Source of the DNA: Desulfoscipio sp. XC116
Lineage (GTDB): Bacteria; Bacillota; Desulfotomaculia; Desulfotomaculales; Desulfallaceae
DNA length: 64,000 bases
Reading direction: 5' to 3'
NCBI RefSeq assembly: GCF_039851975.1
Contig: NZ_CP156660.1
Span: 2,299,035-2,363,034, forward strand
Each line of letters begins with the position of its first letter. The first letter of the stretch is position 1. Positions 1-64,000 of the stretch are shown in pieces. A model generated the notes under the pieces. The model saw only the letters and a program-made list of their open reading frames with translations. It was not told the origin of the DNA and made no database searches. Made by a program: the position numbers and the translations under genes.

Positions 1-1
1 G

Positions 2-199
2 AATACGCTGCATTATCAAGTGACATGCAGCAATATCCAATATCGGAACAGCAGCGGGACCTGGGTTACCATTTCCGGAAGTCCTGACCCCACGGAATTC
101 TGGCCAACGCCAAGTGCCAGTCATCCCCATACCGGAACACCGGCCGATTACACGCGCTCAGTCTCGACCGGGAAAATCATTGCCTCCCTTAAACGTTAA
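2..199 (+). CDS. C-terminal end of an unknown protein (cut by window edge)
   Basis: The frame beginning at base 2 is open for 65 codons and stops at TAA 197-199, directly before a good intrinsic terminator, which is why I take it as the real 3' end of a gene starting outside the window. The visible part is rich in Ser, Thr, Pro and Trp (for example GTWVTISGSPDPTEFW) and ends in KIIASLKR. That composition suits a secreted or surface protein, but I recognise no family. A decayed copy of the last ~35 bases plus half the terminator reappears near 3101-3159. Confidence 0.6.
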   Translation, partial: NTLHYQVTCSNIQYRNSSGTWVTISGSPDPTEFWPTPSASHPHTGTPADYTRSVSTGKIIASLKR

Positions 200-207
200 A
201 TTTATTA

Positions 208-237
208 AAAAAAGCCCTGATTTCCAGGGCTTTTTTT
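208..237 (+). terminator. Intrinsic terminator behind the partial gene
   Basis: The arms AAAGCCCTG (211-219) and CAGGGCTTT (225-233) form a perfect 9-bp stem with a 5-base loop, followed by a T run to 237. It sits 12 bases after the stop codon. It can also serve the convergent gene at 261-1142 because the upstream side is A-rich. Confidence 0.85.
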
Positions 238-260
238 GATAAATTTCAATTTGTGATCCG

Positions 261-1142
261 TTACATATTTGCCGGTAGTTTTAGGATCAAATCGGAGTAT
301 ATCTTCATACTGCCTGTAACTCGCCCTAATTCTCCATAATTGGCAATTGTTTTGTCTCCTATCCTTCCAAAACAAACAGAACCGCGACTAGCGGGAATCC
401 TCGTAATCGTAATATCTCCAGCCGTTTTCACATAAGGTTCCCCCAGGGCGCCATCAAGAATTTGCCCGACAACCTCTGCTTTTCCGTTTTTAATTTCTAC
501 AAAGGACTGAACGCGAGAATCCGAAAAAATGTAATTATCCGCTTTCCCTTCAGGGAAAACATAATCCTCACTATCATATGTCTTAGGGTCCTTGAAGCTT
601 AAGATTTCAAAGTTTGCTGTCAAGGGCAATGAGATAGCCGCTTTGCGCGCAGCTTGCAAATCGTCAGTCTGAGTCAACACGTCAGAATTCATGGTGTAGT
701 CTGCTGATTTAACAAAAACAATATCCCTAAGCGCTTCATATTGAACGTTATAACCCAACGCTTCCGCTACGAAACGTACGGGGACAAAGACACGATTGTT
801 CTGTATTTGAGCCGACACGTCCAGTTGGATTGCAGTCGAATTTTTATAGGCAGTCTTACTGTTGATGGTGACTTTAACAAAGTTGCTGCTTTGATCGGAA
901 ATGGTCGCTGTATTTGTCTTACTATCCCAGGTGTAGGTCAGTCCCAGTGAAGAGAGCGCTCTTATTGGAACAAGCAGCCGCCCGCTGCTAAGCACAGGAT
1001 GGGTATCCGTCTGTACAAATTCCCCGTTAACGTTAATTTCCGCTGGACGGGAAAGAGTATTTACTGCGGCAAACGCAGGGGCTGCAAAATTTTGCATGCC
1101 CAGCACTAAAGCTAAGATTAGTATAATCCCTTTTTTCTTCAC
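261..1142 (-). CDS. Secreted stalk-domain (copper amine oxidase N-like) protein
   Basis: Start is taken as GTG at 1142 because GGAGGA lies 7 bases upstream; an ATG 15 codons further up has no such site. The first ~25 residues (VKKKGIILILALVLG... ending AFA) are a signal peptide. Residues ~30-150 carry two repeats of the Cu_amine_oxidN1/stalk domain: LLVPIRALSSLGLTYTW and VFVPVRFVAEALGYNV are its hallmark lines. In this family the domain is a wall-associated fold, and no amine oxidase chemistry is implied. The C-terminal ~150 residues are not recognised. The gene lies downstream of, and in the same direction as, a sigma factor/DUF4367 pair, separated by about 300 bases. Confidence 0.8.
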   Translation of the reverse strand: MKKKGIILILALVLGMQNFAAPAFAAVNTLSRPAEINVNGEFVQTDTHPVLSSGRLLVPIRALSSLGLTYTWDSKTNTATISDQSSNFVKVTINSKTAYKNSTAIQLDVSAQIQNNRVFVPVRFVAEALGYNVQYEALRDIVFVKSADYTMNSDVLTQTDDLQAARKAAISLPLTANFEILSFKDPKTYDSEDYVFPEGKADNYIFSDSRVQSFVEIKNGKAEVVGQILDGALGEPYVKTAGDITITRIPASRGSVCFGRIGDKTIANYGELGRVTGSMKIYSDLILKLPANM

Positions 1143-1437
1143 CGTAGTATCCTCCATTTTCTTTGATAAATTCATGACGTTAAGCATAATTATTACATAC
1201 TTTGGTAAGTGGGGCGTTCTTTTGAATTAGTGTCCCCTTTTTTAGCATTCATGTCTTCTATACTAGAAAAGATTACTAAAAGTCATTATGCTGGTGATTA
1301 AATTTTTATCTATGATTTATCTATGATTATATTGATAAAAATTTAGAAGGGCAACGTCATTAAATTCCAATTTGTTCTCTTCTGATGCTACCGGTACCTG
1401 TTGTTCAAATGACTTCCATTCAGATTATTTAAGTTTC

Positions 1438-1629
1438 TCAACGTTTTCGTCCTATACAGGCAGCTTTCCCTGACGAGTTGATACCTGGACTTAACAACGA
1501 AATGTACGTGAATTGAGGAGCTGCCAATTCGTGTGTTCTTTCGTTTTTTGTCCCGTCAACCGCGTAAGCCGGAACGGTGGAGAAAACAGCCATAAGGACA
1601 ATAATAACCAGGCAGATAAATTTTTTCAA
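1438..1629 (-). CDS. Small secreted protein, possibly truncated
   Basis: TTG at 1629 is chosen because AGGAGG (1638-1643) sits 8 bases upstream, better than the ATG at 1674, which would lack a site. The product is 63 residues: a clear signal peptide (LKKFICLVIIVLMAVFS, cleavage after AYA) and a ~40-residue mature part ending SSGKAACIGRKR. The SSGKA-C line resembles the start of a repeat in small Firmicute secreted proteins of DUF6147 type, which are usually over 100 residues, so the 3' end may be lost. It follows the DUF4367 gene by 90 bases in the same direction and may be a target of the sigma factor upstream. Confidence 0.5.
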   Translation of the reverse strand: MKKFICLVIIVLMAVFSTVPAYAVDGTKNERTHELAAPQFTYISLLSPGINSSGKAACIGRKR

Positions 1630-1718
1630 ACTAAAAACCTCCTTTAAAATATTTTTTAATAGTAAAGACAACAAAGAAGGTTTTTTGCAACAAGTTTTTT
1701 GCTTTTTATATCTCCTCG

Positions 1719-2477
1719 TTAATCTATATATTCCACCCCTTCGGCCACCTTTATCGCCGTGTCCTTTCCCGTCTGTGCCCGAATCACAAACATACGGTTA
1801 TTCATTCCCCAGATGATTGTAACCAGGGAGTCTTTGACTACAAGCGTTCCCTCATGCCCGTTGATATCTACCGTTTCAAAGATGGAAGCATTCTCCGTAT
1901 CCAGCGCAGGCTTGCTGCCTTCGCTTAATTCCGTATAAGTGATAAAAGAACCCTGCTGATTTTTGAATTCGATTTTTCTTAAAAGTTTACCGTTGGAAAT
2001 AGCACTGACTTTAAATCCGGCCGGTATATAGGTCGGGATATAAGCTTTATGGCAGTTTATAATTAAACTGCCACTATCCGAACCGTTGTCCTTTAATTCA
2101 AGGGACGTATATTCCGGTTGGATATCCATCAATAAATTCAATACCCTGACTTTCAATGCTTCTACGCTCGTCACGGCAATAGACGATAGAACAATCACAA
2201 TCAGCATGGCTACAGCAAATCTGTTTAAGGCCTTAAAAATACGTTGTGTTCTGGCATAAGTCAGCGGCTTTTTTAAATGAGCGTCCAGTTGTTGGCTAAA
2301 CCTTTTGAATGCTTCTGCGGAAGGCAGGAATTCCACGGCATTTTTTAGCTTCTCTTTTTCTTCCAAAAAAAGTTTTCCTTCTTTTTCCGCAACGTCGTGC
2401 ATAATCAATTTAAACAGACTATCTTCATATTCCTCATAAAGTTTTTTTCGAATTTGTTCCGGGTTGTTCTTCGGCAC
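1719..2477 (-). CDS. DUF4367 membrane protein, probable anti-sigma partner
   Basis: GTG start at 2477, preceded by AAGGAGATGAG. The 252-residue product has a cytoplasmic ~85-residue head, one membrane segment (FAVAMLIVIVLSSIAVTSV, residues ~88-106) and an exported C-terminal half of DUF4367 type (AYIPTYIPAGFKVSAI, then the ...IIWGMNNRMFVIRA line near the end). The gene overlaps the upstream sigma factor gene by 44 bases, so translation is probably coupled. In such pairs the membrane protein usually holds the sigma factor through its cytoplasmic head; that role is inferred from arrangement and topology only. Confidence 0.75.
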   Translation of the reverse strand: MPKNNPEQIRKKLYEEYEDSLFKLIMHDVAEKEGKLFLEEKEKLKNAVEFLPSAEAFKRFSQQLDAHLKKPLTYARTQRIFKALNRFAVAMLIVIVLSSIAVTSVEALKVRVLNLLMDIQPEYTSLELKDNGSDSGSLIINCHKAYIPTYIPAGFKVSAISNGKLLRKIEFKNQQGSFITYTELSEGSKPALDTENASIFETVDINGHEGTLVVKDSLVTIIWGMNNRMFVIRAQTGKDTAIKVAEGVEYID

Positions 2478-3048
2478 GCATACTCATCTCCTTATCCATG
2501 AGTTTTTGGGCTTCTCTTCGGGCCCTTGTCGAATATTGCCGCACACTGCCGGGAACTATCCCGAAAGTTTCTGATATTTCCGCATCAGTCATTCCCAATA
2601 TGTATTTAAAATACAATAGATCTTTCTGCTTTTTCGGAAGCCTTAATATGGCATTCCTTATTTCTTCCATCTCTTCCTGATGAATAATCCTATCTTCCGT
2701 GGTGTTTTCAAGGCTGGGAACCTTCCCGGCCAGATCCATATCTTCTCCATAATACGCATGTTTTTTCTGTACATCTCTGCGTTTTACAAAGTTAATTGCC
2801 ACGCTCCTGGAAGTATAGACAACGTAAGCAGCTATCTTGCAACTGTCTAGAGTCCGAATTAAAGATATCTTTTCAATTAATTTCATGAAAGTATCGTTAA
2901 TTAAATCTTCCACATTGTCCGCATCATGGGTAATATTATAAACAGTCTTTCTTACAATACCATAATAATCTCGATATAAGTTCAGCATAAAAGCCTTGTC
3001 ATCTTCGCCTACTATTGCGGCTACTATCATCATGATCACTTGCATCAC
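2434..3048 (-). CDS. ECF-like RNA polymerase sigma factor
   Basis: The 204-residue protein has sigma region 2 at about residues 22-95 (LYRDYYGIVRKTVYNIT, VEDLINDTFMKL) and region 4 at about 130-185 (LRLPKKQKDLLYFKY, then a helix-turn-helix MTDAEISETFGIVPGSVRQY). No region 1 or 3 is present, which is the ECF layout. It directs RNA polymerase to a small set of promoters. Several Met codons lie within the first 7 residues (MMQVIMM), so the exact start is uncertain; AAAGGG stands just upstream of the first. The next gene downstream, overlapping it, encodes the probable anti-sigma factor. Confidence 0.85.
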   Translation of the reverse strand: MMQVIMMIVAAIVGEDDKAFMLNLYRDYYGIVRKTVYNITHDADNVEDLINDTFMKLIEKISLIRTLDSCKIAAYVVYTSRSVAINFVKRRDVQKKHAYYGEDMDLAGKVPSLENTTEDRIIHQEEMEEIRNAILRLPKKQKDLLYFKYILGMTDAEISETFGIVPGSVRQYSTRARREAQKLMDKEMSMRAEEQPGTNSKKTL

Positions 3049-3100
3049 ACCCTTTGTTATTGATTATACAGGCATTTAGAGAGTAATTGGCGACAAAAAG

Positions 3101-3159
3101 TTTCGACCGGGAAAATCATGCTTCTCCTAAACGTTGAGTTTATCAAAGAAAGCCCTGAC
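3101..3159 (+). repeat. Decayed copy of the gene tail and terminator at 166-220
   Basis: Bases 3101-3159 match 166-220 over the end of the partial first gene and the left arm of its terminator: both contain TCGACCGGGAAAATCAT, a CTCC-TAAACGTT block and AAAGCCCTGA. The right arm of the terminator is absent here and the sequence passes straight into an istB-like remnant. It marks a break point of a duplication or insertion. Confidence 0.75.
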
Positions 3160-3307
3160 TGAGTTCTCTAAATGGACAGAGCTGTTTGAAAACGAAATCA
3201 TGGTTGCAGCTTTAATTGATAGGGTGACATTCCTCACATGTACTGAACATGAACGTCCAATAGTCCTACCGCTTAGAACGAGGTTAATGAAGAATCAGGA
3301 GCAATAG
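3152..3307 (+). pseudogene. istB (IS21-family ATPase) C-terminal remnant
   Basis: The frame from 3152 to TAG at 3305-3307 reads LTEFSKWTELFENEIMVAAL followed by IDRVTFLT, which matches the end of IstB helper ATPases (FSEWGEVF...ALIDRLTHHA). Only about 50 residues remain and there is no start, AAA+ core or partner istA. It is a leftover of an IS21-type element. Its 3' end overlaps the first bases of a 5'-truncated DUF881 gene. Confidence 0.6.
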
Positions 3308-3711
3308 ATGTTGAAGGTAAAGGTATTAGCATAACATTTACAGATAATGAATCCAATAAAAACGATATGCGCTATATTGTTCACGATGAAGACATTATAA
3401 CAGTTGTAAACCAATTAAACGCTGCAGGAGCAGAAGTTATTTCTGTCAATGATGAACGATTGATTTCCTCAAGCAAAATAAAAGCAAATGGAATGTCGAT
3501 TAAGGTGAATAACAATGATTATAACAGTCCTTTTATTATCAAAGTTATAGGAGATCCTGATATTCTAAGTGATGCATTAAAAGTAGACAAAAGCTATGTT
3601 GGTTTGTTACGCAATGATGTGGGGGTAAAAATAGAAAAGGAAGACAAATTGTTAATACCCAAATATAAAGAAAACATATATTTTCGGTTTGCCAAGCCAG
3701 TAAAAAATTAA
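3277..3711 (+). pseudogene. DUF881 protein gene, 5' end lost
   Basis: The frame is open from 3277, just after an in-frame TAG, to TAA at 3709-3711, and the similarity to DUF881 begins well before the first ATG (3367): DVEGKGISITFTD, then RYIVHDEDIITVVNQLNAAG, AEVISVNDERLISSSKI, IKVIGDPDILSDAL and LIPKYKENIYF. Complete DUF881 proteins are ~230-250 residues with a membrane anchor and coiled coil in front; here only the ~145-residue C-terminal domain is left, abutting the istB relic. A short product from ATG 3367 remains possible, but no ribosome binding site is seen there. Confidence 0.7.
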
Positions 3712-3885
3712 GACGTTTTTGAACCGCAGATCATGTTGCATGTTTGCCCGAATTAAAAGAAGCGTTGCTCCAAGATTTATTAACAAAGATAAGCTAAAGA
3801 TATTGATAAAACTGATAGAATGTACAAATTGCCAATACTGTATTTTAGGACAAGCTGACCCTTTGACTAAATCTAATTTATTGGC

Positions 3886-3992
3886 TTACAGGATGTCGTC
3901 GGCGGTGTCCTCCGGGCATTCGCTGGTGATGGTGTAGACGGTGCCCCTGATCTTGGCTTCATAGATCTTGCTGAATTCAGATGTCAGCATGG
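3886..3992 (-). CDS. Very short TnpW-like transposon protein, probably truncated
   Basis: ATG at 3992 follows AGAGGA by a suitable gap and opens a 34-residue frame MLTSEFSKIYEAKIRGTVYT...ADDIL that ends at TAA 3886. The KIYEAKIRGTVYTI stretch and ETADDIL-like end resemble small transposon-encoded proteins of clostridial elements (TnpW type: ...YRV.VHFS...ETM.DKI), which normally continue for 15-30 residues. It is divergent from the toxin-antitoxin pair. The family call is weak; the gene may be a fragment of a lost conjugative element. Confidence 0.35.
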
Positions 3993-4041
3993 GATTTTCC
4001 TCTCTTTTATTGCAGGCAATAGATTTTGCTGTAAATTCGCA

Positions 4042-4071
4042 GTTGTATTTTACAACAGAATAGCGTATTCT
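4042..4071 (+). promoter_or_regulatory. Promoter and operator of the toxin-antitoxin pair
   Basis: A -35 like TTGTAT (4043-4048) and a -10 like TATTCT (4066-4071) stand 17 bases apart, 25 bases before the antitoxin start. A perfect inverted repeat GTTGTA-TTT-TACAAC (4042-4056) covers the -35. Antitoxins of the Phd/YefM fold usually repress their own operon by binding such a palindrome, so this is the expected operator. Confidence 0.6.
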
Positions 4072-4095
4072 ATAGGCAGAAAGGGGCGGATAGAG

Positions 4096-4356
4096 TTGCC
4101 GAACATCAAACCGATTTCCGATCTGCGCAATTACAGCAAGGTGCTGCATCATGTGGCCCCGGGCGCTCCTGTCTTTTTGACGAAAAACGGGCGCGGCAGA
4201 TACGCCATTGTGGATATGCAGGACTATGAGAAAACACAGGCGACGCTCCGTCTTATGAACGAACTTGCAAAGGGCAGAAAGTCCGGCGAGCAGGAAGGCT
4301 GGCTGGAGCCCGAAGACATGAGGGCGCATTTCCGCGCAAGAACGGATGAAGTATAG
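4096..4356 (+). CDS. Phd/YefM-family antitoxin
   Basis: An 86-residue protein starting at TTG 4096, with GGGGCGG at 4084-4090. The N-terminal half carries the Phd/YefM signature: IKPISDLRNYSKVLHHV, then PVFLTKNGRGRYAIVDMQDY, the DNA-binding and dimer part. The C-terminal ~30 residues, rich in charged residues, would wrap the toxin. The gene overlaps the toxin gene by 11 bases, the usual layout for translational coupling in type II modules. It neutralises the toxin and probably represses the operon through the palindrome at 4042-4056. Confidence 0.88.
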   Translation: MPNIKPISDLRNYSKVLHHVAPGAPVFLTKNGRGRYAIVDMQDYEKTQATLRLMNELAKGRKSGEQEGWLEPEDMRAHFRARTDEV

Positions 4357-4684
4357 GCTCCGCTACTCTATCCAGTCGCGCAGGGATTTGGAAGAAATAT
4401 GGGACTATATTGCGGCGGAGCTTCAAAATCCATCTGCCGCCGCACGTGTCGTAAACACCATTATGGATGCCACTGACCAGTTGATAGAATTTGCGGAGAT
4501 GGGCGCGCCCCTATCCTCAATTGCCAATGTCGAGAGCGATTACCGCTTTCTTGTGCATGGAAATTACCTCACATTCTACCGGGTTCATGGCGATGAGGTC
4601 TATGTGGATCGAGTGCTTTATGGCCGCCGGGATTATCTGCGTATCCTTTTCGGAGATCTTATGAAAGATGAAACAGCAGAATAA
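4346..4684 (+). CDS. RelE/ParE-family toxin
   Basis: The 112-residue product has the RelE/ParE fold signature: YRLRYSIQSRRDLEEIWDYI near the N-terminus, a central helix pair, YRFLVHGNYLTFYRVHGDEV and a closing VLYGRRDYLRIL strand. ParE proteins inhibit DNA gyrase and RelE proteins cut mRNA at the ribosome; which one applies cannot be told here, though the DLEEIWDYIA start and GRRDY end are commoner in ParE-type members. The pair is complete and sits in a zone of IS and gene remnants, which fits a mobile origin. Confidence 0.88.
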   Translation: MKYRLRYSIQSRRDLEEIWDYIAAELQNPSAAARVVNTIMDATDQLIEFAEMGAPLSSIANVESDYRFLVHGNYLTFYRVHGDEVYVDRVLYGRRDYLRILFGDLMKDETAE

Positions 4685-4747
4685 AAACCGCCGTATTCCC
4701 ACTTTGACGGACACCGATTCGTGATTAGTGGAAAAGGGCCGGGCCAT

Positions 4748-4822
4748 TAGCCGCCGCCTGCGGTCGGAGCGAAGCGGAGAGCCTTGACTCCATGTGCTAG
4801 ACTTAAACAACCCGACCGAAGG
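4748..4822 (-). repeat. 75-bp dispersed repeat, inverted copy of 28709-28783
   Basis: Bases 4748-4822 are the reverse complement of 28709-28783 with a single mismatch. The unit contains TCTAGCACATGGAGTCAAGG and CTCCGCTTCGCTCCGACCGC. The other copy is inside the IS3-family element, beyond its transposase gene. Outside the 75 bp the flanks differ. It may be an end of an unrecognised element or a MITE-like unit. Confidence 0.75.
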
Positions 4823-4837
4823 TTAGGCTACGAGGCT

Positions 4838-5485
4838 TTATAACCCCATGTCTTCATTTACCACCAACACATGCAGGTCTGTCAGGCCGGGTTTGCGCTC
4901 AATAACCGTCATGATCCGGCAAATACGGTCCGGTGAACTGCATTCCTGGCAAAAGCCGGTTTTGGCGCAGGGAGTGTTTTTGCTCAGGCGTTTGGCATTA
5001 CGCGGCGCAGCGTATCTTTTTATGCGCTTGATTGCTTCTTCCGTATTGTCAACGATTTTATTGCGCCCGGCGACTACTATAACTTTTTGGGGACCAAACA
5101 ACATGGCTCCCACGCGATTGCCTGTCATATCCATGTTTACCAGACAGCCTGTTAAGGTTAGCGCGTTAGTGCCGGATAAAAACAGATCACTAACTTGCTG
5201 CCGGCGCATTACTTCCAATGTCTCAGCAGGTGTTAAGCCCGGCTTCCCGTGGATAAGCAGTTCCTTGCCCATTACCTCTAATTCCTCTGTAACCCCAAGG
5301 CCGGCCACCGATAGAGAACCGCCGAAGCCAATTGTTTGCGCACCTTCGGCCTCTTGTATAATGTAATCATAAGCAACCTGCTTTGTTGGACAGTAAACGG
5401 CGGTAAAACCGTTCTTCTCCAGGGCTTGTACCGCTTTCCGGATCATTTGCTCATAATTCCAACTAATTAATTCATCTAAATTCAT
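4838..5485 (-). CDS. LUD domain (lactate-utilisation type) protein
   Basis: ATG at 5485 is chosen because GGAGGTG lies 5 bases upstream; TTG at 5488 is also possible. The 215-residue product is a stand-alone LUD (DUF162) protein: IGFGGSLSVAGLGVTEEL, LFLSGTNALTLTG, GPQKVIVVAGRNKIV and the Cys-rich FCQECSSPDRICRIM-TVIERKPG line typical of this short subgroup. LutC-type relatives work with Fe-S proteins in lactate oxidation, but no lutA or lutB is nearby, so a precise reaction cannot be given. It is the last gene of the minus-strand run that includes panB and ilvD, 430 bases beyond panB, with repeats between. Confidence 0.75.
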   Translation of the reverse strand: MNLDELISWNYEQMIRKAVQALEKNGFTAVYCPTKQVAYDYIIQEAEGAQTIGFGGSLSVAGLGVTEELEVMGKELLIHGKPGLTPAETLEVMRRQQVSDLFLSGTNALTLTGCLVNMDMTGNRVGAMLFGPQKVIVVAGRNKIVDNTEEAIKRIKRYAAPRNAKRLSKNTPCAKTGFCQECSSPDRICRIMTVIERKPGLTDLHVLVVNEDMGL

Positions 5486-5691
5486 CAACGCACCTCCGGC
5501 AGAAATTTTCCGTGATCAATAGTTTCTGCTAAGAATGAAATTTTCACCCTTACAATGACCTTGGAAATTTTATTAGCAGCTTACCTTCCGGATAATAATA
5601 CTTTTTACGCAATATGAGAGCCATTTTACAGCTCCCATATTATCCAGACTTACCAATAAACATCATACACCATGGATTTATCAAATTCCCA

Positions 5692-5842
5692 GGGGGCTGT
5701 TGCACAAAAGCTAGTAATTCGTGGTACAACAGATTTTTATAAAGATATCAAGGCTATTATTGAAATAATTCGCTGAATTTAATTTTATAGAGGAAAAGGA
5801 GCATCGCTCACTGCTCTAAGAAAGTAGTTTTGCGACACTCCC
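5692..5842. repeat. Possible MITE or IS deletion derivative with terminal inverted repeats
   Basis: The ends GGGGGCTGTTGCACAAAAGC (from 5692) and, reading back from 5842, GGGAGTGTCGCAAAACTAC are imperfect inverted repeats about 150 bp apart. The shared GGGRSTGTYGCA-AAA pattern resembles ends of DDE transposons. The interior has a short open stretch ending DIKAIIEIIR but no complete gene. The 5486-5691 part upstream holds no feature I can see. Confidence 0.35.
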
Positions 5843-5851
5843 TTCTATTTT

Positions 5852-5918
5852 TACTTCAGGTGAGCTAAAATCCCCACCTGAATCCCCGATGTTCAGCTTT
5901 AACTAAACGAGCTCACTA
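5852..5918 (-). repeat. Palindromic REP-like unit behind panB
   Basis: Reading on the minus strand from the panB stop: TGAGCTCGTTTAGTTAAAGC, TGAACATC, then a hairpin TTCAGGTGGGGA...CTCACCTGAA. The same two-part unit occurs at 48911-48990, and its first part at 56707-56740 and near 16963. It probably doubles as a terminator for panB. Confidence 0.65.
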
Positions 5919-6770
5919 AACTTCTTTCAGCAGGTTTTTCAATTCCTTGATCTCATCTTCACTCATTTTATAGGTATGCTCTTCCTCAACAGGGAATTTA
6001 TTTTCGCGCACTTCCCGGGCATAATCTTCAAAGGCGCTTACCAAAACTTGCCCTACACCGGCATATTTTTTAACGAATTTGGGAGTAAAGTTATCATATA
6101 AACCCACCATGTCAGCGTAAATAAGCAGTTGTCCATGAGTGTGCGGCCCCGCGCCGATGCCCAGTATGGGAATGTTAGCCCTTTCCGTGATGGCCTGTCC
6201 CACTGCTGACGGAACGCCCTCTACCAGGATGGAAAATGCCCCGGCTTCCTCAATCAACCTGGCCTGTTCAACCAGCTGCATAGCAGCTTTGGCATTTTTC
6301 CCCTGAGCCTTATAACCGCCGATTTGTCCCATAAACTGTGGAGTAAGTCCTATATGGCCCATAACTAGAATACCGGCCTCGTTAATAGCTTTGATGCGGC
6401 TTAACATGCGTTCACCGCCGCCTTCCAGCTTAACTGCGTCAACCAAAGCCTCTTTAACCAATCTCCCGGCACTTTCCACAGCTTGTTCATCGGATACCTG
6501 GTATGACATGTACGGCATGTCTCCGACGATAAATGTATTTGGAGCACCCCGGCGCACTGCCTGGCAGTGACGGACCATATCATCCAGAGTAACCGGGAAA
6601 GTAGTATCATAGCCAAGGGATACCATGCCCAGTGAATCGCCGACAAGAATCATGTCCACCCCGGCTTTTTCCTGCATTTTGGCTACCAGGTAATCATAAG
6701 CTGTTAAATAGACTATTTTTTCTCCGGCCTCGACCATATTATGAAAAGCACCAATATTTTTTTTGCTCAT
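5916..6770 (-). CDS. panB: 3-methyl-2-oxobutanoate hydroxymethyltransferase (PanB)
   Basis: Cytoplasmic enzyme that moves a hydroxymethyl group from methylene-tetrahydrofolate to 2-oxoisovalerate to give ketopantoate, the first step to pantothenate and CoA. The 284-residue length is normal and all family lines are present: KIVYLTAYDYLVAKM, MILVGDSLGMVSLGYDTT, FIVGDMPYMSYQ, DAVKLEGG, VMGHIGLTPQ and LGIGAGPHTHGQLLIY. AGGAGAT precedes the start. No panC or panD follows; instead it stands behind ilvD at the end of a GntR/tct transporter run, so a role in a catabolic operon, perhaps in the reverse direction, is an open alternative. Confidence 0.93.
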   Translation of the reverse strand: MSKKNIGAFHNMVEAGEKIVYLTAYDYLVAKMQEKAGVDMILVGDSLGMVSLGYDTTFPVTLDDMVRHCQAVRRGAPNTFIVGDMPYMSYQVSDEQAVESAGRLVKEALVDAVKLEGGGERMLSRIKAINEAGILVMGHIGLTPQFMGQIGGYKAQGKNAKAAMQLVEQARLIEEAGAFSILVEGVPSAVGQAITERANIPILGIGAGPHTHGQLLIYADMVGLYDNFTPKFVKKYAGVGQVLVSAFEDYAREVRENKFPVEEEHTYKMSEDEIKELKNLLKEV

Positions 6771-6869
6771 AACTAGTTCATCTCCTAATTAATAATTTTA
6801 ATATAAGCTTTTTAAGTTTACGATATTGAGGGTAAAATCCCGGTTCACCCATAAACTCATTCAACAAGC

Positions 6870-8546
6870 CTAAAAAGAATCAGTCTTCTTTTTCAGCACA
6901 GCTCCCGTGCCTGCCGAAGTTACCAGCTCAGCATAACGGGCCAAGTACCCCTTCTTTACTTTAGGTTCGGGCATTTCCCATTTAGCTAGCCGGTTAGTCA
7001 ACTCTTCCTGACTTAAATCCGCATTCAAGCTGCATGCTGGGATATCTATGCTGATAATGTCGCCTTCCTTTAAAGCAGCCAGGGGACCACCCAGCGCAGC
7101 TTCAGGTGTAACGTGACCGATGGAAGCTCCACGACTGGCCCCGCTAAAGCGCCCGTCGGTAATTAAAGCTACCTCCTTATCCAGCCCCAAACCCGCCAGT
7201 GTGGCGGTAGGAGTAAGCATTTCCCGCATACCCGGACTACCTTTGGGGCCTTCATATCTGATTACGATTACATCACCTTTGCGAATCTGATTGCTCATCA
7301 TAGCAGCTACGGCATCTTCCTCGGAATTAAAAATCCGTGCCGTTCCGCGGTGCTTCAACATCTCCGGGGCCACCCCGGCTTTTTTGACCACCGCGCCGCC
7401 GGGCGCTATGTTACCGTAAAGAATCGCAATACCGCCAGTAGAACTGTACGGGTCGTCAACATTACGAATAACCTCATTGCGGCTTATTGCGGCATTCTCA
7501 ATATTTTTCCATAAGGTTTTACCGGTAACGGTCAAAGCGCTTCCGTCTGCAAGCCCGTGTTCAACCAGCTGGCGCAGTACCGCGGAAACACCACCCGCTT
7601 CATCAAGATCCTGGACATGGTGAGTACCGTTAGGGCTTAATTTGCATAGATTAGGTGTCTTAGAGCTAATTTCGTTAATTTGATCTAAATTGATTTTCAC
7701 ACCTGCCTCATAAGCAATGGCAGGCAAATGTAAAACCGTATTAGTAGAGCATCCCAAAGCCATATCCAAAGCCAAACCGTTTATGAAGGCCTTTTTAGTC
7801 ATAATGTCTGAAGGACACAAATTTTCTTTTACCAGATCCATAATCCGCATGCCCGTTAATTTAGCTAAACGACGGCGTGCGGCGGAAACCGCGGGGAGGG
7901 TTCCATTGCCGGGCAAAGCCATACCCAGTGCTTCTGTCAGACAACCCATGGAATTAGCGGTAAACATACCTGCACAGGAACCACAACCCGGGCAAACTAC
8001 TTCTTCAAGTTCAGACATATCCGACTCGGACATACGACCCGATTTCACAGCGCCGATAGCTTCAAAAATATTACTAACGGATACGTCCCGCCCTTTAAAA
8101 CTTCCGGCCAACATAGGGCCGCCGCTAATAATAATAGTCGGAATATCCAGCCGGGCTGCAGCCATGAGCATACCGGGCACAACTTTATCACATGCGGTTA
8201 TTAATACCAGGCCGTCAAACGGATGCGCCATACTCATAACTTCCACTGAATCGGCGATTATTTCCCGACTGGCAAGAGAATACTTCATTCCGTCATGGTT
8301 CATAGCTATACCGTCACAAACCGCGATGGAGGGGTATTCAATAGGCGTACCACCGTTAATTCTTACCCCGGCCTTTACCGCCTCACTAATTTCCCGCAAA
8401 TGCATGTGTCCCGGTACTATTTCATTAAATGAATTGACTACCCCGATCATAGGTCGCCCCAGTTCCTGATCGGTAAGCCCCAACGCTTTGAACAAAGATC
8501 GGTGCGGCGCTTTTTGCAGTCCTTTTTTCATAGCATCGCTACGCAC
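6870..8546 (-). CDS. ilvD: Dihydroxy-acid dehydratase (IlvD)
   Basis: GTG at 8546 is taken as start because AGGAGG (8555-8560) is 8 bases upstream; the resulting 558 residues match the usual IlvD length. The enzyme removes water from 2,3-dihydroxy acids to give 2-oxo acids in valine/isoleucine synthesis, using an Fe-S cluster. Cluster cysteines are visible in [11 protein letters not shown] and [20 protein letters not shown], followed by [10 protein letters not shown]; the C-terminal domain shows [11 protein letters not shown] and [10 protein letters not shown]. The start lies only 16 bases after the stop of the AbrB-type gene, so these are co-transcribed. No other ilv or leu gene is in the window, which is odd for a biosynthetic role; related IlvD/Edd enzymes also act on sugar acids. 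Confidence 0.92.
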
Positions 8547-8562
8547 TTTAACAACCTCCTTT

Positions 8563-9633
8563 CTAATGTTCTTTGCATTTCCCTGGAACGCTTCCAAACC
8601 AGTATTTTAACAACGCGGGTATTAAAAATAAGATAAATAATAGACGAAACATCTGGTATGCTGTGATTAATGAAATATCCGCATGGACCTGTAGCGCTGT
8701 TAACCCCATTTCCGCTATACCCCCTGGCGCCATACCTAAAAAAGCATCAATTAATCTTAGCGGGTACACGCATGTTAGAATATAACTTATGGAAAAAGAA
8801 AATAAAATAATGGCCAGATTCCCGCCAAGAACGTATAACAATACCTTCCTCATATGCATAAGGTTTCTTAAATTTGTAGTTAAGCCCATATATGAACCAA
8901 CGCATATTTGAGAGGCAATGACCATAAATGATGGTACTGTTGGCACCGGGAAACCGGCTAAAACAAGAATAATAGACCCGATAATGGGACCCAGAAGAAA
9001 AGGAGTAGGCAAATTTACACGCAGCGACAACCACACAACCATCAATATTAATACTAAGAACAAAATGGTATTCCACGAAAAATCAATTAATAAATCAACA
9101 CTCCCTGATTCACCGCTAATTGCGTTTGTTGGTAAAACGTTATCCGCCAAGCCATGGATAACGATAAACGGAACAATAAAAACAACAGACATAATTCGTA
9201 TGGTTTGCATGAACGTTATGACCGTTGCATCTGCATTTTTAACTTCCTCGCTTAAAGCAACCATCTGAGGAAGACCCCCGGGTGTGCTTCCTATGATAGC
9301 AGTAGCCAGGGATAAACCTGTTTTGCGACTGGTAACATATCCCACCAGTAAACTAAATGATACTGTTAAAACTGTGGCCAGTACTATTAATGGAAGCTGC
9401 TTTAAAATCTGCAAGCCCGTTTCTACAGTGAACGAAATCCCAATAATTAAACCAAGAAAGACCAACCCCGCATTGCGTAAACCAACAGGCCAATATAAAG
9501 ACCTCTTTGTCGCGGATTTCCAAAGCATAATTAAAACCAAAGGCCCCAGCAACCACGGCAAAGGAATCTTTAAAAAGTTAAAAATAGAGCCACCGATTAA
9601 AGAAACTATTAACGTTTCAATAAAAAGGGCCAT
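8563..9633 (-). CDS. AbrB-type (AmoA-like) polytopic membrane protein
   Basis: A 356-residue integral membrane protein with about ten hydrophobic segments in two homologous halves. Each half carries the AbrB-family membrane motif: [11 protein letters not shown] and [10 protein letters not shown] in the first, [12 protein letters not shown] and [11 protein letters not shown] in the second. This family (often misnamed transcriptional regulator or ammonia monooxygenase) has no proven substrate and is not the DNA-binding AbrB. It lies between the tct/Fe-S genes and ilvD, 124 bases behind its upstream neighbour, with GAGGTGA before the ATG. Transport of a metabolite of the same operon is a reasonable guess. 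Confidence 0.82.
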
Positions 9634-9757
9634 ATCCGGTCACCTCTTCTTTTCATCCCCTGGCACATAAAATTACTGCATATTTTTGTTCGTTAAAGAA
9701 ACAGGGGTTGGCGGCCCACCCCGGTATGAGCGGGCCATTATAGATTATAAAAATGTA

Positions 9758-10393
9758 CTAATTATTTTCCTTATTTACCATTTCAGCTATTAACTTAGCG
9801 GCCCGGTCAGTATTAAAGATTCCACACATGCATGGTTTAAAGAGCTCCCCGGCGGCTTTTTCAGGGGTTAACTTACCTTTTTTAACTTTTTCGACCATCT
9901 CTTGTATTAAATTTACTGAAACCATCGCATGACCGCACATAGTGGCAATTTCTAAATATTCCTTTTGAGGAAGTTTTTCCAGTTTACCCCATCTTCCCAA
10001 AGAATGCTCTACAGTATGAGGTTTTAGACCGGTTTTGGAACAGCACTCCGCCACTTCATCTGCGAGGCCGGAGACCACGATGGAAAGACCCAGGTCTTCT
10101 TCCTTTAAAGCTTTTAACATCTTAACAACTGCTTCCTTATTGTTAAAAGTAGCTGTTACTACCGCCCGGTCTTCAACGTTAGCTAACATATTTTCCATAC
10201 TCCCCTGATGATATTCATTTCCTTTACGGCAATCACCGAGAGTTACGCAATCATTTTCCAAGCATATTTCCAAAAACCTTCTTAACTTAAGACCGGAACC
10301 TTCGTGATTAATATCCTTACTTGGCATGCATAAGAATACCCAATCCCCCTCCAGGCTTTCCCGGTTACCCACTCTGTGCAATGTGTGCGTCAT
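9758..10393 (-). CDS. Unknown cytoplasmic protein with conserved cysteines
   Basis: A 211-residue soluble protein with no membrane segment or signal peptide. Cysteines stand out: FLEICLENDCVTLGDCRKGN near residue 45, ECCSKTG near 118 and FKPCMCGIFNTDRA near 187, which could hold metal or a cluster. I do not recognise a family. The start, 4 bases after the stop of the ferredoxin-like gene, has AAAGGAGG inside that gene's last codons, so the two are tightly coupled and probably work together. Both sit directly behind tctA. Function unknown. Confidence 0.7.
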   Translation of the reverse strand: MTHTLHRVGNRESLEGDWVFLCMPSKDINHEGSGLKLRRFLEICLENDCVTLGDCRKGNEYHQGSMENMLANVEDRAVVTATFNNKEAVVKMLKALKEEDLGLSIVVSGLADEVAECCSKTGLKPHTVEHSLGRWGKLEKLPQKEYLEIATMCGHAMVSVNLIQEMVEKVKKGKLTPEKAAGELFKPCMCGIFNTDRAAKLIAEMVNKENN

Positions 10394-10397
10394 TCTT

Positions 10398-11120
10398 TTA
10401 GTCCTCCTTTACCAGCGGTCTTCCCAGACCTACGTTGGTTTTTGTGTTGGGAGAGATCCAAAGCCCCAAATCTTCTATAACTTTTACATGCGGAACTGTT
10501 CCGTCCGATTCAACCCTCGAACATATATCCAGGCTAAATACTGTATCCAGTTGGGGCGCTACCTTTTCCAAGCGTTTAATGATAGCCGGCACTTCTTCCA
10601 GGGGAACGGTAAACTCGATGATAGCCGAAAGTACCCGCTCATTGAGCAGTTCTTCCTTGAACTTGCCTGTTTTGGGATCAGACATCATGCTCGTAATAGG
10701 ATTTTCTTTTTCAAACGTCACATCTTCTGCGGCCACCGCCATAGCCACCTTTTCCACATCATACATTCTGGTGGCAACTCCGGGGCGGCCCAATTCCATG
10801 GCCAAGCCGACCCAACCAGGCTTAAAACGCCCGGTCACTTCATTTGTTTTCATTTCTTCAGTGCCACGACCGGATATCTGTGACTCTTCAGCAATAGTCA
10901 ACACATCACTCATAATACTGCGAATGCTGCGCGGCCAGGTCAATTCCTGCTGATAAATAGAATTGGTGGGGCATACCCGCCAACGCAGACAAACCCCGCA
11001 TTCAACACACTCATCAAATTCAATGTAAATTCCCTTATCGGCATCTTTCTTAATTGCCCCGACCGGACACCTGTTTACGCAGATGCCGCAGTTTTTACAC
11101 GTTTCTTTGTTGATTAACAT
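10398..11120 (-). CDS. Ferredoxin-domain protein with unknown C-terminal part
   Basis: ATG at 11120 is preferred over a start 16 codons upstream because the Fe-S domain begins at once (MLINKETCKNC) and a purine-rich GAGGGG lies before it. Residues 8-55 bind two [4Fe-4S] clusters: CKNCGICVNRCP is regular, while CVECGVCLRWRVCP has five residues instead of three before the last Cys-Pro. The remaining ~180 residues (GWVGLAMELGRPGVATRMYD, FTVPLEEVPAIIKRLEKVAP, HVKVIEDLGLWISPNTKTN) match no family I know. It lies 85 bases behind tctA and is coupled to the next unknown gene. An electron-transfer role in metabolism of the imported substrate is inference. Confidence 0.75.
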   Translation of the reverse strand: MLINKETCKNCGICVNRCPVGAIKKDADKGIYIEFDECVECGVCLRWRVCPTNSIYQQELTWPRSIRSIMSDVLTIAEESQISGRGTEEMKTNEVTGRFKPGWVGLAMELGRPGVATRMYDVEKVAMAVAAEDVTFEKENPITSMMSDPKTGKFKEELLNERVLSAIIEFTVPLEEVPAIIKRLEKVAPQLDTVFSLDICSRVESDGTVPHVKVIEDLGLWISPNTKTNVGLGRPLVKED

Positions 11121-11204
11121 CCTGTCTTTTCCCCTCTTTCCGTAATGTCTGTAATTTTGACTAATCAATTATCAAAACAAAATTTTTTAAAGGATATGAG
11201 CAGG

Positions 11205-12713
11205 TTATTCCGACGCCGCAGCTTTTCTCTTTTTTAGAAAGGCATTTAAGGTTGGGAACGCTATTAAAGCTACTGTAATAATAATCAGCGTAAGTGATAT
11301 TGTACTGGTAAAAAAGATACCAATCTCACCGTGCGAAATCATAAAAGCCTGACGCATGGATGTCATTAGCCGCGGCCCAAGTACCACCGACAAAATCAGG
11401 GCCGGGATAGGAAATTGAAAACGATTCATAAAATATCCGATAAAGCCGAAAAATAACATTACCCAAAGGTCAAACATATTGTTATTGACACTATAGGAGC
11501 CAAGAATACAGATAGATACAATAACCGGCGCCATAACAGCACGAGGTATCTTTAAAATGTATACAAATAATGGTATTGCCAAAATACAGGTTAGAGCTAC
11601 AAGAAAATTACCGACATACATACTTGCAATAAGGCCCCAGACAAATTCCGGCGCTTCACTGAAAAGCAGGGGACCCGGCATTAAACCAAACATCATCAGA
11701 CCGCCAAGCAGTAAAGCCGAGGTTCCTGATCCGGGGATCCCCAACGAAAGCAACGGGGCAAAAGAACCTATACTGGCGGCGTTGTTGGCAGCCTCAGAAG
11801 CGGCTACTCCTTCAAGAGCGCCTTTGCCAAGTCTCTCAGGGTGTTTGTTGAGTCGTTTCTCCGCTATATAAGATAAAAAGGCTGCTGTGGTTGCGCCCGA
11901 TCCGGGCAATAAACCAATGTAAAACCCTAAAACACCACTGCGTAAGGATGTCCAGAGACCACGCAGGTATTCACCGACGGGGGGTATACTGTTTCGTAAA
12001 GACACTTTAGGCACTTTATCAATCGGAAATTCATTCGGCCTGGCAATCATCAACATTACCTGGGAAAGGCCAAACAGACCAATAACCATCGGAATAAACG
12101 AAACTCCAGATGCCAAATTAGCCGATCCGAAAGTGAACCTGGTCATCCCTTCGATTAAATCTGTGCCGATAGTAGCGATAAGCAGTCCCACTGCAGCTGA
12201 TATTACGCCTTTTATGGGGTTATCACCAAGAAGCCAGCCTATGCTGGTTAAAGCCATTAAAATTAGCGCGGTAAACTCCGCCGGCCCAAATTTTAAGCCA
12301 AGACTAGCCAGTGCGGGGCCAACCACAGTAAGTGTGACAATTCCAAGTAAACCGCCAAAAAAGGAAGCGGTAAAAGCCATGAATAGAGCATGTCCCGCTC
12401 TGCCCTTTTTGGCAAGCTGGTTCCCGTCCAAAGCAGTCATAACGCAAGGCGAATCCCCGGGTATATTAATAAGGATGGCGCTGATGGAACCGCCAAACAT
12501 ATTACCGTAATAAATACCTGCCAACATAATTATGGCCGCTGTTGGATCCATTTTAAAAGTAAGCGGCAGTAATAAAGCCACCCCGGCAACAGAGCCCAAT
12601 CCGGGCAAGGCACCCACAATTACCCCCATAGCGCCGCCTAAGAAAGCCATCAAAATATTGAAAGGCAACAATGCCTGGCTAAAACCCAGCATTAATTGGT
12701 TGATAATGTCCAT
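11205..12713 (-). CDS. tctA: Tripartite tricarboxylate transporter, large permease TctA
   Basis: A 502-residue membrane protein with about twelve segments. The N-terminal LGGAMGVIVGALPGLGSVAG and the later SGVLGFYIGLLPGSGATTAA are the two characteristic PGLG/PGSG loops of TctA, and IPGDSPCVMTALDG is also typical. Together with TctB and the binding protein TctC it takes up carboxylates such as citrate or related acids, driven by an ion gradient. The three genes run tctC-tctB-tctA with short gaps. The substrate cannot be read from sequence. Confidence 0.93.
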   Translation of the reverse strand: MDIINQLMLGFSQALLPFNILMAFLGGAMGVIVGALPGLGSVAGVALLLPLTFKMDPTAAIIMLAGIYYGNMFGGSISAILINIPGDSPCVMTALDGNQLAKKGRAGHALFMAFTASFFGGLLGIVTLTVVGPALASLGLKFGPAEFTALILMALTSIGWLLGDNPIKGVISAAVGLLIATIGTDLIEGMTRFTFGSANLASGVSFIPMVIGLFGLSQVMLMIARPNEFPIDKVPKVSLRNSIPPVGEYLRGLWTSLRSGVLGFYIGLLPGSGATTAAFLSYIAEKRLNKHPERLGKGALEGVAASEAANNAASIGSFAPLLSLGIPGSGTSALLLGGLMMFGLMPGPLLFSEAPEFVWGLIASMYVGNFLVALTCILAIPLFVYILKIPRAVMAPVIVSICILGSYSVNNNMFDLWVMLFFGFIGYFMNRFQFPIPALILSVVLGPRLMTSMRQAFMISHGEIGIFFTSTISLTLIIITVALIAFPTLNAFLKKRKAAASE

Positions 12714-12731
12714 ATAATATCCAACCTTTCG

Positions 12732-13172
12732 TTAAAAACCTAGCACGCCTGTAGGTAATGGTACCCGGAGCCATAATACAAATACCAAGTAAGCAATTAT
12801 GGCAGTTCCTGCGCTGACTTTAGCTGCTGAAAACCAGGTATAACGCTCTAAAAACCTAAGCCAGGCAATTATCAAAATAATTAAGGTAAATATAGTGCCG
12901 AGAATGTTAAGGGATATCAGGGCCGCCGCCACTGTTGCCATAATCTTTCCAATTACGCGCAACTCCTGACGATCAAGACTTTCACCTTTTTCTACACGTA
13001 AAGTTTGAATTAACAGTATTAAGCTTAAAACAGCAGTCAGCAAACCAAAAACTACCGGTATAAAACCGCTTCCGGGGCCGAAATCTTTCCAAAAGCCATA
13101 TATAAACCCCATCACGGCCCAATAGATACCCATAAGAATGCCGACGAGAGATGCAATACGGTCACCAGACAT
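12732..13172 (-). CDS. tctB: Tripartite tricarboxylate transporter, small permease TctB
   Basis: A 146-residue protein with four membrane segments and the TctB pattern: a first helix with YWAVMGFIYGFW, the FGPGSGFIPVVFGLLTAVLS line near residue 35, a polar loop with many charged residues, and a Trp/Arg-rich C-terminus (FVLWLRVPLPTG). It forms the membrane part with TctA. It ends 18 bases before the tctA start and begins 100 bases after tctC; GGGGGTGAG precedes the ATG. Confidence 0.9.
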   Translation of the reverse strand: MSGDRIASLVGILMGIYWAVMGFIYGFWKDFGPGSGFIPVVFGLLTAVLSLILLIQTLRVEKGESLDRQELRVIGKIMATVAAALISLNILGTIFTLIILIIAWLRFLERYTWFSAAKVSAGTAIIAYLVFVLWLRVPLPTGVLGF

Positions 13173-13271
13173 ATTTTTCTCACCCCCAGTAACTGTGCAA
13201 AGGAGGGACCTTGATAGATCAGCCTCCTCCTTTACACAGAAATTTAAAACAGAAGGTCTAATATGATACTT

Positions 13272-14261
13272 TTACTTAATTTGTCCCAGGTCGGTAAGGA
13301 TTTCCTCATATTCTTTCTCTGCGTCGTTAATAGCTTGTGCGAACTCATCGGGCCCCATGTACTGGGAGGTCAAACCGTTTTTCTCAATGTATTCTTTCTG
13401 CCAGCGCTCTGATTCCGAAACTTTCCTAAATACATCGGCAAGCGCATTCACTGCATAATCCGGCATGTCAGGAGATCCGGAAATAGCCCGAATTTGGCGA
13501 AATTCTGCGTCGACCCCCTGTTCTTTAAAAGTAAGTACGTCAGGGAAAGCATCAATGCGTTCAGGAGCCATGATACCCAGTGCCTTAACCATACCTGCAT
13601 TAAGCTGAGAAGCTGCTTCGGATGGATTGGCCCAAGCTAACTGGATATGTCCGCCAAGGAGAGAACTCATCACTTCACCGCCGCTGTCGAAAGGAACATA
13701 TTCCGTTTTAATGCCAGCAGCTTTTTGCAACAGACCAAGGCAAATTTGGTCTTCCGCACCGGTTCCTGTGCCACCCACTGTCAATTTGCCGGGATTTTTC
13801 TTAGCATATTCAACTATATCGCCTAAACTTTGAAAATCAGAATCCGCTTTGGCTAAAAGCATATACTCGTCCAGTGCCAGTGCAGCAATAGGTTTAAATG
13901 TTGAGGCTTTAACTTCAGCCCCGGTAGTAAGCGGGTTACTGATCTGAGCAGATACAATGCCGATAATGGTATAAGGATCGCCTTTTTTCGTAGCCACTTC
14001 GTTCATACCAACAGCAGCACTACCGCCCGGTTTGTTAACTACCACTAACGGCTGGGGCATAATGCCCTCAGCTTGAACAACATCTGCTACCATGCGTGCC
14101 ATTCTGTCACTACCGCCGCCGGCGCTCCAGGGTACCACGAAACTGATTGGTTTCTCTGGATACTTCACTTCTGAGTTTTCATCGCCACCGGTTTTACCGC
14201 AACCCGCGACTAAAACCAGGACCAGCAAGGAAACTAATGCTACTAACAGTCTCTTGCTCAT
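13272..14261 (-). CDS. tctC: Tripartite tricarboxylate transporter binding lipoprotein TctC
   Basis: 329 residues with a lipoprotein signal: a hydrophobic stretch ending LVLVAGCGK, where the Cys would be lipidated. The mature part follows the Bug/TctC fold: YPEKPISFVVPWSAGGGSD, then VVNKPGGSAAVGMNEVA, GGTGTGAEDQI, YVPFDSGGEVMSSLLGGHI and a C-terminal FRKVSESERWQKE line. It catches the carboxylate outside the membrane and hands it to TctAB. GGGGAGGTA lies 6 bases before the start. The first gene of the run; a copy of the GTATAC operator lies about 190 bases upstream. Confidence 0.93.
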   Translation of the reverse strand: MSKRLLVALVSLLVLVLVAGCGKTGGDENSEVKYPEKPISFVVPWSAGGGSDRMARMVADVVQAEGIMPQPLVVVNKPGGSAAVGMNEVATKKGDPYTIIGIVSAQISNPLTTGAEVKASTFKPIAALALDEYMLLAKADSDFQSLGDIVEYAKKNPGKLTVGGTGTGAEDQICLGLLQKAAGIKTEYVPFDSGGEVMSSLLGGHIQLAWANPSEAASQLNAGMVKALGIMAPERIDAFPDVLTFKEQGVDAEFRQIRAISGSPDMPDYAVNALADVFRKVSESERWQKEYIEKNGLTSQYMGPDEFAQAINDAEKEYEEILTDLGQIK

Positions 14262-14451
14262 TTAAATACCTCCCCTTTATAATTTATTTTGGTTAAGGAA
14301 GCATTTAGCTTGCCTAACCATTTTTTAAAACCAAAATTAAGAATAGCAGCTTTATATATAAGCTTGATCAGCAAGCAGGTTTTTAATGAATATTACAAAA
14401 AGTGTGATGAGCTTATATCCTCTCTACTTTCTATATTTTTCGTATGCCAGC

Positions 14452-14491
14452 ATACTTGCATTATTGTATACAATTATACATAATAAAAAAA
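14452..14491 (-). promoter_or_regulatory. GntR operator in front of the tct run
   Basis: A block of about 40 bases (starting ATACTTGCATTATTGTATAC) that recurs nearly unchanged at 15318-15357. Its core ATTGTATACAAT (14463-14474) is a perfect palindrome of the length expected for a GntR/FadR dimer. It lies between gntR and tctC, 190 bases upstream of tctC. The remaining 14262-14451 stretch shows no gene. Confidence 0.6.
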
Positions 14492-14580
14492 TCCCACTAT
14501 GCTTCACATGCAATAAACATCCAATTAATTCATCTTCTTAATTTCTTCTTCCGCAGTCTGCAGCATCCATTTTTCCTGCA

Positions 14581-15255
14581 TTATTGTTTTACATTTTCCA
14601 ACATCAAACGACGCGCGATTATTAGATGCTCCTTCATGTAATGGCAAGCTTTTTCTTTATCCCCCAGTTTTATAGCCTCAAATATTTGCTCATGCCCGGA
14701 AAGAGATGCTTCCGGTTCCTGGGAGTGGCGTAGGCTTACCCTGCGGTAGGCTTGTAAATAATCGCGCAGACTACAAATTATCTCATAAACTTTTTTGTTT
14801 CCACCGGCTATAATTATTTCAAGGTGAAATTGTGTGTTTAATTCAATTATTTTCTCCATTAACCCTTTTTGCTGGGCAACCCGGCCCATTAAAATGATTT
14901 CCTCTAAAGTTTTTAATTGTTCTTCGCTGATGTTGTCCACAGCTTTCATAGCTGCATGGGTTTCCAACAGATCTCTCACGTCAAATATATCGTTAATCTC
15001 TTTGGTTGAGATTTCTGTCACCTTAACCCCGCCGCCAACTAATGGAGTGACAAGCCCTTCCTGCTTAAGTTGATTAATAGCTTCTCTGACAGGCGTTCTA
15101 CTAACGCCCATTTTTTTAGCCAGCTCTTCTTCTTTTAATCGTTCGCCTGTAGGAAAAGTACCGTTAATAATTGCAGATTTAAGGGATAAATAAACTTGTT
15201 CAGTTAAAAGTGTTCTATTGCGAACCGGTAACAGACCACGCTTTCCTTCGGGCAC
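14581..15255 (-). CDS. GntR-family regulator with FCD ligand domain
   Basis: GTG at 15255 is taken as start since AGGAGG stands just upstream (15261-15268); ATGs further up lack a site. The product of 224 residues has an N-terminal winged helix (LKSAIINGTFPTGERLKEEE, LAKKMGVSRTPVREAINQL) and an all-helical FCD domain (FDVRDLLETHAAMKAV, NTQFHLEIIIAGGNKKVYEI, HSQEPEASLSGHEQIFEAI). The Asp/His residues that hold a metal in FCD domains are present. It probably senses an organic acid and controls the tct operon and itself through the two GTATAC palindromes on either side of its gene. Confidence 0.9.
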   Translation of the reverse strand: MPEGKRGLLPVRNRTLLTEQVYLSLKSAIINGTFPTGERLKEEELAKKMGVSRTPVREAINQLKQEGLVTPLVGGGVKVTEISTKEINDIFDVRDLLETHAAMKAVDNISEEQLKTLEEIILMGRVAQQKGLMEKIIELNTQFHLEIIIAGGNKKVYEIICSLRDYLQAYRRVSLRHSQEPEASLSGHEQIFEAIKLGDKEKACHYMKEHLIIARRLMLENVKQ

Positions 15256-15317
15256 TGCAGCTCCTCCTAAATTTTTCATTGTTAACTTTTTTGCGTACCT
15301 ATACTCTGGGCTAAAAT

Positions 15318-15357
15318 ATACTTGCATTATTGTATACAAAAATGCATAATAAAAAAA
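15318..15357 (-). promoter_or_regulatory. GntR autoregulatory operator
   Basis: Second copy of the 40-base block, with the perfect palindrome TTGTATACAA at 15330-15339, about 65 bases upstream of the gntR start. Two near-identical sites bracket the regulator gene, one serving gntR and one the tct run. No confident -35/-10 could be placed. Confidence 0.6.
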
Positions 15358-15730
15358 GACAGAGGCTCAGACCACGTTAGTAATTATAATTTATCTCTTC
15401 CTCTTTGTAAAGATCCTAAATAAAATATTCTGAAAGTCATTATTCTCTGTAGGTGTTCACATGCAACACCTCCTCTTATGCCGGATTTTGTTTTCCCTGA
15501 GCTTTGCCCGGTACCGGCGGGAAAAATTAAAATTTTCGTTTTCCCATTAACTTGGTTAAGCACCACGGCAGGGATCAGGGCGATCCCACGACGGTCTGTT
15601 TTTTTTGCGCTCAATTACGAAGGGAAAGTGTTTCCTAAAATTCACTCTTAACATAAAAGAGCGGGATACATCAGTAAATCTTTTTTCTTGGAATTTCACT
15701 AAAATATCATGAAAAATAAGGTGAAAAATT
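15358..15730. other. Intergenic stretch without a supported gene
   Basis: Between the gntR operator and the DUF401 gene. A minus-strand frame of about 75 codons (15384-15614) has no ribosome binding site or recognisable product, and a palindromic GGTGTTCACATGCAACACC (about 15452-15470) is the only structure I see. Confidence 0.4.
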
Positions 15731-16957
15731 ATGTGGCCCATAGCAAAACTGCTGTTTGTTTTCTTATTAATGGTTTTAATGTTACGTAAAAATATTGGTA
15801 TTGGAATAACAATGATGATATCAACAGGTATACTGGGCATTATCTATGGCCTTAATATAGTACGTCTAATAAAACAGTTTGGATTAACAATTATGGATGT
15901 CAACACACTATCATTAGTATTAATCCTAGTATTAATCATGATTCTGGAATCAATAATGAGACATACCAATATGCTCGAAACCATGACTAACTCATTATCA
16001 CATCTACCCTTGAATCATGGCATCCAAGTGGCTATTATTCCAGCGATTGTTGGATTTCTTCCGTCCGCCGGGGGGGCCCGGTTTACTGCACCATTAGTAG
16101 CGCAGGCAACTGCTAATACGTCATATAGAGCTGAGGATAAAGCTTTTATTAATTATTGGTTCAGACATATTTGGGAATTTTCTCTTCCCTTGTACCCGGG
16201 ATTGATTTTAGCGGCCCATATAGCCGGTATTCCCATAGGAACGATGTTCCTTTGGCTCTGGCCAATTTCTATATTCTGGGCTCTATTGGGATACTGGTTG
16301 GTTTTTAAATATAATAACAACGAAGTCCAACAAAAAGCAGAATCCCCTGTTACCTCAGATTCTGCCCATGAAATCAGAGCATTTTTACAAGTATTTATTA
16401 AAAATACATGGCCCTTATGGGTTACGGTTGTACTTGCACTCTTTATACCTATCCTTTGGGCGCTAATTTTAGTTTTATGCTGCCTGATATTGCAGAAGCG
16501 TTATCCCCTAGCTTTAATTTGGCAAACTTTAAAAGAGCCTATAACGATAAAAATTGTTCTCCTCACCTGGGGTGTTATGGCTTTTAAAGATGTCCTTGAA
16601 TTATCAGGAGCTGTCGTTCAAGTTAGCAACGCAATAGCTATCTTAGCAGTACCAATCTTAGTATTAGTAATTATTTTACCCTTGATAACCGGCATGTTAA
16701 CCGGTATGGTTCAAGCCTGCGCCGGTATTGCTTTCCCATTATTAGTATCTATAGTTGAACCTACGACAGGTTATGCGGTGCTTGCATATGTGGCCGGTAC
16801 GGTTGGCGTTATGATCTCACCACTGCATCTTTGCCTTATATTGACAATAGATTATTTTAAAGTGAACTTTATGAGCTGTTACAAGTCTCTGATTCTACCC
16901 GGCTTAATGCCAATAGCCGCAGCTCTGGGGATATATTGGCTTCAAAAGTTTTTTTAA
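15731..16957 (+). CDS. DUF401 family membrane permease
   Basis: 408 residues with about ten hydrophobic helices. The line AIVGFLPSAGGARFTAPLV near residue 105 and INYWFRHIWEFSLPLYPG near 140 are the conserved core of DUF401 (ion-transporter-like superfamily, related to GntP/CitM types); the C-terminal part has GMLTGMVQACAGIAFPLL. AAGGTG precedes the ATG. It is divergent from gntR, so it may belong to the same substrate system, but it has its own direction and unknown substrate. A partial copy of the palindromic unit (AAACTCGTTCCAGCTAAAG) follows the stop codon. Confidence 0.8.
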   Translation: MWPIAKLLFVFLLMVLMLRKNIGIGITMMISTGILGIIYGLNIVRLIKQFGLTIMDVNTLSLVLILVLIMILESIMRHTNMLETMTNSLSHLPLNHGIQVAIIPAIVGFLPSAGGARFTAPLVAQATANTSYRAEDKAFINYWFRHIWEFSLPLYPGLILAAHIAGIPIGTMFLWLWPISIFWALLGYWLVFKYNNNEVQQKAESPVTSDSAHEIRAFLQVFIKNTWPLWVTVVLALFIPILWALILVLCCLILQKRYPLALIWQTLKEPITIKIVLLTWGVMAFKDVLELSGAVVQVSNAIAILAVPILVLVIILPLITGMLTGMVQACAGIAFPLLVSIVEPTTGYAVLAYVAGTVGVMISPLHLCLILTIDYFKVNFMSCYKSLILPGLMPIAAALGIYWLQKFF

Positions 16958-17046
16958 AAAGTAAACTCGTTCCAGCTAAAGATAAAATTAGCATTAGAGG
17001 TTAGAGGCCGGAGGCTGGAATGTTTTTGAATTGACTGCGTCAATTG

Positions 17047-17405
17047 TCAAAGGCAATTTGTAGTTGACCCGTGCGAAGCTACTTGGTAAACGTTAGCACC
17101 GCCTTGCCACAATATGGTCAGAATCTCTTCGGCCCTTTCCCGGCGGTGGCGTTTTAAGCTCGTTAATTCTTTTCCGCACGTCGTGAATCAGACTCCGGCG
17201 CCCCGGCAGCACCAGTCCAATATCCATGTGGTAAGCTTTATCCAGATTGGCCAGTAACCCTCCAGGGGATTCTCCTCTTCGGGCACAATCAGGGAAATAT
17301 TCGATGTTATTGTCAACGAGAATATGGTCCCCGGACACCAGCACCCTTTTGTCCGGCTCGTACAGACACATATGTCACCTGGTATGGCCGGGGGTGGCCA
17401 TGCAT
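17047..17405 (-). pseudogene. MBL-fold metallo-hydrolase fragment with nonsense mutation and frameshift
   Basis: On the minus strand the frame reads MATPGHT-R, then TGA (17375-17377) where a Gly codon is expected, then HMCLYEPDKRVLVSGDHIL, LANLDKAYHMDIGLVLPG and HDVRKRINELK. An extra A in the following A run shifts the frame; in the new frame it continues RHRRERAEEILTILWQGGAN to a TGA at 17047. TPGHT-GHMCLYEP and VLPGxRS are metallo-beta-lactamase-fold hydrolase lines. The N-terminal HxHxDH half is missing. It abuts the stop of the next gene upstream. Confidence 0.8.
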
Positions 17406-17408
17406 ACG

Positions 17409-18497
17409 CTAGTAAACCACGTCCATTTCGATTACGATCTTGAAGAGCATAGGTTTCTTGTCGGCTACCCACTCCTGATACCGCATAAGCAGGCCGTGGG
17501 AGCCGGCGTCATCCCTGTCAATATCCATCTCGAAGGACACCTTGGCGGGACTTTTCGGCGTCACATTGCTTCCCGACACGGGTTGTCCATCCTGCATTTT
17601 AAAATACAAGTACTCGGCGTGTTTCTCGTAGGAGTTCAGGCTGCTTCCCGCAACCCGGGCATATCCCACACCCTCCGGCAAGTGGAAGTGCAGTTCCAAC
17701 GGCGCGTTTCCCATCACCGCCTCCACATATGTCTTTTCTCCCAGGTAGACTTCGGCTTTGTGCTCGTCGATCATTTCGACTGTCCCCTCGCGGGGAACGG
17801 GAGGCGGGGGCGGCCCGAGCACCTTAATCCGCTTTTCCGGGGCGCTTATCTTTAGATCATGCCCGCCGGGCCCCCAATCGTATAGCGAATAACTGGTCCG
17901 GACAGCGTACTGTCCCGAATCCGCCGTCTCGGGAATTTTCAGGGCTACTGTTTTTGAATCGCCGGGAGCAATGGAAAACGCCCCTAGCTCTTTCCGGTAG
18001 CCACCAAAAACCGCTTCTGACTCCAAGGCGGCAATCAAGGAATAAAGCCCTCCCGGAGAGCCTTCCAGTGGGTATCCCAGTTCGATTTCGGTATGGTTGG
18101 CCATGGTGAGCAGAACAGTGTCACCGGGCGCATATTCATTACGATCAGTGGCAAGCGCAATACCGTCGCCGGCTAGATGGCGCTCGGTTACTTTCAGCTG
18201 TTCATAGGACATTTCTTCCAGATCCCTGATCAGCCAGGGCATAAAACTGTAAACAGCCCAGCAGCAAAACATAATTTTGTTCCAACCTTTAAGCATTTTT
18301 AACACCAGCACTTTTATAGAACGCTGCCGGATAAATACGACAACTTTTCGCGCCCAACTGGAAACATTCACGGAAACCCCACGTTTATAGTCAGGAAACC
18401 CAAAAGGACAAGGGATCTTTTTGATTTCGGGTTCTATTTCTATCATTTCTATCGTCCGGTAGGAGTGAATTTGAAAATTTTTCACAGCCACCACCAA
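17409..18497 (-). CDS. Unknown protein with Ig-like beta domains
   Basis: Frame of 362 codons; the first ~75 look unlike the rest and the true start may be an internal Met (near residue 69, MLKGWNK, or 76) before a short hydrophobic stretch MFCCWAVYSFMPWL. From about residue 100 the protein is beta-rich: ATDRNEYAPGDTVLLTMANH and FSIAPGDSKTVALKIPETAD read like an immunoglobulin-like or macroglobulin-like domain, followed by a Pro-rich linker (GPPPPPVPREG) and a second beta domain. No enzyme motif is seen. The gene is convergent with nothing and divergent from the propeller protein. An extracytoplasmic role is inferred. Confidence 0.55.
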   Translation of the reverse strand: MVVAVKNFQIHSYRTIEMIEIEPEIKKIPCPFGFPDYKRGVSVNVSSWARKVVVFIRQRSIKVLVLKMLKGWNKIMFCCWAVYSFMPWLIRDLEEMSYEQLKVTERHLAGDGIALATDRNEYAPGDTVLLTMANHTEIELGYPLEGSPGGLYSLIAALESEAVFGGYRKELGAFSIAPGDSKTVALKIPETADSGQYAVRTSYSLYDWGPGGHDLKISAPEKRIKVLGPPPPPVPREGTVEMIDEHKAEVYLGEKTYVEAVMGNAPLELHFHLPEGVGYARVAGSSLNSYEKHAEYLYFKMQDGQPVSGSNVTPKSPAKVSFEMDIDRDDAGSHGLLMRYQEWVADKKPMLFKIVIEMDVVY

Positions 18498-18568
18498 CCA
18501 AATGCAACATCATACCGGCAAATTTCGTCTAATAATAAAAGGGTTAATTTATAGGAGGTTTGTGGAAA

Positions 18569-20830
18569 ATGGGAAAGCGCTATTTGAATTTAACTTTATT
18601 GATAACAGCATCTTTACTGCTTATGGCCGGGGTTAGTTACGCTAATGATAACAACACCAAGGCTTCAAAAGAGAGCTGCACGTGGACCAGTTACGTCAAT
18701 CCCAATGATGTTACGGCAGCCGTGGAATTTAATGACCGGCTTGTCATAGGAACCAACGGGTCGGGCCTGGTAATCAGAAACAAGAATAATTTACAACCGG
18801 AAACAGTTTATACATCCCATAATTCCCCCTATTTACCGGATAACGCAATCGAAGGTTTGCAAAAACTTGGCGACCGGCTGTTTATAGTTACAGCTAAAGG
18901 TTACTGCTGGTACGACGACGGTAAAATCATTCCGGATCCCAACTTGGAGGCAAGTCCCTACCTCAAGCTGGCTGCCTTAAATAACCATGAAAAATACTTT
19001 GACGGTTCTATCTATTTACCGGACCAAATAAACGACCAATCGACCATTGTAAAAATCGACCCTTCTCTGGAAATAAGCCGCATTGAGCCGGGACTTGCCA
19101 TCAGGGATTTTACCTTTCAATCCGACGGCAGGCTGCTGCTCCTGTCCGATGATGGAATCTACCGGGAAGAAAATAACCATTTCCAAAAAATATTAGAACT
19201 TCCCGCCGAAAATAAGGCAAAGGAAGAGGGCAATTTTTTACGCTACGCCTCCATATTTTATGACAGCGGCAACGATGCCATCTGGTACTCATATCGGCAA
19301 GAAAAGATGGAGGAACTTTCGCCCCCCGCGTCTTTTTACCCGTATTATTTAGTAAAACAAGCCGACGGCAAAGCCACAAAATATGATTTGGGCAAAGGCA
19401 CCTACCCGGAAAAAGCCTTTTTTGTAGACGACAAAGCTATTTTTGTTCTGGAAAAAAGACTAAGCCTGGACACCACCGGTGCGGATATTATGGTCATTGA
19501 GAACGGCAACCAGCGCTTCCTTGGCGCCGGCAGGGGTCACTTTATCGGCAAAGTAGACCGGGGCTTATGGTACTCATATTTCTATCCATATTCAACCAGT
19601 AAACTGGTGCTGTTGGACTTTAACTTGCAACCCGTGAAAGAAAAGGAAATCCAGGGACTGACTACCGTCGGTGACAACAGCATACTGGTTTTTACAGACC
19701 ATAAGGTATATAGGATCAGCGACAGTGAAGAGCAGTCTATTTCCCATGCGTATCTTCCTTTTAATAATGCTTACAAAATAGAAAATGTGGGGAATAACAC
19801 GGTTTACCTGACAGGCCATTTTGCGGAACCATGTTCCCAAGAAATGAACGGGACAAAATTTGTCTTTAACAATGACGACCGCAACGGGGGTTTATCCGCT
19901 GATAAATATCTTGCTAAAGAGCCCGCGTTGATCGACAATCGCGGCAACAAGTGGTTTGAAGGCGTTGAAGCGGGGAAATGGTATTGCCTTGCGCCCGACG
20001 GTACGGAACAGGTCTATTCCCGGGACCAGATGCCGGGCACACCTTTTTATGATTTTTACGACTTGGCCGAAGACCCGCAGGGCAATATCTGGTTCATGAG
20101 CTCCGAAGGGCTGACGAAAATGAATCCCCAGGGTGAGTTTTCCTATTTTGTAGGCCGGGAAATCTTTGGGGAGCAGCTCAGCCAGGCCGATGGGGATTAC
20201 CAATCCGCTCCATTTTTTGAGGAACTGGAAATTGATGAGCAGGGAAACCTGTGGGTTTATACGAACACCCTGGGGCTAATTAGTTTCAACAAGCAGGTTG
20301 AAGTCAATAAAATATACGGACCTGAAAGGTGGCCCCTCTATGCTTTCTTCCTGGATCGTAGCGGCAACAAATGGGTGGTCAATCAAGGGAAAGATCACGT
20401 GAATTGCACTATTTTAGACCGGAACAATAATGTAGTCACAGAACATAAGACCGCAGGTTTTATGGCCGACTTTGAACATGCCAAGTATTATTACGATTCC
20501 GTGGGTAAAGCCCATTTCATCGCCCTCAGCACCTTTGACCGGGACAAGGAAAGATTTGGGATTATTAAAGTGGAGGAGGACGGGGTATTTGACATTTACC
20601 GTAACCAGCTTGACTTTGAATATTCCGGCGGGGAAATGTTTACGGAGATGTACCGCGAGCAAGGTTATGTATGGTTTGTAACCCCCGCGGGTATTGTCCG
20701 GTACGATGGCGCCCAATTTTTGACTATAAATTACGAAGGTGAGGGCCTGATAGGTCATGACAGCTACGTGGAAAGCCCGAACAAAGTCTGGGTATTGACG
20801 ACAACCGGAATCGCCCGGGTTAATTTTTAG
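18569..20830 (+). CDS. Secreted beta-propeller protein (two-component regulator propeller type)
   Basis: ATG at 18569 is 9 bases after GGAGGT; TTG at 18560 is too close. The product of 753 residues starts with a signal peptide (LTLLITASLLLMAGVSYA). The body is a run of short blades with recurrent lines of the form D-xx-GN-xWxx...GLxxxN: EDPQGNIWFMSSEGLTKMN, IDEQGNLWVYTNTLGLISFN, LDRSGNKWVVNQ and SPNKVWVLTTTGIARVNF. Such Reg_prop blades are found in sensor domains, but here there is no membrane anchor or kinase. It is likely exported, with a binding or sensing role. The divergent neighbour is the Ig-like protein, and the two may act together at the surface. Confidence 0.75.
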   Translation: MGKRYLNLTLLITASLLLMAGVSYANDNNTKASKESCTWTSYVNPNDVTAAVEFNDRLVIGTNGSGLVIRNKNNLQPETVYTSHNSPYLPDNAIEGLQKLGDRLFIVTAKGYCWYDDGKIIPDPNLEASPYLKLAALNNHEKYFDGSIYLPDQINDQSTIVKIDPSLEISRIEPGLAIRDFTFQSDGRLLLLSDDGIYREENNHFQKILELPAENKAKEEGNFLRYASIFYDSGNDAIWYSYRQEKMEELSPPASFYPYYLVKQADGKATKYDLGKGTYPEKAFFVDDKAIFVLEKRLSLDTTGADIMVIENGNQRFLGAGRGHFIGKVDRGLWYSYFYPYSTSKLVLLDFNLQPVKEKEIQGLTTVGDNSILVFTDHKVYRISDSEEQSISHAYLPFNNAYKIENVGNNTVYLTGHFAEPCSQEMNGTKFVFNNDDRNGGLSADKYLAKEPALIDNRGNKWFEGVEAGKWYCLAPDGTEQVYSRDQMPGTPFYDFYDLAEDPQGNIWFMSSEGLTKMNPQGEFSYFVGREIFGEQLSQADGDYQSAPFFEELEIDEQGNLWVYTNTLGLISFNKQVEVNKIYGPERWPLYAFFLDRSGNKWVVNQGKDHVNCTILDRNNNVVTEHKTAGFMADFEHAKYYYDSVGKAHFIALSTFDRDKERFGIIKVEEDGVFDIYRNQLDFEYSGGEMFTEMYREQGYVWFVTPAGIVRYDGAQFLTINYEGEGLIGHDSYVESPNKVWVLTTTGIARVNF

Positions 20831-20894
20831 CATGACCAATTTAGACTTAAAAAAATGGAGGCCATAAACCGGTGATGCTTCTACATTAATAAGC

Positions 20895-20918
20895 GGCCGG
20901 GGGAATATTCCCCCGGCC
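20895..20918. repeat. Perfect 24-bp palindrome
   Basis: GGCCGGGGGAAT followed by its exact reverse complement. It lies 65 bases behind the stop of the propeller gene. There is no T run, so it is not a standard intrinsic terminator, but a hairpin of this strength could stop transcription or protect the 3' end. The rest of 20831-21098 shows no gene. Confidence 0.7.
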
Positions 20919-21098
20919 CGGGTAAGCCCATACATCCCCCACCGCCTTTTCCCGAAGCTTGCGCTTTAGGTTAGAGAACACTTCGTCATGCTTAAAGCGT
21001 TTGCCGGTAATGCTTAAGATGCTTGATAAAAACGGTCAGGATATGATAGTCTGCTTATTACAATCTCATACGCCCACTTTTTACTTACGTAATTTACT

Positions 21099-21920
21099 TT
21101 ACTTACGGAATTTACTGAAATCGGGTTCTCTTTTTTCCATAAATGCATTTCTACCCTCCACGGCTTCATCTGTGCCGTAGTATAGATTTAAAGCAATTCC
21201 GGCCATAGAATGAATACCCCATATGGATTCGGTATCCGCATTAAAAGATGTCTTGAGAGCAGCTAAGGAAGTAGGACTGTGGGATAGCAAAGTATCACAC
21301 ATCTTTTCCACTTCTTCCTCTAAATTTTCAGACGGGACTACCTTGTTCACCAACCCCATTTCCAGAGCATCATCCGCAGTGTACTGCTGGCAGAGGTACC
21401 AGATTTCCCTGGCCTTCTTTTCACCGACCACTCTGGCCAAATAAGCGGAGCCATAACCAGCGTCGAAACTGCCGACCCGTGGGCCAGCCTGGCCAAACTT
21501 GGCCTTTTCAGAAGCTACGGATAGATCACAGACCACATGAATAACGTTGCCACCACCAATGGCGTAACCGTTGACCATAGCCACCACAGGCTTGGGAATC
21601 ATTCTAATTATTTGTAGAAGCAGGGCGTGGTTGTTGGCCAGGGGCAGGTTTTCCAGTCCCTCCAGACCGTTCTTCTCAGACTCCGCACCGGCATAACCCC
21701 CTTTTGAGCGAATAGATTGATCTCCTCCGACACAAAAAGCTCTATCACCAGCACCGGTAATGATAACCACACCTACATTTTTATCAGTCCAAGCATCTAT
21801 AAGAGCACTGATCATTTCCTGCAAAGTATGGTTGGTGAAGGCATTTAGTTTATCGGGCCTGTTAATAGCAACCTTGGCTCTCCCATCGTATTTTGTATAA
21901 AGGATATCTTCAAATCTCAT
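21099..21920 (-). CDS. badI: BadI/MenB-like ring-cleaving crotonase (2-ketocyclohexanecarboxyl-CoA hydrolase)
   Basis: 273-residue crotonase-fold enzyme of the MenB/BadI branch: AINRPDKLNAF, DRAFCVGGDQSIRSKGGY, VNGYAIGGGNVIHVVCDLSV, GPRVGSFDAGYGSAYLARVV and KKAREIWYLCQQY. MenB closes the naphthoate ring and BadI opens 2-ketocyclohexanecarboxyl-CoA to pimeloyl-CoA; both keep these lines. I favour BadI because the C-terminal NLYYGTDEAVEG and GYAIGGGNV resemble BadI, no men gene is near, and the upstream neighbours match the BadH and cyclohexanecarboxyl-CoA dehydrogenase steps. It is the last gene of an operon read from the sigma-54 promoter at 24045. GGGAGG precedes the ATG. Confidence 0.75.
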   Translation of the reverse strand: MRFEDILYTKYDGRAKVAINRPDKLNAFTNHTLQEMISALIDAWTDKNVGVVIITGAGDRAFCVGGDQSIRSKGGYAGAESEKNGLEGLENLPLANNHALLLQIIRMIPKPVVAMVNGYAIGGGNVIHVVCDLSVASEKAKFGQAGPRVGSFDAGYGSAYLARVVGEKKAREIWYLCQQYTADDALEMGLVNKVVPSENLEEEVEKMCDTLLSHSPTSLAALKTSFNADTESIWGIHSMAGIALNLYYGTDEAVEGRNAFMEKREPDFSKFRK

Positions 21921-21988
21921 AATTAATCCCTCCCGAATTTATTTAAAGAATAATAGCAATCTACAAAAGCTGCCTTGCACACCTTTTC

Positions 21989-23155
21989 TTAATATGGTAG
22001 ATATTCCCGACCAAAAACTTCCCTGGAAATAATAATTTTTTGTACCTGAGCCGTACCATCGCCAATTTGCAGTCCAATAACATCCCTCATGCGCTGCTCT
22101 ACAGGAAATTCCCTGGTGTAACCATAGTGTCCGTGAATAAGCAGACAGTCATGGATGGCAGTCACTGATATCTCCGGGCACAGCCATTTACACATTGCGG
22201 CTTCTTTGGTATGGGGCAATCCTTCATCCCTTAACCAAAGGGTGCGATAACATAGCCAACGGGCAGCTTCCAGCCTGGTAAGCCATTCCATCAGGGGGAA
22301 GGAGATACCTTCGAATTTCGCCAAGGGCTGGCCAAAGACGTTACGCTGCTTCACGTATTCAATAGTCTCTTCAATAGTTTTCTGCGCCGCACCCAGGCAC
22401 ATGAGGGCAATAATCACGCGACTGTAATCAAAGGCCTGCATTACCTGAATAAAGCCGCCCCCTTCGTCACCAATTAAATTTTCCGCTGGTACAACCACGT
22501 CATCTAAGAAGAGTGAGCCACGTACAATGGCTTTGCTGCCCATATCCGGATACGACTGTATGGTAATTCCCGGCTGGTCCAGGGGTACCAAAAAAGCGCT
22601 AATCCCTTTAGCTCTGGCCGTAGGATCAGTTTTAGTAAATACTACGGCAGCATTAGCAGCCCTGAGCAAGCTGATGGCGGATTTTTCCCCGTTTAAAACA
22701 TAATTATTTCCTTTTTTGATAGCCCGTGTACTTATGGCTGCCGCGTCGCAACCCGCATGGGGCTCGGTTAAAGCTATACAGACTATTTTTTCCCCTGTGG
22801 CCATCTTAGTCAACCAGTTTGTTTTTACTAGTTCGGTCGCGAATCTATCCAATATATCCCCAACCAGACAGTTCATCAGTACACCATATGAGCAGTTAAA
22901 GTCACCCCTGGCAAGCTCTTCGGCAATCAAACCGGCCGTGACGCAGTCGGCTTCTTGACCTCCGTATTGTTCGGAAATCCGCAGGCCCAATAGATCCAGC
23001 TCAGCCATCTTGGCCCATTGCTCATAGGGAAACTCTTCTTTCTCATCCCAATAACCATACTTGGGAAGCAGTACTTTATTAGCAAAGTTCCTTACAACCT
23101 TAGCCATAGATTCCTGAACATCGCTAAATCTAAAATCCAAGTCAATCTCTCCCAT
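21989..23155 (-). CDS. Acyl-CoA dehydrogenase, probably cyclic acyl-CoA type
   Basis: FAD enzyme of 388 residues with all three ACAD domains: N-terminal helices, the beta domain with IALTEPHAGCDAAAISTRA and YVLNGEKSAISLL, and the C-terminal helices with YVKQRNVFGQPLAKFEG and LIHGHYGYTREFPVEQRMRD. Where medium-chain enzymes have the catalytic Glu in ...EGT..., this one has Asp (GLQIGDGTAQVQ). Such a change fits dehydrogenases acting on cyclohexane-carboxyl-CoA type substrates. Electrons would go to ETF. It stands between badI and the badH-like gene in one operon. Substrate is inferred from context. The start has no strong ribosome binding site. Confidence 0.8.
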   Translation of the reverse strand: MGEIDLDFRFSDVQESMAKVVRNFANKVLLPKYGYWDEKEEFPYEQWAKMAELDLLGLRISEQYGGQEADCVTAGLIAEELARGDFNCSYGVLMNCLVGDILDRFATELVKTNWLTKMATGEKIVCIALTEPHAGCDAAAISTRAIKKGNNYVLNGEKSAISLLRAANAAVVFTKTDPTARAKGISAFLVPLDQPGITIQSYPDMGSKAIVRGSLFLDDVVVPAENLIGDEGGGFIQVMQAFDYSRVIIALMCLGAAQKTIEETIEYVKQRNVFGQPLAKFEGISFPLMEWLTRLEAARWLCYRTLWLRDEGLPHTKEAAMCKWLCPEISVTAIHDCLLIHGHYGYTREFPVEQRMRDVIGLQIGDGTAQVQKIIISREVFGREYLPY

Positions 23156-23248
23156 CTAACATTATTTCATCAATAAATCCGAACCCTAATCTACATAACT
23201 TAAAGCATCCCTTGGACTTTTAACCTATCAGCAACTACAATTAATTGG

Positions 23249-24001
23249 CTACAGCATATTTAACCCGCCATTAACACTTAAAGTCTGGCCGGTAATATAA
23301 GCGGCCTCTTCAGAAGCCATAAACAACACTGCATTAGCAAGATCATCCGGCTGAGCCAAACGACGGAAAGGTATTGTTTTAACCAGAGCCTCAGCAATTT
23401 TAGGATTCCCTGCCGCAATTTCGGCAAAAAGCGGTGTATCGGTAGGACCGGGAGCCACACAATTAACGCTGATTTTATTCCGAGCCATTTCCCTAGCCAG
23501 AGTTTTGGTGAATGCAATAACCCCTCCTTTAGCAGCGGAATACACCGCTTCACCCGAAGAACCAACCCTGCCGGCATCAGATGCTATGTTGACAATCCTA
23601 CCCGATTTCTGAGAAATCATTATAGGTAATACTGACCGGCAAAAACTTATTGTCCCTTTAAGATTAACAGCTATCACCTTATCCCAGGTGTCTTCCGTAC
23701 TTTCCATAAAGGGCTCAATTTTATCCCAACCGGCGTTATTAATTAATATATCCACCCTGCCGTATTTCTCCAGCACAGCATCAACCAAATCATCCACCGA
23801 TTTTTTTTTAGCTACATTTACTCTCACAGCCAGGGCATCACCGCCGAGCGACTCAATTTCTCCGGCCACACAGGCAGCCGTGCTTAAATCCAAATCAGCC
23901 ACCACAACTTTTGCGCCTTCTTTAGAAAAAGTTGTGGCAATGGCGCAGCCAATCCCCCTGCCAGCCCCAGTGACAATAGCTACCTTATCCTTAAGTCTCA
24001 T
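23249..24001 (-). CDS. badH: BadH-like short-chain dehydrogenase (2-hydroxycyclohexanecarboxyl-CoA dehydrogenase)
   Basis: 250-residue SDR with the NAD site GAGRGIG (residues 12-18), NNAG near 88 and catalytic Ser/Tyr/Lys as YSAAK. It closely follows BadH lines: NNAGWDKIEPF, RIVNIASDAGRVGSSGEAVY, SAAKGGVIAFTKTLARE, APGPTDTPLFAE and a C-terminal ITGQTLSVNGGLNML. BadH oxidises 2-hydroxycyclohexanecarboxyl-CoA to the 2-keto compound, the substrate of BadI, encoded two genes on. GGAGGTG precedes the ATG. First gene of the operon; a sigma-54 promoter ends about 45 bases upstream. Confidence 0.78.
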   Translation of the reverse strand: MRLKDKVAIVTGAGRGIGCAIATTFSKEGAKVVVADLDLSTAACVAGEIESLGGDALAVRVNVAKKKSVDDLVDAVLEKYGRVDILINNAGWDKIEPFMESTEDTWDKVIAVNLKGTISFCRSVLPIMISQKSGRIVNIASDAGRVGSSGEAVYSAAKGGVIAFTKTLAREMARNKISVNCVAPGPTDTPLFAEIAAGNPKIAEALVKTIPFRRLAQPDDLANAVLFMASEEAAYITGQTLSVNGGLNML

Positions 24002-24044
24002 TTTTACACCTCCGCAAATTTTAAATATTCAAAATTAATGGAAT

Positions 24045-24060
24045 TGCAATTTGTTTGCCA
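24045..24060 (-). promoter_or_regulatory. Sigma-54 promoter of the badH-ACAD-badI operon
   Basis: Minus-strand TGGCAAACAAATTGCA: a -24 TGG and a -12 TTGCA with exactly ten bases between GG and GC, as in the RpoN consensus. It stands 43 bases before the badH start, with palindromic activator sites 40-105 bases further up. Confidence 0.8.
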
Positions 24061-24101
24061 GATGCCAACCTATTCATTATTAAAGTAATTTCTTAAAATA
24101 A

Positions 24102-24149
24102 TGCACTAATCAACTATTCAATAGTGCAATTTATCTTGCAATATTGCAA
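24102..24149. promoter_or_regulatory. Upstream activator sites (TTGCA/TGCAA palindromes)
   Basis: TTGCAATATTGCAA (24136-24149) is a perfect palindrome, and TGCACTA (24102-24108) pairs with TAGTGCA (24122-24128). They lie 40-90 bases upstream of the sigma-54 promoter at 24045. Similar TTGCA...TGCAA elements stand before the other two promoters and the activator gene at 26510. Confidence 0.65.
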
Positions 24150-24164
24150 TTAGCTGCTAAAAAA

Positions 24165-24191
24165 TCAAAAACCGCTACCCACTGTAGCGGT
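24165..24191 (-). terminator. Intrinsic terminator behind the acid-CoA ligase
   Basis: ACCGCTAC (24171-24178) and GTAGCGGT (24184-24191) form a perfect 8-bp stem; on the minus strand it is followed by TTTTGATTTTTT. It separates the ligase transcript from the badH operon, which has its own promoter. Confidence 0.8.
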
Positions 24192-24260
24192 ATAAAGTAG
24201 ATTAACAATCTATAGTTTTTCTAAAGTAAATAATATACTGCAAATGCGGAAGGTTAATTA

Positions 24261-25928
24261 CTAAACCTTTTCGAGTAACCCTAGCTGCATGTCTTTTTCA
24301 ACCTGCCGCGCCAGCTTATAATGTATTTTTTTCCCGGTGGCGGTCATGGGCAACTGTTCCACAAATTTATAATATCTCGGTCTCTTATAATTTGCCAGCA
24401 TCGGATGCTCCACGCAATATTTGTTCAGCTCACCAGCTGTAAGCGAAGTATCGCTTTTTATCACATAAGCAACTATTATTTGCCCCCATTTTTGGTCACG
24501 CAACCCCACTACTACCGAATCATAAACTTTCGGGTTCTCGTTAAGCGCCTCCTCAACTTGTACCGGAAAAACGTTCTCACCACCGGATATAAGCATATCG
24601 TCTTTTCTGCTAACAATGGTTACATATTCGCTTTTATCCCAGGTAGCCAAATCACCAGTATACATCCAACCTTTATAAAACCGTTTTTTACTTTGCCCTG
24701 GATTATTAAAGTAGCTGTAAGAACATTTTCCGGGACACCAAACAATTACTTCCCCGACTTCCTGATTGTCCCGGGCAACACATTCATAAGGCTCGGCCAG
24801 ATGATCATTGTAGACCTTCACTACAGCCATATCATCGTCCGTGCAAGTTCTCCCGGCGCTGCCGGCCTTCTGCGGCAGATCAAAAGGCCTTAAAAAAGTA
24901 TTCCAGAATGACTCGGTAGTACCATACCCGTTGAAAATGTTCGGCGTGAGCACATCCTGGTATCTGATACAGGCCTCTTTTTCCAGTGGAGCCCCCATAG
25001 TCACTATGCCCTTTAGGGTACTAATATCTCTTGAGCTATTAACTTGCTGATCACACAACATCTTAAGCACGGGAGGCACACCAATTAAAAAAGTAATACT
25101 GTATTTTTGCACATAATCCAAAACTGTTTCGGCATTGAAATTTCGCAACACGATCACCTCTCCGCCTACGTAAAGGGTCGGATTCGGACCTCCCGAATAC
25201 AACCCGCCACGATGGAACCACGGAGTCATATTCATTGTCTTATCCAGGGGACTCAGAGGGAAGTGCATTATCACATCATGGGCGCTTAATATTTCGTTTA
25301 TTTGATTCAAAGGAACCCCTTTGGGCATGCCGGTGGTCCCTGATGTATACAGGCGAGTGACTTCATCATAAATATAAGGGCGGTGCTCAACCGACGGTTC
25401 TGTATCGGGCATATCGCGAATATAATCCTCGAAGGTGATGGTGCCGGGAATATTACTGCCTTTATCGGAATAGTCAACCAGCACGATCCTTTTAGGCTTG
25501 TGCCCGGCTATCTCCAGTGCTTCTTCCACTGTCTCACTAATATCAGAATCATAGACAAATACTGCAGGCTTGCATTCGTCAATTACATAAGCAGTTTCTC
25601 CGGGAGAAAGGCGGAAATTTATTGGGCAATTAATAGCACCGATTTTTTGCGGTACAAGATAAAGAAAAACATATTCGGAGCAGTTAAATAACTGGTACAT
25701 AACCACATCATGCTTATTAACACCGTCTTTCAGCAGCGCATTGGCCAGTTTGTTACAATCCAAATTCAATTCCGCATAAGACCAGCTTTTTTCCCTGACA
25801 GTACAGGTTAAAGCCTTCCTGTCCCCGAAACGGCGGGTATTACGCAAAAAACCATTAATATAAGTAAATTCATGTTCAAATGTCTCTCTGAACATCTCAA
25901 CATCATAAGTGAGCTGCATATCCAACAT
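24261..25928 (-). CDS. Acid-CoA ligase, probable cyclohexanecarboxylate-CoA ligase
   Basis: 555-residue AMP-forming ligase. Visible core motifs: LYTSGTTGMPKGVPL (phosphate loop), FNGYGTTESFW, YTGDLATWDKSEYVTIVSRK, DDMLISGGENVFPVQVEEAL and LPMTATGKKIHYKLARQ with the C-terminal catalytic Lys. It makes an acyl-CoA from a free acid with ATP. Because it faces the same way as badH/badI and shares sigma-54 control and the same activator palindromes, cyclohexane-1-carboxylate or a related alicyclic or aromatic acid is the likely substrate. AAAGGATGG precedes the start. It is a single-gene transcript closed by the terminator at 24165. Confidence 0.85.
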   Translation of the reverse strand: MLDMQLTYDVEMFRETFEHEFTYINGFLRNTRRFGDRKALTCTVREKSWSYAELNLDCNKLANALLKDGVNKHDVVMYQLFNCSEYVFLYLVPQKIGAINCPINFRLSPGETAYVIDECKPAVFVYDSDISETVEEALEIAGHKPKRIVLVDYSDKGSNIPGTITFEDYIRDMPDTEPSVEHRPYIYDEVTRLYTSGTTGMPKGVPLNQINEILSAHDVIMHFPLSPLDKTMNMTPWFHRGGLYSGGPNPTLYVGGEVIVLRNFNAETVLDYVQKYSITFLIGVPPVLKMLCDQQVNSSRDISTLKGIVTMGAPLEKEACIRYQDVLTPNIFNGYGTTESFWNTFLRPFDLPQKAGSAGRTCTDDDMAVVKVYNDHLAEPYECVARDNQEVGEVIVWCPGKCSYSYFNNPGQSKKRFYKGWMYTGDLATWDKSEYVTIVSRKDDMLISGGENVFPVQVEEALNENPKVYDSVVVGLRDQKWGQIIVAYVIKSDTSLTAGELNKYCVEHPMLANYKRPRYYKFVEQLPMTATGKKIHYKLARQVEKDMQLGLLEKV

Positions 25929-26132
25929 ATTTTCACCATCCTTTCTTTTCTTCTCAAACAGCTACCTGGACTAAAGATTCACCTGCACCCTACCTTCAGC
26001 TGTTGACACGGCTATTGGATAGAAAACAATACCATTGCATCCCATGATGATGGACTAACTTAACCTTGGGCTTAATATCAACACCTCCGATATCCGAATT
26101 GAGTGATTTTTTCGAATTGAGTTAATTCATAT

Positions 26133-26148
26133 TGCAATTAATCTGCCA
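26133..26148 (-). promoter_or_regulatory. Sigma-54 promoter of the acid-CoA ligase
   Basis: Minus-strand TGGCAGATTAATTGCA has -24 TGGCA and -12 TTGCA with the exact GG-N10-GC spacing. The start site would fall near 26122, giving a leader of about 190 bases before the ligase. The leader and the 25929-26130 stretch show no gene. Confidence 0.8.
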
Positions 26149-26196
26149 GGTGATACACTGTAGATTAACAAGTGTTTCTTAAATAAAAAAAGTAAA

Positions 26197-26250
26197 GTTG
26201 CACTCAAAATTGCAACTTCTTCTTGCAGCTTTGCATGCAATATTGTAATT
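26197..26250. promoter_or_regulatory. Upstream activator sites before the ligase promoter
   Basis: GTTGCA (26197-26202) pairs with TGCAAC (26211-26216); TTGCATGCAA (26231-26240) is a perfect palindrome running into TGCAATATTGTAATT, nearly the same as the site at 24136-24149. They stand 50-100 bases upstream of the sigma-54 promoter, the usual place for enhancer-binding proteins. Confidence 0.65.
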
Positions 26251-26423
26251 GTTTTACAGTTTCCCAAATCTGAGAAGTGCTATTGTACCTATTTAAAGCA
26301 TTTCACCCGCTGAGACACAATTCATCAAAGTAAACTCACCATACTGTCCACTCATAAGGAAATACTTTACTAAAATTATTATTCTGCTATAAAATTAAAA
26401 AATAATTTATCCTTTCTTAAAAC

Positions 26424-26437
26424 TTGCATTAGTGCAA
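26424..26437. promoter_or_regulatory. Activator-type palindrome before the regulator gene
   Basis: TTGCATTAGTGCAA: arms TTGCA and TGCAA with a 4-base centre, 73 bases before the regulator ATG at 26510. It suggests that the activator controls its own gene. The 26251-26423 stretch has no other feature I can see. Confidence 0.5.
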
Positions 26438-26509
26438 CTACGTACATGTCCATAACTGTTATAAATTTGCATGGATAACCACAAGGAACTGAAAACATGG
26501 GGGGATAAC

Positions 26510-27349
26510 ATGAGTAGTTTTGCCGCCTACAGGCATAATAATAATGATTCGCTTGTTGCTCAATCAACTGAAATGAGAGAACTTATAGGAACAGCAACTC
26601 AAGTGGCCAAGGTGGATTGCACTGTTTTACTGCTGGGTGAATCTGGTACCGGTAAAGAGGTGTTGGCCAAGTTAATACATCAACACAGCAAACGCCCCGG
26701 TCCCCTGGTCAAAGTAAACTGTGGTGCCATTCCCGAAACACTGCTAGAATCAGAACTTTTTGGATATGAATACGGCGCTTTTACTGGCGCCAAAAGAGAA
26801 GGTAGCGCCGGGAAGTTTGAGCAAGCCCATATGGGCACTATTTTACTGGACGAAATTGGCGACTTACCGCTGCATCTACAGGTTAAACTACTGCGTATTC
26901 TCCAGGAAAAAGAAGTTATACGGATAGGAGGCAACAAGGCCAAACCGATAGATACCAGGGTCATTGCAGCCACCAATAAAAATTTATACAAGATGGTGCA
27001 GGAAGGTACATTTAGAGAAGATCTTTTTTATAGGCTTAATGTTATCCCCCTTAAAATACCTCCTTTAAGAGAGCGTAAAAGGGACATTATGCCTCTGATT
27101 TACGCCTTTAAAAAAAAATTTGAACAGAAATATAGACATAAAATGAATTGTTCTCCCGAAGTTATTCGCGTTTTCATGTCCTACGACTGGCCAGGCAATG
27201 TCCGGGAACTTGAAAATGTCGTTGAAAGAATTTATGTAATTTCATCACCCTATGAGTTAGTTACTCAAGAAATACTAATACAGGATTATTTAAATATCCA
27301 TAGACAAAAACAGCTGGCGGATAAACCCGTATCCGTCTACGGTTTATAA
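26510..27349 (+). pseudogene. Sigma-54 activator, AAA+ part; gene split by an IS3-family element
   Basis: ATG at 26510 follows GGGGGG by 5 bases. The frame encodes an enhancer-binding protein with only ~25 residues before the AAA+ domain, so no sensor domain (PspF-like layout). Walker A is GESGTGKE, the sigma-54 contact loop GAFTGA is intact, Walker B is GTILLDEIGDLPL, and FYRLNVIPLKIPPLRERKRD and WPGNVRELENVVERI follow. It stops at TAA 27347-27349, created by the IS insertion right after PVSVYGL. Its DNA-binding end lies at 28997-29152. Without it the remaining protein could still touch sigma-54 but should not bind its sites. Confidence 0.9.
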
Positions 27350-27435
27350 TGGACCCAGGAAATGCGACACGATTTTGCGAGGGATAAGCGACACCAATCT
27401 CGAAGTAAAATAACTAAGTGAAAGGAGCATATCCC

Positions 27436-27744
27436 ATGCAAAAAAAACAATGGTTACCGGAGCAAAAACTGCAGATAGTTCTAGAAGCCTTAAAAGAAGA
27501 ACGCCACATAGGCGAAATTGCCTCGGAATACGGAGTACATGTGAGTGTGGTTCACCGCTGGAAGAAGGAGCTCTTAGAAGGCGCCGACAAGGTATTCGCC
27601 ACCTCTAAGAATGCTAAAGCCGCTGCCCAAGAAAAGCGCAAACAAGAAGAAACCATCGAGAACTTATACGCGCAAGTCGGCCGTCTAACAACACAGTTGG
27701 ATTGGCTTAAAAAAAAATCTAGCGGCATCTTACCCCGTGAATGA
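27436..27744 (+). CDS. IS3-family transposase OrfA
   Basis: ATG at 27436 follows AAAGGAG by 8 bases. The 102-residue product has the IS3 OrfA helix-turn-helix (LQIVLEALKEERHIGEIASE, YGVHVSVVHRWKKELL) and a leucine-zipper-like coiled coil with NLYAQVGRLTTQLDWLKKK. It binds the element ends. The frame ends in ILPRE-TGA; slipping one base forward there gives PRE-ERKAM, which continues into OrfB, so an OrfAB fusion by +1 frameshift or an old one-base change is possible. Confidence 0.9.
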   Translation: MQKKQWLPEQKLQIVLEALKEERHIGEIASEYGVHVSVVHRWKKELLEGADKVFATSKNAKAAAQEKRKQEETIENLYAQVGRLTTQLDWLKKKSSGILPRE

Positions 27745-28603
27745 ACGCAAAGCTATGGTGAATTGGGATATCACAAATTCACATTTAACCATAAAAGTTC
27801 AGGCCGAGCTATTATCCTTGAATCGAACGGGTTTATACTGGACTGCCCAAAAGGTGTCTAAACACGAAGTGGAGATTAAACATCTGATTGACAAGATCCA
27901 CACGCAGCATCCATTTAAAGGCTCCAGGCGGATTGTTGACGACATAAATAACATGGATGATGTAGATTACAAGGTCAACCGCAAACGCATTCAAAAATAT
28001 ATGCGGGAAATGGGAATACGGGTGATTTACCCCGGCCCCAACCTCAGCAAACGTAACAGAGCTCAGTATGTTTACCCATACCTGCTTCGGAATGTCAAAG
28101 CAGCCCACCCCAACCATGTCTGGGGAATTGATATTACGTATTGTGCCATGCAAGGCCGCTGGATGTACCTGGTGGCTATAATTGACTGGTACTCCAGGAT
28201 GATTGTTGGATATGAGCTCTCCGATACGATGAATAAGGAATTTGTCATTAAAGCTGTAAACAGAGCCATCGAAATACACGGAACTCCTATCATATTAAAT
28301 TCTGATCAGGGCAGTCAATTTACCAGCCCTGTCTATATAAATACACTCAAAGAACATAGCATCAAAATCAGTATGGACGGTAAAGGTAGGGCCCTGGATA
28401 ACGCTATTACAGAGCGCTTTTGGAGAACCATTAAATGGGAAGATATTTACCTGAAGAATTATGAAACCCCCCGTACTCTCCGACAAGGAATTGCTGCTTT
28501 TATGCGTTATTACAATTTCGAGCGTCCACATACATCTATTGGCAAGAGGACTCCAGCAAGCGCTTATTATGCTACTAACAACTTATCGCAGCAATCTGCA
28601 TAA
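27737..28603 (+). CDS. IS3-family transposase OrfB
   Basis: 288 residues with the retroviral-type integrase core: an N-terminal HTH_21-like part (IKHLIDKIHTQHPFKGSRRI, RKRIQKYMREMGI), then the DDE residues in VWGIDITYC, LNSDQGSQFTS and NAITERFWRTIKWEDIY, and the closing YNFERPHTSIGKRTPASAY. The frame overlaps OrfA by 8 bases. It looks intact, so the element may be recent and active. Confidence 0.93.
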   Translation: MNERKAMVNWDITNSHLTIKVQAELLSLNRTGLYWTAQKVSKHEVEIKHLIDKIHTQHPFKGSRRIVDDINNMDDVDYKVNRKRIQKYMREMGIRVIYPGPNLSKRNRAQYVYPYLLRNVKAAHPNHVWGIDITYCAMQGRWMYLVAIIDWYSRMIVGYELSDTMNKEFVIKAVNRAIEIHGTPIILNSDQGSQFTSPVYINTLKEHSIKISMDGKGRALDNAITERFWRTIKWEDIYLKNYETPRTLRQGIAAFMRYYNFERPHTSIGKRTPASAYYATNNLSQQSA

Positions 28604-28647
28604 CCAAGATATTTGAAAGTGGATGTAAACAAAGAGGCCGCCGGTCT

Positions 28648-28783
28648 TGACTCCATGTGCCGCTTAATAGATAACCCGACCGACGGATATACGCCAAAAA
28701 AATATTTGCCTTCGGTCGGGTTGTTTAAGTCTAGCACATGGAGTCAAGGCTCTCCGCTTCGCTCCGACCGCAAGCGGCGGCTA
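28648..28783 (+). repeat. Large imperfect hairpin and dispersed repeat inside the IS
   Basis: CTTGACTCCATGTGC (from 28648) and AACCCGACCGA pair with TCGGTCGGGTT and GCACATGGAGTCAAG (ending 28750), separated by ~20 bases around an A/T-rich loop. Bases 28709-28783, covering the right arm and a following CGCTTCGCTCCGACCGC block, recur inverted at 4748-4822. The unit lies between orfB and the right end of the element. Confidence 0.65.
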
Positions 28784-28996
28784 GGTTTTGTGAATAGGGA
28801 TAACGTACCCTCCCTCTGGAGACCGCCACATTTTATGACTACTGTCAAATATTAGGCTAGCTAGCATGTGTTTACCTTAATGCGGCTTTCTAACGTATCG
28901 AAACATTCGACCATGAAGGCCTTGCTGTTAATACTTACTCAGTGTCGCTTTGAATTTGAAAAATTGTGTCTTGACATTGGGGTCCATTGTAGTTTA

Positions 28997-29152
28997 ACTT
29001 CGCTTAAATCAGCAGTGGAAGAAGTTGAACGTCAGTTAATAACCATGGCTTTGAACGAATATAAAACTTTAAAACAAGTTGCTCTGGCTCTGAAAGTGGA
29101 TGAATCAACCATTAGCCGTAAGATTAAGAAACTCAGCATTCCTTTGCGATAA
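28997..29152 (+). pseudogene. Sigma-54 activator, displaced C-terminal helix-turn-helix
   Basis: Continues the frame of 26510-27346 when the IS and one GTTTA are removed: ...PVSVYGL is followed by TSLKSAVEEVERQLITMALN and KQVALALKVDESTISRKIKK, the Fis/TyrR-like helix-turn-helix that ends enhancer-binding proteins. The restored protein would be 330 residues. TAA at 29150-29152 ends it. A frame starting upstream at GTG/ATG codons inside the IS could in theory express it alone, but no ribosome binding site was seen. Confidence 0.85.
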
Positions 29153-29325
29153 CGCATGACTTCGGCACGAAACCAGGGGGTAGTTCTCAGCAAAACTATT
29201 CACCGGTACCTTTAAAATCATAGTGTAACCACCTGTCCCCCTCCAGGGCATATCCCGGAGGGGTAGGATGGTAACAATGCCATTCCGGAATGTTCATTAT
29301 ACAAAAAATGAAGCGCAGCCAAATC

Positions 29326-29526
29326 GTACCTTTCCAATGCCCCTTGGGCCAACCCAACACCTTGAGAGGCAACCATTATCCTTGTCATATCAAAAAAATG
29401 CATTAATTGGTAAAACCCTTTACCCTTTTGACGGATCAGATTCTCCTGCAGCACCCTGACATCCTCAAAGGTGATCTCCGCCGTATCGGTAGCCCTGATG
29501 CCCCATTTTTCCTTTAATTTTCATTT
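29326..29526 (-). pseudogene. Acyl-CoA dehydrogenase internal fragment
   Basis: The minus-strand frame after a TGA near 29526 reads KWGIRATDTAEITFEDVRVL, then NLIRQKGKGFYQLMHFFDMT, RIMVASQGVGLAQGALE, the junction of the beta and C-terminal domains of acyl-CoA dehydrogenases. Neither end of the protein is present and the matching stops near 29326. It is one of several acyl-CoA gene relics here. The flanking 29153-29325 shows no feature I can name. Confidence 0.7.
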
Positions 29527-29530
29527 TGGC

Positions 29531-29548
29531 AATTGCATAAATGCAATT
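29531..29548. promoter_or_regulatory. Activator-type palindrome AATTGCAT-AA-ATGCAATT
   Basis: A perfect inverted repeat with 8-base arms, containing the same TTGCA/TGCAA pair as the sites before badH and the ligase. It lies 40 bases upstream of the plus-strand sigma-54 promoter at 29589, so the same activator may work here. Confidence 0.6.
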
Positions 29549-29588
29549 TATACCACTAGAACATCCAGGTATAAATATTATTTCTATA

Positions 29589-29604
29589 TGGTATGGAATT
29601 TGCA
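29589..29604 (+). promoter_or_regulatory. Sigma-54 promoter reading into the second ligase region
   Basis: TGGTATGGAATTTGCA: -24 TGG, -12 TTGCA, ten bases between GG and GC. Transcription would begin near 29616, run through a ligase relic and could reach the ligase at 30363. A GGGGG followed by ATG (29639) 8 bases on opens only a 12-codon frame. Confidence 0.7.
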
Positions 29605-29654
29605 TTTGTACGGATTTAAAGTATAGGGGGTGTTTTAAATGTGCTGTTACTGTA

Positions 29655-29880
29655 CCTGTAGTCATGCCATTTCGTAAGCATGAACTCGATTATATATTGC
29701 AATTATCAAATTCTATTGCAGCAATTATACCGTATAAGTACAATAACCATAATTATTATCAAATCTTTAACGAATTAAAAGGAAAACACAAGCAATTAGA
29801 CAGTTTGGTAATATATGGAGAGAAAAAGGTGCCTGAAGACACAATAAGTCTTACAAAGTTAATTAATAAAATCAATAGAA
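29655..29880 (+). pseudogene. AMP-forming ligase N-domain fragment
   Basis: The long frame here has no start near a ribosome binding site. Its part VVMPFRKHELDYILQLSNSI, AAIIPYKYNNHNYYQIFNEL and KVPEDTISLTKLINKINR resembles the stretch of acid-AMP ligases just before the phosphate loop (PFRxHELEYI...). The loop itself and everything after are absent; the following ~100 codons to 30197 match nothing I know. Judged a decayed ligase gene standing between the sigma-54 promoter and the intact ligase at 30363. Confidence 0.45.
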
Positions 29881-30281
29881 AATCAATGTGTCGCAATAAA
29901 TTACTGAATATTCACAAAACAGGTAGGGCAGTTTTAGTTAGGCTTGTTGAACCGAACCTACTTTCTATCAATGCACCCATTATGCCGGTTTTCCAAATCC
30001 GAACCTCTTTGGGTATTCGGAAACAGACAAAAGTCATCTCTGCTGTAAGCATGAAACGTTCTGCCGAATTTAGATTTCGAACATTGAATTATACAGAAAT
30101 TTGCTGTCCACTTCTTCACCATGGGCAAGGTGAAATGTTGCATAACTTAGCCGAACTGACGATAAAGCTAGCTGCAACATGTCGGGAAGCAGGGTAAATC
30201 TTGTATTAGAAAAAACTTTTTATGTGGCAAATTTTTAGATATTCCCGCAGCAGAATTTTCAGCGCGAATTTCCAGTTAGAT

Positions 30282-30300
30282 ATGCTTTAAGTAAAAGCAT
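30282..30300. repeat. Inverted repeat before the second ligase
   Basis: ATGCTTT (30282-30288) and AAAGCAT (30294-30300) flank a 5-base centre, 63 bases upstream of the ligase start. Possibly a regulator site; it lacks the TTGCA pattern of the other sites. Confidence 0.35.
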
Positions 30301-30362
30301 TGCGTTTATTTAACTAAGTGATGTAGAGTCTATTAACTATCCAAGGAGGTAATTACAAAAAA

Positions 30363-31919
30363 ATGAATTATCGGGAAGGATTAGTTAGCTTAACCCATGA
30401 TAAGCTTATCCGTGCGGCAGCATCTAAAAGGCCATATAAGGAAGCCCTTGTGGATATTGAAACAAGGGAAATAATCACTTATAAAGAGTTATGGCTAAGA
30501 AGTAACAAAATAGCTAATATACTAATAGATTTATCGCTAAAAAAAGGGGATAAAATAGGCACCCTGGGATACGAATGTGCGGAATTTCCCGTTATATGGT
30601 TAGGAATAATGAAAATGGGAGGCGTAAAGATAGGTTTAAATTGGCGCTATACAGCCCGTGAGATGGAGGATGTTATTAATAGAAGTGACACCAAGGCTAT
30701 TATTATTGGAGAAGCCTTTATTGATTTTATAATGAAATTTAAAGATACGCTAACTAATATTAAACATTATATAGTGATAGGCGATAATGTCCCCGAAGGT
30801 ATGATAAGCTATAAGGATTATTTATCACAAGCATCAGATAAAGATCCTAACGTTGAGATAAAGGCTGAGGATATGTGTGCCTTATTCTTTACTACAGGGA
30901 CAACTTCAGCTCCCAAAGCGGCAATAAGATGCCATTCTGATTATGTTGCGGCTATCTTTTTATACTGCTGGGCATGGCATTATCACCCACAAATGAAAGA
31001 GCTAAATTGTTTACCTGACTTTCATATCGGCGGACACTACATGATTGATGGTACCCTTTATGTTGGAGGAACCTCATATGTTGGCCGTTTTAATCCAGAA
31101 CAGTTTCTGAAAATTATTGATAATGAAAAAATAAGTTACACTACCCTCCCCCCTACCATGATGGGACTGCTCATTGCATTACCTGATAACATTAAGTCGA
31201 GATATGACTGCTCATCAGTTAAATGCATAGGCTCAGGAGGAAGTGTATATTCCGCTGCAATAAAAGATATATCAAAACAAATTTTCCCGAATGCTGAACT
31301 TCATGATGCCTATAATGCTACAGAAGTTGGAGTTACTGTTGTTGAACCGGAAGATTTTGAACATTACGGTTGCGTTGGTGAGCCAATGATCGGCATGGAG
31401 GTTAAAATTTTCAACAGAAAGAGGGAGGAGTTACCCCCAGGAACAGAGGGTTTAATTTATACGCGAGGTCCTAGTCGAATTACAGGATATTATAAGGATT
31501 TAGAAGCTATGGAAAAATGCATTATTAGAGACCCAACTGGGGACTGGTTCACCCTTGAAGACATGGGTTATATTCATCCGGTAACAAACTTATTATATAT
31601 AACGGGTCGCGAAAAAGACATAATCATAACTGGCGATGAAAACGTATCACCGGCAGAGGTAGAAGGTGTAATCTCAAACCATTTTGCAGTATCAGAGGTT
31701 TCCGTGCTTGGGATATCTGATAAAAAATGGGGTGAACAGGTTGTAGCAGTAATTCGGGTAAAAGAAGAATACAATTTAAGCGAAAAAGATATAAAGGCTT
31801 ATTGCAAACAAAACCTAGCCGGTTTCAAAATTCCCAAAACTTTTAAATTTGTTGAAGAAGTATTGCCAAGAAAGGGTTTTAAAATAGACAGAAATCTAGT
31901 CAGGGATAAGTACTTCTAA
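30363..31919 (+). CDS. AMP-forming acid-CoA ligase with a variant phosphate loop
   Basis: 518 residues, AGGAGGT before the ATG. The fold is clear: ITYKELWLRSNKIANILI, the phosphate loop FFTTGTTSAPKAAIR, LHDAYNATEVGVTVV, TGREKDIIITGDENVSPAEV and a C-terminal LPRKGFKIDRNLVRD. The loop deviates from SGTTGxPKG: Ser-Gly-Thr-Thr-Gly has become Thr-Gly-Thr-Thr-Ser and the Gly after the Lys is Ala, and the Gly-Lys of the C-terminal motif is Phe-Lys. The Lys is kept, so activity is likely. Head of a plus-strand run ligase-hydratase-thiolase that is clearly richer in A+T than the genes around it. Substrate unknown. Confidence 0.85.
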   Translation: MNYREGLVSLTHDKLIRAAASKRPYKEALVDIETREIITYKELWLRSNKIANILIDLSLKKGDKIGTLGYECAEFPVIWLGIMKMGGVKIGLNWRYTAREMEDVINRSDTKAIIIGEAFIDFIMKFKDTLTNIKHYIVIGDNVPEGMISYKDYLSQASDKDPNVEIKAEDMCALFFTTGTTSAPKAAIRCHSDYVAAIFLYCWAWHYHPQMKELNCLPDFHIGGHYMIDGTLYVGGTSYVGRFNPEQFLKIIDNEKISYTTLPPTMMGLLIALPDNIKSRYDCSSVKCIGSGGSVYSAAIKDISKQIFPNAELHDAYNATEVGVTVVEPEDFEHYGCVGEPMIGMEVKIFNRKREELPPGTEGLIYTRGPSRITGYYKDLEAMEKCIIRDPTGDWFTLEDMGYIHPVTNLLYITGREKDIIITGDENVSPAEVEGVISNHFAVSEVSVLGISDKKWGEQVVAVIRVKEEYNLSEKDIKAYCKQNLAGFKIPKTFKFVEEVLPRKGFKIDRNLVRDKYF

Positions 31920-32044
31920 AGAAATTATAACGCAACTATTAATTTTAATGATTCACCGTTACATCTATATGAAACCACACGTAACAATCATTATTAATTG
32001 AGCAACTAAAAAGATCCGAAAAGAGTGAAGGAGAGCGTTAAAAG

Positions 32045-32842
32045 ATGTTTAGTATGTCATACGAAACCTTGCTAATAAAAACAAATGATAACATTTTAAC
32101 AATTATCTTAAACAAACCAAAATCTATGAACGCCTTTAGCCTCACTATGTTTAATGAATTGAATGATGCGTTTAACGAAATTAATAAGCGTGAGGACATC
32201 AGGGTTCTTATTATTAAAGGAGCTGGACGTACATTCTCAGCCGGTGGAGAAATGGAAATGTTAAATACACTCAATCAATTGAAAGGAGCTAAGCTGGAAA
32301 AGACCCTTACAGGAATCATATCCCTGGCAAGTAAGTTTATGAAACTAAGGCAGCCAACAATATCTTCTATCCATGGTTATTGTCTTGGTGTCGGATGTTC
32401 AATTGCTATGCTTAGTGATATAAGGATAGCTTCCGAGGATGCTGTGCTTGGGCTGGAATTTGTAGGCATGGGAATTATCCCAGATACAGGGGCACTCTAC
32501 AGTCTACCAAGAATAATTGGCCTTAGCAAAGCAAAGGAGTTAGCTCTTACGAACAGAAGAGTAAATTCCCAAGAAGCAGAAAAAATAGGTATGGTTAATT
32601 CTGTAGTCCCAAGGGATCAGCTGGAAACTAAGGTGGAAAAAGTAGCATGTCAGATAGCTTCTTTGCCACCGATTGCAATAGAAATGACAAAAAAGCTTCT
32701 TAATGATTCCCTTAGACAGAACTTAGACGAAATTTTAAGATACGAAGCTCTGGCACAAACAATTTGTCTTAATACCGAGGATCACAAAGAGGCTGTTTCT
32801 GCTTTTCTTTCCAAAAGAAAACCTTTTTTTACAGGCAAGTGA
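32045..32842 (+). CDS. Enoyl-CoA hydratase/isomerase, PaaG-like
   Basis: 265-residue crotonase with the oxyanion-hole lines FSAGGEMEML and SIHGYCLGVGCSIAMLSDIR. Both hydratase glutamates are missing: Ser stands where GCEL has Glu, and Phe where QPE has Glu (VLGLEFVGMGIIPDTGALYS). Instead the PD-x-G Asp of the PaaG subgroup is present, so a double-bond isomerase or a related reaction is more likely than plain hydration. GGAGAG precedes the start. It lies between a ligase and a thiolase in the same direction. Confidence 0.85.
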   Translation: MFSMSYETLLIKTNDNILTIILNKPKSMNAFSLTMFNELNDAFNEINKREDIRVLIIKGAGRTFSAGGEMEMLNTLNQLKGAKLEKTLTGIISLASKFMKLRQPTISSIHGYCLGVGCSIAMLSDIRIASEDAVLGLEFVGMGIIPDTGALYSLPRIIGLSKAKELALTNRRVNSQEAEKIGMVNSVVPRDQLETKVEKVACQIASLPPIAIEMTKKLLNDSLRQNLDEILRYEALAQTICLNTEDHKEAVSAFLSKRKPFFTGK

Positions 32843-32954
32843 TTGTTTAAAGTAGTTATGCCTAAGGTATCCAGATTTTCTTGATAATAACACGTCTAAT
32901 ATAGCAGAACAAAAGGGTGTTTATTACTACTTTGAAAACGAAAAGGAGAAAACA

Positions 32955-34178
32955 ATGAGTAATAACGATGTGGTCATAGTCAGTGCAGTGAGAACACCCT
33001 TCGGGAAATTTGATGGAATCCTCAAAACCATACCTAGTTTTGATCTTGGAATCATTGCATTGAAAGAAGTCGTCAACAGGATCAGTCTGGCTCCAAAGGA
33101 TGTGGATGAAGTCTATTATGGAACATGTATACCTGCTGAATATGCAATCTACACAAACGTTCCAGCTAGACAAATAACCTTAGGTGCCGGATTTCCCGAA
33201 GATAATATATCTTTGACCATAGACAGGGCTTGCTGCTCATCTATGACAGCGCTGCGGCTTGGCTACAGGGCTATTAAGGCAGGAGATGCCGAAGTGGTTA
33301 TTGCTTCAGGGGCGGAAAACATGGCTAATGTGTCACTATTAGCCAGTGCTGAAAAGGTGCGATGGGGTAACCGATTAGGTCCTATTGAATTGGAGGATGT
33401 GCTTTTTGAATTGGGATATGGACGGCGAGGGTTTGCACCGGTAGCTACTGATTCGGGATATGTATCCCTTGAATACGGAATTTCTCGGGAAAAGCAGGAT
33501 GAGTGGGCAATTGGAAGCCACCAAAAATGGTTCACAGCCTACAATCAAGGCAAATATAAAATCGGAGAAGAATTAATATCAATTGAGGTTCCACAAAAAA
33601 AAGGTGAAACTATCATAATGGACAGGGATGAATCGCCGAGAAAAAATATTTCTTTAAAGAAGATGGCGTCATTGAAACCAGTCTATGGTAGTCCTACGGT
33701 AACAGCAGGAAATGCCCCCGGCATGAACTCCGGTGCGTCCGCTATTGTTCTAATGTCCCTAAAAAGAGCAAAAGCAATGGGAATAAAGCCACTTGCTACT
33801 ATCGAAGCGTGCCATGCAGTAGCGGGAACTCCGAAATACATGGCATGTATTCCCGCCAAAGCTATTAAAAAAATATTAGATCGAATTGGGATGACTATTG
33901 ACAATATGGATTTGATTGAAATCAATGAAGCTTTTGCTGCGGTGACGCTGGTATCACTCAAAATGCTAGCAAACAATGAACCAATAAAATGGCAAGAGTT
34001 ACAGAGCAAAACTAATGTGAACGGTGGTGCCATTGCCATCGGCCATCCAGTGGGCGCAAGCGGCGCTCGTATAACCATGACTCTGATGTATGAACTAATA
34101 AGAAGAGGTGGTGGCAGGGGAATTGCTGCTATCTGTGGTGGTCTCTCTCAGGGTGAAGCTATAGTAGTTCGTGTGTAA
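32955..34178 (+). CDS. Thiolase (acetyl-CoA acyltransferase)
   Basis: 407 residues with every thiolase element: VIVSAVRTPFGKFDG at the start, the acylated Cys in DRACCSSMTALRLGY, GAENMAN, NEAFA (LIEINEAFAAV), the catalytic His in GGAIAIGHPVGASGAR and the second Cys in AAICGGLSQGEA. It splits 3-ketoacyl-CoA with CoA, or runs in reverse. AAGGAG precedes the ATG. It probably completes the beta-oxidation-like sequence begun by the ligase and the crotonase upstream. Confidence 0.92.
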   Translation: MSNNDVVIVSAVRTPFGKFDGILKTIPSFDLGIIALKEVVNRISLAPKDVDEVYYGTCIPAEYAIYTNVPARQITLGAGFPEDNISLTIDRACCSSMTALRLGYRAIKAGDAEVVIASGAENMANVSLLASAEKVRWGNRLGPIELEDVLFELGYGRRGFAPVATDSGYVSLEYGISREKQDEWAIGSHQKWFTAYNQGKYKIGEELISIEVPQKKGETIIMDRDESPRKNISLKKMASLKPVYGSPTVTAGNAPGMNSGASAIVLMSLKRAKAMGIKPLATIEACHAVAGTPKYMACIPAKAIKKILDRIGMTIDNMDLIEINEAFAAVTLVSLKMLANNEPIKWQELQSKTNVNGGAIAIGHPVGASGARITMTLMYELIRRGGGRGIAAICGGLSQGEAIVVRV

Positions 34179-34290
34179 TGTAATTGAACCGAAACATAGA
34201 AGATTAATTTAACTGAGCGTTTATATAATGGACTAGTTTTAAGCTCTTTCAAATCAAAGTTTAGACTAAAAACTGGAGATGAATATAAAA

Positions 34291-35253
34291 ATGAAAACCA
34301 GAATAACCAATTTGTTGGGTGTTAAATATCCCATTATCCAGGGTGGTATGCAGTGGCTGTCCAAGGCGGAACTGGCCGCCGCAGTTTCAAATGCCGGCGG
34401 TTTAGGCATTATAACCGCTCTCACCCAGCCCACCAAGCAGCACCTTGTGGCAGAAATTCGCAGAACCAGGGAACTGACGGACAAACCCTTTGGAGTTAAT
34501 ATCTCTATGCTGCCCGATGCGGAGCCTCAGGATAAAACAATTGAATATTTCGAGGCTGTAATTGAGGAGCAGGTGCCCGTGTTGGAAACCTCGGGGCGCA
34601 GCCCGGAGCAGTTTATACCTTATCTTAAGCAGGCGGGGATAAAGCTGATACACAAGGTGCCGGCTGTACGTTTTGCCGAAAAGGCCGAGCAACTAGGAGC
34701 GGACGCCGTAACTATCGTGGGTTTTGAATGCGGTGGCCATCCTGGCATGGACGATGTAACCACTATGGTTCTGGTACCCAAGACCGCTAGCAGGTTGTCC
34801 ATACCAGTGATAGCCGGAGGGGGCATAGCCGATTCACGTGGCTTGATAGCCGCCCTGGCGTTGGGGGCCGAGGCCGTGGTAATGGGCACCAGGTTTGTCG
34901 CTACCACCGAGTCCCTGGCCCACTCCAACTTCAAGAAATGGATAGTTAACGCTCGGGAAACCGACACAGTATTAATACAACGGTCCATTCGTAACGCCGC
35001 CAGGGTGATGAAAAATGCCGCTGCAATAAAGGTACTGGAAATGGAAGAGCGAAGCGCCAGCTTGGATGAACTGCTTACCATAATCAGCGGCCAAGTAGGG
35101 CGGCAAGCCCTGCACAACGGCAATATCGAAATGGCTACCTTAGCATTGGGACAATGCATAGGTCTAATTGGTGAGGTTAAGTCTGTTAAAGATGTTATCG
35201 AAGAAATAATGTCTGGTGCAAAGGATATTTTGACCCGTCTGCAGCAGATGTAG
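34291..35253 (+). CDS. FMN oxidoreductase of the nitronate monooxygenase/FabK family
   Basis: ATG at 34291 is used; GGAG lies 11 bases before it, while the ATG at 34279 touches the GGAG. The 320-residue TIM-barrel shows LGVKYPIIQGGMQWLSKAEL, AVSNAGGLGIITALT, PFGVNISML, ADAVTIVGFECGGHPG, PVIAGGGIADSRG and AVVMGTRFVATTES, the FMN-binding lines of the 2-nitropropane dioxygenase-like family, which also includes enoyl reductases. The role in an acyl-CoA cluster may be enoyl-CoA reduction. Codon use is visibly richer in G+C than in the three genes upstream, so it may have a separate origin. Confidence 0.85.
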   Translation: MKTRITNLLGVKYPIIQGGMQWLSKAELAAAVSNAGGLGIITALTQPTKQHLVAEIRRTRELTDKPFGVNISMLPDAEPQDKTIEYFEAVIEEQVPVLETSGRSPEQFIPYLKQAGIKLIHKVPAVRFAEKAEQLGADAVTIVGFECGGHPGMDDVTTMVLVPKTASRLSIPVIAGGGIADSRGLIAALALGAEAVVMGTRFVATTESLAHSNFKKWIVNARETDTVLIQRSIRNAARVMKNAAAIKVLEMEERSASLDELLTIISGQVGRQALHNGNIEMATLALGQCIGLIGEVKSVKDVIEEIMSGAKDILTRLQQM

Positions 35254-35377
35254 TGCCGATCTAGTCAAAATAGCATTATCAACTGCCTTGATATTCATTA
35301 GTTAGTATCAAAGCATAAATACCGAAGGGTTCCTCTATAAATATGGCTGCAAAGTAAATTAAAGCAAAGCTTTAAAA

Positions 35378-35400
35378 CCCCCTGGCGTAAAACCAGGGGG
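35378..35400. terminator. Hairpin behind the plus-strand cluster
   Basis: CCCCCTGG (35378-35385) and CCAGGGGG (35393-35400) with a 7-base loop, 125 bases after the oxidoreductase stop. No T run follows, so termination strength is unsure. The remaining 35254-35662 stretch between the convergent operons shows no gene. Confidence 0.5.
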
Positions 35401-35662
35401 CTCATTAAAATTAATTCCGGCAACGACCAACTTTTCCACTTCTTATTTATAATTTACAATTTGTTTGCTGCTCGCTAAAGAGGAAGTTAAATCATACCAA
35501 GTCCCCTTATTGTAATATTAAAATATTTGAAATATTTAAAATACTTTGCATCAAACAAACTGTCTGGCTGAAAATTATTCTTTAGAAATAGCGGCGAATT
35601 TGTTGCACCAGTTAAGTTTTATTATAAACATCAGCGTTTACACAGCTTTATAATTACAAGAG

Positions 35663-36430
35663 TTACTTGGGCTGCATCCTTATTGCTCCGTCAAGACGAA
35701 TGGTTGTACCATTTAGCATGACATTTCCGACTATATCTTGCACCAATAGGGCAAATTCCTCTGGCTTACCTAACCGTGAAGGGAAAGGAACCATTTTACC
35801 CAAGGCTTCGCGTACATTTTCAGGAATTCCCGCAAACATAGGCGTTTCAAATATACCGGGGGCAATCCCCATAACGCGAATGCCGTATGCAGCAAATTCC
35901 CGTGCTAAAGGAAGAATCATCCCCACAATTCCACCCTTCGATGCACTATATGCTGTTTGGCCAACCTGACCTTCATAAGCTGCTACCGAAGCGGTGTTGA
36001 CTATTACTCCTCTTTCTCCCTCCTTATTTGGCTCATTGGATGCCATCATAGCCGCAGCCAGGCGGATGACATTAAACGTTCCTACAAGGTTTACTTGGAT
36101 CACCTTGTTGAAATTTTCTAAAGGCATGGTTCCTTTTTTACTCAACACTTTTTGCGCAGCACCGATACCGGCACAGTTGACAACCACATTTATAGAACCA
36201 AACTTCTCAACTGTCTTATCTAACGCTTTTTGCACACTTATTTCATCCGTGACATTAGTTTTAATAAAGAATGCGTTTGTTCCCATCTCCCCGGCCAACT
36301 TTTCACCAGCCTCATTCTGCATATCAAAAATAGCAGCCTTAGCTCCTAATGATACAAAGTTTTTCACCACTGCTTCTCCTAAACCGGACGCTCCACCAGT
36401 AACGACTGCTGTAACATTTTTCAGGTCCAC
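35663..36430 (-). CDS. SDR, 3-hydroxyacyl-CoA dehydrogenase type 2-like
   Basis: 255 residues from a GTG start with AAAGGAT upstream. NAD site TGGASGLGEAV, NCAGIG, catalytic YSASKGG. The lines FDMQNEAGEKLAGEMG, NVVVNCAGIGAAQKVLSKKG, GVIVNTASVAAYEGQVGQTA, IAPGIFETPMFAGIPENV and VPFPSRLGKPEEFA follow the type 2 (HSD10-like) 3-hydroxyacyl-CoA dehydrogenases, soluble enzymes that oxidise 3-hydroxyacyl-CoA. Last gene of the minus-strand operon that starts with the LCAD-type dehydrogenase, 17 bases behind the ligase. Confidence 0.87.
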   Translation of the reverse strand: MDLKNVTAVVTGGASGLGEAVVKNFVSLGAKAAIFDMQNEAGEKLAGEMGTNAFFIKTNVTDEISVQKALDKTVEKFGSINVVVNCAGIGAAQKVLSKKGTMPLENFNKVIQVNLVGTFNVIRLAAAMMASNEPNKEGERGVIVNTASVAAYEGQVGQTAYSASKGGIVGMILPLAREFAAYGIRVMGIAPGIFETPMFAGIPENVREALGKMVPFPSRLGKPEEFALLVQDIVGNVMLNGTTIRLDGAIRMQPK

Positions 36431-36447
36431 GTATATTATCCTTTCTT

Positions 36448-38004
36448 TTAATTAATTAGTTTCTTGCCTAAATATTGATCACGTAAAACTCTTTTCAGTA
36501 TTTTCCCTGATGGGTTTCTTGGTAACTCATCCACAAAATCAACAGACCTAGGAATTTTTTTCCTAGACATTCTTCCTTGACACCAATCGATAATCTCTTC
36601 CACTGATGCGGTTTCGTTTTCCTTTAAGACCACAACTGCTTTTACCTCTTCGCCATACTTTTCATTTGGTACTCCTATTACCGCCAGATCAAATATTTTA
36701 GGGTTATTTTTTAATGATTCTTCAATTTCAGCAGGATAAACATTTTCCCCACCATGAAGAATCATATCCTTCTTCCTATCAACAATATAAATGTAACCCT
36801 CTTCATCCATCCTTGCCATATCCTGAGCTGTATTAAATCCATCTCTAAATGCATCTTCGGTAGCCTTTGGATTCTTATAATAACCATCAAATTGCGTGGG
36901 GTTTTTAGAATATAAAATGCCTACCTCGCCCCTCGGAACCTCATTTCCGTCATCATCTAAAATCTTTACTTCATCTATTGGTGAAGGCAACCCAACACAT
37001 CGAACTTTCCTTATTTGATCTTCGGGCCGCAAGTTTGTACACAACGCAAGTTCTGTAGCTCCGTAAAATTCATGCAGTCCCGCATTTTTAAAGAAATCAA
37101 GAATTTTTAATTTGGTCTCAGTTAATAAAGGCGCGGCTGCAGAAACCAAGACTTTTACAGAACTTACATCGTATCCCTTTCTCACTTCTTGCGGTATGCT
37201 AAGAATCATGTTAAACATAGCTGGAACCATAAAGCTGTGGGTAACTTTCTCATTATTAATAATTCTTAAAGCTCCTTCATGGTTAAATCTCTTCATGGAA
37301 ATTAAAGTGGCCCGCGCAGCGATTGCCTGTACAAAATTCACTAGTGGCTTGGCATGATACATAGGACCTGGCGAAAACCACTTTGCGGTTTCATCTACCA
37401 TATATTGTGCATTCTTTATACCCGCTCCAATTGAACGCGCGTAATGTGAGATAACAGCACCTTTTGGTCTTCCCGTGGTTCCAGATGTATATCCAATATA
37501 TAAACAGTCTAAATATCTAATGTCCACTTCGGGTTCTTTGTCCGGTGCATCGGACAAAACTTCCTCGTATCCTAAAGAATTTTCACAAGTATCTCCTACG
37601 TAAATATAATGTTTAACCTGCTCAAAGCTTTTTCTAGCCATTGAAACCTTATCTTTTAAGACGTCATCAAAAAATATGGCCTTGGAATCCGAATGGTTTA
37701 TTATATAGGACAACTCATCGGGCACAAGTGAAAAATCGACTGGCACAGCGGGTGCACCAATTTTTGCTAACGCAAGAAAGATTACAGTATATTCAATAGA
37801 ATTTAGCATGTAAAGTGCGACGTGGTCATTCTTTTTTATTCCCATGTTAGTCAGCGCATTTGCAAGGCTATTGCTTTTACTATTAAGTTGTTGATAAGTA
37901 ATGGAACTTCTTTGTCCGTTTTCATGATAAAATACTACCGCCTCTTTTTGTGGATAAGCATGGGCAGCAGTTCTTATCAAATCACCTACACATGGAATAT
38001 ACAC
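36448..38004 (-). CDS. AMP-forming acyl-CoA ligase
   Basis: GTG at 38004 is taken as start because GAGGGGG (38011-38017) lies 6 bases before it; a TTG further up lacks a site. About 518 residues with regular motifs: YIGYTSGTTGRPKGAVISH, HEFYGATELALC, DGFNTAQDMARMDEEGYIYI, DRKKDMILHGGENVYPAEIE and LPRNPSGKILKRVLRDQY with the catalytic Lys. It activates a fatty or related acid. It stands directly behind the thiolase/OB-fold relic in the sigma-54 operon starting at 39449. Confidence 0.88.
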   Translation of the reverse strand: MYIPCVGDLIRTAAHAYPQKEAVVFYHENGQRSSITYQQLNSKSNSLANALTNMGIKKNDHVALYMLNSIEYTVIFLALAKIGAPAVPVDFSLVPDELSYIINHSDSKAIFFDDVLKDKVSMARKSFEQVKHYIYVGDTCENSLGYEEVLSDAPDKEPEVDIRYLDCLYIGYTSGTTGRPKGAVISHYARSIGAGIKNAQYMVDETAKWFSPGPMYHAKPLVNFVQAIAARATLISMKRFNHEGALRIINNEKVTHSFMVPAMFNMILSIPQEVRKGYDVSSVKVLVSAAAPLLTETKLKILDFFKNAGLHEFYGATELALCTNLRPEDQIRKVRCVGLPSPIDEVKILDDDGNEVPRGEVGILYSKNPTQFDGYYKNPKATEDAFRDGFNTAQDMARMDEEGYIYIVDRKKDMILHGGENVYPAEIEESLKNNPKIFDLAVIGVPNEKYGEEVKAVVVLKENETASVEEIIDWCQGRMSRKKIPRSVDFVDELPRNPSGKILKRVLRDQYLGKKLIN

Positions 38005-38042
38005 AGTCTGCCCCCTCTTTTCAATTACTCCATTCAAATTGA

Positions 38043-38278
38043 CTACATCACAGAAAAGGTAGGTGTAACACCTTCTCCAGAAGTATAGTTCATTCCATTC
38101 ACAACCTGATGCCCCACAATTACCTTTTTACCGATTAAATCCATGCCAGCTTTTTCAGGTTCAACATTTACTACATTACCCATAATCCACGGACCTTCTT
38201 CCAGTTCAACTAAAGCCACATCTTTTCTGTGGGCCCAAATTTTGTCATTCCTATGCCTGCGATTGCCACTTTCTTCAT
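38043..38278 (-). pseudogene. Deletion scar: thiolase start joined to the end of a DUF35 OB-fold gene
   Basis: A normal gene start (GGAGGT at 38286-38291, ATG at 38278) reads MKKVAIAGIGMTKFG, the beginning of SCPx-type thiolases. After ~15 codons the match changes frame and becomes WAHRKDVALVELEEGPWIMG, VGHQVVNGMNYTSGEGVT and a TAG at 38043, the end of the DUF35 Zn-ribbon/OB-fold partner protein. In the original reading frame a TAG follows a few codons after the join. These two genes are normally adjacent, so one deletion of well over 1 kb explains the scar. Confidence 0.8.
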
Positions 38279-38303
38279 TAAATAAACCTCCAATTTTTAT
38301 TAT

Positions 38304-39449
38304 TTAAAGGCCAAGCTTACGTGCAATAATAAGCTTCATTACTTCCGTGCTTCCGGCAAATATGGTATGTGCCCTGACATCACGGTAATCCCTTGCTATT
38401 GGATACTCTTCAGTATAGCCGTAGCCCCCGTATAGCTGTAAGGAATTGTAAGCAACTCGGTTGGCCATTTCAGCAACCCACCATTTAGCCATAGAAACCC
38501 GGGTTACAATATCCATCCCAATTAAATGGTCAGCTATTAAAGATTCTAAGAAAACTCTTCCAAGCTCTATTTCTGTTGCCATTTCCGCAATTTTAAAAGA
38601 GTTGTGCTGCTGTCTACTAACAGGCTTACCAAAAACTTTTCGACTTTTTGAATATTCTATTGCGCCAGAAAGCATACGTTCTGCAAGGTATTGTGAAATA
38701 GCCGCGGATACTAGCCGCTCTTGCTGCAATTTCTTCATCATATATGAAAAGCCCATACCCTCATGGCCTAGTAGATTTTTTACAGAAACCTTGCAATCTT
38801 CAAAAAATAATTCTGCGGTATCCTGGCTATGCAAGCCTAGTTTATTTAGCTTACGACCTTTATTAAATCCCGGCGTACCGTCTTCAACTACTATTAGGCT
38901 AATTCCCTTGTAAGGAGTGTCCTCATTTGTAGTTGTTTTACATGCTACTATTACAAGATCTGCGCTAATACCATTGCTAATGAAGGTTTTTTGACCATTG
39001 ATGATGTAATAATCCCCTTCTTTTTTAGCAGTAGTTTTAATTGACTGTAGGTCAGAGCCGGTATTAGGCTCGGTCATGGCTATAGCGGTAATTATTTCAC
39101 CTGTCCCGCAACCTGGCAGCCAATTTGTCTTTTGTTCTTCATTGCCATAGCTATTTAGATATGGTGCAACTATATCGCTATGTACCCCTATACCTACTAC
39201 AGCCCCATTAATACCCGCTCTGGTAAGTTCTTCAATTATAATCATAGAATACTCAAAACCCGTTTCCGAACCGCCGTATTTTTCCGGCAGCCAAGGGCAG
39301 AGGTAACCATATTCCCCGAACTTGCGCCATACCGATCGGGGTATCTCTCTTTTTTGTTCCCATTCGTCTATATGAGGAGCAAGTTCCTTTTCTATAAATT
39401 TTTTAAATGCTGTGCGAAAAATATTGTGTTCCTCGTTATAAATTGCCAT
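38304..39449 (-). CDS. Acyl-CoA dehydrogenase, LCAD type
   Basis: 381 residues with ACAD lines ITAIAMTEPNTGSDLQSIKT, YYIINGQKTFISNGISADLV, YSKSRKVFGKPVSRQQHN and YGGYGYTEEYPIARDYRD. The position of the MCAD Glu is Ala (TIFAGSTEVMK), but the Glu in LQQERLVSAA corresponds to the catalytic Glu of long-chain and isovaleryl-type enzymes, so it should be active. AAGGTGG precedes the ATG. First gene of the operon driven by the sigma-54 promoter at 39514. Confidence 0.88.
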   Translation of the reverse strand: MAIYNEEHNIFRTAFKKFIEKELAPHIDEWEQKREIPRSVWRKFGEYGYLCPWLPEKYGGSETGFEYSMIIIEELTRAGINGAVVGIGVHSDIVAPYLNSYGNEEQKTNWLPGCGTGEIITAIAMTEPNTGSDLQSIKTTAKKEGDYYIINGQKTFISNGISADLVIVACKTTTNEDTPYKGISLIVVEDGTPGFNKGRKLNKLGLHSQDTAELFFEDCKVSVKNLLGHEGMGFSYMMKKLQQERLVSAAISQYLAERMLSGAIEYSKSRKVFGKPVSRQQHNSFKIAEMATEIELGRVFLESLIADHLIGMDIVTRVSMAKWWVAEMANRVAYNSLQLYGGYGYTEEYPIARDYRDVRAHTIFAGSTEVMKLIIARKLGL

Positions 39450-39513
39450 CTGAAACCACCTTTCATATTAAAAAAATTATTTTTTTGAATTATTAATATT
39501 TTTAAATTAATAT

Positions 39514-39529
39514 AGCAACATTAATGCCA
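39514..39529 (-). promoter_or_regulatory. Sigma-54 promoter of the LCAD-ligase-SDR operon
   Basis: Minus-strand TGGCATTAATGTTGCT: TGGCA at -24, TTGC at -12, ten bases between GG and GC. It lies 65 bases before the dehydrogenase start. Confidence 0.8.
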
Positions 39530-39582
39530 CTCATTTATAATAAAAAAAGCATGTTTTTCCCTAGCAATTGGCTCATTAAAAC

Positions 39583-39616
39583 AAAGGACAACGTCCTTTA
39601 TTTAGGACACTGTCCT
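39583..39616. promoter_or_regulatory. Paired activator sites AGGAC-N3-GTCCT
   Basis: AAAGGAC-AAC-GTCCTTT (39583-39599) and AGGAC-ACT-GTCCT (39604-39616) are two palindromes with the same half-site, centres 19 bases apart, 55-90 bases upstream of the sigma-54 promoter. The half-site differs from the TTGCA sites of the bad genes, so another activator, not encoded in this window, is expected. Confidence 0.7.
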
Positions 39617-39699
39617 TAATACAAAACACACAGTTGGTATTAGTTAAAGTATTCTTGGTTTTTCGTGGTAAATAATTTATAAAAACCTGCCTCTGAAAA

Positions 39700-39759
39700 C
39701 CCACGGGCTCGTCCCGTGGGATGAAAGAGGCATCGCCCGTAGGGCGATAAATACTTCAC
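39700..39759. repeat. IS605-type hairpins ending in TTCAC
   Basis: CCCACGGG-CTCGT-CCCGTGGG (39700-39720), then TCGCCC-GTA-GGGCGA, then TTCAC (39755-39759). The loop CTCGT is identical to that of the hairpin at 40031-40051 while the stems differ by paired changes. It looks like the right end of a lost element next to the 300-bp one. Confidence 0.5.
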
Positions 39760-40059
39760 AAACACATGTTCCCATGGTATAATATACCTGTACTCTTTAA
39801 CAATCAGTATAGGGTTACAGCGGGCCAATGGGCTGCTGCGTAAAACTGATTCCCGAAAGAGATTGGTGCTTTCAAGTAAGCACACGTATCTACGTAGCCG
39901 TATGGCGAAGTAGTAGATGCCCATGGACCGGGCCAAGGCTGTGCTAACACAGTGCTGTAGCTCACGAGAGAGTATAAGACCTTGCTTTGCCAGGGCAGTT
40001 CCCAATGAAGCGAGAAACTTCCGAGAAGAGCCTCCGGGCTCGTCCCGGAGGAGGTTCAC
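39760..40059 (+). mobile_element. 300-bp IS200/IS605-like derivative with omegaRNA-like 3' part
   Basis: The unit is bounded by TTCAC on the left (39755-39759) and ends in TTCAC (40055-40059), exactly 300 bases apart. It begins AACACATGTTCCCATGGTAT-AATA, like the left ends of tnpB elements, and ends with GAAGCGAGAA, a short spacer and the hairpin CCTCCGGG-CTCGT-CCCGGAGG before GGTTCAC, as in IS605-type right ends where the TnpB guide RNA scaffold lies. No tnpA or tnpB remains. The 139-codon minus-strand frame across it has no coding signs. Confidence 0.55.
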
Positions 40060-40125
40060 ATGCCGCCTGTAAAATTTTAAAATATTGTATCATCAGCCCT
40101 AGAATTAAAGGTATAATTTCAATGA

Positions 40126-41022
40126 GTGCAGAATTCGATCCTGAAAGCTGTGAGTTCTGATGCTCTGGAGGATGGCAATCCGATATTTAGACAGGGGGTT
40201 ACTTCTTTGTGTGAGTTCTGTACCAAACACGGTGAAGGTAAAAAATGGTACGAAATAATGGAGAACTATTCCACAGCGCTGTTGGCTGAAAGTAGTCGCC
40301 AAGCTTATATTAACGGGTTTATTCCATATCTACATAGCGCCGGCTTAAAAATAGATAAATTAGGCACTTTTAAAAGAAAACATCCCCTGGTTTATCGTTT
40401 CATCAGAAAAATGGGAACACAAAAAATGAAAAAAGATCATTTTGGCCAGGTAGTTCCCATTGAGGATGCCGAGGGAATAATTGATTTGGTGCAGTCAATT
40501 ACAAGAATACCGTGTCTTTGCAGAAAGATTAAAACCGGGGCAAGCAACCACAGGTATTGCATGTTGCTGGGCATTGATCCCACCGGCCTGATAAGTGAAT
40601 GGCCGGAGCTGCAGTATAATCTGGAGACACTTAATTCAAGCGAAGCCAAAAAACTGCTCAGGGAGTTTGACCGGGAGGGTCTGGTGCACTCAATCTGGAC
40701 ATTTAAAACACCTTTTATTGGAGCGATATGCAATTGTGACCACGACTGCCTTGCTTTTAGGTTTCAGATAAGTTCAGACTTACTAGATGTTATGTTCAAG
40801 TCGGAATACATAGCTGAAATTGTTCCGGCTCAATGTGTGGGGTGCCGGGAATGCCAGAAATTATGTCAGTTTGGAGCCATACAGTATTCTGCAGTGAACC
40901 ACAAATGCTATGTAAACCCCCTGCAGTGTTACGGGTGCGGGGTATGCAGGGTCGGATGCAAGAAAGAAGCTATCAATCTATTGGATAAAAACGAACTTCC
41001 TTATTGTAGCGATTTATGGTAG
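40126..41022 (+). CDS. Unknown Fe-S protein with C-terminal 2[4Fe-4S] ferredoxin domain
   Basis: Frame from GTG 40126; the true start is uncertain as no good ribosome binding site is seen, and an ATG at 40122 opens a different short frame. The ~298-residue product has an N-terminal CEFCTKHG, a middle RIPCLCRK...YCMLLG block, ICNCDHDC near residue 203, and a closing ferredoxin domain CVGCRECQKLC and CYGCGVCRVGCKKEAI for two [4Fe-4S] clusters. Proteins of this plan occur widely in anaerobes without a fixed role. It stands alone, divergent from the sigma-54 operon. Confidence 0.75.
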   Translation: MQNSILKAVSSDALEDGNPIFRQGVTSLCEFCTKHGEGKKWYEIMENYSTALLAESSRQAYINGFIPYLHSAGLKIDKLGTFKRKHPLVYRFIRKMGTQKMKKDHFGQVVPIEDAEGIIDLVQSITRIPCLCRKIKTGASNHRYCMLLGIDPTGLISEWPELQYNLETLNSSEAKKLLREFDREGLVHSIWTFKTPFIGAICNCDHDCLAFRFQISSDLLDVMFKSEYIAEIVPAQCVGCRECQKLCQFGAIQYSAVNHKCYVNPLQCYGCGVCRVGCKKEAINLLDKNELPYCSDLW

Positions 41023-41141
41023 AAGCTGAAACAGTTAACCCAAGTAATAGGTTTTATCCAGGTTATTCAGGATTTGCAGGCACAGTGACAACCTCGCCGT
41101 TAATCTCCCTGATGTTTTCAAAAATTTACTTCACCTCAACC

Positions 41142-41163
41142 GCGGCAAGATGCCGCTTTTTTC
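41142..41163 (+). terminator. Intrinsic terminator behind the Fe-S protein
   Basis: GCGGCA (41142-41147), AGA, TGCCGC (41151-41156), then a T run. About 120 bases after the stop. Confidence 0.8.
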
Positions 41164-41867
41164 TTTGGTGGGCTTGTTTGTTCTGCACTTATAGATTGTT
41201 GAATTTAAATTGGCAAAACACTTAACCCCTCTTTCAAAAAACTACAAAAACGGATATAATATGAACAAGAAACCTAATGAAGCTGGCGCTTGGCAACTAT
41301 GACTTGTGACTGCAGCAGCATTTTAGAAAAGGATGATGTTTTTTTATTAGTGGAGAATTTGGATATACATTACTTTTAAACTGGGGAAATATGTTGGTTA
41401 GGCACCCTCGGAAGAAATGAAAGCAAGATGATTATTCGAATGAAAAGCATAACAAAACAAATTTGAGAATGTCAAAGATTAATCTTATTTATCGTTAACT
41501 TAATTTAATTCCGATAACGAGTACTATACAATACAAAAGAATCTTTTGCCTGTTTCGCACCGGCAAGGGGGTTCTTTATTTTATTTTAGGTCTTTAGCAT
41601 TAACTAAAATCTTAGAACACCTCAATTGCCATCCGATGGCAATTATGTAAAACACAAGATAATAATAATTGAACATATTTAATAGAAACAGGTCTTATTA
41701 TTGCAACTAACTGGAGCTTTTTATACTTTTATGATGGTGCTCCGTTAAACTTTCGGACACAAAAAGAAACTACATATGCAAATACCCTAAATAAAGCGTG
41801 GTGTCACAATGAATACATTCATAAATTATGTGCACTAAAGTTACTATGTCGAAAGCGAGGAATATCG
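41164..41867. other. Intergenic stretch without a supported gene
   Basis: AT-rich. A terminator-like stem AAAGAATC..GCC / GGC..GGTTCTTT at 41536-41577 followed by T-rich sequence is the main structure. No c-di-GMP riboswitch pattern is seen before the diguanylate cyclase gene. Confidence 0.4.
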
Positions 41868-43067
41868 GTGAATGTTTTTTATATAGATATGGGAACTCTC
41901 TTAATGGTTCTTGTGTTAGGACACATTCTAACAGGCATACTTATTATTTCATATACAGTTCGTCATAACAAGGAGAAGTCGGTTAATATATTTTTATTGT
42001 CTAAATTACTTCAATCAGTTGCATGGATCATGGCCGGATTCAAAGGTGCTATTCCTTATATCATTTGGACATCTATATCAAATTCTATGATATTTATTGG
42101 TGCAGCATTGGAGTTGATTGCCTTTTTGATTTTAGTTGATAGCTACAATAAGGTCACAAAAAGAAATTATAACATCCTGGTTTTTGTTTGTATTTTTATT
42201 TTTAACATCTTAATAATATATGACGTTCCAGAAAACATTAGGATTGCATTTACATCTTCAATTACAGCTACATTAATTGCATTTCCGGTATATAGGATTT
42301 TTGTACATAAAAGTCCATCAATTTTACAAAAAGTAATAGCTTCTTTTTATAGCATTACAATGGTTTCTTTTCTTTTTAGAGCCTATACAGCACTAACTTC
42401 GGCGCATGATATGACATTATGGTCAACGGATATCTCCAATACGGGCTCGTTTCTTTTGTTATATCTTGTAATGCTCGTAGGAAGTATGGGTTTTATTCTT
42501 CTGGCAAAAGAAAAGTTAGATATTGAATTGCTTAGAGCTGCATCATTCGATGAATTAACTAATATACTTAACCGCAGAACCTTTATGTTGCGCGCAAAAA
42601 AACTTATTTCTTTATTTTCAAGAAAAAAAGAACAGATTTCATGCTTGCTTATAGATATTGATAATTTCAAAGTGATAAATGACGTATACGGCCATTATGT
42701 AGGCGATGTTGTCTTGAAGGAGTTTGCTGCCGCCATCAAGGTTCAATTAAGAGATTATGATTTATTTGGCAGATACGGCGGCGAAGAGTTTGCCATATTG
42801 CTTCCGGGGACAGATGAAAAAAAATCCATGGAAGTCGCGGAAAGATTAAGAAAGACAATCGAAAATGGATCAGTTAGCATTAATCCTAAAATAAAATTTA
42901 CCATAAGTATAGGAGTAGTCACTCTAACTCCGAATTCGGAAACTAACGTCGATATGTTTTATAAACTAAGCGACAATGCTCTTTATATGGCGAAAATGCA
43001 AGGAAGAAATCGTGTTGTGAGATTTCAAAATACAGGACATCGGTGTTCTGTTAAGCCAGCTATGTGA
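41868..43067 (+). CDS. Membrane diguanylate cyclase (GGDEF)
   Basis: GTG start with GAGGA 7 bases upstream. 399 residues: seven or so membrane helices over the first ~215 (a 7TM-like sensor), then a GGDEF domain (AASFDELTNILNRRTFM, LLIDIDNFKVINDVYGH, and the active loop GRYGGEEFAILLPG). The inhibitory site RxxD is present as RDYD five residues before GGEEF. It makes the second messenger c-di-GMP at the membrane in response to an unknown signal. The last ten residues (GHRCSVKPAM) are coded by one copy of a 27-base direct repeat, so the C-terminus may have been altered by the duplication. Confidence 0.92.
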   Translation: MNVFYIDMGTLLMVLVLGHILTGILIISYTVRHNKEKSVNIFLLSKLLQSVAWIMAGFKGAIPYIIWTSISNSMIFIGAALELIAFLILVDSYNKVTKRNYNILVFVCIFIFNILIIYDVPENIRIAFTSSITATLIAFPVYRIFVHKSPSILQKVIASFYSITMVSFLFRAYTALTSAHDMTLWSTDISNTGSFLLLYLVMLVGSMGFILLAKEKLDIELLRAASFDELTNILNRRTFMLRAKKLISLFSRKKEQISCLLIDIDNFKVINDVYGHYVGDVVLKEFAAAIKVQLRDYDLFGRYGGEEFAILLPGTDEKKSMEVAERLRKTIENGSVSINPKIKFTISIGVVTLTPNSETNVDMFYKLSDNALYMAKMQGRNRVVRFQNTGHRCSVKPAM

Positions 43068-43117
43068 TTAAGGGAATACCAGAAAGCCCAACATCCGTGT
43101 TCGGTTAAGCCAGCTAT
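43037..43117 (+). repeat. 27-base direct repeat over the cyclase stop
   Basis: 43037-43063 and 43091-43117 share ACATCSGTGTTCKGTTAAGC and CAGCTAT with two mismatches. The first copy encodes the end of the cyclase; the second is beyond the stop. Confidence 0.75.
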
Positions 43118-43257
43118 ATATCATTAACAACCGAAAGCAGTACTTTACCCCTGGAAATTAGGATTATTCGCTAATTAAAGAAGGAATGGCACTATCTTTG
43201 TGGGAATTTCCTCCAGGCAATGCTTATAAGGAGGAACCATACAACAAATAAAAACAA

Positions 43258-43285
43258 AAAAATGGGGGGCTCTCCCCCAAATCAA
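43258..43285 (-). terminator. Intrinsic terminator of a minus-strand unit
   Basis: On the minus strand GGGGG-AGAG-CCCCC followed by ATTTTTTTG, 10 bases after the stop of the small frame at 43295-43417. Confidence 0.65.
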
Positions 43286-43294
43286 AATTGCGGT

Positions 43295-43417
43295 TTACCA
43301 CTGTGCTCCACCGGCATTTGCACCAAGAGCTATGGCCTTTAAATAATCTCTCGGAGTCTTATCCGCCTGATACCATATTAAACGATATACATATATTCCT
43401 TGACAAGCAATAACCAT
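43295..43417 (-). CDS. Short frame of 40 residues, unknown
   Basis: ATG at 43417, just after an in-frame TAG, to TAA at 43295: MVIACQGIYVYRLIWYQADK, then TPRDYLKAIALGANAGGAQW. The regular, protein-like ending and the terminator directly behind it suggest that it is, or was, translated. It could be a small protein or the tail of a decayed longer one. I recognise no family. Confidence 0.35.
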   Translation of the reverse strand: MVIACQGIYVYRLIWYQADKTPRDYLKAIALGANAGGAQW

Positions 43418-43610
43418 CCCGGCTTGCTAGAAGAGTTTACAGTTAGTTTAAACAAGTTTAAGCCTGACCCCATTCCCTCAAAAATGCACAGCTGAGCAAG
43501 TTTTATTTTAACAAGTAAACTATCTTGTATCCGGCAGCAGTATGGTTGGTTTATCGCCTAACGGCAACCAACCGCCAACTTCCGATTAACAAAATCAGAG
43601 CACCGAATTT

Positions 43611-48400
<4,790 letters not shown>

Positions 48401-48710
48401 GTTTATGCTAAGCGGGTTTGGTCTGCTTTAGGCTGCCCAGCCTTATTGGGCTGGATGACTTTATAGCAGCTTGTGCCCGTTTGCTTTTTAAGTGAGTTTA
48501 ATCTGCTCGTTTTATGATTTACTCGTTTATTCGTTTGCTAAAAACCGCTGCTGTTTGGCTTTGGCTTTTAGCTTCGTTTGACGAGGTTTGATTGGCCGCC
48601 GTCGCTTGGCTCGGTTATTAATAACCAACCACGTCCGGCGTCCGTTTCCATCTCTTTGCACTGTTTAGTTTTCAAGGACCGGGCGGTCGTCGTTTGGCGA
48701 CCGGAATTGT

Positions 48711-48739
48711 ATTGTATCACTTTGATCGGCTTGTGTCAA
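48711..48739 (-). promoter_or_regulatory. rRNA operon promoter
   Basis: Minus-strand TTGACA (48734-48739), 17 bases, TACAAT (48711-48716): a near-consensus sigma-A promoter about 310 bases before 16S. A boxA-like TAGTTTTCAAGGACC complement follows near 48666. The 48401-48710 leader holds no tRNA. Confidence 0.8.
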
Positions 48740-48910
48740 AGGCAATTTGTGGTTGGCATTGCATTCTATTTAATATTATTTCTATTAAATATTATTAAAT
48801 ATACCGCTTATCATTTCGCCTTATCATTTCTCCGCCGCCGTGGCAGCGACATTTGTTATGTTATCATTTTAAGGCTATTGATGCAACAAGTAATTTAAAC
48901 CAGTTAAGCG

Positions 48911-48990
48911 CCGGGAAAATGAACTCGTTCAGCTATAACTGAACATCAGGCTTCAGATGGGGTATTCTACCCCACCTGAAGTAATAATAG
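48911..48990 (+). repeat. Palindromic REP-like unit
   Basis: TGAACTCGTTCAGCTATAAC, TGAACATC, then TTCAGATGGGGTA...TACCCCACCTGAA. It matches the reverse of 5852-5918 and in its first half 56707-56740. A further hairpin ACTCTCACTT/GAAGTGGGAGT follows at 48993-49016. Confidence 0.7.
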
Positions 48991-49067
48991 GAACTCTCAC
49001 TTATAGAAGTGGGAGTCTTGGGATTTGATCAACTCAATATTTAAAAATCAGCATACAAAATAATGAA

Positions 49068-49346
49068 CTAACGGGTTATCTTAAAGTCAATAAAGTTTTC
49101 CTTTAATTGCGGGTTGCTTTTTGCTACTTCCACCTTAATCACCTCAGAACGTGGTGAACCCTGATAACACCAGGCAACCATGTTTTCCACAGTATCTTCG
49201 GGTCCTTCAAAAACAGCCTCTACCCTGCCGTCGGGCAGATTGCGCACCCATCCCTTGATACCCAGTTTTTCCGCTTCCCGCCTGGTATAATCCCTGTAGT
49301 AAACCCCCTGCACCCGACCGGAAATAAAGACATGTTTTTGTGTCAT
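49068..49346 (-). CDS. acyP: Acylphosphatase
   Basis: A 92-residue enzyme that hydrolyses acyl phosphates. The family signature is complete: ISGRVQGVYYRDYTRREA with the phosphate-binding loop and catalytic Arg, and GIKGWVRNLPDGRVEAVFEG with the catalytic Asn. The usual Phe in GVxF is Tyr here, a common variant. It stands alone between the rRNA leader region and the chemoreceptor gene. Confidence 0.93.
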   Translation of the reverse strand: MTQKHVFISGRVQGVYYRDYTRREAEKLGIKGWVRNLPDGRVEAVFEGPEDTVENMVAWCYQGSPRSEVIKVEVAKSNPQLKENFIDFKITR

Positions 49347-49756
49347 CCTGGCATCACCCCTGTATAGTATAAATTGATTTTGGTTTCCCGCTTGCTCATA
49401 TCATATTTACGCACTACCCGGATACTGTCGCATGACCTCGTGAAAAGGTGGATATTCGCTATTGTGTATTCGCATTAAAAATCTCTAACTTATTAATGAA
49501 TATTTTAGTCTTTTTTCAGGAATTCAACTAAAAGTCAAAGCTTAGCATTATGTATTAAATATTTTATCATAGAATACCATATTATTGCTGTTGAAATTAA
49601 TACTGGGTCCATGCCCCGATAAATAACCAAGGGCTTATTTTATTAATAGCTAAACCGGTTAGACAAAAAATAAGCTATTAAGTTTATTTTCTTATTTTAC
49701 GATATATTCTATAATAGATATTATATCAAATATACTATTCAAGGAGGCTGCCTGTT
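49347..49756. other. Intergenic stretch with one inverted repeat
   Basis: No gene seen. TTAATAGCT (49643-49651) and AGCTATTAA (49673-49681) form 9-base arms about 75 bases before the next start; between them lies the small palindrome ACCGGT. It could be a regulator site of the chemoreceptor-like gene. Confidence 0.4.
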
Positions 49757-50614
49757 ATGGACTATCTACATGAAGATGAACCTGGAAAAGAAAGCAAAAT
49801 ACAATCTTTACTGAGCCTGGCACCTTATTTGCGTGCTATGCTGGGCGAGGAATATGGTTTAGCTCTGGCGGATTTACATAAATATCTGTATGTTACGCAT
49901 GGAAAAAAACTTACGGTTCCGGTTAAAGTTGGAGATCCTATAAAAAAGGGTGGTATAACAGAAACTGCTATGATGTCCGAGAGTCGCGAGGTAAGAAGGA
50001 TACCCAAGGAAGTAATGGGAATACCATATGTTGGATTAGGAATTCCTGTCACAGAAGATGATGGCAGCATAGCAGGTACTATAACAATTACTTATCCTAT
50101 TGAAACACAAGAAAAGATTATTACTATGGCTGAAGCGTTAAATTCGTTCACACAACAAATTAGCGATTCCATTAATGAATTACAGAACACTTCAGAACAA
50201 CTGGCAATTACCGCTCAGGACCTTGAGAAAAATACTTCCGGTATTAATAAAGATATTAATGAGATGGATATGGTTATAGCCCTAATTAAAGAGGTTTCCG
50301 ACCAAACCCACCTGTTAGGTTTAAATGCTGCTATTGAATCCGCTCGAGCGGGAAACTACGGGCGAGGATTTAACGTAGTGGCCGGTGAAATACGCAAATT
50401 AGCTGCAAAAACCAATAATTCAGTTAAAGGAGTAAATGAGCGGCTGAGTAAAATACGGGAAACGATATTAAACTTTACCATGGAGATACATCAGATTTCC
50501 GCAGTTTCACAGCAGCAAGCCGCTTCCACTGAAGAAATAACAGGCAGCATTAAAAAGATAGAAACTATGGTTGAGGAATTGGCGCAGATATCAGAGGATC
50601 TTGTTGATTTGTAA
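49757..50614 (+). CDS. Soluble methyl-accepting chemotaxis-type protein
   Basis: 285 residues, GGAGG before the ATG. No membrane segment. Residues ~1-115 form an alpha/beta sensor-like part (EDEPGKESKIQSLLSLAPYL, MGIPYVGLGIPVTEDDGSIA), then a long coiled coil and a compact MCP signalling tip IKEVSDQTHLLGLNAAIESA, RAGNYGRGFNVVAGEIRKLA. The tip would contact CheA/CheW, or the protein may act in another coiled-coil signalling system. The signalling region is shorter than in canonical chemoreceptors. No che gene is near. It senses something inside the cell; ligand unknown. Confidence 0.85.
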   Translation: MDYLHEDEPGKESKIQSLLSLAPYLRAMLGEEYGLALADLHKYLYVTHGKKLTVPVKVGDPIKKGGITETAMMSESREVRRIPKEVMGIPYVGLGIPVTEDDGSIAGTITITYPIETQEKIITMAEALNSFTQQISDSINELQNTSEQLAITAQDLEKNTSGINKDINEMDMVIALIKEVSDQTHLLGLNAAIESARAGNYGRGFNVVAGEIRKLAAKTNNSVKGVNERLSKIRETILNFTMEIHQISAVSQQQAASTEEITGSIKKIETMVEELAQISEDLVDL

Positions 50615-50760
50615 TAGCATAGCATTGCGATAAAATTTAGCCTTTAGTGATAAATTTGCATTAATATAGATATACAAAATGACTTTATAAAACAGAAATG
50701 TCTGAATTAGCAGGGATTGACAATGGTTTTGACGAAAGATGCAGTGGGGGTATACATATA

Positions 50761-52287
50761 ATGCTGACCATTGTCAAAAGCTTAGCCTTAAATGGCCTGG
50801 ATAGTTACATTGTGCGGGTTGAGGTGGATGTGTCCAGTGGTCTTCCAGGATTTGACATTGTAGGCCTGCCGGGTGCTGCGGTGCGGGAAGCTAAAGATCG
50901 AGTGCGCGCCGCTATAAAAAACGCCGGGTTTGATTTTCCCGCCAAACGCATTACTGTTAATCTGGCCCCGGCGGATCTAAAAAAGGAAGGTCCGGTTTAT
51001 GATCTGGCCATATCACTGGGAATATTGTCTTCAACAGAACAAATTGATTCCGAGTGGGTCAACGTCTATATATTTATTGGTGAGCTGTCCCTGGACGGGT
51101 CAATCCGGAGCATAAACGGGGTATTGCCCAGGGTTATGCTGCTGCCGGCAGATGGCTGTGATCAAGTTGTTGTACCGGCTGAAAACGCTGACGAGGCTGC
51201 CCTGATTCAGAGCATAAAAGTATATCCCGCTCCCAACTTGATTCGTTTAATTCGACATTTGCAAGGTGAAGAACTTATATGTCCCCATACTGTGGACAGC
51301 AATAAATTCTGGACCAAACGCAACGTCACAGGGGATATGTCCGATGTACGCGGACAGCTGGTTGTAAAGCGCGGTCTGGAAGTAGCCGCAGCCGGTGGAC
51401 ATAACATTTTAATGCTGGGGTCCCCCGGCTCGGGAAAGACCATGCTGGCCCGTCGGTTACCCGGCATATTGCCCGATTTGTCACTCGCTGAAGCACTGGA
51501 GATAACCAATCTTTACAGCCTGGCAGGACTTCTGCAGCCCAACCAACCGCTGGTTACGGAACGTCCTTTTCGTTCCCCGCATCATAACACATCTACTTCA
51601 GCGCTGGTCGGAGGGGGTAAATACCCCAAGCCGGGTGAAATCAGCCTGGCCCACTTGGGGGTACTCTTTCTTGACGAGACTGCCGAGTTTAAAAGAGATG
51701 CCTTGGAAGCGTTACGACAGCCATTGGAAGATGCTGTGGTAACTATTTCCCGTGTACACTCCTCTGTCACCTATCCCGCCAGAATCATGCTTGTGGCTTC
51801 AATGAATCCTTGTCCGTGTGGTTTTCTGGGTGATACGGAGCGGGAGTGCTCGTGCACACCATTACAGATAAAGCATTATTTAAACCGTCTCTCCGGGCCA
51901 CTGCTTGACCGTTTCGAAATTCAGATAGATGTACCCCGTCTTACCTTTAACGATCTGGAAAACAGCCCGCCGGGTGAAGCTTCGGAAACTATTCGCCAAA
52001 GGGTGCAGGCAGCCAGGGAAACGCAATTTACCCGGTTCGGCAAAGAAGCATGTAATGCCGAGATGTCTCCGGCGCAAATAAAGAAGCACTGCCGGTTGAA
52101 TACTGAAGCTGCGGATTTATTGCGCACGGCCTTCAACCGCCTGAAGCTCAGTGCCCGCGCCCATAATAAAATTATTAAAGTGGCGCGCACCTTGGCTGAT
52201 CTTGCGGGCTCTGAACAAATACAGGTTGAGCATGTAGCGGAAGCCGTCCAATACAGGGGAATGGAAAGAAAGTACTGGGGTGCTTGA
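50761..52287 (+). CDS. YifB/ComM-family Mg-chelatase-like AAA+ ATPase
   Basis: ATG at 50761 gives the usual 508 residues and the family start MLTIVKSLALNGLDSYIVRV; a frame opening 21 codons earlier looks unrelated. ChlI-like N-domain (SGLPGFDIVGLPGAAVREAK, VNLAPADLKKEGPVYDLAIS), Walker A MLGSPGSGKTMLARRLPGIL, the RPFRSPHHNTS loop, Walker B GVLFLDETAEF and a C-terminal Mg_chelatase_C part (RAHNKIIKVARTLADLAGSE). ComM members help branch migration in DNA recombination. It is not linked in function to its neighbours. Confidence 0.93.
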   Translation: MLTIVKSLALNGLDSYIVRVEVDVSSGLPGFDIVGLPGAAVREAKDRVRAAIKNAGFDFPAKRITVNLAPADLKKEGPVYDLAISLGILSSTEQIDSEWVNVYIFIGELSLDGSIRSINGVLPRVMLLPADGCDQVVVPAENADEAALIQSIKVYPAPNLIRLIRHLQGEELICPHTVDSNKFWTKRNVTGDMSDVRGQLVVKRGLEVAAAGGHNILMLGSPGSGKTMLARRLPGILPDLSLAEALEITNLYSLAGLLQPNQPLVTERPFRSPHHNTSTSALVGGGKYPKPGEISLAHLGVLFLDETAEFKRDALEALRQPLEDAVVTISRVHSSVTYPARIMLVASMNPCPCGFLGDTERECSCTPLQIKHYLNRLSGPLLDRFEIQIDVPRLTFNDLENSPPGEASETIRQRVQAARETQFTRFGKEACNAEMSPAQIKKHCRLNTEAADLLRTAFNRLKLSARAHNKIIKVARTLADLAGSEQIQVEHVAEAVQYRGMERKYWGA

Positions 52288-52450
52288 CATGTAAACTGCG
52301 AACAGCTTCTACCAATCTAATAATTCCATTGGGATATGAAGTTATTGATCTTTTTGAGGTCAAGCCTCAAAAAGCAAATAATAAGGCCTGTATTTGCAAA
52401 ACTTTATTATTTTTCGAATGTGCTATAATATTTTTTATGAGGTGTTGGCA

Positions 52451-52852
52451 ATGAATAACCGTCCGTTGTTACTGGTGCAGGAAAGGCAATCTGAATTAAC
52501 AAACAATACCGGCGAAACAGAGTTTATAGCTATCGCCGTATACGGGAATAACGTTGAAGTACCTATAACGGTATCAACTCAGCGAATATTCGCCGGGGAA
52601 AAGCCGTTTCGGTTCCCTACCGAATTTACTAAAGGAGCCACCAAGAGCAGGATTGTGTATCAGTACTCCCTGGCGCAATGGCACGAATTGCTGGAGACAA
52701 CCACTAGGCAATCATCACCTGAATCTTTAAAGCAGCTTATGATCCCCATGTTGCTGCACCTGCGGAAAAATTTTCCGGACATTTTCGGGGACATCGAATA
52801 TGACCGCGATTTTAACGCCGATCAATATGCGGAATTAATCACTATAGCGTGA
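52451..52852 (+). CDS. Unknown small soluble protein
   Basis: ATG at 52451 follows GAGGTG by 6 bases. 133 residues without membrane segments or known motif: MNNRPLLLVQERQSELTNN, then a beta-rich centre (EFIAIAVYGNNVEVPITVST) and a helical C-terminus (LKQLMIPMLLHLRKNFPDIF). Not recognised. A short reading frame beyond the stop (ALSVYATIQDINLHHVDHYE, to about 52998) looks protein-like and may be a relic; the rest of 52853-53097 is empty. Confidence 0.65.
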   Translation: MNNRPLLLVQERQSELTNNTGETEFIAIAVYGNNVEVPITVSTQRIFAGEKPFRFPTEFTKGATKSRIVYQYSLAQWHELLETTTRQSSPESLKQLMIPMLLHLRKNFPDIFGDIEYDRDFNADQYAELITIA

Positions 52853-53097
52853 ACCACAACAACACCGGATACCACCGGCTGACATTGCCTTATCAGTGTA
52901 TGCGACAATACAAGATATAAACCTCCACCATGTGGATCATTATGAAGCGCTACGCGAGCACCCTGCACAGCTCGCCGGAACGCAGGCAAAAGTGTGATAA
53001 GTAAGACCTCCTGCATTTAATTTTCTAAATGTTTTTTATAAACTGAACAGGATGGCATTTGTTTGGCAATGGTAATCTAAACGGAGGCTGTAACTAT

Positions 53098-54222
53098 ATG
53101 TTTGAAAAGAGCTCGCCATATACACCAATTGATTATTTGGAATTACTCCTTGAAGAGGCCGCCCTTAACGGCACAAAACGCAGGGAACGTTACCCCCAAA
53201 AACGTTTTTTCGGGTATTTTTGCAGTTACTGGCCGGAGGAGTTAATTCTAGCTGCAGGCCTTGAACCTTTGCGCATCCTCCCCACCACCACCCGGGGCAC
53301 CCCGTCTGAACTGCCTGCCTATTGCTGCTCACTGGCCAGAATCAGCCTGGCCGGCGCCATATCCGGCAATTACAAGGACCTGGCCGGGACGGGGTTTGCG
53401 CATACCTGCGACACCATGCAGTGCCTGGGAGGAATCTGGGGCCGAACCTTAGCTCCCGGGACCGCCCTGTCTATGGTACCGCCGGTCATTCTGAACACCC
53501 CGGCGGCTGACCGGTTTTACGAAAGCGAACTGGATGCTCTGCTGCAGAAATTAAGCAGTATAACAGGATGCCGGCCTGATGCGAATAAAATAGGCAAGGC
53601 CATAGAGCTTTGCGAACACATCCGCAGCTTGGTGGCTGAACTCGACAATATGCGTGCGGAATTACCTTCGCCGCTGGTTTCAGCTTTGCTGCGGGCCGGC
53701 CAGGTAATGCCCCGGACTGAATATGCCGAGGCTCTGAAAGCCGCACTGCCAGCTATCAGGGAAAAGACGGCCAGCAACCCAAGCCATCGTCGGATATTGA
53801 TAAGCGGGCCTGTTTTGGAAAACGACAGTTTATTTAAAATGGTGGAGGAACTGGGTGGCCGGATAGTGGCCGATGACACCTGCACTGGGAATCATCACTT
53901 TTTAACGATGAGCGATATCCAATATGGAACCGACCCGCTTAAAGCGATTGTCCGGCGTTACTCCACCATGCCTCCCTGCCCGTGCCGCCATCGTGGTTTG
54001 GAGGAGCGAGTGGATTACCTGGTAAAATTAGCACAAGGCCGGCAAGCTGTTGGCGCCTTATTGGTGGTAAGAAAATACTGTGACCCGCACGCTTGGGATT
54101 CTGTACCCCTCGCCCAAAGAATGCGTTCGGCAGGCATAAATACGCTGGTATTAGAATTAGAGAGAGCGGAAGTTGGCGGACAAGAGCGCACCCGGCTGCA
54201 AGCTTTTTTAGAAAGTCTATAA
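53098..54222 (+). CDS. 2-hydroxyacyl-CoA dehydratase/benzoyl-CoA reductase family subunit (HgdB/BcrC-like)
   Basis: ATG at 53098, with GGAGG upstream, gives 374 residues, the HgdB length. Cluster cysteines typical of the family: FGYFCSYWPEELILAAGLEP, PAYCCSLARISL, HTCDTMQCLGG, VADDTCTGNHHF, PPCPCRH and VVRKYCDPHAWD. These enzymes use a radical mechanism, with electrons from an ATP-driven activase, to dehydrate 2-hydroxyacyl-CoA or to reduce aromatic acyl-CoA rings. The second subunit and the activase follow in the same direction. The true substrate cannot be read. Confidence 0.85.
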   Translation: MFEKSSPYTPIDYLELLLEEAALNGTKRRERYPQKRFFGYFCSYWPEELILAAGLEPLRILPTTTRGTPSELPAYCCSLARISLAGAISGNYKDLAGTGFAHTCDTMQCLGGIWGRTLAPGTALSMVPPVILNTPAADRFYESELDALLQKLSSITGCRPDANKIGKAIELCEHIRSLVAELDNMRAELPSPLVSALLRAGQVMPRTEYAEALKAALPAIREKTASNPSHRRILISGPVLENDSLFKMVEELGGRIVADDTCTGNHHFLTMSDIQYGTDPLKAIVRRYSTMPPCPCRHRGLEERVDYLVKLAQGRQAVGALLVVRKYCDPHAWDSVPLAQRMRSAGINTLVLELERAEVGGQERTRLQAFLESL

Positions 54223-54257
54223 TCTGATTAAAGCCGTAAATTAAGGAGAGATAAAAA

Positions 54258-55487
54258 ATGGCCGAAAAGCGCCGCTATCTACCATTAGCCAGCACGCAAC
54301 ATTTGGAAAAAATGATGACTAAATACTACGCATTGTCGCGATATCATAGGCTTTGGGGCAAGCCCTTAAAACGGCCGCTGGCCTGGATCACCAGCGGCGC
54401 CCCGGTGGAGCTGTTAAGGGCTTTTAATATACATCCCGTTTATCCGGAAAATTACGGAGCTATTTGCGGGACCAGACGGGTATCCGCCAATCTCTGCCAG
54501 GTGGCTGAGGCAACGGGATATTCCCAGGATCTTTGCTCTTACGCCCGGTCTCATATCGGCTCTATTATACGTCCCGACCTAGCCCCTATGGGCGGGCTGC
54601 CCAAACCCCCGGACATGCTGGTATGCTGCACCAACATCTGCGGCACCGTGCTTAAATGGTACGAAGCACTGGCCCGCATATTTAAGGTGCCGCTGCTGGT
54701 GCTGGATACTCCCTTTTTACCCGGTGACTTGACCGTCCACGCCAGAGAATATGTATATGCACAGCTTAAGGAAATGGTTAAAAACCTGGAGCATCTGACC
54801 AATCGCCGCTTCAACCGGGAAGAATTGAGCCGGCAGCTCGCCCGGAGCAATGAAACCATCCAACTTTGGAAAGAAATTCGGCAGTTTTGCCGTAATACAC
54901 CATCACCGCTTAACGCTCCGGATCTGTTCATTCATATGGCTCCCATAGTGACCCTGCGGGGGACCCAACAGGCGGTCGACTATTACCGTAAGCTCAGGGA
55001 TGAAGTTAAACAAAGGGTACAGCAAAGCCAGGGAGCGGTTGACGGAGAGAAAATTCGCCTGGTTTGGGACAATATAGCCATCTGGTATCAAATATTCGGC
55101 TTTTTTAAAATGTTCTCCGAACAAGGAGCCTGCTTTGTCACCGATACATACAGCGGTGGTTGGGTTATGGAGCTTTCGCCGGGCGACCCGCTGGAAAGCA
55201 TGGCCGCCACTTACACCGAAATATTTTTAAACCGTTCCCCGGAATTTAGGGCTCGTCAAATAATTGAATTAATTCAGGAGTACGAAGCAGACGGTTTTGT
55301 TATGCACTCTAATCGATCCTGCAAGCCTTACTCATTGGTGCAGGAGATAATTCGCCGTCAGGTAATGCGGGAAACCGGCGTTCCGGGCTTAATGATAGAA
55401 GCGGATATGGCAGATCAAAGAGCATATGCGGAAGAACCTATCCGCAACCGGGTACAGGCTTTTTTGGAAACAGTAGGCGGCATTTAA
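54258..55487 (+). CDS. 2-hydroxyacyl-CoA dehydratase/benzoyl-CoA reductase family subunit (HgdA/BcrB-like)
   Basis: 409 residues, starting 35 bases after the first subunit, AGGAG before ATG. Family lines: LAWITSGAPVELLRAFNIHP, VSANLCQVAEATGYSQDLCS, DMLVCCTNICGTVLKWYEAL, LVWDNIAIWYQIFGFFKMFS, DGFVMHSNRSCKPYSLVQEI and VPGLMIEADMADQRAYAEE. It would form the heterodimer that holds the [4Fe-4S] clusters. Only one activase is present, so the set is closer to the dehydratase plan (HgdABC) than to four-subunit class I benzoyl-CoA reductase. Confidence 0.85.
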   Translation: MAEKRRYLPLASTQHLEKMMTKYYALSRYHRLWGKPLKRPLAWITSGAPVELLRAFNIHPVYPENYGAICGTRRVSANLCQVAEATGYSQDLCSYARSHIGSIIRPDLAPMGGLPKPPDMLVCCTNICGTVLKWYEALARIFKVPLLVLDTPFLPGDLTVHAREYVYAQLKEMVKNLEHLTNRRFNREELSRQLARSNETIQLWKEIRQFCRNTPSPLNAPDLFIHMAPIVTLRGTQQAVDYYRKLRDEVKQRVQQSQGAVDGEKIRLVWDNIAIWYQIFGFFKMFSEQGACFVTDTYSGGWVMELSPGDPLESMAATYTEIFLNRSPEFRARQIIELIQEYEADGFVMHSNRSCKPYSLVQEIIRRQVMRETGVPGLMIEADMADQRAYAEEPIRNRVQAFLETVGGI

Positions 55488-55580
55488 ACACCCGGCTGGC
55501 TTTGCCGTGTCGCTCCGCTCCCCGCAATTATCACGCGTCGCACGCACCACGATAAACGAATATATGTCATTGCCGGCTAA

Positions 55581-55685
55581 TGTCATTGCGAGCGCAGCGA
55601 AGCAATCCCAGACTCCGCAGCGGGTCCCCCAAAGAAATGCGGGCTGCAAAACGGGTTGCTTTGTTGCTTTGCAGCCCGCAATGAC
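55581..55685. repeat. Palindromic GTCATTGC element
   Basis: Outer arms GTCATTGC (55582-55589) and GCAATGAC (55678-55685) enclose GAGCGCAGCGAAGCAATCCC and a perfect inner pair GCGGGCTGCAAA (55639-55650)/TTTGCAGCCCGC (55668-55679). This GTCATTGCGAGCGNAGCGAAGC type of unit is a known dispersed repeat of several anaerobes. The rest of 55488-55924 shows no gene. Confidence 0.7.
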
Positions 55686-55924
55686 GGACTTTAAGCGTCA
55701 CAGGTTTTATTCATAGCAATGACAGACTTTAAGCACCGTAGCTTGCAATCATAGCAACGACAAGCCGATCTATTTTCATCTTCCGCTGATGCAGCAACAG
55801 AGCGGCATGAATGCCTATTTCCAATATCGCAACCAATCAATACCAAGCTCGTTATCATCTACCAGACTTATTATCATTTACAAAGCCCATTATTATTTAT
55901 ATTGCTAGAATTAGGAGGAATAAA

Positions 55925-56707
55925 ATGAATCGTTACTACTTGGGAGTAGACATAGGTTCACTTACGACAAAGGTGGTGCTGGTTAGCACCGAAGGGAAAC
56001 CGGTGGCCGGAGCCACAGGGCGCTCGGGCTACAGCGGCCGCAACGTGGCCGAACGGCTGACAACTGAATTACTGCATAAGAATAATCTGGATAAAAGGGA
56101 TATAGCTGCAACAGTGGCCACCGGCTATGGCCGTATCACCTTCCCCGCCGACCGTGAAGTATCCGAGATCACCTGCCAGGCCCGGGGCATTGCCCACCTG
56201 TTCGGTGACGCCAGAACGGTTATTGATATCGGCGGACAGGACAGTAAAGTAATCAAAATGTTACCCGGTGGAAAAGTAGTTGATTTTGCCATGAACGACA
56301 AGTGTGCCGCGGGTACGGGGCGTTTTCTGGAGGTCATGGCCGGAGCATTGGAACTGCGGGTTGAGGACTTAGGCAAGTTGGCCGCGGAAGCACAGGAGCA
56401 GTGTATTATTTCATCATTTTGCACGGTTTTTGCGGAATCCGAAGTTATCTCCCATGTGTCCGCCGGTGCAAAAAAAGCGGACATAGTAGCCGGAGTTTGT
56501 GATTCAGTAGCCGCACGGGTAGCCGCTATGACATCACGCACCGGTTTGGAGCTTAAGATAGTTTTTACCGGCGGTGTAGCCCGCAACTCCGGTGTCACAC
56601 ACGCACTGGCCAAACAGCTGGGCCAACAGCTTTTTGTGCCCGACGAGCCTGAGATTACGGCGGCTTTGGGAGCAGCTCTAATAGCGAAAAGCATGGAAGC
56701 CCGTTAG
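55925..56707 (+). CDS. ATP-dependent activase of 2-hydroxyacyl-CoA dehydratase family (HgdC/BadG-like)
   Basis: ATG at 55925 has GGAGGA upstream; an earlier in-frame ATG would add 38 residues unlike the family. 260 residues with the BcrAD/BadFG ASKHA fold: YLGVDIGSLTTKVVLV, VATGYGRITF, TVIDIGGQDSKVIKM, NDKCAAGTGRFLEVMA, SSFCTVFAESEVISHVSAG and VFTGGVARNSGVTHAL. The two cysteines (NDKCAAGTG and SFCTVFAE) bind the single [4Fe-4S] cluster shared by a dimer. It feeds electrons to the two subunits encoded upstream, after a 437-base gap with a repeat. Confidence 0.93.
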   Translation: MNRYYLGVDIGSLTTKVVLVSTEGKPVAGATGRSGYSGRNVAERLTTELLHKNNLDKRDIAATVATGYGRITFPADREVSEITCQARGIAHLFGDARTVIDIGGQDSKVIKMLPGGKVVDFAMNDKCAAGTGRFLEVMAGALELRVEDLGKLAAEAQEQCIISSFCTVFAESEVISHVSAGAKKADIVAGVCDSVAARVAAMTSRTGLELKIVFTGGVARNSGVTHALAKQLGQQLFVPDEPEITAALGAALIAKSMEAR

Positions 56708-56740
56708 TGAACTCGTTCAGCTAAAGCTGAACGAGTTCAC
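56707..56740 (+). terminator. Strong hairpin at the activase stop (REP-like unit)
   Basis: GTGAACTCGTTCAGCT and AGCTGAACGAGTTCAC form a perfect 16-bp stem with a 2-base loop, overlapping the stop codon and followed by TTTCACTTT. Same family as 5852-5918 and 48911-48990. Confidence 0.75.
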
Positions 56741-56824
56741 TTTCACTTTAAAGATCAATTTAATTTTGTTATCAAACATCCTTAAATTCGTTTTAACTAC
56801 ATCCAACAGCACTTCATATTTCCT

Positions 56825-57181
56825 CTAAAACGCGTTTTCTATATGGGTTACAGTTGTTTTTTCCCCGGCACAATATACCGCTACCACATCAAAACGAACA
56901 TCCAGGTTTTTATAGGACTTTATTGCCATGTAAGCCTGAGCCAACCGCTGCAGTTTTTTAATTTTAGCAGCTGTAATGCTTTCCTCAGGCAATCCGCATG
57001 ACGCGCTGCTTCTGGCGCGCACCTCCACAAAAACCAGATATTTTCCCTGCCGGGCAATAATGTCGATCTCACCCAAGCGGCACCTGAAATTACGTTCTAT
57101 AACTTGCAGGCCTTTTTTTTGCAAATAAGCAGCGGCAATGTTTTCGCCGGCAATGCCCAGCCGGCGTCTTAACATAGTCAC
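56825..57181 (-). CDS. yraN: YraN (UPF0102) family protein
   Basis: 118 residues, GTG start. Endonuclease-like fold with the family lines GENIAAAYLQKKGLQVIERN, CRLGEIDIIARQGKYLVFVE, VRARSSASCG and KIKKLQRLAQAYM; the GEIDII...FVEV-R-R pattern is that of the restriction-endonuclease-like superfamily. Cellular role unproven. It lies 9 bases behind the C_GCAxxG gene in the same direction. Confidence 0.93.
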   Translation of the reverse strand: MTMLRRRLGIAGENIAAAYLQKKGLQVIERNFRCRLGEIDIIARQGKYLVFVEVRARSSASCGLPEESITAAKIKKLQRLAQAYMAIKSYKNLDVRFDVVAVYCAGEKTTVTHIENAF

Positions 57182-57190
57182 GGATAATAC

Positions 57191-57643
57191 CTACTTCCCC
57201 TGCGGCAGCAAATCCTTGTCCATTAAGTATTCAGTCAGCAATTTGGCGGTGTTGCCGGTAATTTTCAAGCAGTTAACCAGGTGCTCGCGGCTGTCAATTT
57301 CATGGGGATTCAGCACCCGACAGCAGGTAGCTCCATACTTTTGTTCGAAACGGTCATGCAATTCCCTGGAAAGCCGGTAGCAGACGTCCCGATCCTGCAT
57401 GTCCGTACCGGTACGCCCCTTAAGCAAGCTTAGCATGGCCGCCGATGCGGTGAGCGCCCCGCACATACAACCGGCATGTCCCAGACCGCCTCCGTAGACA
57501 GTAAACATTTTAACCAAACCTGGATCGACATCCGGGGCCACCAATTCCCGGAAAGCAAGAAAAATAGACTCCGCACAGTTATGCCCATTGCGGAAATTTT
57601 CACCGGCCTTGTTTCTCATCTGAATCGCCAACTCTTTATCCAT
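57191..57643 (-). CDS. C_GCAxxG_C_C family protein
   Basis: 150 residues, AAGGAG before the ATG. The defining cysteines are present: NGHNCAESIFLAF, GGGLGHAGCMCGALTASAAM, a middle DVCY and GATCCRVLNP, then NCLKITGNTAKLL. A redox or metal role is assumed for the family, which occurs widely in anaerobes, often with C-terminal thiol signals; here the protein is a stand-alone cytoplasmic version. Confidence 0.87.
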   Translation of the reverse strand: MDKELAIQMRNKAGENFRNGHNCAESIFLAFRELVAPDVDPGLVKMFTVYGGGLGHAGCMCGALTASAAMLSLLKGRTGTDMQDRDVCYRLSRELHDRFEQKYGATCCRVLNPHEIDSREHLVNCLKITGNTAKLLTEYLMDKDLLPQGK

Positions 57644-57772
57644 GTTTCAACAACTCCTTATAAGATTTATAAAACCAATCTCTGGTACCTGAATACCGGT
57701 ATCGCATTAAATATTGGACATGGATAATCCTATTATTTAATTCTATACTGATTTGGCCGCACCTCCATAAGC

Positions 57773-58969
57773 TTATCTCTTAACCCTAAGCTTTTTAACA
57801 GCCGCATTCAAACCGTCCAGAGTCAGCTCAAACATAGGAAAGACTTCCCTAACCAAACCAATGGTCGGGCTTCCCTCCACCATGCCCCAGTAATGCTTGG
57901 CTATGGGATTCAGCCACACACTGTGTTCAAAATGGCCGGCCAATCTTTGCAGCCATTTCAGGCCCGGTTCCTCGTTGTCCGCTCCCCATTCCAGCGCACC
58001 GTAGGGCATCAATAACTCTCCGGCACCCATGCTGGCGTCACCCACCACGATAAGCCGGTAATCCGAACCGTACCGGCGCAAGAAGTCATATGTGGCTGTG
58101 GAATTGCGTCTGAGACAAATAGGATCATTAAAAACAAATTCATAAACACAGTTGTGGAAGTAGTAAAACTTCAGATCACGAAAATGTGTCGACTTGTTGG
58201 CCGCGTTAAATAGCCGGCTACAAAGCCTTTGGTAAGCGTTCATGGAACCGCCGGAATCCATAAGAATAATCAGTTTAATTTTGTTCCTGCGTCCCCTGGT
58301 CCACACCAATTCCAACCGCCCGGCATTACGCCCGGTGGCATCCACGGTGGCATCCAGGTCAAGCACATCCCGTTCGCCTTCCACCGCCGTGCTCAGCAAG
58401 CGTAATTTGCGCAGAGCCAGCTCAAACTGCCTGGTATTAAGTGTTTCATCGGAACGAAAGTCTATATAAGCACGCTCGGCAGCCACCTTAACCGCCGAAC
58501 GGTTAACCGATTGTCCCCCGATGCGTACACCGGCCGGATGGTATCCGGAATGTCCGAAAGGCGACGTACCTCCCGTGCCTATCCAATAAGAGCCCCCGTG
58601 ATGCTGCTCCGCTTGTTCCTTCAAGCGTTCGGCCAACTTTCTTTTTAATTCATCCAAACTCCATTGCAGATCAGGTCTTTTGCCGTCCCGGTCCATTTTA
58701 AGGGGCGGCAGCGCGTTTTCCAGCCATTTAAGCACTTCCGCGGTTACTTCGGGCGGCGTTTCAATATCCTTAAAACATTGTAAAAATGCCCGGTCAAAAG
58801 CATCGTATTGGGTTTCACTTTTTATCAACACCGAACGGGCTAAATAATAAAAATTAATCAAGCTGCTATTGGCTAATCCATGGCGCAGCGCCTCCATCAA
58901 GGTTAACCATTCTGTAAGAGTTACGTTCACACCCTCCCGGCGCAAGCCGTAAAACAGGCTGGTAAACAT
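57773..58969 (-). CDS. VWA domain protein, CoxE-like
   Basis: 398 residues. The C-terminal half is a von Willebrand A domain of CoxE type: LIILMDSGGSMNAYQRLCSR (a MIDAS with DSGGS), then LKFYYFHNCVYEFVF and RLIVVGDASMGAGELLM. The N-terminal half (TSLFYGLRREGVNVTLTEWL, ALRHGLANSSLINFYYLARS) is the usual CoxE front. It pairs with the AAA+ ATPase whose gene ends 4 bases upstream; MoxR/VWA pairs act as metal-insertion or remodelling chaperones. Their client is not visible here: no molybdenum hydroxylase is near. Confidence 0.9.
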   Translation of the reverse strand: MFTSLFYGLRREGVNVTLTEWLTLMEALRHGLANSSLINFYYLARSVLIKSETQYDAFDRAFLQCFKDIETPPEVTAEVLKWLENALPPLKMDRDGKRPDLQWSLDELKRKLAERLKEQAEQHHGGSYWIGTGGTSPFGHSGYHPAGVRIGGQSVNRSAVKVAAERAYIDFRSDETLNTRQFELALRKLRLLSTAVEGERDVLDLDATVDATGRNAGRLELVWTRGRRNKIKLIILMDSGGSMNAYQRLCSRLFNAANKSTHFRDLKFYYFHNCVYEFVFNDPICLRRNSTATYDFLRRYGSDYRLIVVGDASMGAGELLMPYGALEWGADNEEPGLKWLQRLAGHFEHSVWLNPIAKHYWGMVEGSPTIGLVREVFPMFELTLDGLNAAVKKLRVKR

Positions 58970-58973
58970 TATA

Positions 58974-59852
58974 TCAACTCCGCCAGTGGCCGGTTACGTT
59001 TTTCTTTCCTGTCGCCCGAGCTTCTCCGGCGCCGCCACCGTACTTGCGCTGCCATAAGGCCATATCGTTATCCTTTTTGAGCAAAACCCCCGGCAAGGGT
59101 ATCTCTTTTTCAATAATACGCGGGTCGACACCACCAACCACCAACGCCTGAACCCAATCCAACAACTCGCTGGTACTGGGTTTTTTCTGCAGTCCGGGCA
59201 GGCCGCGGATGCTGTAAAAAGCATTTACGGCGGCACGCACCAACTCTTTATCCAGGTTTGGATAGTGTACATTAACAATCTGTCCCATCATTTCTTCATC
59301 TGGAAAGGCAATGTAATGGAATATACACCTGCGCAAAAAAGCATCCGGCAGTTCCTTTTCGGCGTTGCTGGTAATGACTACTATGGGACGATGTTCGGCT
59401 GCTACCGTTTCGCCGGTCTCGGGTATATAAAAACTCATTTGATCCAATTCCCATAATAAATCATTTGGAAATTCTATGTCCGCCTTATCAATTTCATCAA
59501 TCAACAATACAACCCGCTCTTCCGAAATAAACGATTCGCCCAGTTTGCCCAGTTTAATGTACTGTTTAATATTGCGCACATCACCTTCGCCGAATTGGCT
59601 GTCATACAAACGCTGCACGGTATCGTAAACATACAAGCCGTCCTGTGCTTTGGTAGTGGATTTGATGTTCCAGATCAGCAGCTGCATTTTTAGATTTTCA
59701 GCAACGCTTAAAGCCAGCATTGTTTTACCGGTTCCCGGCTCGCCCTTGATTAAAAGCGGGCGGTTAAGCGCTGCCGCCACATTAACAGCACTGATTAATT
59801 CTTGTGAAGCAATATATTTTTCCGAACCATGATATGCCGTATTTTTATTCAT
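58974..59852 (-). CDS. MoxR-family AAA+ ATPase
   Basis: ATG at 59852 (or the adjacent ATG at 59855) is used because GGAGGG lies directly upstream; longer frames have no site. About 292 residues: Walker A LIKGEPGTGKTMLALSVAEN, Walker B VVLLIDEIDKADIEFPNDLL, sensor PIVVITSNAEKELPDAFLRR and a C-terminal lid LLDWVQALVVGG. It is translationally coupled to the VWA protein. A chaperone-like role, with VWA as substrate adaptor, is known for such pairs. Confidence 0.92.
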   Translation of the reverse strand: MNKNTAYHGSEKYIASQELISAVNVAAALNRPLLIKGEPGTGKTMLALSVAENLKMQLLIWNIKSTTKAQDGLYVYDTVQRLYDSQFGEGDVRNIKQYIKLGKLGESFISEERVVLLIDEIDKADIEFPNDLLWELDQMSFYIPETGETVAAEHRPIVVITSNAEKELPDAFLRRCIFHYIAFPDEEMMGQIVNVHYPNLDKELVRAAVNAFYSIRGLPGLQKKPSTSELLDWVQALVVGGVDPRIIEKEIPLPGVLLKKDNDMALWQRKYGGGAGEARATGKKNVTGHWRS

Positions 59853-59923
59853 CATACCCTCCGAAAATGCAATGGTTGAATATAACATCATTATATCATG
59901 AATTATGGGCCCGCTGCACAATT

Positions 59924-59962
59924 AAAAAAAGCCCCCCACCTATAGGTGAGAGGCCTTTTAAA
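59924..59962. terminator. Intrinsic terminator of the nuo operon
   Basis: On the minus strand GGCCTCTCACCTATAGGTGG and GGGGC followed by TTTTTTTAAT, 12 bases behind the nuoN stop. The arms GCCCCCCACCT/AGGTGAGAGGC pair with a few G-T or mismatched positions. Confidence 0.8.
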
Positions 59963-59973
59963 TATCGCTTGGC

Positions 59974-61428
59974 TTAGTGTAAAAAGAATGTATGGGCGGC
60001 GTTGTTAACCACTTCGGAAAGTGGTCCCGGGTAAACACCGATGACCAGCGTGGCAATCATGGTAACAATCAGCGTTACCGCCACGGGACTTGATACCTTA
60101 ATCGGTGTAGCGTCAATGGGCTCATCACGGTACATGACCAGTGCGACCCGCAGGTAATAATACACCGATACCATGCTCATAATCAAACCAATAAACACCA
60201 GCCACAGGTAGCCGTCCACAATGGTTTTAAACAAATAGAATTTGCCCACAAAGCCGGCCAGCGGAGGAATACCCGCCATACTTAACAATGCAATCAGCAT
60301 CACCGCCGCCAGCAGCGGTGAACGCTGAGACAAACCGGCATAGTCTTTTAATTCATCACTGCCGGTATTGTTGTAAAAATAAGCTACTACGATAAAAGCG
60401 CCCATCGTGGCAAACACATACAAGAAGGCGTAGAACATAACACCCTTAATACCGGCTTCCGTGGCGGTAACCAACCCCACCAGTATATAGCCCGCCTGAG
60501 CAATGCTGGAATAAGCCAGCATTCTTTTAATATTGGTTTGGGGAATAGCCACCAGATTGCCGACAATAATGGTCACTGCGGCCAAAATAGCCATTACCAT
60601 GGCCCAGTTCTCCCATACACCCGGCAGCCCGGCAATAAACAACCGCAAAATAATGGCCAGCGACGCGGCTTTGGAGCCCACCGCCAGATACGCTGTTACC
60701 GGAGTGGGAGCGCCTTCGTATACGTCAGGCGACCACATATGGAACGGTACGGCGGATATTTTGAATCCCAAACCGGCAATCACCATCACCAGTGCCAGCA
60801 TCAAAGCAGGTGACAAAGGCTGCATGGCGGTGATTTTGCTGACCTCAAGCATAGTAATGCTGCCGGTCAAGCCATAAAGCAGGCTTAAGCCATATAGCAA
60901 TACCGCAGAGCTCATGCCGGCCAGTAGTAAGTACTTAATGCCCGCCTCTACAGATTTGGCGTCCAGCTTGCGAAAACAAACCAAAATTATAAATGAGATG
61001 GTCATCAATTCCAGACCCAGATACAGTGTAATAAAGTCCCCCGCCGAGGCCATGATCATCATACCCAACGTAGCGAATATGGTGATGCTGTAGTATTCGG
61101 CCTGGTCGCCCATTTTATCCACAAAGCGCATGCAGCCCAGTATTACCAGTGCTGCCGCCGTAAGGAAGGTAATCTTCCAGAACAGCGCGTAATTATCCAA
61201 CAAGTACATACCATTTAACAGTTCCCGGCTTTCGCCCCATAAAGACACGGCTACAGCCATAATGCCCAGTATGCCCAGCAAACTGACCCAACCCAAACCA
61301 TGCTTGGAGCCTTTGGGCACGATAATACCCAGTATAAGCACTCCCAGCCCCAGTATGGCGGTCAGCATTTCCAGCGTCAATGCAGAAGGGTTAAACGGTA
61401 AATTTAAAGCAAACATATCAACTGGCAT
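59974..61428 (-). CDS. nuoN: NADH-quinone oxidoreductase subunit N
   Basis: 484 residues with about 14 membrane helices, one of the three antiporter-like proton channels of Complex I. Lines: FVDKMGDQAEYYSITIFATL, LYLGLELMTISFIILVCFRK (the conserved Glu), GFKISAVPFHMWSPDVYEGA, MLAYSSIAQAGYILVGLVTA and SMAGIPPLAGFVGKFYLFKT. It starts directly behind the nuoM stop (TAA then ATG) and closes the operon before a terminator. Confidence 0.95.
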   Translation of the reverse strand: MPVDMFALNLPFNPSALTLEMLTAILGLGVLILGIIVPKGSKHGLGWVSLLGILGIMAVAVSLWGESRELLNGMYLLDNYALFWKITFLTAAALVILGCMRFVDKMGDQAEYYSITIFATLGMMIMASAGDFITLYLGLELMTISFIILVCFRKLDAKSVEAGIKYLLLAGMSSAVLLYGLSLLYGLTGSITMLEVSKITAMQPLSPALMLALVMVIAGLGFKISAVPFHMWSPDVYEGAPTPVTAYLAVGSKAASLAIILRLFIAGLPGVWENWAMVMAILAAVTIIVGNLVAIPQTNIKRMLAYSSIAQAGYILVGLVTATEAGIKGVMFYAFLYVFATMGAFIVVAYFYNNTGSDELKDYAGLSQRSPLLAAVMLIALLSMAGIPPLAGFVGKFYLFKTIVDGYLWLVFIGLIMSMVSVYYYLRVALVMYRDEPIDATPIKVSSPVAVTLIVTMIATLVIGVYPGPLSEVVNNAAHTFFLH

Positions 61429-62949
61429 TTAAAACTTCCCCCCTAACTGGAGCGCGTCGCTTATCGCAGCATGCAGGGGCACGACGCCGCTGTTAATCAT
61501 GTCCAACAACAGGGAGGGGAGGAAACCTCCGACTACCAGTACGGTACCCAGTACGACCAAAGGCACCATTTCCGGCCCCCTGATATCTTCCAGGTGATCA
61601 TATTCCGCACGCGGCGGGCCAAAAAGAGTGTTGGCACCGGCACGCAGCACATACAAAGCCGTAATAATAATACCCGCAATACCGATAACCGCCAGACCAC
61701 CGTAGGTATTGAAGCTGTCAATAAAGATGATAAACTCGGGGACGAAACTAATCAGCCCGGGCAAGCCAAGAGAAGCAAGTGCCGCTAACATAAATCCCAC
61801 GGCCAGTCGCGGTGTCTGACGAGCCAGGCCACCCATATCCGGAATCCAGCGAGTATGAGTTTTTTCGTAAATAAAGCCGATCATGGAGAAGAACAATGCC
61901 GCCATTACCCCGTGGGCAAACATGTTGGCTACCGCGCCGTTTAAACCAATGACATCCAAACAAGCCACGGCTAAAATCACGTAGCCCATATGACTGACGC
62001 TGGAATAACCAACGACATATTTCAGGTCCTTTTGGGCCAAAGCACCCATGGCCGCATAAGCAACACCAATTACACCCAGCACAGCCATGTAAGGGGCCCA
62101 GAAGGAAGCTCCCATCGGCAGCATATACACGGCTATTTTTACCAGGCCGTAACCGCCGATTTTTTTCAGTACGCCCGCATGAATCATACTCACCGCGGTA
62201 GGAGCTCCGGCATAACCGTCCGGCGACCAGGAGTGGAACGGCCACATGGAAATCAGTGAGCCGAAGCCAAACAGCATCAGCGCAAACAGCCAGATTTGGT
62301 CAAATCGGGATAGCTGCTGAGCCACGATGGCCATACCTGTAAAGCTCATATCCGGTACCCCGGCCAAAGCCGTGGTTTTAACAAATAGAGCAATCACACC
62401 AACCAGCAGGAATCCGCTACCGATAAGCAGGTAGATAGTCAGCTTCATACCGGCATATTCCTTGGTGACCCGCTTGGAGCTGCCCCAAATAACCACCATG
62501 ATGTAAATGGGGATAACCACCACTTCATAGAACAGCAGGAATATAAACAGATCGTGAGCGATAAACGTGCCCATAACACCGGTAATCAACAACAACAGCA
62601 GTATAAAAAACTCTCTGGGCCGGTTATTGATATTCCAGGATGCAAATATCGCTGAGAAACCAATCAAGTTGGTCAGCAACAGCATGGGCAAGCTGATACC
62701 GTCCACGGCCAGGTAAAAGGTAACGCCCAAATCTTTAATCCACGGAATGTCGTGCCCGAAAACAAACTGCAGCCCGCCAATATCCTGATTATAAGTAAAG
62801 TAAGCATACAAGCTCAGGGCCAGAGATACAAATGTACCCATAGCGGATATACATTTAATCAGCAGGTTTTCTTCCTTTGGAATAAACACCAGGATTAAAG
62901 AGGCTGCCAGCGGTGCCAGCAAAGTGGCTAACAGGATCGGAAAATCCAT
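61429..62949 (-). CDS. nuoM: NADH-quinone oxidoreductase subunit M
   Basis: 506 residues, about 14 membrane helices. Lines: YLAVDGISLPMLLLTNLIGF, LFIFLLFYEVVVIPIYIMVV with the key Glu, LISMWPFHSWSPDGYAGAPT, VSMIHAGVLKKIGGYGLVKI, LKYVVGYSSVSHMGYVILAV and GLPGLISFVPEFIIFIDSF. Its ATG overlaps the nuoL stop by one base (TAATG). It forms the second proton channel of Complex I. Confidence 0.96.
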   Translation of the reverse strand: MDFPILLATLLAPLAASLILVFIPKEENLLIKCISAMGTFVSLALSLYAYFTYNQDIGGLQFVFGHDIPWIKDLGVTFYLAVDGISLPMLLLTNLIGFSAIFASWNINNRPREFFILLLLLITGVMGTFIAHDLFIFLLFYEVVVIPIYIMVVIWGSSKRVTKEYAGMKLTIYLLIGSGFLLVGVIALFVKTTALAGVPDMSFTGMAIVAQQLSRFDQIWLFALMLFGFGSLISMWPFHSWSPDGYAGAPTAVSMIHAGVLKKIGGYGLVKIAVYMLPMGASFWAPYMAVLGVIGVAYAAMGALAQKDLKYVVGYSSVSHMGYVILAVACLDVIGLNGAVANMFAHGVMAALFFSMIGFIYEKTHTRWIPDMGGLARQTPRLAVGFMLAALASLGLPGLISFVPEFIIFIDSFNTYGGLAVIGIAGIIITALYVLRAGANTLFGPPRAEYDHLEDIRGPEMVPLVVLGTVLVVGGFLPSLLLDMINSGVVPLHAAISDALQLGGKF

Positions 62950-63998
62950 TATTTCACACCTCCCAGTACCAGGCTGGCGGCGGACGGACCGGTAAAGGCC
63001 ATTAATGCAGCCACAGCCAATACGCCAAGGAAGAAAATTAACGCATAGTTCTGCATCCGACCGGACTGGAATACGCGCAAACCATCTCCGGACAGCTTGC
63101 CAAAGGCACCAATGCCGTTAACAATATTGTCCACCACATAAATATCGAACAGGTAAAACAGCCTGGCGGTACCATCCACCAGCGCGTGGTTAAACCAGAG
63201 GTACAGCTCGTCAATATAGTATTTATTCCAAAGCATCCGGTAAATAGGACCGAACCATTTAGCCATAGCCTTGGCCCGTTTCTTTTCAACGTCTCTCAAA
63301 TACAATGTATAGGCCAGATAGATACCGCTGCAAGCCAGTACTATCGATAAAAGCATGGCGCCATAATTAGCCGAGGCATGATGCGGATGTCCAAAGTAAA
63401 TCCACTCGGCCCACACGTTGTTCCAGGGAGTACCCAGCCAACCGCCGCCTATAGCGCCAATAGCGAGGACTATGAGAGGTACGGTCATATTCCACGGGGA
63501 CTCTTTGGGATGATTTGCGGGGTTCTCCTTGCCAAAGAAAGCCAGAAAAATCATCCGCCACATATAAAATGCAGTTAAAAACGCGGTAAACGCCGCCATG
63601 GCAAACAGCACATAGTGCCCCTCAGCCAATGTAGCGACTAAAATTTCATCCTTACTCCAAAAACCCGAAAAGGGTGGTATTCCGGCGATAGCCAGACCGC
63701 CAATTACAAACGTCCAGGCAGTGATGGGCATTTTCTTAACCAGTCCGCCCATATCCCACACATCGGCCTTGTGGTGCAGGGCAACCAGCACACTACCGGC
63801 GCCGAGGAACATTAAAGCCTTGAAGAAAGCATGCGTCCACATGTGAAACATACCGGCGGTCAGACTGCCCACCCCCAGAGCCAGCATCATATAGCCCAGC
63901 TGGCTGACGGTGGAATACGCGAGTATCTTCTTAATCTCTCGCTGCGTTATAGCAATGGTCGCGGCAAACAGCGCGGTAAAGGCACCGGTGACCGCCAC
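62949..63998 (-). CDS. nuoL: NADH-quinone oxidoreductase subunit L, C-terminal part
   Basis: The gene runs off the right edge: 349 residues of an expected 620-660 are seen. REIKKILAYSTVSQLGYMML, GSLTAGMFHMWTHAFFKALM, GAGSVLVALHHKADVWDMGG, GIPPFSGFWSKDEILVATLA and FYMWRMIFLAFFG are NuoL lines, followed by the long lateral helix region and a final membrane segment. Largest proton-channel subunit of Complex I. Confidence 0.95.
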   Translation of the reverse strand: MAVTGAFTALFAATIAITQREIKKILAYSTVSQLGYMMLALGVGSLTAGMFHMWTHAFFKALMFLGAGSVLVALHHKADVWDMGGLVKKMPITAWTFVIGGLAIAGIPPFSGFWSKDEILVATLAEGHYVLFAMAAFTAFLTAFYMWRMIFLAFFGKENPANHPKESPWNMTVPLIVLAIGAIGGGWLGTPWNNVWAEWIYFGHPHHASANYGAMLLSIVLACSGIYLAYTLYLRDVEKKRAKAMAKWFGPIYRMLWNKYYIDELYLWFNHALVDGTARLFYLFDIYVVDNIVNGIGAFGKLSGDGLRVFQSGRMQNYALIFFLGVLAVAALMAFTGPSAASLVLGGVK

Positions 63999-64000
63999 CA

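Follow-up and report, generated by a model that had tools for sequence, protein, structure and literature searches.

A putative bad-ali-like gene set for alicyclic acid degradation with sigma-54-type promoter sites in a Desulfoscipio genome

The stretch of DNA analysed here, called the window below, comprises 64,000 nucleotides of Desulfoscipio sp. XC116. The gene set of the original prediction is confirmed and consists of four open reading frames, every one on the minus strand: a putative acyl-CoA ligase (24261-25928), a BadH-like short-chain dehydrogenase (SDR; 23249-24001), an AliB-like cyclohexanecarboxyl-CoA dehydrogenase (21989-23155) and a crotonase of the BadI/MenB type (21099-21920). 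The aliB-, badH- and badI-like genes are adjacent, and the neighbouring ligase is not recognisably AliA. In G012, a genome of another genus, all four genes were found together with 84-89% protein identity. Thus, the set is not a product of chance. Plasmids of Marinobacter and Haematobacter also carry badH, badI, aliB and a ligase gene together. In genome G317 a single stretch holds the same set, a crotonase with both hydratase glutamates adjoining badI, and beta-oxidation genes.

The proteins were scored with NCBIfam models and their curated cut-offs; none of the set reached the cut-off of a bad/ali family. TIGR03207 (cyclohexanecarboxyl-CoA dehydrogenase) was the top model for the dehydrogenase with 435 bits, below the cut-off of 575, followed by acryloyl-CoA reductase with 318 bits. 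In a tree of 20 rows this protein and annotated aliB products formed one group (100/100); four of the 13 other acyl-CoA dehydrogenases of the genome stand in neither this nor any other tree. The dehydrogenase, predicted to be of the cyclic type, is AliB-type by this tree and did not group with plain short-chain enzymes. Its usual Glu is replaced by Asp, likewise in seven other AliB-type proteins read. For the SDR, BadH (TIGR03206) ranked first with 316 bits, below the cut-off of 431, and in a tree of 22 SDRs it fell into a weakly supported, unstarred group of 15 rows (94/96) that includes proteobacterial badH-type proteins. The ligase matched only general ligase models, and it stayed below the cut-off of each of the 25 top-scoring families out of 104; it may activate an alicyclic acid. 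Homologues adjoin the set in G012 (86%), G068 (74%) and G317 (71%), and G009 contains a partial one (266 aa, 81%).

For the crotonase at 21099-21920 the best models were those of MenB, with 373 bits for NF005637 (cut-off 380) and 350 bits for TIGR01929 (cut-off 342.7, exceeded). BadI (TIGR03210) was third with 339 bits, below its cut-off of 467.6. The solved structures ranking top were all MenB, and among the fixed columns seven are common with MenB and four with BadI. The protein keeps the residues that we take to be catalytic in MenB; the N-V-L-D-type loop of MenB is replaced. In a BadI/MenB tree with unplaced root, from which eight of 34 rows were omitted as long or distant, it fell neither into MenB nor among the proteobacterial BadI-type proteins but into a third clade (each 100/99). 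A MenB-like protein of G120 is in no tree. None of the 80 loci listed in a scan of genome contigs (at least 80 loci matched, best segments of 56-60% identity) belonged to the hydrolase clade. Hence, the predicted BadI-like hydrolase does lie outside MenB by phylogeny, but it forms a clade of its own and stays below the BadI cut-off. We infer a ring-opening hydrolase acting on a beta-keto ring CoA ester.

The cyclohexene-carboxyl-CoA hydration (BadK) is not covered in the window, as originally noted. No crotonase with both glutamates is encoded there; the candidate at 32045 was rejected, with S and F at the two positions. The whole genome was also searched for an orthologue of G317-type BadK; this was rejected, the best match being 37%. 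Outside the window, nine crotonases retain both glutamates. A fusion crotonase of 807 aa (445368) was dropped from one crotonase comparison for its length, and its two Glu are visible in another alignment. The genome contains a beta-oxidation block (C1:1824450-1831373) that is 58-85% identical to a block located 3.4 kb from badHI in G034. Its enoyl-CoA hydratase (G000:C1:1828413-1829192), 76% identical to the G034 counterpart, is an unlinked candidate for the absent step, which is probably performed by hydratases encoded elsewhere in the genome. Of the two options offered before, a hydratase elsewhere or a different route, the first is therefore the probable one, but the absence is no oddity: according to PMC9795900, published bad-ali clusters without badK are common.

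Gene content, family placement, promoter-like sites, the insertion and the absence of MenD, BamA and AFOR_C matches are observed; every reaction, the substrate and the regulation of the bad-ali-like route are inferred. The ligase would convert an alicyclic acid to its CoA ester and the AliB-type enzyme would form the ring 1-ene-1-carboxyl-CoA, to which the unlinked hydratase would add water. The BadH-like SDR would oxidize the ring alcohol, and the BadI-like crotonase would hydrolytically open the beta-keto ring to a pimelyl-type CoA ester, to be broken down by the beta-oxidation block. We assign a probability of about two in three to a horizontally spread route of this kind whose substrate would be a saturated alicyclic acid, either cyclohexanecarboxylate itself or one closely resembling it. 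The claimed alicyclic acid degradation set is thus upheld as bad-ali-like by families and trees, but cyclohexanecarboxylate as its substrate is not firm: of the six relatives that carry the hydrolase clade, five show no AliB nearby in the stretches read, and G044 (L035) has neither BadH nor a matching ligase near the clade hydrolase. Hence, the clade need not mean cyclohexanecarboxylate. A rather unlikely reading is the same chemistry on another ring, namely that of a naphthenic acid or of a ring acid which carries substituents or derives from a terpene. BadI-like hydrolysis would then act on a substituted beta-keto ring, as has been suggested for monoterpene degradation by the mrc genes of Castellaniella (PMC4109377). 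The separate clade of the hydrolase, the ligase unlike AliA and the relatives without AliB nearby agree with such a substrate, as does the suggestion in PMC9795900 that badKHI clusters without aliAB serve monoterpenes. Against it, the units of the window, G012 and G317 all include an AliB-type dehydrogenase, an enzyme that a saturated ring acid requires.

The route to a pimelyl-type CoA ester looks independent of benzoyl-CoA in this genome, since neither BamA nor a class II or class I-type benzoyl-CoA reductase was found. A TIGR03200 (BamA) match at 1e-60 is absent from the genome and BamA is present in four of six congeners. The search for benzoyl-CoA reductases of class I and class II, suggested earlier, was run on the genome and yielded neither: there was no AFOR_C match for class II, and none of the three HGD-D proteins that passed the Pfam threshold came near the Bcr/Bzd cut-offs. 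The HGD-D pair at 53059-55487 reached 121 of 454 (BzdN) and 188 of 487 (BcrB); together with its activase (53059-56707) it was rejected as benzoyl-CoA reductase, being 2-hydroxyacyl-CoA dehydratase-like and far under every shown cut-off. The third HGD-D protein was rejected as a double-cubane reductase (490 of 350). These absences leave no known source of cyclohexenyl-CoA. It is thus very improbable that the set runs in reverse as an electron sink from cyclohexenyl-CoA to cyclohexanecarboxyl-CoA, although acryloyl-CoA reductase as second model of the dehydrogenase and BamA in the congeners would suit this direction.

MenD was found in none of eight genomes, our own and seven others, that contain the hydrolase clade or its G317 counterpart, so the protein is most probably no MenB of menaquinone synthesis. 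Four of 51 relatives had MenD over the cut-off, the same four that possess MenB-proper; G081, G107, G118, G120 and G145 were left out of this test. A menaquinone MenB lying by accident beside catabolic genes is hardly credible and largely refuted by the clade outside MenB and the distribution of MenD, despite the top rank of the MenB models and the passing of TIGR01929. The hydrolase and MenB share the crotonase subfamily and differ in clade, in loop and in whether the genome has MenD. Annotation may be misled here: clade hydrolases can be called MenB, and in G317, which lacks MenD, the counterpart scores above the two main cut-offs for MenB. The MenB of three congeners showed 88-90% identity to a Peptococcaceae MAG (L120), a taxonomic hint only, from the scan of genome contigs.

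Putative sigma-54 control and a split activator gene are new relative to the original prediction. Minus-strand -24/-12 sites of sigma-54 type, each with 11 of 12 consensus positions, precede the badH-like gene (24045-24060) and the ligase (26133-26148). The latter is 220 bp from the start codon, so the 5' leader would be long. The palindrome TTGCAATATTGCAA (24136-24149, no strand assigned) is a candidate activator site; a similar palindrome occurs upstream of badH in L031. Sigma-54 RNA polymerase and a RocR-like activator would transcribe the two units. The absence of the TTGCA-N4-TGCAA palindrome in L032, and the location elsewhere (34112, 37741) of two of the four best sigma-54-type sites of the window, count against the regulatory reading. 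On the plus strand, 26471-27349 encodes the N-terminal and AAA+ part of the activator (Pfam Sigma54_activat), 82% identical to a longer L031 protein and missing the HTH end. The detached C-terminal HTH part (28992-29152, plus strand) matched L031 residues 279-341 with 78% in tblastn. Between them lies a plus-strand insertion element (27347-28991), presumably IS3-like, with the 5-bp repeat GTTTA at both sides and three more copies in the genome (100%). With its activator gene split, the set is possibly uninduced in its own genome, and growth on cyclohexanecarboxylate could fail in this strain.

The bad-ali genes of Rhodopseudomonas palustris and Aromatoleum sp. CIB (PMC9795900) likewise combine ligase, AliB-type, BadH- and BadI-like genes, and badK is missing in many published clusters as here. 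The window differs in hydrolase clade, in proteins below the curated bad/ali cut-offs and in a ligase unlike AliA; the bad-ali regulators reported are of MarR or TetR type, in contrast to the sigma-54-type sites and activator found here. With the mrc genes of Castellaniella (PMC4109377) our unit would have in common that BadH- and BadI-like steps act on the CoA ester of a ring; it differs by its AliB-type dehydrogenase and by having no hydratase next to it. Anaerobic cyclohexanecarboxylate use, judged here from genes, would be common with the chc/Bam route of Geobacter metallireducens (PMC9795900), but the window dehydrogenase reached 203 of 650 on NF043006 (cyclohexane-1-carbonyl-CoA dehydrogenase), and BamA is absent. 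PMC9795900 cites the postulate that, R. palustris excepted, anaerobes degrading cyclohexanecarboxylate all use the chc route, and then demonstrates an exception in denitrifiers; the Gram-positive genera in the legend of its Figure 6 are Rhodococcus and Corynebacterium. A bad-type set in one anaerobic-type lineage of Bacillota would, if true, widen this exception and add a sigma-54 control system. Only tentatively, at somewhat less than even odds, do we propose that anaerobic Bacillota share a horizontally spread, sigma-54-controlled module for alicyclic acids. Its ring-opening hydrolases would form a separate clade that annotation would label MenB, and in a genome with no known benzoyl-CoA pathway it would lead by bad-type steps to a pimelyl-CoA ester, contrary to the published chc postulate.

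The window also contains a 16S gene (46866-48399). Compared with a plasmid collection it showed 83.8-84.6% identity, and 11 of the 12 matches listed bear Bacillota names, consistent with the Firmicute host originally assumed.

The four open reading frames of the proposed alicyclic acid set were confirmed on the minus strand: a ligase (24261-25928), a BadH-like SDR (23249-24001), an AliB-like dehydrogenase (21989-23155) and a BadI-like hydrolase (21099-21920). The ligase gene is followed by a gap of 259 bp, the badH-like gene by 93 bp and the aliB-like gene by 68 bp.

A tree built from 20 acyl-CoA dehydrogenases placed the window enzyme in one clade, at 100/100, with its homologues from two compared genomes, G012 and G028, and with the annotated aliB products of Marinobacter (L053) and Haematobacter (L055). 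All eight AliB-type proteins read carry Asp near the C terminus. Glu was found there in 13 of 15 other rows, the remaining two having A and T; this Glu is the catalytic base in ordinary acyl-CoA dehydrogenases. The dehydrogenase therefore does not group with plain short-chain enzymes, a placement which would have spoken against the original prediction.

For the window hydrolase, MenB models of NCBIfam ranked over BadI and one MenB cut-off was passed. A tree of 26 rows resolved three groups, each at 100/99: 11 rows of MenB, 7 of the proteobacterial BadI-type and 7 of the window clade. The placement within MenB that would have refuted the original prediction was not observed. Among the BadI-type rows, L053 and L055 are the firmest references for bad-ali (cyclohexanecarboxylate) clusters. 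L051 and L059, which have a 2,4-dienoyl-CoA reductase next to them and no aliB, may resemble the mrc genes of monoterpene ring cleavage (PMC4109377); the name badI is not given to L054 or L058, and aliB is missing from the vicinity of L060. MenD was above the cut-off in four of 51 genomes (G001, G003, G005, G046), and exactly these four contain MenB proper. At E <= 1e-60 no MenD was detected in any of the eight tested genomes with the window clade or the G317 protein. Tyr97, Gly156, Ser161, Asp163 and Tyr258 (E. coli numbering), the catalytic residues of MenB, are conserved in all rows of the window clade (7/7), the BadI-type (7/7) and MenB (11/11). In well-fixed differing columns the window clade agrees with MenB in seven and with BadI in four. 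Judged from these residues, from which the substrate is not readable, ring-opening chemistry is plausible.

The BadI-like protein of G317 (L156 3473-4273) falls outside all three groups. It is encoded in an aliB cluster of a genome without MenD and exceeds two curated MenB cut-offs; annotation likely misnames it as MenB. A distant BadI-like clade accompanied by BadH-like SDRs (L045 11289-18568, L048 8236-12771, L049 8072-14825) perhaps represents another ring-opening route. HgdB-like proteins and an activase were found alongside in L045 and L049, thiolase and crotonases in L048 and L049.

The set contains no hydratase, as originally noted, but this is no puzzle, since clusters without badK are common and two-Glu crotonases are encoded elsewhere. 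According to PMC9795900, badK is absent from most Burkholderiales bad-ali clusters and from others, and most of these cases have a badK-like gene elsewhere. Of 15 ECH_1 matches in the XC116 genome, two fall within the window; nine of the 13 others retain both Glu (eight of 12 scored, and the fusion protein 445368, judged from an alignment). In G317 a two-Glu crotonase directly follows badI, within a 20-kb stretch which also holds ligase, activator, AliB, BadH and a beta-oxidation set. In G034 a block that includes genes for an acyl-CoA dehydrogenase, a hydratase and a 3-hydroxyacyl-CoA dehydrogenase ends 3.4 kb from badH. Its counterpart in XC116 (C1:1824450-1831373), with six genes 58-85% identical (hydratase 76%) and an additional thiolase, is the strongest candidate for the lower pathway and may also supply the hydration.

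The genome was also searched for benzoyl-CoA reductases, as had been proposed, and no route through benzoyl-CoA was found. No AFOR_C match was obtained, and none of three HGD-D proteins above the Pfam cut-off qualified: the pair at 53059-55487 scored far under the respective cut-offs, and the third is a double-cubane reductase. BamA, carried by four of six congeners and 24 of 150 genomes, had no match in XC116, unlike G068, where BamA over the cut-off lies in the same gene run as badH and badI. The HGD-D pair, with one activase (53059-56707), lies at a distance from the set and is 2-hydroxyacyl-CoA dehydratase-like. Minus-strand genes for 23S and 16S rRNA lie at 43611-48399; ARAGORN detected no tRNA gene in the window.

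AliB homologues at E <= 1e-90 were found in four of 113 genomes of the order and, in a sample of 398 drawn evenly across the phylum, in two (own genome counted in both); the six congeners had none. G012, of the same family but another genus, has all four genes clustered with 84-89% protein identity, compared with 76% for a control protein (50698-52287, ComM-like), whose best match in each congener was 81-86%. For G068 the set including the activator reached 72-83% (control 58%). For G317, ligase (71%), AliB (69%) and activator (63%) exceeded the control (56%), BadI (59%) and BadH (52%) being not above it. This pattern suggests spread by horizontal transfer, for which a single control protein is thin support. 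Of six relatives with the window clade only G012 has AliB beside the hydrolase; thus, in the others this clade probably serves substrates needing no such dehydrogenase. In G009 (L033 8840-9640) the set-adjacent ligase is only a 266-aa ORF of C-terminal type, and AliB is missing. In the open-access literature searched, titles and abstract beginnings gave no report of badH/badI/aliB in an anaerobic Bacillota; the MAG counts of badK/H/I by KEGG number in PMC7916938 possibly include a Firmicute case.

A sigma-54 activator gene is oriented divergently from the ligase. Its homologues accompanying the set showed 63-82% identity in L031-L034 and L156, and 48-51% in L035 and L036. Scanning both window strands with the -24/-12 consensus of sigma-54 promoters gave four sites at 11/12 positions (mean 0.48 in 100 block shuffles). 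Two lie on the right strand upstream of the badH-like gene (59 bp to the start codon) and the ligase (220 bp). Sites were also found in L031 and L156 (11/12) and L032 (10/12). In the two stretches upstream of the badH-like gene and the ligase, TTGCA/TGCAA words occur at 10-12 times their density in the window. The activator ORF ends after the AAA+ part, its HTH end lying about 1.6 kb further on. Between them is a 1645-bp IS3-like element, flanked on both sides by GTTTA. Three further copies in the genome are 100% identical over at least 1626 of 1631 bases searched, so the insertion is probably recent. The set may be silent in this genome; the AAA+ fragment might still be active from solution, and further RocR-like activators are encoded. 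Such activators adjoin beta-oxidation genes in five of 12 own stretches read (L142, L144, L145, L146, L149), and sigma-54 control may therefore be general for acyl-CoA catabolism in this genome.
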